Shown: piece by piece, positions 1-42,824 of the stretch
Layout of the letters: the number at the start of each line of letters is the position of its first letter
Numbering within the stretch: position 1 is the stretch's first letter
Origin: Eubacterium coprostanoligenes
GTDB taxonomy: Bacteria > Bacillota > Clostridia > Oscillospirales > Acutalibacteraceae
Direction of reading: 5' to 3'
DNA length: 42,824 nt
Assembly: GCF_900167205.1 (NCBI RefSeq)
Contig: NZ_FUWW01000016.1
Coordinates: 1-42,824 of the forward strand
The notes under the pieces: model-generated
Told to the model about the DNA's origin: nothing
The model's input: the letters and a program-made list of their open reading frames with translations, nothing else
Databases searched by the model: none
Position numbers and translations under genes: made by a program

Positions 1-35
1 AAAAATGCTGTAAGTATCGAACTTACAGCATTTTT
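1..35. terminator. Perfect 15-bp stem-loop, terminator-like in both directions
   Basis: Positions 1-15 pair without mismatch with 21-35. The stem has an A-run at its left edge and a T-run at its right edge, so it could stop transcription from either side. It is part of the repeat described above and probably ends a gene lying left of the window. Confidence 0.7.
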
Positions 36-121
36 GGCGTTTTTCGTTTTTTGCGAACAAGCGGTACCATCGTACAGCAAAGTTCGCAAGAAAACGAAAT
101 TCAGAAACTTTCTCAACAGCC
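1..121 (+). repeat. Dispersed hairpin repeat, copy 1 (cut by window edge)
   Basis: This stretch matches 1429-1543 with only two differences over about 114 bases (near positions 71 and 107), and then the two diverge. It opens with a perfect 15-bp stem (1-15 with 21-35, five-base loop) ending in T-rich sequence, so it also looks like an intrinsic terminator. A second inverted pair follows (about 45-58 with 82-96, carrying TTGCGAAC and GTTCGCAA). A related third copy lies on the minus strand at 23744-24068. The left part of this copy is outside the window. Confidence 0.85.
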
Positions 122-154
122 TATATCACTTCTGAAAGACTTTTCAAAAAACTG

Positions 155-183
155 TTGACATAATATAGGTTTTTATATATAAT
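155..183 (+). promoter_or_regulatory. Full-consensus sigma-A promoter for tRNA-Leu
   Basis: TTGACA at 155-160 and TATAAT at 178-183 are separated by exactly 17 bases. Both hexamers match the consensus fully. The expected start of transcription near 190 is about 8 bases before the mature tRNA 5' end at 198, so the 5' leader to be trimmed by RNase P is very short. Confidence 0.92.
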
Positions 184-197
184 ATAAATGCTGATTT

Positions 198-284
198 GCC
201 GGCGTGTCGGAATTGGCAGACGAGACAGACTCAAAATCTGTTATCCGTTTGGGTGTGTGGGTTCAAGTCCCACCGCCGGCACCA
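198..284 (+). tRNA. tRNA-Leu, anticodon CAA, with encoded CCA
   Basis: The acceptor stem GCCGGCG (198-204) pairs with CGCCGGC (274-280). The discriminator is A281 and CCA is encoded at 282-284. The T arm is GTGGG-TTCAAGT-CCCAC (257-273). The anticodon stem ACAGA/TCTGT (225-229/237-241) encloses loop CTCAAAA, giving anticodon CAA at 232-234, which reads UUG. The long variable region between 242 and 256 is the class II shape expected for leucine. Confidence 0.95.
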
Positions 285-314
285 ACGACGAGGTTTTTAC
301 CTTGTCGTTTTTTT
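284..314 (+). terminator. Intrinsic terminator of tRNA-Leu
   Basis: A 10-bp stem (284-293 with 300-309, one G-T wobble), a six-base loop and a run of T residues at 308-314 directly follow the tRNA CCA end. Confidence 0.85.
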
Positions 315-332
315 AATATAAAAAATTTGGTA

Positions 333-338
333 TATAAT
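333..338 (+). promoter_or_regulatory. Candidate -10 element of the choloylglycine hydrolase gene
   Basis: TATAAT lies 22 bases before the start codon. The region 17 bases upstream is only a T-run, so the -35 is poor. Expression may also depend on readthrough past the tRNA terminator. Confidence 0.4.
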
Positions 339-359
339 AATGTAAAGGAGTATGATTTT

Positions 360-1331
360 ATGTGCACAGCCGCAACTTATAAAACAAAGGATTTTTATTT
401 TGGCAGAACACTCGATTATGAATTTTCTTACGGTGACAGCATCACGGTTACACCTCGCAACTATCCGTTCAATTTTCGCTTTGAGGGCAGAAATGACAAT
501 CACTATGCCATTATTGGTATGGCGCATATTGCAAATGACTACCCGCTTTACTATGATGCCGTAAACGAAAAGGGAGTTTGCATTGCAGGACTTAATTTTG
601 TGGGCAACGCTGTTTATGCAACCGAGCCTTGCAAGGGTAAGCAAAATGTTGCACAGTTCGAACTTATCCCGTGGATTTTGTGCCAATGCAAGGATATGTC
701 GGAGGTTCGTGAACTACTCGGCAATATAAACATCACAAACACTCCGTTCAACGAGCAACTAACTTCTGCACAGCTTCATTATATTATTTGTGATAAAAAC
801 GAGTGCATAACTCTTGAATGTATGGCAGACGGAATGAAAATTTATGACAATCCAATCGGCGTGCTCACAAACAATCCGCCGTTTGATGTGCAGATGTACG
901 AGTTCAGCAAATATATGTCGCTTTCTCCACAGCAACCGAACAATAATTATGATTTGGATTTGCAGTATTTCAGCAGGGGAATGGGCGCACTCGGCTTGCC
1001 GGGTGATTTGTCGTCACCGTCACGATTTGCAAAGGTTGCGTTCACAAAACTTAATTCCAAATCAGCCGATGATGAAAAATCAAGCGTCGGTCAGTTCTTC
1101 CATATTCTTGGTTCTGTTGACCAACAACGAGGCTGTTGCGAGGTGGCAGACGGCAAGTATGAAATCACGATTTACACATCTTGCTGCAATGCCGACAAGG
1201 GCATTTATTATTACACAACCTATAATTGTCACAAAATCAATGCGGTTGATATGCACCGTGTTGACCTTGACAGCGACAAGTTATTTGCATATACATTAAT
1301 TGATGAAGAAGATTTCTTTTTCCAAAACTGA
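360..1331 (+). CDS. Choloylglycine hydrolase family protein (bile salt hydrolase / penicillin V acylase type)
   Basis: This 323-residue Ntn hydrolase would cleave an amide bond, either the glycine or taurine conjugate of a bile salt or a penicillin V-like amide. The ATG at 360 was chosen because it follows AAAGGAG (344-350) by nine bases and puts cysteine at position 2. That cysteine is the N-terminal nucleophile of the family once methionine is removed. The family residues Arg16 and Asp19 (in GRTLDYE), Asn79 (GLNF), an Asn in TNNPP near 172 and an Arg in SPSRFAK near 225 are all in place. There is no signal peptide, so it is probably cytoplasmic. An open frame running in from the tRNA (204) is an artefact of an absent stop. 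Choice between bile salts and penicillin V cannot be made from sequence by eye. The gene stands alone between tRNA-Leu and a repeat. Confidence 0.88.
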   Translation: MCTAATYKTKDFYFGRTLDYEFSYGDSITVTPRNYPFNFRFEGRNDNHYAIIGMAHIANDYPLYYDAVNEKGVCIAGLNFVGNAVYATEPCKGKQNVAQFELIPWILCQCKDMSEVRELLGNINITNTPFNEQLTSAQLHYIICDKNECITLECMADGMKIYDNPIGVLTNNPPFDVQMYEFSKYMSLSPQQPNNNYDLDLQYFSRGMGALGLPGDLSSPSRFAKVAFTKLNSKSADDEKSSVGQFFHILGSVDQQRGCCEVADGKYEITIYTSCCNADKGIYYYTTYNCHKINAVDMHRVDLDSDKLFAYTLIDEEDFFFQN

Positions 1332-1543
1332 TAAAGCTCCTGAAACACGCCAAAATATAATTAACCGAATTATGCCTCCCATTGACGCAAGGGGAGGTGG
1401 CAACACGAAGTGTTGACGGTGGGGTTTAAAAAATGCTGTAAGTATCGAACTTACAGCATTTTTGGCGTTTTTCGTTTTTTGCGAACAAGCGGTACCATTG
1501 TACAGCAAAGTTCGCAAGAAAACGAAATTCAGAAGCTTTCTCA
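1330..1543 (+). repeat. Dispersed hairpin element, copy 2
   Basis: The element begins at the stop codon of the preceding gene. Its first 46 bases (1330-1375) match the minus strand of 24060-24015 with two differences. A hairpin block follows (CCTCCC...GGGAGG at about 1375-1397 and CAACAC-GAA-GTGTTG near 1401-1415). From 1429 it is nearly identical to 1-115, including the perfect stem-loop 1429-1463. It has no open frame of its own. This is a non-coding repeat of unknown mobility, possibly MITE-like. Confidence 0.85.
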
Positions 1544-1578
1544 GTTGCATACAGCGTGTCGAAAATACTTTTTCCGAC

Positions 1579-1655
1579 ACGCTAAAACTCCCGAAGCGTA
1601 TTTGCTTCGGGAGTTGATTTGTTATTGGCGTGCTTCGGGAGCTTTAGCGGCAGTC
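1579..1655 (-). repeat. Inverted repeat end with galE terminator hairpin
   Basis: Read on the minus strand, 1655-1627 repeats the start of the element at 1330-1351 (AAAGCTCC, GAA, CACGCC shared). The stretch 1331-1650 is therefore bounded by imperfect inverted repeats of about 21 bases. Between them is a 12-bp stem AACTCCCGAAGC/GCTTCGGGAGTT (about 1586-1615), followed on the minus strand by TTTT, which would terminate galE. A second hairpin with AGCGTGTCG arms lies at about 1553-1582. Confidence 0.7.
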
Positions 1656-1658
1656 TTA

Positions 1659-2675
1659 TCAGTCCGGGTAGCCGTTAGGGTTCTGACTCTGCCATCTCCA
1701 AGAATCTTCGCACATTTCTTCAATGCCTCTTTCAGCCTTCCAGCCAAGTTCCTTGAGTGCCTTGGATGGGTCGCTGTAACAAGTTGCAATGTCGCCGGCT
1801 CTGCGAGGCTTGATTGAGTAAGGAATTTTTACTCCGCTTGCTTTTTCAAAAGCGTGAACAACATCAAGAACGCTGTATCCGATACCTGTACCGAGGTTGT
1901 AGATGAACAAGCCCTTGTCTGCTCTTACTTTTTCAACAGCCTTGAGGTGACCGAGTGCAAGGTCAACAACATGGATGTAATCTCTTACACCTGTGCCATC
2001 AGGAGTGTCGTAATCGTCACCGAATACGCCGAGTTCTTCTCTCTTGCCGATGGCAACTTGAGTGATGTATGGCATAAGGTTGTTTGGAATTCCGTTTGGA
2101 TCTTCGCCCATTGTGCCACTCTTGTGTGCGCCGATTGGGTTGAAGTAACGAAGCAAGCAGATGCTCCAGTCGTTGTCGCTTGCATAAAGGTCTTGGAGCA
2201 TACACTCAATGATGTATTTTGTTCTGCCGTATGGGTTTGTAACTCCGCCAACCTGCATATCCTCGGTGAGAGGAGAAATGTTGTTCATTCCGTAAACGGT
2301 AGCTGATGATGAAAATACAATCTTCTTGCAACCGTTGTTTCTCATAACATCAAGCAAAACAAGTGTGCCTGTGATGTTGTTGTCGAAGTATTCAAGAGGC
2401 TTTACACAGCTTTCGCCGACTGCCTTAAGACCTGCAAAGTGAATTACACTGTCGATGTTTTCAGCTTCAAAAACCTTTTGCATACCTTCTTTATCTCTGA
2501 TGTCTACCTGATAGAAAGGGAAGTCCTTTCCAACAAGAGCCTTGATTCTGTCATAAGATGATTTTTTGCAGTTGTAAAGATTGTCTACAACAACAACATC
2601 AAATCCTGCATTCATAAGTTCAACGCATGTGTGCGAACCGATGTAGCCGAGTCCGCCTGTTACTAATACTGACAT
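1659..2675 (-). CDS. galE: UDP-glucose 4-epimerase
   Basis: This enzyme interconverts UDP-glucose and UDP-galactose using bound NAD+, in the Leloir pathway and for cell-surface sugar supply. The 338-residue protein is full length for the family. It shows the Rossmann motif TGGLGYIGS near residues 6-14, a SSSATVYG segment carrying the catalytic serine/threonine region, and the YxxxK pair (YGRTK) near 149. RYFNPIGAH and RDYIHVVDLA are GalE-typical. The ATG is preceded by AGGAGG with seven bases spacing. It lies downstream of proS on the same strand, 80 bases away, with a weak hairpin between them, so readthrough is possible. No other galactose gene is present in the window. Confidence 0.95.
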   Translation of the reverse strand: MSVLVTGGLGYIGSHTCVELMNAGFDVVVVDNLYNCKKSSYDRIKALVGKDFPFYQVDIRDKEGMQKVFEAENIDSVIHFAGLKAVGESCVKPLEYFDNNITGTLVLLDVMRNNGCKKIVFSSSATVYGMNNISPLTEDMQVGGVTNPYGRTKYIIECMLQDLYASDNDWSICLLRYFNPIGAHKSGTMGEDPNGIPNNLMPYITQVAIGKREELGVFGDDYDTPDGTGVRDYIHVVDLALGHLKAVEKVRADKGLFIYNLGTGIGYSVLDVVHAFEKASGVKIPYSIKPRRAGDIATCYSDPSKALKELGWKAERGIEEMCEDSWRWQSQNPNGYPD

Positions 2676-2711
2676 AGTGATGCCTCCTAAATAATATAAT
2701 GTTATATTATC

Positions 2712-2739
2712 GTCAGAGCGATTTGTTTTGCCCTGACGG
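2712..2739. other. Hairpin between proS and galE
   Basis: CGTCAGAGC (2712-2720) pairs with GCCCTGACG (2731-2739), nine pairs with one G-T wobble. The T-rich flank is on the plus-strand side although both neighbours are on the minus strand. It is therefore not a clear terminator for proS. It could slow readthrough into galE or protect the proS 3' end. Confidence 0.45.
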
Positions 2740-2755
2740 TTTTGTTTTTGTTAAA

Positions 2756-4198
2756 TTAATAAGCTTTGCCCCAGTAAACCATACATTTGGCAGGCTTGCC
2801 GCAGCATACGCATTTGTCGTCAATGTGCTCTTGTTCAAGCGGAATGCAACGAGAACCTACACCGGTAACTTCCTTAACCTTGTCTTCGCAAGCCTCGTCA
2901 CCGCACCACATAGCTTTTACAAAGCCATCACCGTTCTTTTCAAGGTCGGCAATGATTTCGTCCATATTGTGTGCAATGTATGTTCTGCGTTCTCTGTTTT
3001 CAAGAGCCTTTTCGTAGATGCCCTTGCGTACTTCTTCAAGTTTTTCAAGGATAACTTCTTCAATCTTGTCAAGCGGAACGATTGTTTTTTCTCTGTTGTG
3101 ACGGGTAACAACAACGCATTGACCTGCTTCAATATCTCTCGGACCGAGTTCGATTCTTACAGGAACACCCTTCATTTCGTATTCTGCAAACTTCCAGCCC
3201 GGAGTGTTGTTTGAATCGTCAATCTTTGCTCTGCAAACCTTGTTGAGTCTGTCGCAAAGTTCGTTTGCCGCATCAAGAACGCCGTCTTTGTGCTGTGCAA
3301 CAGGAATAACGATTGCCTGAATCGGTGCAACAGCCGGTGGAAGAACAAGTCCGTTGTCGTCACCGTGAGTCATAATGATTGCGCCGATAAGACGGGTTGT
3401 AACTCCCCAAGATGTTTGGTGTGGGTATTGGAGCTGATTGTTTTTGTCTGCAAATTGAATGTCAAATGCCTTTGCAAAACCATCGCCAAAGTAGTGGCTT
3501 GTGCCTGCCTGAAGTGCCTTGCCATCGTGCATAAGTGCTTCGATGCAGTATGTTCTTTCCGCACCTGCAAACTTGTCGCTCTCTGTCTTTTGACCTTGGA
3601 TAACAGGCATAGCCAAATCCTCTTGGCAGAACTTGGTGTAGATGCCAAGCATTTTTTCTGTTTCCTCAATTGCCTCCTCAGGTGTTGCGTGGAGTGTGTG
3701 ACCCTCCTGCCACAAGAATTCTCTTGAACGGAGGAACGGTCTTGTTGTCTTTTCCCATCTTACAACAGATACCCACTGATTGTAGAGTTTAGGCAAATCT
3801 CTGTGAGAGTGAACAATGTTTTTGAAGTGCTCGCAGAAAAGAGTTTCGCTTGTAGGTCTTACGCAAAGACGCTCTTCAAGTTTTTCATTTCCGCCGTAGG
3901 TTACCCACGCACATTCAGGCGCAAAGCCCTCAACATGGTCTGCTTCCTTTTGGAGCAATGATTCAGGGATGAACATTGGCATACAAACATTTTCGTGTCC
4001 TGTTGCTTTGAACATTCCGTCAAGTATTCTTTGGATATTTTCCCAAATTGCATAGCCGTAAGGTCGGATTACCATACAGCCCTTAATGCTTGTGTATTCT
4101 ATAAGCTCTGCCTTTTTGCACACATCCGTGTACCATTTGGCAAAGTCCACATCCATCGATGTGATGTCATCAACCATTTTTTTCTGATTATTTGCCAT
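2756..4198 (-). CDS. proS: Prolyl-tRNA synthetase, short archaeal/eukaryotic type
   Basis: The enzyme charges tRNA-Pro with proline in the cytoplasm. At 480 residues it lacks the large inserted editing domain of the E. coli type, and it ends with the zinc-binding-like [10 protein letters not shown] and a C-terminal tyrosine (WGKAY), both features of the archaeal/eukaryotic-like class II ProRS. Class II elements visible are RPTSET (motif 2 side), the [20 protein letters not shown] segment and [16 protein letters not shown]. The ATG follows AGGAGAT by six bases. It has its own promoter (4264-4292) divergent from the ATP synthase operon, and galE lies downstream. Confidence 0.95.
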
Positions 4199-4227
4199 AA
4201 CTATCTCCTATATTAATATTATTTACA

Positions 4228-4253
4228 TTATATATTCGTTTTATATATTCGTT
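4228..4253. repeat. 13-bp perfect tandem duplication in the proS leader
   Basis: TTATATATTCGTT occurs twice head to tail (4228-4240 and 4241-4253), between the proS promoter and its ribosome site. In the proS mRNA it falls in the 5' untranslated region. Confidence 0.85.
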
Positions 4254-4263
4254 TCAGCCTCTT

Positions 4264-4292
4264 ATTATAAATGATAATTCCAAAAAAGTAAA
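4264..4292 (-). promoter_or_regulatory. proS promoter
   Basis: On the minus strand TTTACT (4292-4287) and TATAAT (4269-4264) are 17 bases apart. This gives a leader of about 60 bases that contains the tandem duplication. Confidence 0.7.
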
Positions 4293-4471
4293 CCGATTTT
4301 TGAAAATAACCTGCCTCTTTGCAAAGATATTACAAATGGTAGGGTAGCACAGTATGTTTTATATACAGAGAGTAAATCAAATATTAACGATAGGTATAAA
4401 GTTGCACAAAATTACTTCATTTTTCTTGGTTATTTTTATCATATGAATGTCAAAAATATGAAAAAGCTGTA

Positions 4472-4500
4472 TTGCAAAATTCAAATTTCGTAGTTATAAT
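4472..4500 (+). promoter_or_regulatory. ATP synthase operon promoter
   Basis: TTGCAA (4472-4477) and TATAAT (4495-4500) are separated by 17 bases. The predicted start is near 4507, just before a hairpin. The rest of the 370-base proS-atpB gap, 4293-4471, is AT-rich and shows no gene or structure I can support. Confidence 0.82.
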
Positions 4501-4510
4501 GAGAGTAAAA

Positions 4511-4545
4511 GCAGGTGAAAAAAATAACAATCTTTTCAAACCTGC
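4511..4545 (+). promoter_or_regulatory. 5'-end hairpin in the atp mRNA leader
   Basis: GCAGGT (4511-4516) pairs with ACCTGC (4540-4545), extended by GAAAA/TTTTC across a two-base bulge. It would sit within a few bases of the mRNA 5' end, a position that typically protects transcripts from 5'-dependent decay. That role is inference. Confidence 0.55.
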
Positions 4546-4572
4546 AAATATATGGGAAATGGAGGAATGACG

Positions 4573-5400
4573 ATGGCATTAGCACCTATTAGTATGAGCG
4601 TCAATTTGCAGGAAGAACTCCAAAAGCAGCTCAACATCGACGAAGTGTTCGGCTTTGATGTCAATGGCGTACACATCGGCTTTGATGAAAGCACTGTGGT
4701 TTCTTGGATTATAATTGTCGCTGTGACGATTTTGGCTATATTCCTCACCCGAAACTTAAAGGTTCAGGGCGAAATATCCAAGCGTCAGATGATACTCGAA
4801 ATGTGCTATGAAAAGGCAGAAGCATTTTTCAAAACCATTATGGGTCCAAAGGTAGAAAGGTATATACCATGGCTTATGAGTATGGCTTTGTTTATCGGCG
4901 TGTCCAATATGATTGGACTGTTGGGATTCAAGCCACCTACAAAAAGTATGCAGGTCACTGCGGCTATGGCACTCACTTCTATCGTGCTCGTAGAATATTG
5001 TGCCTTTAAGGATAAGGGTGTCCTCGGCAGGTTCAAGCAATTTACAAAACCTGTGTGGATAGTTACTCCTATCAATATTCTTGAGGTGTTCACCAAACCG
5101 CTTTCGCTTTGTATGCGACTTTTTGGTAACATCATTGCAGCGTTCACCATTATGGAATTAATCAAGGCAGTGCCGTTTATGAAGTTCGGATTTCCGGTTG
5201 TGTTCAGCCTCTACTTCGATTTGTTTGACGGACTCCTGCAAGCGTACATTTTCTGTTTCTTGACAGCTATTTATCTTCAAGAAGCTGTTGAAGAAGAGGA
5301 AGAAGAGCCAAAGGAAGCAAAGAAAATGCGCAAGGCTCAAAAGAAAGCCGAGAAATTGGCAAAAAAACAAGCAAAAAAACAAGCTAAAGCTACGGCTTGA
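4573..5400 (+). CDS. atpB: F-type ATP synthase subunit a
   Basis: Subunit a forms the half-channels of the membrane FO sector and works against the c-ring. The start at 4573 is preceded by GGAGG (4561-4565) with seven bases spacing; upstream in-frame ATGs (4552, 4567) are less well placed. The 275-residue protein has several membrane segments and the conserved channel arginine in LCMRLFGNIIA. The helix SLYFDLFDGLLQAYIFCFLTAIYL is the normal C-terminal hairpin. The protein normally stops shortly after that point, but here a tail of about 37 residues follows, first Glu-rich (VEEEEEEP) then Lys/Ala-rich. No atpI precedes it. Confidence 0.95.
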   Translation: MALAPISMSVNLQEELQKQLNIDEVFGFDVNGVHIGFDESTVVSWIIIVAVTILAIFLTRNLKVQGEISKRQMILEMCYEKAEAFFKTIMGPKVERYIPWLMSMALFIGVSNMIGLLGFKPPTKSMQVTAAMALTSIVLVEYCAFKDKGVLGRFKQFTKPVWIVTPINILEVFTKPLSLCMRLFGNIIAAFTIMELIKAVPFMKFGFPVVFSLYFDLFDGLLQAYIFCFLTAIYLQEAVEEEEEEPKEAKKMRKAQKKAEKLAKKQAKKQAKATA

Positions 5401-5439
5401 GCATATAAACAATGATTTATATTTTAAGGAGATAAAATT

Positions 5440-5667
5440 ATGACAGGATCAATTATTGCAATCGGTGCAGGTATTGCACTTTTGTGTGGCATTGGCGCAG
5501 GTATCGGTATCGGTATCGCAACAGGTAAGGCAGTAGAGGCTCAGGCTCGTCAGCCTGAAATTGCAGGTAAAATTCAAACAACTCTTATTCTCGGTGCCGC
5601 TTTGTCAGAGGCAACAGCTATTTACGGCTTGATTGGTGCAATTTTGATTATCTTTATGGTAAAATAG
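5440..5667 (+). CDS. atpE: F-type ATP synthase subunit c
   Basis: This 75-residue two-helix proteolipid forms the rotor ring. It shows the polar loop ARQPE and the ion-binding glutamate in helix 2 ([10 protein letters not shown]). In Na+-binding rings a Gln in helix 1 and a Ser/Thr directly after the Glu complete the site. Here the equivalent positions are Ile (GIGIGI) and Ala (EAT), which favours protons. The start follows AAGGAG. It sits 39 bases after atpB and 36 before atpF, as in typical operons. Confidence 0.96.
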
Positions 5668-5703
5668 TTCGCCGTTCATTATTGATTGAAAGGAAATTAA
5701 CAA

Positions 5704-6186
5704 ATGTTAAAGTTTGATTTTAATTTGCTTTGGACAATAGTCAATCTTATTATTTTCTATCTTTTGATGAGATTTTTCCTTATCAAGCCAATCAAAAAGA
5801 CCCTTCAGGCAAGAAAGGAATTGATTGATAATCAGTTCAAAGAGGCTGAAGATACGGTTAACGCCGCAAACGAAAAAATGGCTGATTATGAGGATAAAAT
5901 CAAAAATGTCAACACCGAAGCAAAGGAAATTATTTCTGATGCAAGGGATAAGGCAAAGGTTGAATATAACAAAATCCTTGACAAAGCAAATAATGATGCC
6001 ACAAGGCTTAAGCAAGACGCTCAAAAGCAAATCGAGTTGGATACGGAAAATGCCCGTCGAGATGTTAAGGAAGAACTTGCAAAGCTTGCTATGGAGGCAG
6101 CACAAAAGGTTGTCGGCGAAAGCGTAAGCGCAAAAACCGATGCAGAAATTTATGACAAATTTTTAAACGAAAGCAGTGAAGATTAA
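5704..6186 (+). CDS. atpF: F-type ATP synthase subunit b
   Basis: The 160-residue subunit b is the peripheral stalk. One N-terminal membrane helix (about 8-28) is followed by a long charged helix (about 40-145) rich in Lys, Glu and Ala, and then a short C-terminal part ([14 protein letters not shown]) expected to contact delta. Its TAA overlaps the ATG of the next frame (TAATG), so translation is probably coupled to the delta-alpha fusion. A ribosome site GAAAGGAAA lies just upstream. Confidence 0.95.
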
Positions 6187-8196
6187 TGATTAAAAATCAA
6201 GATTTATATATCCAAAACCTGCTTTCAAACCAAGTTAGCGTGGGTAGCTTGGAAGATGCGTTGAGATTGTACAACAGCAGCGAGGAACTTCGTGAAACAC
6301 TCAACAATCCAAACTATCCTGCCGAGGAAAAACAGCAGGTAATCAACGATTTGTTTGCTCCGTCCGTAAGAGAATTTTTGAGCGAGCTTGCCGAGAAATG
6401 CCAGTGTGGCGACCTCGAGGAGCTTATTGAGGCATATATCGTTGAAGGTGACAGAAAAAAGAATATCATTCACGCAACAGTAACTTGCATCAACCCTCCT
6501 GACGAAAAGCAACTCAAGGGTATTGAGGATTTTGTTCGTAAGGAAACAAAGAGCGAAAATGTTGTTGTTGACATAAAAAAAGATGCGTCTTTGATTGGCG
6601 GTTTTGTAATTGCGGTTGAGGGCAAGGAGTATGACTTCTCTCTCAAAACAAAGATGCAGACTATCAAAGAGCAAATTCTTCGTACTGCCAAGGAAAGCAC
6701 CGGAAGCAACAAAGAGGTGCTTGAAGTTTTGCGCAAGGATATTAAGTCCTTCAAAGATAATCTTCAGGGCGAAGAAGTCGGTCAGGTAGTCAAGGTTGGC
6801 GATAATATCGCAACAATCGTTGGACTTGGCAATGCAATGTACGGCGAAATCGTTGTGTTTGAGGACGGCACAAAGGGTATGGTTCAAAACATCAACCACG
6901 ACTCAATCGGCTGTATCCTTTTTGGTTCGGATGACGAAATCGAGCAAGGCACAAAGGTTAAGCGTACAAAGAGAAAAGCAGGCGTTCCGGTAGGCGAAAA
7001 TTTTGTCGGCAGAGTTGTAAATGCTCTTGGCGAGCCTATCGACGGCTTGGGAGATATTGAAGCAAGCGATTACCGCTTGGTTGAGCAACCGGCTCCGTCA
7101 ATCGTTGACAGAAAATCGGTTTCAAAGCCAATGGAAACAGGTATTCTTGCTATTGACTCTATGTTCCCGATAGGCAGAGGTCAGCGTGAACTTATCATCG
7201 GTGACCGTCAAACAGGTAAAACATCTATTGCAATCGACACTATCATTAACCAAAAGGGCAAGGACACAATCTGTATTTACAATGCCATCGGTCAGAAAGC
7301 GTCAACTGTTGCAAAACTTGTTAACACACTCAAAAAGAACGGTGCTATGGATTACACAATCGTTGTGTGCTCAACAGCATCGGATGCGGCTTCACTTCAA
7401 TATATTTCTCCGTATTCGGCAACGGCTATGGCTGAATACTTTATGTACAAGGGCAAGGATTGCCTCATCGTGTATGACGATTTGAGCAAGCACGCTGTTG
7501 CTTACCGTGCAATTTCTCTTCTTTTGGGCAGACCGCCTGGACGAGAGGCTTATCCCGGTGATGTATTCTATTTGCACTCAAGACTTCTTGAGCGTTCAAG
7601 CCGTTTGAGTGACGAGCTTGGCGGCGGTTCAATCACTGCCTTGCCTATCATCGAAACCCAGGCAGGCGATGTATCTGCATACATCCCAACAAATGTTATT
7701 TCAATTACAGACGGTCAAATTTATCTTGAAAGTGACCTTTTCTTCTCGGGTCAAAGACCTGCGGTTAATGTCGGTCTTTCCGTATCCCGTGTTGGCGGTG
7801 CGGCTCAAACAAAGGCTATGAAGAAGGCAGCAGGCTCACTTCGTGTTGATTTGGCACAGTTCAGAGAAATGGAAGTGTTCACCCAGTTCTCTTCTGATTT
7901 GGATGATGACACAAAGATGCAACTTAAGTACGGTTCGGGTCTTATGGAACTTCTTAAGCAACCGCTTACTCACCCAATGTCACTTGCACAGCAGGTTATC
8001 ACTCTTGTTGGTGCAATCGGCAAGAAGTTTGTTGATGTGCCAAAGGACAAACTCAAGAGCTATCAGGGCGAAATGCTCGAATATTTTGAAAATCATCACA
8101 GCGACCTTGTTGCTGAAATCGACACTCAAAAGGTGCTTGATGATGATTTGAAGGCTTCAATCCTCGATGTGATTGATGAATTCGGAAAGGCAAATA

Positions 8197-8204
<8 letters not shown>
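6186..8204 (+). CDS. atpHA: ATP synthase delta-alpha fusion protein
   Basis: One uninterrupted frame of 672 residues encodes two subunits that are normally separate. Residues 1 to about 169 are subunit delta, ending in its usual C-terminal element ([20 protein letters not shown]). A short linker (STGSNKE) leads directly into a near-complete subunit alpha from about 178. Alpha shows [13 protein letters not shown], the P-loop GDRQTGKT (339-346) and the SVSRVGG arginine-finger region. In F1, alpha is present three times and delta once, so a strict fusion would upset stoichiometry. An in-frame GTG at 6717 (codon 178) could start a free alpha of 495 residues, the usual size. The start overlaps the atpF stop, and atpG begins eight bases before this gene ends. 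A lost stop codon through sequencing error is the main alternative. Confidence 0.9.
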
Positions 8205-10502
<2,298 letters not shown>

Positions 10503-10514
10503 TTGGTGATTTAT

Positions 10515-10928
10515 ATGAACACTTTTAAATTGAAGATTGTTGCGTCAAACCGTATCTTTTTTGACGGTGAGGCGCAAAGTCTTGTTGTGCCCGTTGCGGA
10601 AGAGGGATTTTGCGGATTTTTGGCAAACCACGAAAATACGGTTGCACCTATCGAATTTGGCGAAATGAAGTTCACGGATGCCGAGGGCAAGGTGACAGAA
10701 GCGTTTGTCGGTTCAGGATTTTTGGAGTTCTTCGACAATCGTGCAAACCTTGTTTGCATTTCTGCCGAACTTCCTGAAGAAATCGATAAGCGCCGTGCAC
10801 AAGAGGCTGCCGAAAGAGCGGAAGAGGAACTTCGTCAACAGCATTCGCTTGACGAATACTATCAAATTCAGGCAAATCTCTCTCGTGCGATGGAAAGACT
10901 TAAAATCAAAAATAAGCATCAAATCTAA
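10515..10928 (+). CDS. atpC: F-type ATP synthase subunit epsilon
   Basis: Epsilon binds gamma and the c-ring and regulates ATP hydrolysis. The 137-residue protein has the N-terminal beta sandwich (FKLKIVASNRIFFDGEAQSLVVP...GFCGFLANHENTVAPI) and a two-helix C-terminal domain (EIDKRRAQEAAERAEEEL, then an ANLSRAMERLKI helix). The ATG at 10515 has GGTGA at 10505-10509; an alternative TTG start four codons upstream is less likely. It is the last gene of the operon and is followed by a strong terminator. Confidence 0.93.
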   Translation: MNTFKLKIVASNRIFFDGEAQSLVVPVAEEGFCGFLANHENTVAPIEFGEMKFTDAEGKVTEAFVGSGFLEFFDNRANLVCISAELPEEIDKRRAQEAAERAEEELRQQHSLDEYYQIQANLSRAMERLKIKNKHQI

Positions 10929-10940
10929 TTATGTTTTTTT

Positions 10941-10968
10941 AAGGCGGACAAAGATGTCCGCCTTTTTT
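10941..10968 (+). terminator. ATP synthase operon terminator
   Basis: AAGGCGGACA (10941-10950), loop AAGA and TGTCCGCCTT (10955-10964) form a perfect 10-bp stem followed by T residues. Confidence 0.93.
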
Positions 10969-10972
10969 GTGC

Positions 10973-11001
10973 TTGACAAATTGGCGGTTTGGGTGCATTA
11001 T
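10973..11001 (+). promoter_or_regulatory. Promoter of the first GtrA-like gene
   Basis: TTGACA (10973-10978) is followed after 17 bases by CATTAT (10996-11001). The -35 is perfect and the -10 is moderate. It starts five bases after the atp terminator. Confidence 0.65.
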
Positions 11002-11032
11002 TATATAAAATTCAAATTAAGGATTTTGATTT

Positions 11033-11500
11033 ATGAAAAAATTGTTCAACAAAGAAGTAATAATGTATCTCATTTTTGGAGTGCTCACAACCGTTGTGTC
11101 GTGGGGCACTTATACCGTTTTTGTCAATCTTTGCAAAATGTCGGTGTTTTGGGCAAATCTTGTCAGCTGGGTGTGTGCTGTGACTTTTGCCTACATCACA
11201 AACAAACTTTGGGTGTTTGAATCAAAAAGTTGGGAAATCAAATTTGTCCTTAAAGAAGCTGTGTCGTTTTTTGCATCCCGTGGAGTTACGGGAGTTATTG
11301 AGATTGTCTGCGTTCCGTTGCTTGTAAAAACTTCTTTTGACAATCTGTTTTACAATTTGTTTGAAAAAATGGGCGTAGGTATGAAAATTCTGTTCACTGA
11401 TGGTATTTATTCAAAGGTGGCAGTGTCGTTCGTTATCATAATTCTGAATTATGTTTTCTCAAAATTAATAGTGTTCAAGAATAAAAAGACCAAGGAATGA
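11033..11500 (+). CDS. GtrA-like family membrane protein
   Basis: A 155-residue protein with four hydrophobic segments (about 10-30, 38-58, 75-95 and 125-147). The family pattern is LIFGVLTTVVSWGTYTVF near the start, WVCAVTFAYITNKLWVFES in the second helix region and NYVFSKLIVFKNK at the end. GtrA-like proteins are thought to help move or flip lipid-linked sugars used for surface glycan decoration; the substrate here is unknown. AAGGA (11019-11023) precedes the ATG. It appears to be a single-gene unit with its own promoter and a terminator overlapping its last codons. Confidence 0.85.
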   Translation: MKKLFNKEVIMYLIFGVLTTVVSWGTYTVFVNLCKMSVFWANLVSWVCAVTFAYITNKLWVFESKSWEIKFVLKEAVSFFASRGVTGVIEIVCVPLLVKTSFDNLFYNLFEKMGVGMKILFTDGIYSKVAVSFVIIILNYVFSKLIVFKNKKTKE

Positions 11501-11515
11501 TTGGTCTTTTATTAT
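11484..11515 (+). terminator. Terminator overlapping the end of the GtrA-like gene
   Basis: AAAAGACCAA (11484-11493) pairs with TTGGTCTTTT (11501-11510) around a seven-base loop that contains the stop codon. AT-rich sequence follows. Confidence 0.75.
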
Positions 11516-11584
11516 TTTCACAAAAAAATTATACATTTTTTGTATAAATTTTAAAAATTAATATAATAAATATATAAATTAATA

Positions 11585-11613
11585 TTGAATATCAAGTCCG
11601 TTTATGAGATAAT
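11585..11613 (+). promoter_or_regulatory. gltX promoter
   Basis: TTGAAT (11585-11590) and GATAAT (11608-11613) are 17 bases apart. The predicted leader is about 37 bases and ends in AGGGAGAG (11646-11653) before the ATG. Confidence 0.65.
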
Positions 11614-11656
11614 AAAATGTAATTCTATGTAACATTAATTTTTTTAGGGAGAGAAT

Positions 11657-13318
11657 ATGACAGATTTTAAGGAATTGGCACAGCTTTTGTTTCCAAATAT
11701 CAAAAAAGCTCCGCAGGATATGGAAGATATGTATCCGCCAAGAGCACTTAAAGAGGGCGCAAGGGTAACTCGTTTTGCTCCAAGTCCAACAGGCTTTTTG
11801 CATTTTGGCAACCTGTTCACCTGTATGGTGTCTTATAAGACAGCAAAAACTACCGACGGTGTGTTCTATGTTCGAGTTGAGGACACTGATCAAAAGCGTA
11901 AAGTTGAGGGTGCTATTGATGTAATGCTCAAGGGACTTTCGGTTTACGGAATCAATGCAGATGAGGGTGTTGTCGGTGACGAAAAAGAAATCGGCGACTA
12001 CGGACCGTATTATCAAAGTGCAAGAGTTGAGATTTATCAAACTTATGCAAAGGCACTTGTTGAGCAGGGACTTGCTTATCCTTGCTTCTGCTCCGCCGAT
12101 GAACTTGACGAAATCCGCACCGCACAGGAAAACGAAAGCATCAAGGGCTATTGGGGCAAATGGGCAAAATGCCGTGACCTTTCGTTTGAGCAAATCAAGG
12201 CTAATATTGATTCGGGTATGAGCTGGACACTTCGCCTTAAGTCACCGGGCGACCTCGAAAAGAAGTGCTATTTTGACGATATGATTAAGGGCAAAATTGA
12301 AATGCCGGAGAATGTTCAGGATGTTGTTCTTCTCAAATCGGACGGAATTCCGACCTATCACTTTGCACATGCAGTTGACGACCATCTTATGAGAACCACT
12401 CATGTTGTCAGAGGTGACGAATGGATTTCATCTGTTCCGATTCATCTTCAGCTGTTCAAGGTGCTTGGCTTCAAGCCACCAAAGTATGCTCATGTTTCTC
12501 CTATTATGAAGGAAGAAAACGGAGGCAAGCGCAAACTTTCAAAGCGTAAAGACCCTGAAGCAGCCGTTACTTATTATGCAGAAGAGGGCTATCCTCAGGA
12601 AAGCGTAAACGAATATATGATGACTCTTGCCAACTCAAACTTTGAGGATTGGCGCAGAATGAACAAAACAGAGCCTATCGAAAAATTCCCGTTCAACCTC
12701 AAAAAAATGAGCGTGTCGGGTGCACTTTTTGACATTGTAAAACTCACCGATGTGTCAAAGAATGTTATTTCTGTTATGCCTGCCGAAAAAGTGTTTGAGC
12801 TTGCTTATGCTTGGTCAAAGGAATATCAGCCACAGCTTGCAGAGCTTTTTGCACAGGATGAGGCAAAGGCAACCGCAATTCTCAACATCGACCGTGAGGG
12901 CAAAAAGCCTCGTAAGGATATTGCAAAGTGGAGCGATGTGCTCGATTATGTAAGCTATATGTATGACGAAACTTTTGTTCCGAATTATGAGCTTAACGGC
13001 AACGCAACTCCGTCACTCGCAGTCAAGGTTATTGAAGAATACCTCAAGGTTGTAAATCTTGATGATGACAAAGACGCTTGGTTTGGCAGAATGAAAGAGG
13101 TTTGTCCTCTTGTCGGATGCACACCGAATGTCAAGGAATACAAGGCAGAGCCTGAAAAATTTGAAGGTCATGTCGGCGATGTGTCAACAATTATTCGTGT
13201 GGCACTCACAGGCAGAACAAACACACCGGACCTTTTTGCCATCACCGCACTTTTGGGCGAGGACACAGTAAAGGCAAGATTGAATTCGGCACTAAATCAC
13301 TACAAGGAGGAAATGTAA
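11657..13318 (+). CDS. gltX: Glutamyl-tRNA synthetase
   Basis: Charges tRNA-Glu with glutamate. The protein is 553 residues, somewhat long, with about 38 residues before the catalytic core. The class I signature is RFAPSPTGFLHFGN (HFGN in place of HIGH) near 39-52, and the KMSKS-type loop is RKLSKRKDP near 300. ENVQDVVLLKSDGIPTYHFAHAVDDHLM and HVVRGDEW are GluRS-typical. The C-terminal anticodon-binding region is recognisable only loosely. glnS starts on the very next base after its stop, so the two are co-translated. With a separate GlnRS present, this enzyme is presumably specific for tRNA-Glu, which is inference. Confidence 0.93.
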   Translation: MTDFKELAQLLFPNIKKAPQDMEDMYPPRALKEGARVTRFAPSPTGFLHFGNLFTCMVSYKTAKTTDGVFYVRVEDTDQKRKVEGAIDVMLKGLSVYGINADEGVVGDEKEIGDYGPYYQSARVEIYQTYAKALVEQGLAYPCFCSADELDEIRTAQENESIKGYWGKWAKCRDLSFEQIKANIDSGMSWTLRLKSPGDLEKKCYFDDMIKGKIEMPENVQDVVLLKSDGIPTYHFAHAVDDHLMRTTHVVRGDEWISSVPIHLQLFKVLGFKPPKYAHVSPIMKEENGGKRKLSKRKDPEAAVTYYAEEGYPQESVNEYMMTLANSNFEDWRRMNKTEPIEKFPFNLKKMSVSGALFDIVKLTDVSKNVISVMPAEKVFELAYAWSKEYQPQLAELFAQDEAKATAILNIDREGKKPRKDIAKWSDVLDYVSYMYDETFVPNYELNGNATPSLAVKVIEEYLKVVNLDDDKDAWFGRMKEVCPLVGCTPNVKEYKAEPEKFEGHVGDVSTIIRVALTGRTNTPDLFAITALLGEDTVKARLNSALNHYKEEM

Positions 13319-15001
13319 ATGGCAATTGATGAAATCAAAGACGAGGAAACCGTAACCCAAAACTTCATCCACGATTTTATTGATGAAGATTTAAAAGAGG
13401 GAGTGTATTCCCGTGTTCAAACAAGATTCCCTCCTGAACCGAACGGCTATCTCCACATCGGACACGCAAAGGCTATTTGCATTAACTTCGGTGTAAAGAA
13501 CAAGTACAACGGTGTTTGCAATCTCCGTATGGACGACACAAACCCGATTAAAGAGGACACCGAATATGTAGAGTCAATCAAAGAGGACATCAAGTGGCTT
13601 GGATTTGATTGGGATAATATCTACTTTGCGTCTGATTATTTTGATTATATTTACGAATGTGCGGTTAAGCTCATCAAAAAAGGTCTTGCTTATGTTGACG
13701 AATCATCGGCAGACGAAATCAGAGAGATGAGAGGCACTCTTACCGAGCCGGGTAAGAACAGCCCGTACCGTGACAGACCTATTGAAGAAAGCCTTGATTT
13801 GTTCCAAAGAATGACAGACGGCGAATTTGAGGCAGGTTCAAAGGTTCTTCGTGCAAAAATTGATATGGCGTCACCGAATATGAATATGCGTGACCCGATT
13901 ATCTATCGTATTATGTATGCACATCACCACAGAACAGGCGACAAGTGGTGCGTTTATCCTATGTATGACTTTGCTCATCCTCTTTCGGACGCTTGCGAAA
14001 AAGTAACACACTCACTTTGCTCATTGGAGTTCGAAAATCACAGACCGCTTTATGATTGGGTTTGCGACAACTGCGTTGAGGGTGAAAAGCCAAGACAGAT
14101 TGAATTTGCAAGAATGAACCTCAACTACACTCTTACATCAAAGAGAAAGTGCCTGAAACTTGTTCAGGACAAAATTGTTGACGGTTGGGACGACCCAAGA
14201 ATGGCAACAATCAGCGGTATGCGTCGTCGTGGCTATCCTGCCGATGCAATCCGTGATTTTTGCGAAAAAATCGGTGTTTCAAAGGCTTACAGCGTAATTG
14301 ATTTTGCGATGCTCGAAAGCTGTGTTCGTGACAGCCTCAACAGAAATGCAAAGAGAGCAATGGCTGTTGTTGACCCGCTCAAACTCATCATCGACAATTA
14401 TCCTGAAGATAAGGTTGAAGAACTTGAGGTTGAATATCATCCTGACCACGAGGAATTCGGCAAGCGCACTATTCCTTTCGGCAAAGAACTTTGGATTGAG
14501 AAAAACGACTTTATGGTTGAGCCGATCAGCAAGTACCGCCGTTTGTTCGTTGGCAACGAGGTTAGACTTTACAAGGCTTATTGCGTAACTTGCACAGGAT
14601 ATGATTTGGACGAAAACGGTGAGGTTATCGCTGTTCACGCAACATACGACCCTGAAACATTTGGCGGTGACACTCCTGACGGAAGAAAGGTCAGAGGCAC
14701 AATTCATTGGGTGTGTGCAAACGATTGCAACACAGCAGAGGTTAGACTTTACGACCGTTTGTTCAATGTTGAAAATCCAAGTGACGAGGAGGGCGTTGGC
14801 TCATTTGAGGACAATCTCAATCCTGATTCACTTGAAGTTAAAACCGCTTATGTTGAAAAGGCACTTGCAGGAACTCATCCGGGCGACAGATTCCAATTTA
14901 TGCGCATAGGCTACTTCTGCACCGATAAGGACAGCAAGCCGGATGCACTTGTGTTTAACAGAACAGTACAGCTCAGAGACAGCTTTAATAAAAAGAAGTA
15001 A
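13319..15001 (+). CDS. glnS: Glutaminyl-tRNA synthetase
   Basis: Charges tRNA-Gln directly with glutamine. The 560-residue protein shows the GlnRS form of the class I signature (RFPPEPNGYLHIGHAKAI, near 37-54), the acceptor-recognition segment (YAHHHRTGDKWCVYPMYDFAHPLSD) and the LTSKRK loop. The C-terminal beta-barrel anticodon domain is complete (ending NRTVQLRDSFNKKK). Many Firmicutes lack GlnRS and make Gln-tRNA by transamidation, and glnS in that phylum is generally attributed to lateral gain. AAGGAGG (13304-13310) inside gltX serves its start. Confidence 0.96.
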   Translation: MAIDEIKDEETVTQNFIHDFIDEDLKEGVYSRVQTRFPPEPNGYLHIGHAKAICINFGVKNKYNGVCNLRMDDTNPIKEDTEYVESIKEDIKWLGFDWDNIYFASDYFDYIYECAVKLIKKGLAYVDESSADEIREMRGTLTEPGKNSPYRDRPIEESLDLFQRMTDGEFEAGSKVLRAKIDMASPNMNMRDPIIYRIMYAHHHRTGDKWCVYPMYDFAHPLSDACEKVTHSLCSLEFENHRPLYDWVCDNCVEGEKPRQIEFARMNLNYTLTSKRKCLKLVQDKIVDGWDDPRMATISGMRRRGYPADAIRDFCEKIGVSKAYSVIDFAMLESCVRDSLNRNAKRAMAVVDPLKLIIDNYPEDKVEELEVEYHPDHEEFGKRTIPFGKELWIEKNDFMVEPISKYRRLFVGNEVRLYKAYCVTCTGYDLDENGEVIAVHATYDPETFGGDTPDGRKVRGTIHWVCANDCNTAEVRLYDRLFNVENPSDEEGVGSFEDNLNPDSLEVKTAYVEKALAGTHPGDRFQFMRIGYFCTDKDSKPDALVFNRTVQLRDSFNKKK

Positions 15002-15014
15002 AGAAGGCATTATT

Positions 15015-16850
15015 GTGGCAAGAGAAGAAAGAAAAAATATAAAAAATATTGCGATTATTGCTCACGTTGACCACGGCAAGACCACACTTGTTGATGAGAT
15101 GCTTCATCAAAGCGGTATTTTCCGTGACAACGAGGTTGTGCAGGAAAGAGTAATGGACTCAAATGACCTTGAAAAGGAAAGAGGCATTACAATTCTTTCA
15201 AAGAACACCTCAATTCATTATAAGGACACAAAGATTAACATCGTTGACACCCCGGGACACGCTGATTTCGGCGGAGAGGTTGAGCGTATTCTCACTATGG
15301 TAGACGGCGTTCTCCTTGTTGTTGACGCATTTGAGGGCTGTATGCCTCAAACCCGATTTGTGCTTAAAAAGGCACTCGGCTTACATAAAACTCCGCTTGT
15401 TGTTGTCAACAAGATTGACCGTGACGGCGCAAGACCTGCCGAGGTTATTGATGAAGTTCTCGACCTTTTCATTGAGCTTGGTGCGGATGACGACCAAATT
15501 GATTTCCCTGTTATCTATGCTTCTGCAAGAGAGGGCTATTCTTCAACCGACCCGACCGTTCGTGAGGGCGATATGCGTCCGCTTTTGGATGCTATTTTGA
15601 AATACATTCCGTCACCTGTCGGTGACCCTGACGGTCCTGCACAGATTTTGTTCTCGTCACTTGAATATGACGATTATGTAGGCAGAATCGGTGTCGGCAG
15701 AGTTGAAAGAGGCACAATTAAGGTTAACACTCCTTATGTTCTTTGCCGTCAGGACGGAACACAGGAGAATGTAAAATTCACAAAGATGTATCAGTTTGAG
15801 GGACTCAAGAGAGTTGCTTGCGACAGCGCCGAGTTCGGCGACCTTGTTTCGATCGCAGGTATTGCCGACCTTAATATCGGCGAAACTGCTTGCGACCCTG
15901 AACACATTGAGCCACTTCCGTTTGTAAAAATTGATGAGCCTACAATCAGTATGAACTTCATCGTTAACGATTCACCGTTTGCAGGCAGAGAGGGCAAGTA
16001 TGTAACTTCCCGTAACCTCCGTGACAGATTGTTCAAGGAGGTTGAAACCAATGTTTCTATGCGTGTTGAAGAAACCGATTCTATGGACACATTCAAGGTT
16101 TCGGGCAGAGGTGAACTCCACCTTTCAATCCTCATTGAAACTATGAGAAGAGAAAATTACGAATTCCAAGTTTCTCGTCCGCAGGTTATCACAAAGACAG
16201 ATGCCAACGGCAAGGTGCTTGAACCTATGGAAACCGCAATTGTTGAAGTGCCTGAAGAATATGTCGGTGCTGTTATGACAAAACTTTGCTCACGCAAGGG
16301 CGAAATGATTAATATGGATACCCGTCCAACAGGTATGACACATATGGAAATCAAGATTCCGTCAAGAGGTCTTATCGGTTACAGAAGCGAATTTTTGACC
16401 GACACCAACGGCAATGGTATTATGAATCAGCTCTTTGCCGGATATGAAGAATGGCACGGCGATATCGAAACAAGAAGCCGTGGTTCAATCGTGGTTCATG
16501 AAACAGGCACAACAACAGGCTACGGACTTTGGAACACTCAAGACAGAGGTCGTTTGTTCGTTGGTCCGGGTGTTGATGTTTATGAGGGTATGATTGTCGG
16601 CGAATGTGCAAAGGACGAGGATATTGTGTGCAATGTCTGCAAGAAAAAGCATGTCACAAACACTCGTGCAAGCGGTTCTGACGAAGCACTCAAACTTGTT
16701 CCGCCAACCACTCTTTCACTTGAGCAGAGTATGGAATTTTTGGCAGATGACGAACTTCTTGAAGTTACTCCAAAATCAATCCGTTTGCGCAAAACAATCC
16801 TCAGCAAGGAATTGCGTTTGAAGGCAGAAAACAGAGCCAAGAAGGGTTAA
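15015..16850 (+). CDS. typA: Ribosome-associated GTPase TypA/BipA
   Basis: A translation-factor GTPase that acts on the ribosome and supports 50S assembly and stress or cold adaptation. The GTG at 15015 was chosen: it follows AAGAAGG (15001-15007) and gives the family start [22 protein letters not shown]. An upstream in-frame ATG (14943) would lie inside glnS. At 611 residues it is the normal size. Motifs are G1 AHVDHGKT, G2 ERGITI, G3 [14 protein letters not shown] and G4 [10 protein letters not shown], followed by EF-G-like domains III and V and the TypA-specific C-terminal domain ([18 protein letters not shown], then [10 protein letters not shown]). Its start is 13 bases after glnS and it is followed two bases later by hemW. 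Confidence 0.95.
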
Positions 16851-16852
16851 TT

Positions 16853-17893
16853 ATGAACAATGAGCGTTCGGGATTGTATTTTCACATTCCGTTTTGCAAA
16901 AGTAAATGTCCGTATTGCGATTTCTACAGCGTGAAGTTTGATGAAGCGTCTGCACAGCAATATGTTCAAGAAATATGTGATGAAATTAAGCAGTATCAAG
17001 GTATCTTTGATACTGTTTATTTCGGTGGTGGCACTCCGAGTATTTTGCCTCCGGAGCTAATCGGCAAAATCCTTGATTGTGCAAGGGCACAGTTTGAAAT
17101 TTCGGATGATGCGGAGATTACCGTTGAATGTAATCCAAGTAAGGATTTGTCCGAAGATTTCAAAAAATATGCTTCATACGGCGTTAATCGTATAAGCGTC
17201 GGTATGCAAAGTGCGGTTGATAGCGAACGCTTTGCACTCGGCAGAGCGGCAGGCAGAAATGAGGTTGAACGCACGATAAATTATGCAAGGCAGTCGGGGA
17301 TAGAAAACATCAGCCTCGACCTTATGCTCGGCACACCAAAGCAAACGATTGAGTCGCTCGATTATTCATTCGATTTCATCAAAAGCGTGGGTGTGCCTCA
17401 TGTGTCGGCTTATATGCTCAAAATCGAGGAAGGCACAAAGTTCTTCCAAATGCGTGACCGACTTGTTTTGCCCGATGATGACACGGTGGGCGAAATGTAT
17501 CTTAAAACCGTTGACACTCTTGCTTCTTTCGGTATTAAGCAGTACGAAATCAGCAATTTTGCCGTTCCGGGATTTGAGAGCAGGCACAACACGAAATATT
17601 GGACTTTGACCCCGTATCTCGGCATCGGCAAATCGGCTCACAGTTTTTGGGGTGGCAAAAGATTTTTCTACGACAGAGAGTGGAACAAAATTGATGACGG
17701 CACGGGCGGTGACAAGGAAGAGCAGATTATGCTCGGGCTTCGCCTTGCAAAGGGGATTGACAAATCGCTTGTTGACCGAGATTTTGCTGAATTTGTCAAA
17801 ATGGGATATGTTGCCGACCTCGGTGAACGAGTTGCATTGACCCCAAAAGGTATGCTTGTTTCCAACACGATAATAAATTATATAATAGGTTAG
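16853..17893 (+). CDS. hemW: Radical SAM protein HemW (heme chaperone-like)
   Basis: A 346-residue radical SAM protein of the family long annotated as oxygen-independent coproporphyrinogen III oxidase but now regarded as the heme chaperone HemW. The iron-sulfur motif CKSKCPYCDF (CxxxCxxC) is near residues 15-24, followed by YFGGGTPSIL, CNPSKDL, GVNRISVGMQS and the LDLMLGTPKQT segment. SNFAVPGFESRHNTKYW is typical of the family. The extra cysteine present in true HemN is not seen before the motif. AAGAAGGG within the end of typA acts as the ribosome site. It is probably the last gene of the gltX run; no clear terminator follows. Confidence 0.9.
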   Translation: MNNERSGLYFHIPFCKSKCPYCDFYSVKFDEASAQQYVQEICDEIKQYQGIFDTVYFGGGTPSILPPELIGKILDCARAQFEISDDAEITVECNPSKDLSEDFKKYASYGVNRISVGMQSAVDSERFALGRAAGRNEVERTINYARQSGIENISLDLMLGTPKQTIESLDYSFDFIKSVGVPHVSAYMLKIEEGTKFFQMRDRLVLPDDDTVGEMYLKTVDTLASFGIKQYEISNFAVPGFESRHNTKYWTLTPYLGIGKSAHSFWGGKRFFYDREWNKIDDGTGGDKEEQIMLGLRLAKGIDKSLVDRDFAEFVKMGYVADLGERVALTPKGMLVSNTIINYIIG

Positions 17894-17944
17894 GCGAAAA
17901 TCACGGTGATAGGGTTTGCAACCGGTCAAAATATCGCCAAATTT

Positions 17945-18005
17945 TTGCAGATTGTTACAAAATTAACATAATATATGTAGGGTATATAGATTGTTTTTGT
18001 ATAAT
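17945..18005 (+). promoter_or_regulatory. AT-rich upstream region of gap with candidate promoters
   Basis: TTGCAG (17945-17950) and TAATAT (17969-17974) are 18 bases apart. A separate TATAAT at 18000-18005 lacks a good -35. The 223-base gap between hemW and gap holds no gene that I can see. CGGAGG before the ATG is the ribosome site. Confidence 0.4.
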
Positions 18006-18116
18006 CTGTAAAAAATCTAATTTTCGCTTGATTATTAATAGTAAAAAGTATAAAATAATAGTACAATAAAATAAAGCAATTTATTTAATTAATTTAATTT
18101 TCGGAGGTATAATCCA

Positions 18117-19133
18117 ATGGTAAAAGTTGCTATTAATGGTTTCGGCCGTATCGGTCGTCTTGCTTTCCGTCAGATGTTCGGCGCTGAAGGCTACGAAGTT
18201 GTTGCAATCAACGATCTTACAAGCCCAAAGATGCTTGCTCATCTTTTGAAGTACGATTCATCACAGGGCAAGTATGCTCTTGCTGATACAGTTTCAGCTA
18301 CTGACGATTCAATCATCGTTGACGGCAAGGAAATTAAGATTTATGCAAAGGCTGATGCTTCAGAACTTCCTTGGGGCGAGCTTGGTGTAGACGTTGTTCT
18401 TGAGTGCACAGGTTTCTACACATCAAAGGAAAAGGCTTCTGCTCACATTAAGGCAGGTGCTCGTAAGGTAGTTATTTCTGCTCCTGCAGGCAACGACCTT
18501 CCTACTATCGTTTACAATGTAAACCACGACACACTTACAGCTGAAGATACAGTTATTTCTGCTGCATCTTGCACAACAAACTGCCTTGCTCCTATGGCAA
18601 AGGCTCTCAATGACTTTGCTCCAATCCAGAGCGGTATCATGTGCACAATCCACGCTTACACAGGCGATCAGATGACACTTGACGGTCCTCAGAGAAAGGG
18701 CGACCTCAGAAGATCAAGAGCTGCTGCTGTTAACATCGTACCTAACTCAACAGGTGCTGCAAAGGCAATCGGTCTTGTAATTCCTGAACTCAACGGCAAG
18801 CTTATCGGTTCTGCACAGAGAGTTCCTACTCCAACAGGTTCAACAACAATCCTTACAGCTGTTATCAAGACAGACAAGGAAGTTACTGTTGAAGCTATCA
18901 ACGCAGCTATGAAGGCTGAAGCTACAGAATCATTCGGTTACAACACTGATGAAATCGTTTCTTCAGATATCGTTGGTATGAGATACGGCTCACTCTTTGA
19001 TGCTACTCAGACAATGGTTCTTAAAGTTGCTGATGACACATATGAAGTTCAGGTTGTTTCATGGTATGACAACGAAAACTCATACACATCACAGATGGTT
19101 AGAACAATCAAGTACTTCTCAGAGCTTGGCTAA
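18117..19133 (+). CDS. gap: Glyceraldehyde-3-phosphate dehydrogenase
   Basis: Glycolytic enzyme converting glyceraldehyde 3-phosphate, NAD+ and phosphate to 1,3-bisphosphoglycerate. The 338-residue protein has the NAD-binding start [13 protein letters not shown], an Asp in AINDLT that favours NAD over NADP, the active-site [12 protein letters not shown] with its catalytic cysteine near 152, HAYTGDQ and the end [12 protein letters not shown]. Codon choice looks more biased than in its neighbours (AAG far above AAA, many CTT and GCT), as expected for a very highly expressed gene. It appears to be transcribed alone, ending at the hairpin 19152-19178 shared with convergent nrdG. Confidence 0.98.
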
Positions 19134-19151
19134 TTAATAATCCAAAATAAA

Positions 19152-19178
19152 ACTCGGAGCATCTGCTCCGAGTTTTTT
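19152..19178. terminator. Terminator between gap and nrdG
   Basis: ACTCGGAGCA pairs with TGCTCCGAGT around a three-base loop, followed by TTTTTT on the plus strand. The A-rich left flank also lets it end nrdG transcription from the other side. Confidence 0.88.
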
Positions 19179-19202
19179 ATGATGTTTATATTTTAATCGT
19201 GC

Positions 19203-19733
19203 TTATTCAAGGTAAAGCACGATTTTTTGTTCCTTGATTGTTTTCTTTATGTCGATTACTCTTTGGTTGGACGAACCACGGAATTTGAGTGTGATTGAGT
19301 GCAAGTCCTCAACATACGGGCCGTCAACAAGTATGTCAATGAGCGACAGCATTTCCTTGCTGATGTCGGTTGCGGCACGGCTTTTTTCTTCCGTACAGCC
19401 GAGGATTTGCTCAAGCGTAAATCCGGTGTAGCACCACACGGTTTTGTCCGGAAATCTCTCGTGAAACATCACCAAAAACGGCACAAGTACCTTTTGATTT
19501 TCGGGTTCAAACGGTTCGCCGCCGAGAAGCGATATGCCGTTAATCCAGCTGTGGTCAACACTTTTGAAAATATCTTCCATGGTTTCTTCGGTGAAAAGAT
19601 GACCGTAGCTGAAGTCCCATGTAATTTCGTTAAAACAATTTTTGCAATGATGCCTGCAACCGGATACAAAAAGGGAAGTTCTTACTCCCTCGCCGTTTGC
19701 GATGTCATTTGTTTTTATTTCTGCCCAATTCAT
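19203..19733 (-). CDS. nrdG: Anaerobic ribonucleotide reductase activating protein
   Basis: A small radical SAM activase (176 residues) that generates the glycyl radical on NrdD. The start NWAEIKTNDIANGEGVRTSLFVSG leads into the CRHHCKNCFN iron-sulfur motif (CxxxCxxC) near residues 31-38. SLLGGEPFEPEN and VWCYTGFTLEQ are NrdG-typical. It is separated from nrdD by about 7 kb and faces the opposite way, whereas in many Firmicutes the two genes are adjacent. The start codon follows AAGGGCGG. The promoter is at 19766-19771. Confidence 0.93.
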   Translation of the reverse strand: MNWAEIKTNDIANGEGVRTSLFVSGCRHHCKNCFNEITWDFSYGHLFTEETMEDIFKSVDHSWINGISLLGGEPFEPENQKVLVPFLVMFHERFPDKTVWCYTGFTLEQILGCTEEKSRAATDISKEMLSLIDILVDGPYVEDLHSITLKFRGSSNQRVIDIKKTIKEQKIVLYLE

Positions 19734-19765
19734 AAATCAGTCCGCCCTTCAGCGCTCTTTTTTAT

Positions 19766-19774
19766 ATTATAGCA
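19766..19774 (-). promoter_or_regulatory. Extended -10 promoter of nrdG
   Basis: The minus strand reads TGC directly followed by TATAAT (19771-19766), an extended -10. The sequence 17 bases upstream is TTTATT, a weak -35. Confidence 0.55.
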
Positions 19775-19805
19775 CATTAACATTGTAAAATAAAGAGTAT
19801 TATAT

Positions 19806-19833
19806 TTGACAATTATATGTTGGGTGTGATAAT
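19806..19833 (+). promoter_or_regulatory. Promoter of the pyruvyl transferase-like gene
   Basis: TTGACA (19806-19811) and GATAAT (19828-19833) are 16 bases apart, with TGT just before the -10 (extended -10). The leader is about 38 bases and carries AAGGAG (19863-19868). Confidence 0.75.
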
Positions 19834-19877
19834 ATATTTACATACTATATAAAGTGTTAAATAAGGAGTATTGCATA

Positions 19878-21056
19878 ATGAAATACGGTGTGTTATACAG
19901 AAAAACCACCAAAAATATCGGTGACGATATGCAGTCATATGCAGCAGAGCAGTGGTTGCCGCATACCGATTACTTGGTTGATATTGAAGCTATGGACAGC
20001 TTCAAGGCTGATGATGACGAGCCGGTTGCAACCATTATGAGCGCATGGTATATGTGGGAAAAGTGGAATTGGCCGCCGTCAAAATATGTTTATCCTTTGT
20101 GGATAGGTCTTCACTACAATGATATTCAAAGGGGCAGACCTCGTGGTATGCCTTCAAAGTTTGAGTATATCGAGAGCGGACCGGGCAAGGAATATCTCAA
20201 GAGATTTGAGCCTATCGGTTGCCGTGATTATTATACGCAAGAGCGTCTTTCCGAGCGTGGAATAGACAACTATTTTTCAGGTTGCGTAACTCTTACGCTC
20301 AAAAAGCGTCCGCCAAAGCCGAGAGAAAGAGAATATATTGTTCTTGTCGGTCTTGCAAAATCTGTTGAAGAAGCTGTTAAAAAGCAGATGGAGGGCACAG
20401 GCATTGATGTAATTGTTGAACCGCCAACCCGCCCTATTCCGTCAGACCAATTTATGACTTGGGAGCAGAGGCGTGCCGAGGTTGAGGAAAGACTTGACCT
20501 TTATCAAAACGCAAAGTGCGTGCTCACATTCAGAGTTCACTGTGCACTTCCTTGTATCGCACTCGAAACTCCTGTGCTTTGGGTTCGTCACAACTTCAAT
20601 TCGGTTCGACTTGACCCGTATAAGCACTATGCAAACACAGCTCTCAACGAGGATGTTATCGCAGGTAAGTACAAGGATTATATGCTTAATCCTATTCCAA
20701 ATCCTGACACCTACAAGCCTGTCAGAGAAAATCTTGAAAAAATTATTTCGGAATTCATTGACAAGGCGGAGCACGAAACTCGCACTGCTTCCGAGCTTTA
20801 CGAATCACAGTATACCGATGAGGAAATTATGCAGTGGCGTCACGATACTATGAAGAAAACTCTTTACAGCTATCACAAGGAACATCACATTGACCTTCGT
20901 GAAATGGCTGCAATGAGAAATGAGCTTGCAAAGTATCAAAAAATCGGCGATATTGATGAGGTTCGCCGAATGAATAGGGAATATAATTCAAAGATAGTCA
21001 AACTTGCAGTTAAATTCAGACGACTTTTGCTTAAACTTTTAGGCAAAAAGCCATAA
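19878..21056 (+). CDS. Polysaccharide pyruvyl transferase family protein
   Basis: A 392-residue protein whose start (KYGVLYRKTTKNIGDDMQSYAAEQWL) and C-terminal half (CVLTFRVHCALPCIALETPVLWVRHN) match the two ends of the PS_pyruv_trans fold. The family transfers pyruvate from phosphoenolpyruvate to sugars of surface glycans; the acceptor here is unknown. The ATG at 19878 follows AAGGAG by nine bases; an upstream in-frame ATG (19854) has no ribosome site. The C-terminal ~60 residues are basic and helical (MRNELAKYQKI...), perhaps membrane-associated. A GtrA-like gene follows 17 bases later, which fits a small glycan-modification unit. Confidence 0.75.
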   Translation: MKYGVLYRKTTKNIGDDMQSYAAEQWLPHTDYLVDIEAMDSFKADDDEPVATIMSAWYMWEKWNWPPSKYVYPLWIGLHYNDIQRGRPRGMPSKFEYIESGPGKEYLKRFEPIGCRDYYTQERLSERGIDNYFSGCVTLTLKKRPPKPREREYIVLVGLAKSVEEAVKKQMEGTGIDVIVEPPTRPIPSDQFMTWEQRRAEVEERLDLYQNAKCVLTFRVHCALPCIALETPVLWVRHNFNSVRLDPYKHYANTALNEDVIAGKYKDYMLNPIPNPDTYKPVRENLEKIISEFIDKAEHETRTASELYESQYTDEEIMQWRHDTMKKTLYSYHKEHHIDLREMAAMRNELAKYQKIGDIDEVRRMNREYNSKIVKLAVKFRRLLLKLLGKKP

Positions 21057-21073
21057 TAAAAAGGATCGATTAT

Positions 21074-21568
21074 ATGAGCGAAAAGAAAGAAAAAGGCAAC
21101 GGCGGTTTTTGGCAGTTCGTAAAATTTGCGCTGTTCTCCGCTTCTGCCGGTATTATTCAGGTTGCGGCTTTCACTCTTATGAGCGAGGTTATCATCAAAC
21201 TTCCGGTTTTGCAAAATTGGATGGATTCAAATGCCACTTTTGCAAAAATTATGCAAAATGAGTACGGTCCGATGTATCTCATTGCACTTTTGCTGTCGGT
21301 TATTTGGAATTTTACTTTTAACCGAAAATTCACCTTTAAATCGGCAAACAATGTGCCTATTGCAATGCTCAAGGTTCTTGCGTTCTATTGTGTGTTTACA
21401 CCGGTGAGCACAATTTTGGGCAATCATTTCACGGCAAAGTTTGCTGATGTAACTGCTATTAACTATATCGTTCTTGCGTGCACAATGGCGTGCAATATGA
21501 TTACGGAATTTTTGTACGACAAATTTTTTGTATTCCGTGGTCAAGAGGGAACAGCGGTTAAAAAATAG
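21074..21568 (+). CDS. GtrA-like family membrane protein
   Basis: A 164-residue protein with a charged N-terminus and four hydrophobic segments. The family signature is FALFSASAGIIQVAAFTL near the start and LLSVIWNFTFNRKFTFKSAN in the third segment region, with MITEFLYDKFFVFRGQEG at the end. It is distant from the other GtrA-like protein at 11033-11500. Co-transcription with the pyruvyl transferase-like gene (17-base gap, AAGGAT ribosome site) suggests a shared role with a lipid-linked sugar, which is inference. Confidence 0.82.
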   Translation: MSEKKEKGNGGFWQFVKFALFSASAGIIQVAAFTLMSEVIIKLPVLQNWMDSNATFAKIMQNEYGPMYLIALLLSVIWNFTFNRKFTFKSANNVPIAMLKVLAFYCVFTPVSTILGNHFTAKFADVTAINYIVLACTMACNMITEFLYDKFFVFRGQEGTAVKK

Positions 21569-21630
21569 ACAAATACCGACTTTTGAATAATTCGCAATTT
21601 GTTCATACTTACAAAATTGTGCCAAAACAT

Positions 21631-21659
21631 TTGACAAATTGATTTTTTGGTATTAACAT
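21631..21659 (+). promoter_or_regulatory. Promoter of the T-box-cstA transcript
   Basis: TTGACA (21631-21636) and TAACAT (21654-21659) are 17 bases apart. Transcription would start near 21667, about 25 bases before stem I of the leader. Confidence 0.7.
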
Positions 21660-21666
21660 AAAAGCA

Positions 21667-21970
21667 TAAATTAAACAGACAAATGCAATGAACAGGATAT
21701 GACTTTGCGTAGCACCGTCTACAGAAAGCTGTCGGTTGTGCAAGACAGTAACAGGCACGCTTTGCCCTCACCTGCAAGCAGTTTCAGTGAAAGATTGCGA
21801 GTAGTTGAAAACGGGACTCACCGTTATATGAGACACTGTTAATTTTATTGACGGTGATTGAGCGGTCGGCATCTGTCGGCAAGCAAAGTGGTAACACGAA
21901 AGCACTAAATTTTATGCCTTCGCCTTTGCAGAAAATCGGAAACGATTTTCGCTTTGGCGGAGGTTTTTGT
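21667..21970 (+). ncRNA. T-box riboswitch leader, probable leucine (CUC) specifier
   Basis: Stem I can be built from CAGG/CCTG (21693-21696/21771-21774), GCGT/ACGC (21707-21710/21757-21760), GTCT/AGGC (21717-21720/21753-21756) and CTGTC/GACAG (21729-21733/21744-21748). Its apical part carries AGAAAG and GGTTGTGCAA, close to the conserved T-box distal loop. The 3' strand of the lower internal loop is TTTGCCCTCA, so CTC (21767-21769) followed by A is the likely specifier. The T-box AGTGGTAACACG (21887-21898) sits in an antiterminator: GCAAAG (21883-21888) pairs with CTTTGC (21924-21929), and CGAAAGC (21897-21903) pairs with GCCTTCG (21916-21922) with one mismatch. UGGU would pair with ACCA, fitting the A discriminator of tRNA-Leu. 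Uncharged tRNA should switch cstA on. Confidence 0.88.
21917..21970 (+). terminator. Regulated terminator of the T-box leader
   Basis: GAAAATCG (21931-21938) and CGATTTTC (21943-21950) close a GAAA tetraloop. The stem extends through GC/GC, a TTT/TTT internal loop, CGCC/GGCG and CC/GG, and is followed by T residues from 21964. Its left arm overlaps the antiterminator 3' strand (21916-21929), so the two structures exclude each other. Confidence 0.85.
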
Positions 21971-22030
21971 TTTTGTTATCCAATGCAAGTTGCTTTTGAA
22001 CTGTAAAAAAAGAGAAAGAAGATGTAAATT

Positions 22031-23752
22031 ATGAACACGCTTGTAATTGTTTTGATTGCTGTTGTTGTTCTCGGCGCAGGTTATGTCTTTTACGGCAGAC
22101 ATCTTGCAAAAAAATGGGGCATTGACCCCAAAGCCGAAACTCCTGCCGTAAAATATAATGACGGTAAGGACTATGTTCCGACAAACGGTTGGACTGTATT
22201 TTCTCACCAATTTTCTTCAATTGCGGGTGCAGGCCCTGTAACCGGCGCTATTCAGGCGGCTGTGTTTGGCTGGCTTCCCGTACTTCTTTGGATTTTAATC
22301 GGCGGTGTATTCTTCGGTGCGGTAACGGACTTCGGTGCACTTTATGCTTCGGTTAAAAATCAAGGCAAATCCATGGGTATGCTTATTGAAAAGTACATCG
22401 GTAAAACAGGCAGAAAACTTTTCTTACTTTTCTGCTGGCTCTTTTCCCTCTTGATTATTGCGGTATTTGCGGATATGGTATCGGGTACTTTCAATGCGTA
22501 TGACGATGTAACAGGCAAACTTGCAGCCAATGCTGCGGTTAACGGCTCAGCCGGTATGGTGTCGATTATGTTTATGGTATTTGCCGTAATCTTCGGCCTT
22601 ATCCAAAAGAAGTTCAACTTCTCCGGCTGGAAAGAAGCTGTTTTGGGCATTGTGTTCATCGTTGCTTCGTTTGCTGTGGGTATGCAGTTCCCGCTTGAAT
22701 TCAGCAAAACAACATGGAGCTATGTTGTATTTGTCTATATTTTCTTTGCCGCAATTCTTCCTATTTGGCTTATGAAACAGCCTCGTGACTATATGACAAC
22801 AATTATGTTTGTTTGTATGATTGTCGGTGCGGCTTTGGGACTTGTAATCGGTCACCCTACAATGAACCTTCCTGTGTTCACCGGCTTCAAGAACGAACAA
22901 CTCGGCACAATGTTCCCGATTTTGTTTGTAACCGTTGCTTGCGGTGCGGTTTCAGGCTTCCATTCACTTGTTTCATCCGGCACATCGTCAAAAACAATCG
23001 CCAATGAAAAAGATATGCTTAAGGTTGGCTACGGCGCAATGATTCTTGAAAGCGTGCTTGCCGTTCTTGCTCTTTGCGTTGCAGGTGCTGCTGCTAAAAA
23101 CGGTGTTCCTGCCGATGGTACTCCTTTCCAAATCTTCTCATCGGGCGTTGCAGGTTTCTTTGAAAAGATGGGTCTTTCGGTTCACTTATCAACAGTATTT
23201 ATGACAATGTGCGTATCTGCTCTTGCTCTTACAACACTTGATGCCGTTGCCCGTATCGGCAGAATGTGTTTTCAGGAATTCTTCAGTGTTGACGATATGA
23301 AACACGCAAAGCCTTGGAGAAAGGTTGTTTGCAATACATATTTCTCAACAATCGTTACGCTTCTTTGCGGCTTTGTTCTCACAAAAATCGGCTATCAAAC
23401 AATTTGGCCTCTTTTCGGTTCTGCAAACCAACTTTTGAGTGCGCTTGTTCTTATCACACTTTGCGTATTCCTCAAGGTAACTGGCAGAAGCAACAAGATG
23501 CTGTTCCCTCCGATGATTATTATGCTTTGCGTAACATTTACCGCTCTTGTTCAGCGTGTAATCGGTCTTGTTAAATCTCTTGCCGCAGGCACGGATGTTT
23601 TTGCAAGCGTAATTCAGCTTGTTGTTGCGGTTCTTCTTATCGTACTTGCCGTTATCATTGCAATTAACTCGTTCAAGAGTTATGTACACAGCAAGAAAAA
23701 CAGCGAGGTTGAAGAAAAGACGGAAACAGTTGAAGAAGTCAAAGGCTGTTGA
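22031..23752 (+). CDS. cstA: CstA-family carbon starvation / peptide or pyruvate transporter
   Basis: A 573-residue polytopic membrane protein. The family block GWTVFSHQFSSIAGAGPVTG lies near residues 55-75, followed by PVLLWILIGGVFFGAVTDFGALYASV and GFHSLVSSGTSSKTI. It is the shorter Firmicute-type form compared with about 700 residues in E. coli. CstA homologues have been linked to peptide or pyruvate uptake. The leucine-type T-box ahead of it suggests a role in amino-acid or peptide supply here, which is inference. The cytoplasmic tail is Glu/Lys-rich (KKNSEVEEKTETVEEV). The last two codons (Gly-Cys) and the stop lie inside a dispersed repeat. The start codon follows a purine-rich AGAAAGAAG stretch. 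Confidence 0.9.
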   Translation: MNTLVIVLIAVVVLGAGYVFYGRHLAKKWGIDPKAETPAVKYNDGKDYVPTNGWTVFSHQFSSIAGAGPVTGAIQAAVFGWLPVLLWILIGGVFFGAVTDFGALYASVKNQGKSMGMLIEKYIGKTGRKLFLLFCWLFSLLIIAVFADMVSGTFNAYDDVTGKLAANAAVNGSAGMVSIMFMVFAVIFGLIQKKFNFSGWKEAVLGIVFIVASFAVGMQFPLEFSKTTWSYVVFVYIFFAAILPIWLMKQPRDYMTTIMFVCMIVGAALGLVIGHPTMNLPVFTGFKNEQLGTMFPILFVTVACGAVSGFHSLVSSGTSSKTIANEKDMLKVGYGAMILESVLAVLALCVAGAAAKNGVPADGTPFQIFSSGVAGFFEKMGLSVHLSTVFMTMCVSALALTTLDAVARIGRMCFQEFFSVDDMKHAKPWRKVVCNTYFSTIVTLLCGFVLTKIGYQTIWPLFGSANQLLSALVLITLCVFLKVTGRSNKMLFPPMIIMLCVTFTALVQRVIGLVKSLAAGTDVFASVIQLVVAVLLIVLAVIIAINSFKSYVHSKKNSEVEEKTETVEEVKGC

Positions 23753-24068
23753 GAAAGGTTCTGAATTTCGTTTTCTTGCGAAGGAAGATGTATATCGTCA
23801 AAACATATTCCGTATAGAACAAAACATAGTTTTGTAAGTATACTACATATGTTTTTCCTCTTTCCAAAAAATCTACGGATTTTTTGGAAGCCTTTTTCTT
23901 TCGACTGAGCAAAAAACGGAAAACGCCAAAAAAGCTGTAAGTTTTATACTTACAGCTTTTTTTAAATCTACTGTTAATACCTAGTGTTGCCAACCTACGC
24001 TTACATTACTGTGAGCATAATTCGGTTGATTATATTTTGGCGTGTTTCAGGAACTTTATCGACAGTCT
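23744..24068 (-). repeat. Dispersed hairpin element, copy 3 (long form)
   Basis: Read on the minus strand, 24060-24015 matches 1330-1375 with two differences in 46 bases, and the next 50 bases are recognisably related. A perfect 15-bp stem-loop follows (23928-23942 with 23948-23962), then TTGGCGTTTT. The far end, reading TTCGCAAGAAAACGAAATTC and CTTTCTCAACAGCC, matches the right end of copy 1. The middle is about 100 bases longer than in copies 1 and 2 and contains another perfect 12-bp hairpin (23862-23873 with 23878-23889). The element fills nearly the whole gap between cstA and the convergent regulator gene. Confidence 0.85.
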
Positions 24069-24071
24069 TTT

Positions 24072-24764
24072 TTATTTGTTGAAGCGGTAGCCTTTACCCC
24101 AAACCGTGTTGATGAGTTCCACATTGTTGTCCACCGCAAACAGCTTTTCTCTTACTCTGTTTATGTGCACGGTGACGGTTGAAGTGTCGCCCATAGAATC
24201 GTAGTTCCATATTTTGCTGAGCAGATCTTCTTTTGTGAAAACCGTGTCGGGGTTTTCTGCCAGGGTTGCAAGAAGGTCGAATTCCTTGTTTGTAAAGGTG
24301 ATTTCAGTGTCGTGAAAGAAAATTCGGCGTGATTTTTTGTCGATTTTCAGATTGTCAATACGAATAACGGACGAGTCCTTTAGGTCGGTGTTGGTCAATC
24401 TTTCGTATCTGTTGAGGTGGGCGATAACTCTTGCAACAAGCTCCGACGGGCTGAATGGTTTTACGATATAATCGTCTGCGCCGAATCCAAGTCCGTTGAT
24501 TTTGTCAAACTCATCTTTTTTTGCGCTGACAAGAAGAATCGGTATGTTGCTGAATTCTCTGATTTTTTTGCAAACCTCAAGTCCGTTGAGCGACGGAAGC
24601 ATAACATCCAAAAGCACGAGTGCAACATTGACTGTTTTTGCAATTTCAAGCCCCTTTAAGCCGTTATTTGCACAAAGCACCTCAAAGCCGTGCGCTTCAA
24701 GATAATCCTTTTCAAGACAGGTTATGTTTTCGTCATCTTCTATGATGAGTATCTTTTTATTCAT
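24072..24764 (-). CDS. OmpR/PhoB-family response regulator
   Basis: A 230-residue two-component regulator. The receiver domain (about 1-115) has the acidic pair EDDEN, the phosphoacceptor Asp in LVLLDVMLP near residue 50, the SAKKD switch region and the KPFSPSEL lysine. A winged-helix DNA-binding domain (about 130-230) follows, with FTNKEFDLLATLAENP and TVTVHINRVREKL. The start MNKKILIIEDD at 24764 follows GGAGGAC; an in-frame ATG 12 codons earlier lacks a ribosome site. It is downstream of its kinase, the reverse of the more common order. The target is unknown. Confidence 0.92.
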   Translation of the reverse strand: MNKKILIIEDDENITCLEKDYLEAHGFEVLCANNGLKGLEIAKTVNVALVLLDVMLPSLNGLEVCKKIREFSNIPILLVSAKKDEFDKINGLGFGADDYIVKPFSPSELVARVIAHLNRYERLTNTDLKDSSVIRIDNLKIDKKSRRIFFHDTEITFTNKEFDLLATLAENPDTVFTKEDLLSKIWNYDSMGDTSTVTVHINRVREKLFAVDNNVELINTVWGKGYRFNK

Positions 24765-24796
24765 TGGTTTGTCCTCCGTGTGCTGTTTTGTTTTCG

Positions 24797-26293
24797 TCAA
24801 GCCTCTCGATTGAGGGAAATCATAATCGTTGTGCCGCTGCCCTCTTTACTTGTTGCCCAGATGTGACCGTTGTGAAGTTCAACAATTTCCTTGCAAACCG
24901 CAAGTCCCAAGCCGGAGCCGTCACGAACCCTTGTTCTTGCTTGGTCGGCACGATAAAATGTTTCAAATATATGCTTCAGGTTTTCGTCTGTAATTCCGAT
25001 GCCGTTGTCGGATACTGCAATGATAATCGACTTGTCGTAGATTTCAAGGCTGATGCTGACAATGAGCTTTCTTGCACTTGAAGAATATTTCAATGAGTTT
25101 GAAATGATGTTGTTGAGCACTCTTGAAAATCTGTTTGGGTCAAGCATAACATATGCTTTTTGCTTGATGTTCGGTCCTGCGTATGTGAGGGTAATACGGC
25201 TTGCGTCAACATTGCGTTGCTTTTCCGTAAGGTATTCAAGGATGTAATCGTTTATGTCAATTTTGATTGTTTCAAGTTGTGTTGAACCTGATTCGAGCCT
25301 TGAAAGAGTTAGCAACTCATCAAGCAATTTTTCCATATCAAGTGCCGAGGAATATATGGTTTGCAGATATTTTTCCTGCTTTTCGGGGGTGTTTGCGATT
25401 CCGTCACGAAGTCCCTCAACATATCCTTTGATTGAAGTCAGCGGTGTTCTCAAGTCATGCGCAATTCCGGCAGTCATTTCTTTTCGTGACCGTGCCATTT
25501 CTGTTTGAACTTCGATAGACGCTTTTAGCTTGTCCGTCATATCGTTGATGGATTTAACGGTTGTGCCGATTTCGTTGGTTGAGTCGTATTCAATGTGATG
25601 GTTGAGGTTACCGCCTGCAATTTCGTTTGCACCGTCAGATAGTTTTTTGATTGGTGCGGTGATGGTCTTTGATGTTATCACCGACATAATGAGGTTTGAT
25701 ACAATGATGATTAGAAGTGCCATGAGCACCATAAATCCGCTTCTGCCTGTAAAAATAGCCTTGAAATCTTCCAAAGAACTTCGCTGTGATGCGTCATCAA
25801 CTGAAAAATTAGTGTTAACTATTTTGATGGTGAAGTGATTGTTTTCGGTTTTTAGGTGAGATTTGATTATCAATCCGTCTTTGCCGAAATAGTACATATT
25901 TCTTTTGCCGTCAGTGTCCATAATGGCATTTGCGTGGGCATCAACATCTGCCTTTTCGGTGTTGGCAAAATACTTTTTGCCGTCTTTTGCAATGTAAATC
26001 TCCGAGCCGAGCTCCGATATTGATTTTGTGATGCCGTCAAGGTCGCTTTTTATTTTGTCGTCGGTGTCGTTGTCGGCAAGTTCACGGTTTATGCTGTTGA
26101 TGGTTTGCGCCCATTGCAGTTGATTGATTGTGGAATATTTGTTTGAGTCAACTCTCGATATTCCGTAAATATCCGGTAGCAGAGAGCGAAAGATGAGAAT
26201 AACGGCAATTATCATAATCACCGATGTTGCAATGCTCGCAAGAGTTGCTATTGATATTCTTGTGGTAATTTTCAGATTTTTAAATTTATTCAT
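24797..26293 (-). CDS. Two-component sensor histidine kinase
   Basis: A 498-residue membrane kinase. One N-terminal helix (about 11-33), an extracytoplasmic sensor of about 130 residues and a second helix (about 180-205) lead into a HAMP linker. The HisKA domain shows the phosphorylated His in AGIAHDLRTPLTS near 275. The ATPase domain has the N box (RVLNNIISNSLKYS), G1 (VSDNGIGI), F (FETFYRAD) and G2 (GSGLGLAV). The architecture resembles BaeS/VanS-type kinases. The sensor has no motif I recognise. AGAGG precedes the ATG. The gene is divergent from nrdD, but no functional link is implied. Confidence 0.92.
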   Translation of the reverse strand: MNKFKNLKITTRISIATLASIATSVIMIIAVILIFRSLLPDIYGISRVDSNKYSTINQLQWAQTINSINRELADNDTDDKIKSDLDGITKSISELGSEIYIAKDGKKYFANTEKADVDAHANAIMDTDGKRNMYYFGKDGLIIKSHLKTENNHFTIKIVNTNFSVDDASQRSSLEDFKAIFTGRSGFMVLMALLIIIVSNLIMSVITSKTITAPIKKLSDGANEIAGGNLNHHIEYDSTNEIGTTVKSINDMTDKLKASIEVQTEMARSRKEMTAGIAHDLRTPLTSIKGYVEGLRDGIANTPEKQEKYLQTIYSSALDMEKLLDELLTLSRLESGSTQLETIKIDINDYILEYLTEKQRNVDASRITLTYAGPNIKQKAYVMLDPNRFSRVLNNIISNSLKYSSSARKLIVSISLEIYDKSIIIAVSDNGIGITDENLKHIFETFYRADQARTRVRDGSGLGLAVCKEIVELHNGHIWATSKEGSGTTIMISLNREA

Positions 26294-26500
26294 ATAAATA
26301 CCTCTGCATTATATATTAAAACAATTTATAACATTTTTCAAGTGGCAAGAAGTTATTGCCACATTGACAAATATTTAACGCTGTTTACAAATTGTAATAT
26401 TTTCTTGTCGGTCGGTTTTCCGTTTTGTGCCTAATACTGCGTGTTTGCGAAAAAATGCAAAACAACATTTCGTATAAAATTATTACAATTTCAGTTTTGG

Positions 26501-26558
26501 GCACAATATATTGTATTTTTTGCCTGAATTCTATTGACATAGCCACAGTATTTTGTTA
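26501..26558 (+). promoter_or_regulatory. Two NrdR-like operator boxes upstream of nrdD
   Basis: Box 1 is 26501-26516, with the 12-bp palindrome ACAATATATTGT at its core. Box 2 is 26543-26558 (CCACAGTATTTTGTTA), less perfect. Their centres are exactly 42 bases apart, four helical turns, matching the paired, phased layout known for NrdR sites (consensus ACAC-W-ATATAT-W-GTGT). Box 2 overlaps the promoter. Confidence 0.72.
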
Positions 26559-26562
26559 TTAT
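26534..26562 (+). promoter_or_regulatory. nrdD promoter
   Basis: TTGACA (26534-26539) and TATTAT (26557-26562) are 17 bases apart. The second NrdR-like box covers the spacer and reaches into the -10, so a bound repressor would block it. Confidence 0.78.
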
Positions 26563-26634
26563 GATAAAGGTCACATATTAAAAGTTACAGCTTTGTAACA
26601 CTTGGATTTAAGTTATTTGAAAGGGGAAAGAATA

Positions 26635-28836
26635 ATGAATATTATTAAGAGAAACGGCTCGGAAGCCAAGTTTGACATTAACAAAATCGTTATCGCTGTG
26701 TCGAAGGCGAATGCTGCCTGCGAAAGAAAAGAACTTACTCAAGGTCAAATTAACGATATTGCTGAATTTGTTGAGTTCAAAATCAGCAAGGCAAATCGTG
26801 CTCTCTCGGTAGAAGAAATACAGGATATAGTTGAAGATCAGATTATGGCACAGGGTGCATTTGAGGTTGCAAAGCGTTATGTTAAGTATCGCTACACCCG
26901 TTCTCTCGTGCGTAAGGCAAACACAACCGACAATCAAATTCTCTCCCTTATTGAATGTAATAATGAAGAGGTTAAGCAGGAAAATTCAAACAAAAACCCA
27001 ACTGTCAACTCTGTTCAGCGTGACTATATGGCAGGCGAGGTTTCAAAGGATATTACAAAGAGAATTTTGCTTCCGGAAGATATTGTTGAGGCCCACGAAA
27101 ACGGACTCATCCACTTCCACGATGCAGACTATTTTGCACAGCATATGCACAACTGCGACCTTGTCAACTTGGAGGATATGCTCCAAAACGGCACAGTTAT
27201 TTCCGACACTATGATTGAAAAGCCACACAGTTTTTCAACAGCTTGCAACATTGCAACACAGATTATCGCACAGGTTGCTTCATCACAGTACGGCGGTCAG
27301 TCAATTTCCCTTGCACACCTTGCACCGTTTGTGCAGATTAGCAGAGAAAAAATCCGTGCACAGGTTATCGAAGAAGCAAAGGATTTCGGCGGTGAACTTA
27401 CAGAAGAAAAGATTGTTAAGATTACCGAAAAGCGTTTGCGTGATGAGGTTTCAAGAGGCGTTCAGACTATTCAGTATCAGGTTGTAACACTTCTTACAAC
27501 CAACGGTCAGGCTCCGTTTGTAACTGTGTTTATGTATCTTAACGAAGCAAAGAACGAGCAGGAAAAGAAAGACCTTGCACTCATTATTGAAGAAACACTT
27601 CGCCAGAGAATTAAGGGCGTTAAGAACGAAAAGGGTGTTTGGATTACACCTGCATTTCCAAAACTCATATATGTTTTGGAAAATGATAATATCAACGAAA
27701 ACACACCGTTCTACTATCTTACAGAGCTTGCGGCAAAGTGCACTGCAAAGCGTATGGTACCCGACTATGTAAGTGAAAAAGTTATGCTCAACCTCAAGGG
27801 TGATGTTTATACTCCTATGGGTTGCCGTTCGTTCCTCACTCCTGACAGATTTACCGAAGCGGGAGTAGGCAATATCGCAAGAGCAAAGAACTATGTTGAG
27901 GGCAAAAAGAAGTACTACGGCAGATTTAATCAGGGTGTTGTTACAATCAACCTTGTTGATGTTGCTTGCACATCGGGCGGCGATATGAATAAGTTTTGGG
28001 AAGTCTTTGACGAGCGTCTTGAACTTTGCTACCGTGCACTTATGTGCCGTCACAACAGACTCAAGGGCACACTTTCCGACGCTGCTCCTATTTTGTGGCA
28101 ACACGGCGCACTTGCACGACTTGACAAGGGCGAGCCTATCGACAGACTTCTTTATGACGGATATTCAACAATTTCTCTCGGTTATGCAGGTCTTTATGAA
28201 TGCACAAAGTATATGACAGGCAAGTCGCACACCGATGAAAACGGTGGCAAGGAATTTGCGTTGCAGGTTATGCGTCATATGAACGATGCTTGTGCAGAGT
28301 GGAAGGCACAGACAAATATTGACTTCTCGATTTACGGCACTCCGCTTGAATCAACAACTTATAAATTTGCAAAATGTCTCCAAAAGAGATTTGGTATCAT
28401 AAAGGGTGTAACAGACAAGAACTACATCACAAATTCTTATCATGTACATGTTACGGAAAAGATTGACGCATTCACCAAACTTAAGTTTGAAAGTGAATTC
28501 CAGGCTCTTTCACCGGGCGGTGCAATTTCTTATGTCGAAGTTCCTAATATGCAGGATAACATTCCGGCAGTTATTCAGGTAATGAAGTTTATCTACGACA
28601 ATATTATGTATGCCGAGCTTAACACAAAGAGCGACTATTGCCAGTGCTGTGGATATGATGGCGAAATTAAGATTGTTGAGGATGAACACGGCAAACTTAT
28701 TTGGAGATGCCCAAACTGTGGCAACGAGGATCAGGACAAGATGAATGTTGCAAGAAGAACTTGTGGCTACATCGGCACTCAGTTCTGGAATCAGGGCAGA
28801 ACACAGGAAATTAAGGACAGAGTTCTCCATCTGTAA
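26635..28836 (+). CDS. nrdD: Anaerobic (class III) ribonucleoside-triphosphate reductase
   Basis: Makes deoxyribonucleotides under anoxia using a glycyl radical installed by NrdG. The 733-residue protein begins with an ATP cone (IIKRNGSEAKFDINKIVIAV, about 2-90), continues with the barrel domain (HFHDADYFAQHMHNCDLVNL, QISLAHL-type QSISLAHLAPF) and ends with a zinc ribbon (CQCCGYDGE...CPNCGN) and the radical site RRTCGYIG near 713-720. The ATG at 26635 follows AAGGGG (26621-26626); an in-frame ATG at 26602 would add a non-family leader. Control by NrdR and ATP/dATP is likely from the boxes and the cone. Confidence 0.97.
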   Translation: MNIIKRNGSEAKFDINKIVIAVSKANAACERKELTQGQINDIAEFVEFKISKANRALSVEEIQDIVEDQIMAQGAFEVAKRYVKYRYTRSLVRKANTTDNQILSLIECNNEEVKQENSNKNPTVNSVQRDYMAGEVSKDITKRILLPEDIVEAHENGLIHFHDADYFAQHMHNCDLVNLEDMLQNGTVISDTMIEKPHSFSTACNIATQIIAQVASSQYGGQSISLAHLAPFVQISREKIRAQVIEEAKDFGGELTEEKIVKITEKRLRDEVSRGVQTIQYQVVTLLTTNGQAPFVTVFMYLNEAKNEQEKKDLALIIEETLRQRIKGVKNEKGVWITPAFPKLIYVLENDNINENTPFYYLTELAAKCTAKRMVPDYVSEKVMLNLKGDVYTPMGCRSFLTPDRFTEAGVGNIARAKNYVEGKKKYYGRFNQGVVTINLVDVACTSGGDMNKFWEVFDERLELCYRALMCRHNRLKGTLSDAAPILWQHGALARLDKGEPIDRLLYDGYSTISLGYAGLYECTKYMTGKSHTDENGGKEFALQVMRHMNDACAEWKAQTNIDFSIYGTPLESTTYKFAKCLQKRFGIIKGVTDKNYITNSYHVHVTEKIDAFTKLKFESEFQALSPGGAISYVEVPNMQDNIPAVIQVMKFIYDNIMYAELNTKSDYCQCCGYDGEIKIVEDEHGKLIWRCPNCGNEDQDKMNVARRTCGYIGTQFWNQGRTQEIKDRVLHL

Positions 28837-28870
28837 TTGCAAAATAATCTAAACTGAAATTGTTAAAAAT

Positions 28871-28926
28871 ACACAAAAGACCACAATCTGTTTTGTATAG
28901 ATTGTGGTCTTTATTTGTGTTTTTAT
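28871..28926. terminator. Bidirectional terminator between nrdD and the DivIVA-like gene
   Basis: A perfect 14-bp stem (28876-28889 with 28899-28912) is extended by ACACAA/TTTGTGT. It has A-rich and T-rich flanks and serves both convergent genes. Confidence 0.88.
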
Positions 28927-28944
28927 GTATGATTTTATTAGATT

Positions 28945-29757
28945 TTAGTTGTTGCTGACGCTATTGAGAATGTCATGGAGAACTGCGTCTTTGTCAATGC
29001 TTTCGTCAACGGCAGGAGCAACGGGTGCTTGCGCTTCGGTGATAGGCTGTGACTGTTCGGTTTCTTGAACAATCGGTTGCACAGGCTCTGCTTTTGGAGC
29101 AACAGGCACTTCGATAACTTCTGTTCTGATTGCCTTGCTCTTGGTTTCTGTTTGGAACGAATCGAAAAAGTCCTTGTATTCCTCTGCAACTGCTTGTGCC
29201 TTGTTGGCATTTGCAGTCTTGATTTGCTGAATTGAGTCCATTGCTGTGGCAATTTCCGTTGCCTTTTTAATCATTGCGTCAGTGTTTGCGGAAACTGCGT
29301 TGATCTCCTTTGTGAGATTTGTGAGCAATGCCTTGATGTCGGTATTGATGAGGTTGTAGGCAGTGAGTGCCTTTTGTGCTTCTGCCTTTGCTTCAGAAGA
29401 AACTTCCTCGATTTTTTGCAAAAATTCCTGTGAACCTGCGGTTGCATCGTCAGTGATTTTTGCTCCGCTTTCGTATGCAGAATAGAAAATTTGACCGATG
29501 CTTGCAATGTAATCGTTGTTTGATTTTTCGGTTTCTGCAAGTTTTTCGTTAAGCTCGGCAACAACTTCGTTGAGCTGTGCAATCTCGTTGTTGAGCTTTG
29601 TGTTTTCGTTATAATATTTGTCAGCCTTGAGTGCGTTGTGCTCTGCAAGGTCAAGTGCTTTTTTGAGTATATCGTTCTCGTTTTCGAGTTTTGAAACATA
29701 TTCGTTTACGGATTTTTTGCTGTATCCGCCGATAAATGAGGACTTAAATTCTGCCAT
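28945..29757 (-). CDS. DivIVA-like coiled-coil protein
   Basis: A 270-residue soluble protein. The first ~30 residues (FKSSFIGGYSKKSVNEYVSKLENEN) resemble the DivIVA/GpsB membrane-targeting start followed by a coiled coil (about 20-75, heptad-like KLNNEIAQLNEVVAELNEKLAETE). A second helical region (about 100-200) and a Pro/Ala/Glu/Gln-rich tail (about 215-255) follow. DivIVA-type proteins mark curved membrane at poles or septa and recruit cell-wall or chromosome factors. The partner here is unknown. AAGGAGAG precedes the ATG, and a strong own promoter lies at 29789-29817. It does not appear to be in a division cluster. Confidence 0.68.
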   Translation of the reverse strand: MAEFKSSFIGGYSKKSVNEYVSKLENENDILKKALDLAEHNALKADKYYNENTKLNNEIAQLNEVVAELNEKLAETEKSNNDYIASIGQIFYSAYESGAKITDDATAGSQEFLQKIEEVSSEAKAEAQKALTAYNLINTDIKALLTNLTKEINAVSANTDAMIKKATEIATAMDSIQQIKTANANKAQAVAEEYKDFFDSFQTETKSKAIRTEVIEVPVAPKAEPVQPIVQETEQSQPITEAQAPVAPAVDESIDKDAVLHDILNSVSNN

Positions 29758-29788
29758 TTTTATCTCTCCTTTTATTTTCGGTTATAAT

Positions 29789-29817
29789 ATTATATCACAA
29801 AACCGCACCGAATACAA
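29789..29817 (-). promoter_or_regulatory. Promoter of the DivIVA-like gene
   Basis: On the minus strand TTGTAT (29817-29812) and TATAAT (29794-29789) are 17 bases apart, and TGA precedes the -10, an extended -10. Confidence 0.82.
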
Positions 29818-29864
29818 TGCAGCAGATAAGGTGGAGCAATGTCGAGGAGCACCTACATATAGAT

Positions 29865-31013
29865 TTAATCATCGTAGCTTTCAAGGAAATTGTGCTTAAC
29901 GCCGTCCTTTTTGTACGCAATAACCGTATTGACATTTACATTTTCAACGCTTCTGAAAATATTGCTTTCAACCTGCGGATTGATTTTTGCCATTTCTCTA
30001 ATCAAATTTTTGATTTCCTGGCGCTTTGATGTGGTTTCAAAGTCGTCAGATGCACATTCTTCGGTGAATTTGCACGCACATTGGATGAAGTGCAAATTGT
30101 TGTAGTCACGCCAACGCTTGATGTCGTCCTCACGGATGAGATACATCGGGCGAATAAGCTCCATACCCTCAAAGTTTGTTGAGTGAAGTTTTGGCATCAT
30201 TGTTTGAACCTGACCGCCGTATAGCATACCCATAAGCACGGTTTCGATAACATCATCGTAGTGGTGACCAAGTGCGATTTTGTTGCAACCGAGCTCCTTT
30301 GCCTTGTTGTAGAGGTAGCCTCTCCTCATCCTCGCACAAAGGTAGCACGGTGATTTTTCAATATGCAAAACCGATTCAAAAATATTCGATTCAAAAACCG
30401 TGATGGGAACATTCAGCAGTTCTGCATTTCTTTCGATAATTTCTCTGTTTTCAGGGCTGTAGCCGGGGTCCATAACAAGAAAAACAACTTCAAACGGAAA
30501 CTTGTTGTGCCTTTTTAGTTCCTGAAAAAGTTTTGCCATAAGCATAGAATCTTTGCCACCGGAAATGCAAACGGCAATTTTGTCACCTTCCTCAATGAGT
30601 TTGTAGTCGTTGAGTGCGGCGGTGAATCTGCTCCAAATCTGCTTGTGGAATTTTTTGTTTATGCTCCGCTCAACATCTTTTGAACGGTCGGCGTCAACCT
30701 CTGATTCGTTGAGCATATAGCCGTAATAACCGTTCACGAGATTAACCGTACAAAATCCTTTTTCTCTCAATTTTTCGGCAGTCGGTTTGCTGAAAGTTCC
30801 GTTTTTGCAACAGATAATCAACAACTTGTCTTTTGGCAAGGTATCGAGCTTTTCATCTATTTTGTTTTGCGGAATGTTGACAGCGCCGTTAATTGAGCCG
30901 TAGGCAAACGCTCTTTCGTCACGAATGTCAACAACAATATAATCGCCACGATTAAGCGACTTCATTTCGTCAACAGAAATTTCTTTGATTTTGCTAAAAT
31001 CGTTTTTTGTCAT
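29865..31013 (-). CDS. ttcA: Rhodanese-TtcA fusion, tRNA 2-thiocytidine(32) synthetase-like
   Basis: Residues 1 to about 105 form a rhodanese domain with the active-site loop CCKNGTFS. The remainder is a TtcA-type PP-loop enzyme, which thiolates cytidine 32 of certain tRNAs using ATP and an iron-sulfur cluster. Visible are the PP-loop SGGKDSM, the cluster pair CYLC within CYLCARMRRG, IALGHHYDDVIET, MMPKLHS, IRPMYLIREDD and a later cysteine cluster (CACKFTEEC). E. coli TtcA has no rhodanese part. The fused sulfurtransferase could feed sulfur to the active site, which is inference. Start chosen at 31013 (TKNDFSKIK) because GGCAGG lies just upstream; in-frame ATGs up to 31067 have no ribosome site and would sit at or before the mapped promoter start. 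Confidence 0.85.
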   Translation of the reverse strand: MTKNDFSKIKEISVDEMKSLNRGDYIVVDIRDERAFAYGSINGAVNIPQNKIDEKLDTLPKDKLLIICCKNGTFSKPTAEKLREKGFCTVNLVNGYYGYMLNESEVDADRSKDVERSINKKFHKQIWSRFTAALNDYKLIEEGDKIAVCISGGKDSMLMAKLFQELKRHNKFPFEVVFLVMDPGYSPENREIIERNAELLNVPITVFESNIFESVLHIEKSPCYLCARMRRGYLYNKAKELGCNKIALGHHYDDVIETVLMGMLYGGQVQTMMPKLHSTNFEGMELIRPMYLIREDDIKRWRDYNNLHFIQCACKFTEECASDDFETTSKRQEIKNLIREMAKINPQVESNIFRSVENVNVNTVIAYKKDGVKHNFLESYDD

Positions 31014-31047
31014 ACCGCACCTGCCCATAGTAATTATTTTCATCAAT

Positions 31048-31075
31048 ATTATAGCAGAAAAGAGCATAATTGCAA
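31048..31075 (-). promoter_or_regulatory. Promoter of the rhodanese-TtcA gene
   Basis: On the minus strand TTGCAA (31075-31070) and TATAAT (31053-31048) are 16 bases apart, and TGC precedes the -10 (extended -10). The predicted start near 31041 excludes the upstream ATGs of the open frame. Confidence 0.75.
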
Positions 31076-31174
31076 CAGAAAACTCAATTTGAAGTCGTTG
31101 CTATGATTTACTTTATGACAACAAAAGTATTGATTTCTTAATCAAATTTTAATTATTCCTTGGTTAGTTCTTTG

Positions 31175-31203
31175 TTGACTCGATTATTTTGGCTTGATAT
31201 AAT
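31175..31203 (+). promoter_or_regulatory. Promoter of the DUF218 gene
   Basis: TTGACT (31175-31180) and TATAAT (31198-31203) are 17 bases apart, with TGA before the -10 (extended -10). The predicted transcription start near 31210 is only about 4-10 bases ahead of the candidate start codons. Confidence 0.82.
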
Positions 31204-31219
31204 AAAACAGGTGATGAAC

Positions 31220-31990
31220 ATGAAAAAAGGAATAAGAATAATCATAGGATTATTTGCTTTCGTGATTGCTGTTTTTTATATAGGTCCGCTTGTTACAACC
31301 GGCGAAATGAACATCGGCGTTGTTGCAGGACTTGGTCTTGCATGTGTTTTGTTTTTGTATGCAGTGTTCTATGATGCGGTTAATCTTGTTGTGAAAAAAC
31401 TTAATTCAAAAGTTATAGGAAAGATTATCACTTCTGTTGTGTGTATTGTGCTTGTCGCTGGAATCGGCGTTGGAGGATTTGCGTTGGGAAATGTTGTGAC
31501 GCATAGTGGCAAAAGCAATCACAAAACGGAATATGCCATTGTTCTTGGATGTGTTGTCAGAGGCGACCAACCCGGTATATTTTTGAAAAAGAGAATTAAC
31601 TCGGCATATGAGTATTTAAAGGATAATCCTAACTCTAAAGTTGTTTTGAGCGGCGGACAGGGTAATGGCGAAAATATTTCAGAAGCACAGTGTATGTATA
31701 ATGAGCTTACTCAAATGGGGATTGAATCAAGCAGACTTATTCTTGAGGACAAGTCAACTTCCACACAAGAAAATTTTGAGAATTCAGTAAAGCTTTTGAA
31801 AAATAATGGTGTGGAAATTGATGAAATAACTGTTGTTACAAATGATTTTCACGAATACAGAGCGAGTAAGTTTGCCGAAAAAAGCGGACTGAAAGCATAT
31901 CAATATCCGTGCAAAACCCCATGGAACGGATATATGCCGTTTGCTACTCGTGAGGCGTTTGCAGTTGTTTATCAAATATATATGAATTGA
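31220..31990 (+). CDS. YdcF/ElyC/SanA-type DUF218 membrane-anchored protein
   Basis: A protein of about 256 residues with three hydrophobic segments at the N-terminus (about 5-25, 30-52, 67-92), followed by a DUF218 domain outside the membrane. The domain shows YAIVLGCVVRG, a LSGGQGNGE loop, SEAQCM, ILEDKSTSTQENFENS and TNDFHEYRAS, the family order. Such proteins act in envelope integrity or vancomycin tolerance in enterics; biochemical function is uncertain. Starts at 31211 (GTG), 31214 (ATG) and 31220 (ATG) are all possible; 31220 is preferred because AGGTG (31209-31213) precedes it. A very strong terminator follows at once. Confidence 0.82.
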   Translation: MKKGIRIIIGLFAFVIAVFYIGPLVTTGEMNIGVVAGLGLACVLFLYAVFYDAVNLVVKKLNSKVIGKIITSVVCIVLVAGIGVGGFALGNVVTHSGKSNHKTEYAIVLGCVVRGDQPGIFLKKRINSAYEYLKDNPNSKVVLSGGQGNGENISEAQCMYNELTQMGIESSRLILEDKSTSTQENFENSVKLLKNNGVEIDEITVVTNDFHEYRASKFAEKSGLKAYQYPCKTPWNGYMPFATREAFAVVYQIYMN

Positions 31991-31994
31991 ATAT

Positions 31995-32060
31995 CAAGCT
32001 CCCCTTGGGGCACACTGCTTACTTCCTTATGCAGTGTGCCCCAAGGGGAGCTTGTTTTTT
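31995..32060. terminator. Perfect 24-bp inverted repeat, terminator
   Basis: 31995-32018 pairs without mismatch with 32031-32054 around a 12-base loop, followed by a T-run. The arm carries CTCCCCTTGGGG, itself a near-palindrome. The stem begins five bases after the stop codon of the DUF218 gene. The length and perfection exceed what termination needs, so it may derive from a repeat element. Confidence 0.9.
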
Positions 32061-32094
32061 GTTTTGTGCTTTTGCGTCAAAAAAGATAATATTC

Positions 32095-32123
32095 TTGTAA
32101 TAAGATTGAAAATATATTATAAT
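32095..32123 (+). promoter_or_regulatory. trmN6 promoter, placed for a leaderless mRNA
   Basis: TTGTAA (32095-32100) and TATAAT (32118-32123) are 17 bases apart. The expected start of transcription, 6-8 bases after the -10, coincides with the ATG at 32131. Confidence 0.78.
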
Positions 32124-32130
32124 AATTTTT

Positions 32131-32874
32131 ATGGAATATAATTATGAAAGATTGTCGGACAATATAAAAATCGCAGTCAGCCCTGACCACACTTTTGGCA
32201 CGGATGCAGTGCTTTTGTCGCATTTTGCAAAGCCAAAATACAAGGACAAGGCACTTGATATGGGCACAGGTTGCGGAATTATTCCGTTGTTGTGGCTTCG
32301 AGATGAGAGGCAGACGGATGTGCATTGTCTGGATATTCAACAAAATGCCTTTGAGCAGGTTAATGCTTCGATAAAATATAATAATTTGGACAGCAGGCTT
32401 ACACCGCACCTTTGCGATTTGAGAAAAATCAACGAGGAATTCTCTGCGGAATGTTTCACCCTTGTCACTATGAATCCACCGTACAAGCCGATTAATACAG
32501 GCTTTGAGTCGCTTGGCGAAAGTGCAAGGATTGCTCGCCATGAGGTGTGTTGCAACATTGAGGACGCAGTCAAGGCGGCTTCGTATCTGCTCACTTATGC
32601 AGGCAGGTTTTGCATGTGTCACCGCCCTGAAAGATTGGTGGACGCACTTGCGATTATGAGGCAGTACAAGATTGAACCGAAACGACTTCGTTTCGTGATT
32701 GACAAGCAGGGCGAAGAACCTTTTTTGTTTTTGGTAGAGGGCAAAAAGGGGGCAAAACCGTTTTTGCGTGTTGAACCTACTTTGGTCATCAAAAATGAGG
32801 AGAGCAAGTTCACTCCCGAAATGATAGAAATTTACGGCTCTTATGCCGATGGATACGAGGATAAAATCAGATAA
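32131..32874 (+). CDS. trmN6: tRNA1(Val) adenine-N6 methyltransferase-like protein (TrmN6/YfiC family)
   Basis: A 247-residue SAM-dependent methyltransferase expected to modify adenine 37 of tRNA-Val. The family start (HTFGTDAVLLSHFA) is followed by SAM motif I (ALDMGTGCGIIPLL), the acidic residue in VHCLDIQ and the catalytic NPPYKP motif typical of N6-adenine methyltransferases. No Shine-Dalgarno sequence precedes the ATG, and the promoter -10 ends only seven bases upstream, which points to leaderless translation. Its TAA overlaps the rsmI ATG by one base. Confidence 0.9.
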   Translation: MEYNYERLSDNIKIAVSPDHTFGTDAVLLSHFAKPKYKDKALDMGTGCGIIPLLWLRDERQTDVHCLDIQQNAFEQVNASIKYNNLDSRLTPHLCDLRKINEEFSAECFTLVTMNPPYKPINTGFESLGESARIARHEVCCNIEDAVKAASYLLTYAGRFCMCHRPERLVDALAIMRQYKIEPKRLRFVIDKQGEEPFLFLVEGKKGAKPFLRVEPTLVIKNEESKFTPEMIEIYGSYADGYEDKIR

Positions 32875-33692
32875 TGAGCGGAAAATTATATGTTGTGGGC
32901 ACTCCGATCGGCAACCTCGGCGATTTTTCACCGAGAGCGATTGAAACGCTTGAAAATGTGGATTTCATTGCTGCCGAGGACACAAGAGTTACCCTAAAAC
33001 TGCTTAATCATTTTGGAATAAAAAAAGAAATGGTTAGCTATTTTGAACATAACAAAAATGAGCGAGGCGAGGCAATTATTTCTCGACTTGCAAACGGCGA
33101 AACCTGTGCTATATGCACGGATGCAGGTATGCCGGCAATATCCGACCCGGGTGAAGATTTGGTCAGACTTTGCCACGAAAACGGCATAGCGGTGGAGAGT
33201 GTTCCCGGACCGACCGCTTTTGCCACGGCGCTTGCAATTTCGGGTATGAACACAAGAAAGTTCACTTTTGAGGGCTTCCTTTCTGCAAACAAAAAAGAAC
33301 GCAGGGCAGAGCTTGAAGAGGTGCAAAACGAAAAACGCACACTTGTTTTTTATGAAGCACCGCACAAGTTGACTCAAACGCTCAAGGATATGTATGAGAT
33401 TTTGGGTGACCGTGAAATCGCCCTTGTAAAAGAAATCACAAAAATGCACGAAAGTGTTATTCGCACAGATTTGGCAACGGCTTCGGCTATGTTTGATGAG
33501 GAAAAGCCAAAGGGTGAATTTGTTGTTATCGTTGACGGAAAAAAGGCGGAGGAAAAGGAAATATCGTTTGAAAGTGCGGTTGAGGAGGCAAAGCGTCTTA
33601 TGGCAGACGGAATGAGCACAAATTCTGCCGCAAAAGAGGTTGCGAAGGTGACTTCCTTTAAGAAAAACGATATTTACAGGGCTTTGCTATGA
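32874..33692 (+). CDS. rsmI: 16S rRNA (cytidine-1402-2'-O)-methyltransferase
   Basis: Methylates the ribose of C1402 in 16S rRNA. The 272-residue protein has the tetrapyrrole-methylase fold with LYVVGTPIGNLGDFSPRA at the start, IAAEDTRVT, CTDAGMPAISDPG, VPGPTAFATALAISG and FYEAPHKL, all RsmI-typical. It ends with the small helical C-terminal part (TSFKKNDIYRAL). In many Firmicutes a GIY-YIG endonuclease gene sits between the trmN6-type gene and rsmI; here the two touch directly. It overlaps the next gene by four bases (ATGA). Confidence 0.95.
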   Translation: MSGKLYVVGTPIGNLGDFSPRAIETLENVDFIAAEDTRVTLKLLNHFGIKKEMVSYFEHNKNERGEAIISRLANGETCAICTDAGMPAISDPGEDLVRLCHENGIAVESVPGPTAFATALAISGMNTRKFTFEGFLSANKKERRAELEEVQNEKRTLVFYEAPHKLTQTLKDMYEILGDREIALVKEITKMHESVIRTDLATASAMFDEEKPKGEFVVIVDGKKAEEKEISFESAVEEAKRLMADGMSTNSAAKEVAKVTSFKKNDIYRALL

Positions 33693-34567
33693 TTTGTAAT
33701 GCGTGCCCAAGAGGATGCAATGTTGACCGAGAAGTGTCGCTTGGATATTGCAAAAGTCCCGAGAAATTCAAACTTGCCCGTGCGTCGCTCCACTATTGGG
33801 AAGAACCGTGCATAAGCGGAAAAAACGGCTCGGGCGCAATCTTTTTCAGCGGTTGCAATCTTGGTTGTGTTTTCTGTCAGAATTATGAAATCAGCCACGG
33901 ATGCAAGGGTGTTGAAGTTAGTGACGACAAGTTGATTGATATTATGAAACGGCTTGTTGACGAGGGTGCAAACAATATCAATTTTGTCAACCCAACTCAT
34001 TATTCGCTTCAGCTTTTGCGTGTGCTTGAAAAATACAAACCGCCTGTTCCGATTGTGTACAACACTTCGGGATATGACAGCGTTGAAACCTTGAAAATGC
34101 TTGATGGGGCGGTGGATATTTATCTGCCTGATTTTAAGTATATAAGACCTGAGAAGGCTTTGAAATACAGCAAGGCAGAGGATTATCCGCAAGTTGCCGA
34201 GGAGGCTCTTGCAGAGATGAAACGGCAGGTCGGCGAGGATGTTTTTGACGAAAACGGCATAATGCAACGGGGTATGATTATCCGTCATCTTGTCTTGCCG
34301 TCAAACACAAATTTGTCAATTTCGGCGCTTGATTATTTGGCGGAGAATTTTGGTGATACATACATTTCGGTTATGGCGCAGTATGTGCCGTGTGGGGATT
34401 TGACCGAATATAAAGAAATCAACAGACCGCTCACGCAAAGAGAGTACGACAAGGTGGTCAATCATATTTTTTACCTTGGACTTCAAAAGATTTTTGTGCA
34501 GGAGCTTGAAGCCGCAAGCGATGAGTTTATCCCCGATTTTGATTTTACCGGTGTGGTTGATTTTTAG
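33689..34567 (+). CDS. PflX-like radical SAM protein (COG1313 type)
   Basis: A 292-residue radical SAM protein. An N-terminal cysteine cluster (CNACPRGCNVDRE...GYCK, about 3-22) precedes the radical SAM motif in SGCNLGCVFCQN (CxxxCxxC, near 55-62). PTHYSLQLL, VYNTSGYDSVETL and YLPDFKY are typical of the PflX group, often annotated as putative pyruvate formate-lyase activators. The substrate is not established. It lacks the eight-cysteine ferredoxin domain of glycyl-radical activases. The four-base overlap with rsmI implies coupled translation. Confidence 0.82.
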   Translation: MICNACPRGCNVDREVSLGYCKSPEKFKLARASLHYWEEPCISGKNGSGAIFFSGCNLGCVFCQNYEISHGCKGVEVSDDKLIDIMKRLVDEGANNINFVNPTHYSLQLLRVLEKYKPPVPIVYNTSGYDSVETLKMLDGAVDIYLPDFKYIRPEKALKYSKAEDYPQVAEEALAEMKRQVGEDVFDENGIMQRGMIIRHLVLPSNTNLSISALDYLAENFGDTYISVMAQYVPCGDLTEYKEINRPLTQREYDKVVNHIFYLGLQKIFVQELEAASDEFIPDFDFTGVVDF

Positions 34568-34616
34568 TATTTTATCTGCTAAAATAATATAAAATGATGT
34601 GAAAAGGAGAATAGAA

Positions 34617-35046
34617 ATGAAAAAATTTTTAGAAGAATTCAAGGCGTTTATTTCAAAAGGCAATGTGCTTGATTTGGCTGTCGGCGTGATTATCGGCGGA
34701 GCGTTTGGCTCGGTTGTGTCAGGACTTACGGATAACATTATTCAGCCACTTCTCAACTGTATTGGTGGTGCAGAGGTTCAAGGCAAAATTCGTCTTTTTG
34801 GCACAGAAAACTTTCTTGATTACGGTGCGTTTATTTCATCAATAATCAATTTTTTTGATTATGGCACTTGTTGTTTTTCTTATTGTGAAATCGGTTAACA
34901 AGATTTCGGATGCGGCTCAAAAGCTGTCAAAAAAGGACGAGCAGGAGGAAGCACCTGCGCCGACCACAAAGGTTTGTCCTTATTGCAAGAGCGAGATTGA
35001 CATTGAGGCAACAAGATGTCCGCATTGCACATCTCAACTTAATTAA
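34617..35046 (+). pseudogene. mscL: mscL with single-base frameshift in a T7 run
   Basis: The large-conductance mechanosensitive channel is split over two frames. The first part (from ATG 34617, after AAGGAGA) has the normal start KKFLEEFKAFISKGNVLDLAVGVIIGGAFG, the first pore helix and the periplasmic loop. At 34850-34856 there are seven T residues where six would keep frame. The second helix (MALVVFLIVKSVNK) and a C-terminal zinc ribbon (CPYCKSEID...CPHC) then continue in the next frame. As read, the product would be truncated at the second helix. A true mutation, a homopolymer sequencing error or transcriptional slippage on the T-run are all possible. Confidence 0.85.
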
Positions 35047-35121
35047 TAGACTTGTTTGTTACAAGAAAGTTGATTAAGCTTTTAAGGAGTAAAATATTTA
35101 TTATATAAAAGGGGCTTTATT

Positions 35122-36045
35122 ATGATAAAGAAAGAGTACACTTATAAAAGTGCTTCAGGCATTTGTGACATCAAGGCTTGGCAGTTCGCACCCGAGGGCG
35201 AAGTAAAGGCTGTTATTCAGATGCACCACGGTATGGCTGAACACACAAATAGGTATCGCAATTTTATTTCTGCGTTTACCGACAAGGGCTATGCAATTTT
35301 CATCAACGATATGCTCGGTCACGGTCAGTCTAATGACGACAAGGACCTGCTCGGCTATTTTGGTGACAAGGATGGCTACAAGAACATCCTTGCCGACGCA
35401 AAGGCTCTAACAGACATTGCGAAGAAAGAGTATCCTGACAAGAAGTTCCTTATTGCAGGTCACTCAATGGGCTCACTCATTATGAGATGCTACATCAACG
35501 AGTACGGCAACGATTTTGACGGCGCTGTGTTCATCGGCACGGCAGGACCTACGCCTATTGCAAAAGCAGGTATTCCTATTATGAAGGTTGTTGCCGCACT
35601 CAAGGGCAAAAAGCATCACAGCAAGTTTCTCAACAATATTTCACTCGGTGCATACGACAAGCCGTTTGAGCACAGAACTCACTATGATTGGGGTATGAGA
35701 GATACAAAAGAGGTTGACGAATATGTTGCAGACCCGCTTTGTGGATTTCTCTTTACAGTTGCAGGCTTTATGGATTTGAGCCAGCTAACAATTCAGTGCA
35801 ACGAGGACAGATGGTTCAACAATGTTGCAAAGGATAAGCCGGTTCTTTTGATGTCGGGCGATATGGACCCTGTCGGAAATTACGGCAAGGGCGTAAAGGA
35901 AGTTTATCAAAAACTTCTTGACACAGGTCACAAAAATGTCACCCTCAAACTTTATCCGGAGGCTCGCCACGAGATTCTCAATGAGATTAACAAGCAAGAG
36001 GTTTATGACGATTTAGATAAATGGATTGAGGAGAATGTTCTTTGA
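35122..36045 (+). CDS. Alpha/beta hydrolase, monoacylglycerol lipase / lysophospholipase-like
   Basis: A 307-residue cytoplasmic hydrolase of the serine aminopeptidase S33 / MGL type. The oxyanion segment MHHGMAEHTNRY is near 34-45, the nucleophile is Ser in GHSMGS near 112-117, the acid is Asp in SGDMDPVG and the base is His in EARHEILNE. The cap region contains THYDWGMRDTKEVDEY, common in this group. The substrate is probably a glycerol or lysophospholipid ester. AAGGGG precedes the ATG. It overlaps tatD by four bases, which may be only compaction. Confidence 0.87.
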   Translation: MIKKEYTYKSASGICDIKAWQFAPEGEVKAVIQMHHGMAEHTNRYRNFISAFTDKGYAIFINDMLGHGQSNDDKDLLGYFGDKDGYKNILADAKALTDIAKKEYPDKKFLIAGHSMGSLIMRCYINEYGNDFDGAVFIGTAGPTPIAKAGIPIMKVVAALKGKKHHSKFLNNISLGAYDKPFEHRTHYDWGMRDTKEVDEYVADPLCGFLFTVAGFMDLSQLTIQCNEDRWFNNVAKDKPVLLMSGDMDPVGNYGKGVKEVYQKLLDTGHKNVTLKLYPEARHEILNEINKQEVYDDLDKWIEENVL

Positions 36046-36809
36046 TTTACAAAAACATTTTTGACACACATTCTCACTATGACGATGAGGCTTTTGACAG
36101 CGACCGTGATGAACTGATTTTGTCGCTCAAGGATAAAGGCGTTGTCGGTGTTGTCAGCTGTGGATGTGATGTTCCGTCAACGGCAGCAAACCGTGATTTG
36201 GCACATAAATTTGATGATTTTTACTTTGCGGCAGGTTTTCATCCCGAAAATTTGGAGGAATATGGCATTGACGATTTGAGCCTCCTCGATGAATATTTGA
36301 GTGATGAAAAGTGCGTTGCAGTTGGCGAAATCGGACTTGATTATCATTGGATGGAATCAACCAAGGAAAAGCAAAAGGCTTTTTTTGAAGCACAGATTGA
36401 GATTGCCAAGAACAACGATTTGCCTGTGATTGTGCACGACAGAGAAGCACACGGCGATACTCTCGATATTCTTAAAGCAACCAAGCCAAAAGGCGTTTTG
36501 CATTGCTTTTCGGGTTCAAAAGAGATGGCAAGGGAGATTATCAAGCTGGATATGTACATCGGCTTGAATGGCGTTGCAACATTCAAAAATGCACGCAAAA
36601 GCCTTGAAGTTGTCAAAGAAATTCCGCTTGACCGCTTGGTGCTTGAAACGGATTGTCCGTATCTTGCACCCGAACCGCACAGAGGCAAACGCAACGACTC
36701 GTCCTACATTCCGTTTATTGCCGAACGAATAGGCGAAGTGCTCGGAATGTCGGTACAGGAAGTCCTTGACCAAACCTGCCAAAATGCCAAAAAATTGTAT
36801 AATATTTAA
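36042..36809 (+). CDS. tatD: TatD-family metal-dependent DNase
   Basis: A 255-residue TIM-barrel hydrolase of the TatD family, with 3'-5' DNase activity and a role in DNA repair or tRNA/DNA quality control in studied members. Metal ligands are visible in DTHSHYDD, GEIGLDYHW, VIVHDREAH, HCFSGS and ETDCPYLAP. The start is TTG at 36042, overlapping the previous stop (TTGA), with GAGGAG about nine bases upstream. No other in-frame ATG would retain the essential DTHSH motif, so the TTG is well supported. Confidence 0.93.
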   Translation: MIYKNIFDTHSHYDDEAFDSDRDELILSLKDKGVVGVVSCGCDVPSTAANRDLAHKFDDFYFAAGFHPENLEEYGIDDLSLLDEYLSDEKCVAVGEIGLDYHWMESTKEKQKAFFEAQIEIAKNNDLPVIVHDREAHGDTLDILKATKPKGVLHCFSGSKEMAREIIKLDMYIGLNGVATFKNARKSLEVVKEIPLDRLVLETDCPYLAPEPHRGKRNDSSYIPFIAERIGEVLGMSVQEVLDQTCQNAKKLYNI

Positions 36810-36816
36810 AATGACA

Positions 36817-36853
36817 AAGCGACACTTCTGTAATGGAAGCGTCGCTTATTTTT
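36817..36853. terminator. Terminator between tatD and the SIS gene
   Basis: AAGCGACACTTC (36817-36828) pairs with GAAGCGTCGCTT (36836-36847) with one mismatch and is followed by ATTTTT. It overlaps the 3' edge of the convergent SIS gene. Confidence 0.82.
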
Positions 36854-37910
36854 ACGCCGATTGATCGGAATTGGATATTGAAATGGTGTTCACTTCAAGT
36901 TCCAGGATTGTTTGCTGAAGCACGGTTGCAAGTGTGATGGGGTTGAACAGCGGAATGCTGTCGTCAACCGTCACTGTGCCGTCTGTGATTTCGCAGTCGT
37001 GCGCAATGTTTTTGGTTGTATAAATTATCGTGTCGGCGCAGGAATATTTGATTGCGTCAATGTACGGCATAACAATCGGAGTTGATGCGCTGTTGCTGAC
37101 AATCGGCACAATCAATGTGTTTTTCAGCTCAAGACAGCTTTGTGCAATGTCGTATATCGGCAGAGCAAAGGCGGTTTTCCCGGCAATCAGCCTGAATTTT
37201 TCCGCAACCGCTTGTGCCAACGCTTCGTCCGTTGAATATCCGCAAAACACTATGTTGTCAAATTTGCCGATGAAATCAGCGACATTTTGCAATTCTTTTT
37301 CGCTGTTAGGTGTGAATGACAGCTTGCCCGGAAGCATTTGGGCAAGTCGGAGCGAAACGCTCGTATTGATTTTTGACATACACCCGAGTGCTTCGCCGAG
37401 ATACATTGAAAGCATTGCTACAGCAAGGTATTCGTTTTGGAATGTGCACAGGCTCGTGTCGCAATCGGTGAGGTGTACCTTGCTTTTGCACATTTTTGCA
37501 ATGGTCGAGTCTTTTGCGGTCACCGCCACAACTTTTGCGCTGTTGCCCATTGCGCGCTTCACCGCCGAGATTGTGTCGGCATTTTCTCCGCTTTGCGATA
37601 TTGCTATGACAAGTGCATCACGGTACAGCACCCCTCTTGTGCCTTTTAGCAATGCCGAGGGTATCGCATAGGTCGGCAGGTCGGTGAGCATTTCGGTGTT
37701 GTGCGCCATTGCCTGTGCGGTGTAAAACGATTGCCCCGAGCCTGTTAGAATTATTTCCGACAGGCCTTTTATTGCGTGTCTGCTCATTTTCAATGTCGGC
37801 AAAACGAGTTTGTCTTTCTGTATCACTTCGTCCAAAAATCTTCTTATCGACTGCGCAATTTCGCTTATGTCGTTTTCGTACAAATTGCTGATTCCCAAGT
37901 TATCAGTCAT
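36852..37910 (-). CDS. Tandem SIS-domain protein, GlmS isomerase-domain-like
   Basis: A 352-residue protein with two sugar isomerase (SIS) domains. The first (about 45-190) has LTGSGQSFYTAQA and the phosphosugar loop SQSGENADT, close to the GlmS SQSGETADT. The second (about 205-340) has FCGYSTDEALAQAVAEKFR, IYDIAQS and a SNSAS loop. No glutaminase domain is present and the GlmS C-terminal catalytic tail is not obvious. It may be a phosphosugar deaminase, isomerase or sensor. Its ATG directly abuts the spoIIE stop (TGAATG), with GGAG inside spoIIE as ribosome site, so it is co-expressed with spoIIE. Confidence 0.8.
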   Translation of the reverse strand: MTDNLGISNLYENDISEIAQSIRRFLDEVIQKDKLVLPTLKMSRHAIKGLSEIILTGSGQSFYTAQAMAHNTEMLTDLPTYAIPSALLKGTRGVLYRDALVIAISQSGENADTISAVKRAMGNSAKVVAVTAKDSTIAKMCKSKVHLTDCDTSLCTFQNEYLAVAMLSMYLGEALGCMSKINTSVSLRLAQMLPGKLSFTPNSEKELQNVADFIGKFDNIVFCGYSTDEALAQAVAEKFRLIAGKTAFALPIYDIAQSCLELKNTLIVPIVSNSASTPIVMPYIDAIKYSCADTIIYTTKNIAHDCEITDGTVTVDDSIPLFNPITLATVLQQTILELEVNTISISNSDQSA

Positions 37911-40022
37911 TCAGTTTCGCTCCAATCTTGCAAAAATTATACTCATATCGTCTGCTTTTTTGTCTTTCATTTCTTCTTTTGCCCTGTTCAAAATGTAGTC
38001 TGCACCATCTTGCACGCCACTTGGCATAGTTGCAATTGTGTCACGCAGCCATCTTTCGCCAAGGTCGGTTATGCCGTCACTCATCAAAATTATGCTGTCG
38101 CCAAGGCTCAAAACCGCTGTTCGTTTTGCAAATTCTATGCCTCGCAAAATCCCTGCCGGCATAGAGGTCAGCTCGCACTTCGTCAGTCTGCCGTCTTTGA
38201 TGATGTAGCTTGCAGGCGCACCTGCCTTGAACAGCTCGCACTTTCCCGTAAAAAGATCGATGTTTGCAATGTCAAGTGTTGCAAGGCTTTCATCATTGGA
38301 TTTGACAAGCAGGGCAGAGTTGACGATTTTCAGCGCCGAATCAAAGCCGAAACCCGAATTGATGAGCTTTGACAAAAGTCCCGCACCCATTGCGCCGTCA
38401 AGTGCCGCCCGACTGCCTTTGCCCATTCCGTCACTTATAATAAGTATGGAATGTCCTTTGCTGTCGTTGATAATTTTCACCGTGTCACCGCACAGTTCGC
38501 CCTCTGCGCTGAATTGTGCAAAGCCGACTTCAAGCGAATAATTCGGCTTTTCGGAAAAAGAAAGCATACTTTCGTTTTTGAAGTTTGTGATTCTGCCCGT
38601 GTCAAAATATCGGTTGCAGATTTTGCCTATTTCGTTTTTCAGTTCGATTCCCGTCAATTCCGCACTTGATGACGAAAGCAGAATTTCAACCCTCATTCTG
38701 CCGTATTTGTCCACTATTGCGGAAATGTTTGTTGGATAAATTTCGTATTCGCCGAGCAGTCGCCTGATTTTGTTGCTTGCGTTGCCGTCAAAGATTTCTG
38801 CCTCGTCAAATTCCTTTGCAAGGTCGTTCAACATACCGGATATTGAAATAAATTGGTCGGAGGCGACCATACGGATTTGGTTCGTTTTTTCAAGAATAAT
38901 CTCCCTCGTGATGTATTCGGTGTCGGTCATTGTGTCACGCATTGCCTCGTTTTGTCTGCGTGTCACATCGTTTATTCGTTCTCGCACTTCGTCCACGCTG
39001 TCCGATATTGCCGACATTGCGTTGGATGCAAATCGCAGTTTAAGCACAAGATTTTGTCGCAGAGTGCCGTCCGGCGGTAGGTCTGTTCCGATGTCAAAAA
39101 ACTTTTCGATTTTGTCGGTTATCCCTGTAGGCATCAGCACGAAAATCAGCGAGCCGATTATTCCGTCAAGGAACAGCGACAACCCCACTTCTTCGCCTGT
39201 GGCAATTGAAAAGAAAGTGATTGACGCCAAAAAAGCTCCTGCCGTGCCGAATATCGAAGCGCTCGAAAACAATCCTGCAACGAGCGTTGAAAATCCGAAA
39301 GCACCGCATAAAAACAACGCTTCTTTGCTGTAAACTCCAAGCACAAATCCGAGTGACAGTGCCAAAATCATTCCGAGCCGTTCACCTGCATAGTAGGTGG
39401 CGGTCAGCACCAAAACAACGGCTATAATTCTTATCGGATAAAGTCGCCAAATTGCCACATTGCCGAGGCTCAAAAACAATGTCGACACGGATATAATTAT
39501 GTATGCAAGTTCAGAAATCGGCAGTGCTTTGAATCTCATTTGGCGAAGATTTGCGTTTATTCCTTTGTAGTAGCAGTAGGTTACGCCTGCACTCAGCATC
39601 GTTTCTGCCAAGAGGAGAAAATATGCATCACTGCTTGATGAAAGCCTGATGTTTACAAATATTCCCGTTGAAAGAATTGACACCGTGCCGATGATAATTG
39701 AAAACAGCGGATTGTGGTATGCGTCAAGCAGTTCAATCAAAAATGCACCGAGCGCCGTCAAAATCACTGCGCACATATATCGGATGTTTTGTGCGTTGAA
39801 CCCTGTCAGCAGATAGCCGATTACAGCCCCGAGTGCCGAAAATATGTAGCCTTTTTTTCGAGCCGAAGCGGTCAGCGCCACACCAAACGGCTTCAGTCCG
39901 CCGATTGCCGAGCCGAACGAGGTTATCAGCCCTGCGAAAAAATATCCTGCAAATATTCCTGCTCTTTTCAGCACCTCGCTTTTCATATTCTCCTCTAACC
40001 TTTTCTTGATTTTAACTTCCAT
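37911..40022 (-). CDS. spoIIE: Stage II sporulation protein E
   Basis: A 703-residue membrane phosphatase. About ten membrane helices occupy residues 20-320. A central domain (about 330-490) follows, and then a PP2C-type phosphatase domain (about 495-703) with SDGMGKGSRAA, GAPASYIIKDG, LMSDGITD and the closing DDMSIIFARL. In Bacillus it dephosphorylates SpoIIAA to release sigma-F in the forespore and joins FtsZ at the polar septum. It is shorter than the B. subtilis protein (over 800 residues), mainly between the membrane and phosphatase parts. The start at 40022 has AGAGG five bases upstream; 39986 is an alternative. No spoIIA genes are in the window. Confidence 0.93.
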   Translation of the reverse strand: MEVKIKKRLEENMKSEVLKRAGIFAGYFFAGLITSFGSAIGGLKPFGVALTASARKKGYIFSALGAVIGYLLTGFNAQNIRYMCAVILTALGAFLIELLDAYHNPLFSIIIGTVSILSTGIFVNIRLSSSSDAYFLLLAETMLSAGVTYCYYKGINANLRQMRFKALPISELAYIIISVSTLFLSLGNVAIWRLYPIRIIAVVLVLTATYYAGERLGMILALSLGFVLGVYSKEALFLCGAFGFSTLVAGLFSSASIFGTAGAFLASITFFSIATGEEVGLSLFLDGIIGSLIFVLMPTGITDKIEKFFDIGTDLPPDGTLRQNLVLKLRFASNAMSAISDSVDEVRERINDVTRRQNEAMRDTMTDTEYITREIILEKTNQIRMVASDQFISISGMLNDLAKEFDEAEIFDGNASNKIRRLLGEYEIYPTNISAIVDKYGRMRVEILLSSSSAELTGIELKNEIGKICNRYFDTGRITNFKNESMLSFSEKPNYSLEVGFAQFSAEGELCGDTVKIINDSKGHSILIISDGMGKGSRAALDGAMGAGLLSKLINSGFGFDSALKIVNSALLVKSNDESLATLDIANIDLFTGKCELFKAGAPASYIIKDGRLTKCELTSMPAGILRGIEFAKRTAVLSLGDSIILMSDGITDLGERWLRDTIATMPSGVQDGADYILNRAKEEMKDKKADDMSIIFARLERN

Positions 40023-40053
40023 ATTTGCCTCTTTTTGTTGTTATTTCTCCTGC

Positions 40054-40087
40054 ATTATATGGCAGTTTGTACAAAAAATATGTCGCA
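40054..40087 (-). promoter_or_regulatory. spoIIE promoter with possible Spo0A box
   Basis: On the minus strand TATAAT is at 40059-40054, and GCGACA lies 21 bases further upstream (40086-40081). The plus strand reads TGTCGCA at 40081-40087, six of seven matches to the Spo0A box TGTCGAA. The B. subtilis spoIIE and spoIIG promoters have a similarly long spacer with 0A boxes over the -35. A single box with a mismatch is weak evidence. Confidence 0.45.
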
Positions 40088-40110
40088 ATAGGTCATTGGC
40101 TAAAAATAGG

Positions 40111-40139
40111 TTGAAATATATTTGCTGTTGTGATAGAAT
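40111..40139 (+). promoter_or_regulatory. Promoter of the ABC-F gene
   Basis: TTGAAA (40111-40116) and TAGAAT (40134-40139) are 17 bases apart, with TGA before the -10 (extended -10). The leader is about 30 bases with AAAGGTGAGG ahead of the ATG. Confidence 0.78.
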
Positions 40140-40177
40140 ATTGTGGATTTTAGATATTAGAAAGGTGAGGGATAGAT

Positions 40178-41785
40178 ATGATTTCAGCAAATGATATTTC
40201 CGTTCAGTTTGGCGGTCGCTCTTTGTTTGAGAGAGTAAATGTCGCCTTTACACCGGGCAACTGCTATGGTATTATCGGTGCAAACGGCGCAGGCAAGTCA
40301 ACATTTTTGAAGGTGCTCAGCGGTGACCTTGAACCGTCAAAGGGTGAGATTCACATCACTCCGGGCGAGCGTCTTTCCGTGTTGAAGCAGGACCACTTTG
40401 CTTATGATGAATACGAGGTTGTTCGCACAGTTCTTATGGGCAACCCAAGACTTATTGAGATTATGGAGGAAAAGGATGCTCTTTATGCAAAAGAGGATTT
40501 TTCCGAGGAAGACGGCGTAAAGGCAGGCGAACTTGAAGCAGAATTTGCCGACCTTGACGGTTGGAACGCAGAGAGTGATGCAGAATTTATGCTCAACAAA
40601 TTGGGTGTTCCTGATGAGTTCCATTATCTCAAAATGGCGGAGCTTCCGTCAGATATGAAGGTTAAGGTGCTTCTTGCACAGGCATTGTACGGCAATCCTG
40701 ACATCCTTCTTCTTGACGAGCCTACCAACCACCTTGATTTGACAGCAATCAGCTGGCTTGAAAATTTCCTTTTGGATTTTGAAAATACGGTTATCGTTGT
40801 ATCTCACGACCGTCACTTCTTAAATAAGGTATGTACTCACATCTGTGATGTTGACTACGGCAAGATTACTCTTTATACAGGTAACTATGATTTCTGGTAC
40901 GAATACACCCAGATGCGTCAGCGTCAGGCAAGAGACCAAAACAAGAAGAATGAGCAGAAGATTAAGGAATTGCAGGACTTCATCAACCGTTTCTCTGCAA
41001 ATGCCGCAAAGTCAAAGCAGGCAACTTCTCGTAAGAAACAGCTTGATGCTCTTGAAATGATTGAGATGCCTGTTTCATCTCGCCGTTTCCCGTATGTTGA
41101 TTTTAAGCCGGACAGAGAATGTGGCAACGATTTGCTCCGTGTTGACCATTTGACAAAGACAATCGGCGACCGCAAGGTGCTTGATGACATCAGCTTTGTT
41201 ATCCATCCAAGAGAAAAGGTTGCTTTTGTCGGCTCCGATGTTGTTGCAAAGACAACACTTTTCAAAATTATTATGGGCGAGCTTGAGCCTGATGAGGGTA
41301 GCTTCAAGTGGGGTGTAACAACTTCTCAAAGCTATTTCCCAAGCGACAACAGCAGTTATTTTGACGGCGTTGACCTCACGCTTGTTGACTGGCTCAGACA
41401 GTACACAACCGAGCAACTCGAGGCAGACATCAGGGGTTGGCTCGGCAGAATGTTGTTCTCCGGTGACGAAGCGCTCAAAAAGGCAAATGTTTTGTCCGGT
41501 GGTGAAAGAGTTAGATGTATGCTCTGTAAGATGATGCTTTCGGGTGCAAATGTTCTCATTTTTGACGAACCGACCAACCACCTCGACCTTGAATCTATCG
41601 CAGCACTCAACAACGGTCTTATCCGTTATCCAGAAACTGTACTCTTCACTTCTCACGACCATCAGTTTGTTGAAACCGTGGCAGACAGAATTATCGAGAT
41701 TTCGGGCAATACCTACATTGACCGCAAGGGAAGTTATGACGAGTTCCTTTCTACATTTGACGAGGAACAACTTAAACATTTATAA
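40178..41785 (+). CDS. ABC-F family ATPase (YkpA/YbiT-like)
   Basis: A 535-residue soluble protein with two ABC ATPase domains and no membrane segments, so a ribosome-acting ABC-F factor rather than a transporter. Domain 1 (about 1-245) has Walker A GANGAGKST, Walker B ILLLDEPTNHLD and the switch SHDRHFL. A charged P-site linker (about 245-300, QRQARDQNKKNEQKIKEL) follows. Domain 2 (about 315-535) has the signature LSGGERVR, Walker B VLIFDEPTNHLD and SHDHQF. Domain 1 has LPSDM in place of LSGGE, and domain 2 has GSDVVAKTT in place of the normal GxxGxGKT. These two defects face each other in one composite ATP site. It is a single-gene unit with a terminator. Confidence 0.92.
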   Translation: MISANDISVQFGGRSLFERVNVAFTPGNCYGIIGANGAGKSTFLKVLSGDLEPSKGEIHITPGERLSVLKQDHFAYDEYEVVRTVLMGNPRLIEIMEEKDALYAKEDFSEEDGVKAGELEAEFADLDGWNAESDAEFMLNKLGVPDEFHYLKMAELPSDMKVKVLLAQALYGNPDILLLDEPTNHLDLTAISWLENFLLDFENTVIVVSHDRHFLNKVCTHICDVDYGKITLYTGNYDFWYEYTQMRQRQARDQNKKNEQKIKELQDFINRFSANAAKSKQATSRKKQLDALEMIEMPVSSRRFPYVDFKPDRECGNDLLRVDHLTKTIGDRKVLDDISFVIHPREKVAFVGSDVVAKTTLFKIIMGELEPDEGSFKWGVTTSQSYFPSDNSSYFDGVDLTLVDWLRQYTTEQLEADIRGWLGRMLFSGDEALKKANVLSGGERVRCMLCKMMLSGANVLIFDEPTNHLDLESIAALNNGLIRYPETVLFTSHDHQFVETVADRIIEISGNTYIDRKGSYDEFLSTFDEEQLKHL

Positions 41786-41792
41786 GCAAAAT

Positions 41793-41830
41793 AAAAGACT
41801 GTAAGTTCGTTGCTTACAGTCTTTTTTACA
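41793..41830 (+). terminator. ABC-F gene terminator
   Basis: AAAAGACTGTAAG (41793-41805) pairs with CTTACAGTCTTTT (41813-41825) around a seven-base loop, with further T residues. The A-rich side also allows use by the convergent CHAP gene. Confidence 0.88.
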
Positions 41831-41870
41831 TATTAACGATTTAGTTTAATGATTTTGTTTTTAGTTTGTT

Positions 41871-42572
41871 TTATCTGTTTGTGCTCAATTTGTCCGCCAA
41901 TGTTAAAACAGGTGGTTCGATTTGTTCCTCGCTGTTTTCTTCAATGCTTCTTGTTGCAAGGGCAAATTGATTTTGCACATCAACGGTGCGTGCTCTTTCG
42001 GTTATAATTTTGTCCGAATTTTGATTTGTCGCATTAAGGAGCTTTTCCTCCAACTCTTTTGTTACACCGCCGTTGTAGGTGTAAATGTAGCCGTAAAAAG
42101 TTTGCCCGTAGTGCGATGAGAGAGTTTTGTAGGTTACTGTGTTGAAATATCTCCCACGCCAATGTGATTCTGAAAGGGTGATGCCGTTTTCGTCAATGGC
42201 TTCAACTACTGCAACATGTCTGCTCCAGCAGGCAACTGCGCCGAGCTTTGGCTCACTGCCGTATTCGTAGTAGCCGTTTGATTTGTTGATGAAATACCAA
42301 TCACCGGCACTGCCGTGGGTGATAAGCGGTGCTTCACCGTTCATTTCGTAAATTCTGCCGTAGGCATATGCCACACAGTTTGGCATACCCGAGCCAACCT
42401 GAAAATAACGGTTAAGCTCTCTGTTGTAATATGCACTTGATGAGCTTGGCGCTGTTAAACGAGGCTCGTAGGTGCTGTCGTCTGCATAGCAAAGTGCAGG
42501 TGTGATGAGCGATAATATGAAACTCATAACTATTACAAATGGAATTATAAGCAGGGTTTTCTTCTTAGTCAT
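41871..42572 (-). CDS. Secreted CHAP-domain cell-wall hydrolase
   Basis: A 233-residue exported protein. A basic N-terminus and hydrophobic stretch ending PALCYA (about 1-31) form a signal peptide. A CHAP domain (about 45-165) follows, with the nucleophile Cys in MPNCVAYAYGR, the base His in SRHVAVVEAI and the SESHWRGRYF block. CHAP enzymes cut peptidoglycan as amidases or endopeptidases; which bond is not clear here. A C-terminal tail of ~65 residues (KELEEKLLNATNQN onward) is helical or disordered and has no binding repeat. AAGGAAGG precedes the ATG. WalR-like repeats lie upstream. Confidence 0.87.
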   Translation of the reverse strand: MTKKKTLLIIPFVIVMSFILSLITPALCYADDSTYEPRLTAPSSSSAYYNRELNRYFQVGSGMPNCVAYAYGRIYEMNGEAPLITHGSAGDWYFINKSNGYYEYGSEPKLGAVACWSRHVAVVEAIDENGITLSESHWRGRYFNTVTYKTLSSHYGQTFYGYIYTYNGGVTKELEEKLLNATNQNSDKIITERARTVDVQNQFALATRSIEENSEEQIEPPVLTLADKLSTNR

Positions 42573-42700
42573 AGATACCTTCCTTTTTCTTTGGCGAAAA
42601 TAAAAATTTATTCTCGCTTTTTGATGATTACGAAAATCAATGTTTTCGATTCAACTCGCTTAATATGTACTTGTTTGTGTTGCTTCGACACGACATTAAC

Positions 42701-42706
42701 ATTATA
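42701..42706 (-). promoter_or_regulatory. Extended -10 promoter of the CHAP gene
   Basis: The minus strand reads TGG then TATAAT (42706-42701). No good -35 is present 16-18 bases upstream (TAGATT at best), which suggests dependence on an activator. The leader is about 120 bases. The 42573-42700 stretch holds no other gene. Confidence 0.65.
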
Positions 42707-42721
42707 CCAAATGTGACATTT

Positions 42722-42778
42722 TGTAATCTATGTTAAAAATATACAACAGATTTGTAACCTTTATGTAACTTTTGTAAC
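42722..42778. promoter_or_regulatory. WalR-like direct repeats upstream of the CHAP gene
   Basis: On the plus strand TGTAAC (42753-42758), five bases, TGTAAC (42764-42769) exactly fits the WalR/YycF pattern TGTWAH-N5-TGTWAH. A third TGTAAC is at 42773-42778, and TGTAAT (42722-42727) with TGTTAA (42731-42736) lie over the -35 region. WalRK controls cell-wall hydrolases in Firmicutes, and the target gene is one. Confidence 0.6.
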
Positions 42779-42824
42779 TTTTTACAAAATTTTGCTATTT
42801 TACTTGACAAAAGCAGGAGATTTG

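What the first reader, a model, noticed from the sequence alone, without database searches (positions are those of the whole stretch)
6186..8204. ATP synthase delta and alpha subunits fused in one frame
No stop separates a nearly complete delta (residues 1 to about 169) from a nearly complete alpha (from about 178); the joint is a short Ser/Thr/Gly/Asn linker. Delta sits on the N-termini of alpha in the assembled enzyme, so the joint is sterically reasonable. Alpha is present three times per complex and delta once, so a strict fusion would need a changed peripheral stalk, processing, or a second source of alpha. Mycobacterial b-delta fusion shows that stalk fusions exist, but I do not know of delta-alpha as a described architecture.
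Basis: partly seen in the sequence, partly recalled or inferred. Interest (0 to 1): 0.8.

Follow-up and report, generated by a model that had tools for sequence, protein, structure and literature searches.

The report
Stalk-to-motor fusion in ATP synthase
In a group of gut bacteria the protein that anchors the ATP synthase's outer stalk is built into the motor protein itself, so each enzyme probably carries three stalk anchors instead of one; this matters because such an enzyme might make ATP from a weaker ion gradient.

Summary
Window 6186-8204 is one 672-aa frame with ATP synthase delta (both domains) and a complete alpha, the only alpha found in a 99%-complete genome. It is no artefact: 23 of 36 sampled same-genus genomes carry the full-length fusion, as do isolates of other groups. 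Five same-genus genomes have only delta's C-terminal domain fused to alpha and no other delta match; this N-domain loss is not one clade and includes the window's sister lineage. Sixteen other loci of the order have a tripartite b'-deltaC-alpha protein. A conserved internal start is not supported: separate alpha genes have start plus Shine-Dalgarno in 37 of 38, full fusions in 13 of 57 with 11.2 expected by chance. So alpha is probably made only as the fusion, giving three deltas per F1. The deltaC-alpha form is already in print: Ueno et al. 2025 engineered it (up to three peripheral stalks, H+/ATP 5.8) and named natural cases. Ten paper searches gave nothing on the full-length delta-alpha or b'-delta-alpha forms.

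The parts
4552..5400 (+). atpB, F0 subunit a (exact start codon unsure); ends in a charged Glu- then Lys/Ala-rich tail
   Evidence: Pfam PF00119 146.6 bits; only a gene found in the genome
5440..5667 (+). atpE, F0 subunit c
   Evidence: Pfam PF00137 64.6 bits
5704..6186 (+). atpF, F0 subunit b; separate, single copy
   Evidence: Pfam PF00430 95.7 bits; only b gene found in the genome
6186..8204 (+). fused atpH-atpA, 672 aa
6186..6461 (+). delta N-terminal domain (residues 1-92); absent in the sister lineage L011/L019
   Evidence: domain split used; omega 0.13 against L032
6462..6701 (+). delta C-terminal, b-binding domain (about residues 93-172)
   Evidence: aligned with the engineered delta C-domain of 9jc1_I
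6690..6719 (+). joint, residues 169-178 [10 protein letters not shown]
   Evidence: sequence; variable between relatives
6714..6731 (+). only candidate internal start: TTG 6729 with GAGGTG 9 nt upstream; GTG 6717 has no Shine-Dalgarno match. Not conserved in the genus
6717..8204 (+). alpha subunit, complete, with N-terminal helix and the nucleotide-binding sequence GDRQTGKT
8197..9093 (+). atpG, gamma
   Evidence: Pfam PF00231 309.6 bits
9120..10502 (+). atpD, beta
   Evidence: TIGR01039 823.4 bits
10515..10928 (+). atpC, epsilon
   Evidence: Pfam PF02823 and PF00401

Best explanation
The gene makes one protein in which every alpha subunit carries its own delta. Each alpha3beta3 head then has three delta C-terminal domains, each a docking site for a b2 stalk, held to alpha by the chain itself and no longer only by delta's N-terminal domain capping the three alphas. 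Shown: one frame, one alpha gene, conservation, no conserved internal start, N-domain loss in several places of the tree. Inferred: the product is not cut, three deltas are incorporated, and the covalent link bears the load between stalk and head. In the window's species the N-domain is kept and under purifying selection; I infer that one N-domain occupies the axial site while the other two are displaced, and that more than one stalk could be added. How many stalks are present is not known.
For: One alpha and one OSCP match in the genome. Same fusion in 23 of 36 sampled genus genomes and in isolates of other groups. Start plus Shine-Dalgarno in the same 27-codon window: 37 of 38 separate genes; 13 of 57 full fusions (11.2 expected from random windows in the same genes), 29 of 105 deltaC-alpha (26.9), 4 of 16 b'-deltaC-alpha (4.2). 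N-domain missing in five genus genomes with no other OSCP match; held as one clade these are rejected, p-AU 2.3e-8. If the product were cut, a lone delta C-domain would have no known hold on F1. The joint differs by one residue in length from the engineered 9jc1_I chain, and cryo-EM of that engineered enzyme shows the C-domain bound to b2 in the canonical way.
Against: No protein evidence: processing at the variable, polar joint cannot be excluded. The window has a candidate TTG start with GAGGTG upstream, and full fusions show a small excess of start codons with Shine-Dalgarno matches of 5 nt or more (8 of 57, 2.8 expected). The N-domain stays conserved (omega 0.05-0.19 in the eight closest genus pairs), which three equivalent copies on one axis do not simply explain. 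Two genus genomes have delta and alpha separate, nested among full fusions, so fusion is not obligatory.
Confidence: 0.7

Rival explanations
1. Dual products from one gene: an internal start at the joint makes free alpha (two copies per enzyme), and read from the top it makes one delta-alpha, keeping the classical 1:3 ratio.
For: Window TTG 6729 has GAGGTG 9 nt upstream; GTG 6717 lies near where separate genes start. Full fusions as a set have 8 of 57 joints with a start and a Shine-Dalgarno match of at least 5 nt, 2.8 expected. It would solve the stoichiometry.
Against: Not conserved: the nearest relative L032 has the codons but not the site, and 18 of 28 genus full fusions have no ATG/GTG/TTG in the joint. 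Starts of any kind are rarer than chance in full-fusion joints (28 of 57, 41.5 expected), while separate genes have 37 of 38 with a site. Non-canonical starts were not tested.
Confidence: 0.12
2. The fusion is cut by a protease at the joint and works as ordinary separate subunits.
For: Joint of about 10 polar residues with no conserved sequence; nothing in DNA excludes cleavage.
Against: No conserved cleavage motif seen; would not explain why the N-domain could be lost more than once in fused genes; the engineered deltaC-alpha ran on SDS-PAGE as a fusion and made ATP.
Confidence: 0.13
3. Three deltas but strictly one stalk in the full-length form: the axial N-domain limits the number to one, as Ueno et al. 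argue for the wild type, and the other two deltas are passive. (A sub-case of the best explanation, not exclusive of it.)
For: Ueno et al. attribute the stalk number to the N-domain; the N-domain is under purifying selection in full fusions.
Against: In the fusion the C-domain no longer needs the N-domain to sit on alpha; does not explain the N-domain losses nearby.
Confidence: 0.4
4. Sequencing or assembly artefact: a missed stop or frameshift.
For: The window comes from a 35-contig assembly.
Against: Same joint in many unrelated assemblies and isolates; omega well below 1 on both sides of the joint.
Confidence: 0.01

Closest known systems
Engineered Bacillus PS3 deltaDeltaN-alpha FoF1 (Ueno et al. 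2025, PMC12229609; PDB chain 9jc1_I, matched to it by molecule name, length and domain order)
   Same: Delta C-domain joined to alpha's N-terminus by a short linker of nearly the same length; alpha exists only as the fusion.
   Different: Man-made; delta residues 2-104 and the epsilon C-terminal domain removed. The window keeps the delta N-domain.
Natural deltaDeltaN-alpha of Acidaminococcus fermentans, and UniProt G4Q3K6 and A0A1I2C5T3 (named in the same paper's discussion)
   Same: Natural delta-alpha gene fusion in an F-ATPase operon.
   Different: N-domain missing there; here full length. Five same-genus genomes of the window (G002, G012, G016, G021, G034) have the shortened form.
Mycobacterium/Gordonia b-delta fusion (PMC5709465, passages)
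   Same: Peripheral-stalk gene fusion involving delta.
   Different: Delta is joined to b, not alpha. The b'-deltaC-alpha genes of relatives combine both kinds of joint.
N-ATPase (alternate F1Fo)
   Same: F-type ATPase with an altered delta arrangement.
   Different: N-ATPases lack delta and have a longer b (PMC5706428, passage). The window's subunits score below all N-ATPase (alt F1F0) cut-offs listed.

Membership tests
F-type ATP synthase alpha (TIGR00962) | score over curated cut-off | tested here: met
   766.7 against 484.45 bits, residues 175-668
ATP synthase delta/OSCP (PF00213) | score over gathering cut-off, both domains present | tested here: met
   93.9 against 22.3 bits; profile 26-171 of 172, the first 25 positions not matched
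deltaDeltaN-alpha multi-stalk FoF1 (Ueno et al.) | delta C-domain fused to alpha N-terminus | tested here: met
   one frame; aligned across the joint with 9jc1_I
deltaDeltaN-alpha multi-stalk FoF1 (Ueno et al.) | delta N-domain absent | tested here: not met
   N-domain present in the window; absent in five same-genus genomes
[quoted passage not shown]
   needs purified enzyme; one a and one b gene in the genome
N-ATPase | alpha score over the TIGR03324 cut-off; delta absent | tested here: not met
   605 against 750.5 bits; delta present
b-delta fusion (mycobacterial type) | b and delta in one protein | tested here: not met
   b is a separate ORF 5704-6186

The most novel reading that the evidence does not exclude
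These bacteria naturally build F-type ATP synthases with two or three peripheral stalks and as many a subunits, and so make ATP at low ion-motive force. The window's full-length delta-alpha is the evolutionary step before the N-domain is shed, and the b'-deltaC-alpha lineage has made three stalks obligatory by giving every alpha its own membrane-anchored b'.
Probability: 0.45. Interest if true: 0.88.

Novelty: new variant of a known kind. Interest (0 to 1): 0.7.

Why it matters
Ueno et al. [quoted passage not shown] One genus that holds separate genes, full fusions and N-domain-less fusions, with N-domain loss in more than one place, is a natural series in which to test whether delta's N-domain really limits stalk number and whether evolution has already raised the ion-to-ATP ratio. 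All 12 genus genomes that I searched (of 37, own included) have an RnfD/RnfE/NqrB-family protein (PF03116), part of a likely ion pump, so ATP synthesis from a weak gradient is a plausible benefit; this is inference.

Tried and rejected
Internal start codon giving free alpha: my first idea; counted across relatives and rejected as a conserved feature, though the window's own TTG cannot be excluded. The first count scanned a region cut on its upstream side in many genes and gave 9 of 57; the recount with one fixed window for all classes, and with random windows as control, gave 13 of 57, and also showed a small excess of longer Shine-Dalgarno matches in full fusions. Because of that recount I set the dual-product rival to 0.12 (0.10 before) and the best explanation to 0.70 (0.72 before). 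Decaying N-domain: rejected; omega is low and like that of separate deltas. A delta N-domain encoded elsewhere in the five N-domain-less genus genomes: no match found (G016 is 73% and G002 88% complete, so weaker there). Three genomes reached through named loci (G060, G062, G066) have a second, full-length OSCP match; for G060 and G066 I fetched that region and its alpha is separate (L130, L131); for G062 I did not. Recombination as the origin of the two separate-gene genus members: their delta is not nearest to the genus fusions, a hint only.

The N-domain profile was trained partly on the window's own N-domain, so its scores are not independent. Counts include duplicate loci. Literature: 10 searches of open-access full text only, no preprints, no subscription papers, no supplementary files; 'not described' means not found in these. 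The division of roles between the two delta domains rests partly on recall, partly.

Full report
What is there. The window holds an F-type ATP synthase operon, a-c-b-[delta-alpha]-gamma-beta-epsilon. The frame 6186-8204 encodes 672 residues with no stop. Pfam places OSCP (delta) at residues 22-163 and the three alpha domains between 197 and 666; NCBIfam gives atpA from residue 175 at 766.7 bits against a cut-off of 484.45. Alpha keeps its own N-terminal helix, so little was lost at the joint, which is about ten polar residues (169-178). The genome (1.82 Mb, 35 contigs, 99.01% complete) shows no second alpha (the only other match is beta), no other OSCP, one a gene and one b gene. No V-type rotary ATPase turned up in the alpha search of the own genome, whereas further ATPase matches that look like V-type subunits turned up in several relatives (that label is inferred from position and frame length).

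Not an artefact. One search covered 60 relatives, 36 of them same-genus; I classified the joint from the DNA (G021 from L125). Of the 36, 23 have the full-length fusion, 5 have only the delta C-domain fused to alpha (G002, G012, G016, G021, G034), 2 have separate genes (G026, G029), and 6 could not be classified because the genes are split between contigs or were not found whole (G003, G010, G011, G015, G018, G019). Among the 80 named loci the full fusion occurs in isolates such as Pseudobutyrivibrio xylanivorans DSM 14809 (L049), Agathobacter ruminis JK623 (L040), Oribacterium parvum ACB1 (L053) and the complete genome of Lachnospiraceae bacterium GAM79 (L041); the short form occurs in Butyrivibrio hungatei DSM 14810 (L068), Shuttleworthella satelles DSM 14600 (L084), Absicoccus porci (L056) and Faecalibacterium gallinarum (L098); separate genes also occur, for example in L038, L039 and L099.

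A series of architectures. With profiles for the two delta domains, b and alpha, 228 frames (duplicates included; L002 is an edge fragment) fall into 59 full delta-alpha, 113 deltaC-alpha, 16 b'-deltaC-alpha and 40 separate. These were mostly fetched because they match the fusion, so the proportions are not frequencies in nature. In the order survey, 71 listed places in 70 of 394 genomes match stop-free across delta and alpha (my count of a listing that was cut); of the 71, 43 are deltaC-alpha, 16 b'-deltaC-alpha, 8 full, 1 tandem deltaC-deltaC-alpha (L162, G136), and 3 were not classified (G385 and G070 not fetched, G166 cut short). By my count, 36 of 392 class genomes and 10 of 398 phylum genomes have a listed stop-free match at E <= 1e-54; five of those ten lie outside the class, four of them in one family code (f121). 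The three samples overlap. Most genomes in each sample therefore show no such match: the fusion is common in the genus, patchy in the order and class, rare beyond.

The b'-deltaC-alpha frames (736-784 residues, stop to stop) begin with a hydrophobic b-type helix and stalk, then the delta C-domain, then alpha; all 16 operons also have a separate b gene just upstream (two read in full). They form one clade (16 rows, local support 100). If unprocessed, each of the three alphas brings its own membrane helix, which is hard to reconcile with one stalk. Of the 183 fused loci with enough upstream sequence (duplicates included), 182 have exactly one separate b gene.

Is free alpha made? In one fixed window of 27 codons around the alpha start, 38 of 38 separate alpha genes have ATG/GTG/TTG and 37 of 38 one with a Shine-Dalgarno match of 4 nt or more; 32 of 38 have a match of 5 or more. 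For 178 unique fusions the same test gives 13 of 57 full (11.2 expected from random windows in the same genes), 29 of 105 deltaC-alpha (26.9) and 4 of 16 b'-deltaC-alpha (4.2). Start codons of any kind are found in 28 of 57 (41.5 expected), 76 of 105 (80.8) and 12 of 16 (11.4). Against my reading, matches of 5 nt or more occur in 8 of 57 full fusions with 2.8 expected (7 of 105 with 7.7 and 2 of 16 with 1.6 in the other classes). In the genus 18 of 28 full fusions have no ATG/GTG/TTG from the end of the delta C-domain to 22 residues into alpha. The window has GTG 6717 without, and TTG 6729 with, an upstream GAGGTG; its nearest relative L032 has both codons but not the site. A conserved internal start is therefore not supported, though single species, the window's among them, could use one. 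The joint varies in sequence, so no protease site is visible, but cleavage cannot be ruled out from DNA.

History. On a 40-row alpha-core tree (IQ-TREE, fused part left out) the window and L032 (full) are sister to L011 and L019 (deltaC-alpha), support 100/99 for the four. The five genus deltaC rows held as one clade are rejected (p-AU 2.3e-8). The deltaC label, which in this tree also covers two same-family rows, needs 4 changes, at least 3 forced by starred branches. Several losses of the N-domain are the simplest reading; exchange of genes between lineages is not excluded. The two separate-gene members nest beside a full fusion (100/97), which means fission, recombination or a separate fusion history; their delta resembles separate deltas of other genera about as much as the genus fusions. 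The N-domain is not decaying: in the eight closest genus pairs omega is 0.05-0.19 for the N-domain and 0.03-0.06 for alpha, against 0.12-0.39 for the N-domains of separate deltas where it could be computed (7 of 8 pairs) (window-L032 0.13; synonymous sites often near saturation). So the N-domain works in full fusions and is then lost as a unit. The 21 separate deltas that I used as profile seeds are of full length; I did not survey separate deltas for N-domain loss more widely.

How it most likely works. Ueno et al. 2025 (PMC12229609; outline, passages, whole discussion section) removed the delta N-domain and fused the C-domain to alpha in Bacillus PS3 FoF1. They report one to three b2 stalks with a subunits by cryo-EM, a and b raised 2.2- and 1.8-fold by SDS-PAGE, and H+/ATP of 5.8 against 3.0, and argue that the axial N-domain limits the wild type to one stalk. 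PDB chain 9jc1_I (580 aa, named 'ATP synthase delta subunit, ATP synthase subunit alpha') is the only one of the 46 chains listed that covers both the delta C-domain and alpha; its aligned stretch differs from the window's by one residue in length. Hence the joint is sterically possible and would place the C-domain where b2 binds. I infer that in the window's enzyme every alpha carries a delta and that the peptide bond takes over the N-domain's anchoring role, which would explain why the N-domain could be dropped more than once in fused genes. What the three N-domains do while present, and whether one or more stalks attach, is open: I give 0.45 to a natural multi-stalk enzyme in this group and about 0.4 to three deltas with a single stalk in the window's species.

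What is known and what is new. The natural deltaC-alpha fusion is in print, briefly, for Acidaminococcus fermentans and two UniProt entries. A 2017 survey of transcription units (PMC5709465, passages) reports b-delta fusions in Gordonia and some Mycobacterium, and Clostridia units listed without delta; a delta hidden in alpha could be a cause, which I did not test. Hackmann and Firkins 2015 (PMC4478896, passages) report all F-ATPase subunits in 62 butyrivibrio genomes and note no fusion in the passages seen. A 2018 review of peripheral stalks has no occurrence of 'fusion' or 'fused' (PMC6131620, term search). In ten searches of an open-access library I saw nothing in the listings on a full-length delta-alpha fusion, a b'-delta-alpha protein, or repeated N-domain loss. 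These are the new parts, within the limits of that library.

Noticed in passing
L112 (G056), L114 (G055), L175-L187 and L189: One protein of b'-type membrane helix and stalk + delta C-domain + alpha, beside a separate b gene; 16 loci, one clade.
   Followed up: partly
L162 (G136): Tandem deltaC-deltaC-alpha: the delta C-domain together with an alpha-N-terminal-like helix seems duplicated ahead of alpha.
   Followed up: no
G060, G062, G066 (genomes of L065, L098, L040): These genomes hold a second, full-length OSCP match besides the fused one, so some species seem to keep both a canonical and a fused F-ATPase.
   Followed up: partly
window 5280-5397: Subunit a ends in a long Glu-rich then Lys/Ala-rich tail. 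Charged tails, mostly shorter, also end subunit a in L011, L086, L088 and L098, but not in L056, L065 or L084.
   Followed up: no
L029 (G029) and L031 (G026): Same-genus genomes with separate delta and alpha: the two genes lie in one frame, delta's stop codon directly followed by alpha's ATG.
   Followed up: partly
window 11657-15001: Two adjacent ORFs that look like glutamyl- and glutaminyl-tRNA synthetases (recognised by eye, no family search run).
   Followed up: no
window 11033-11500: GtrA/DPMS-type membrane protein directly downstream of atpC.
   Followed up: no
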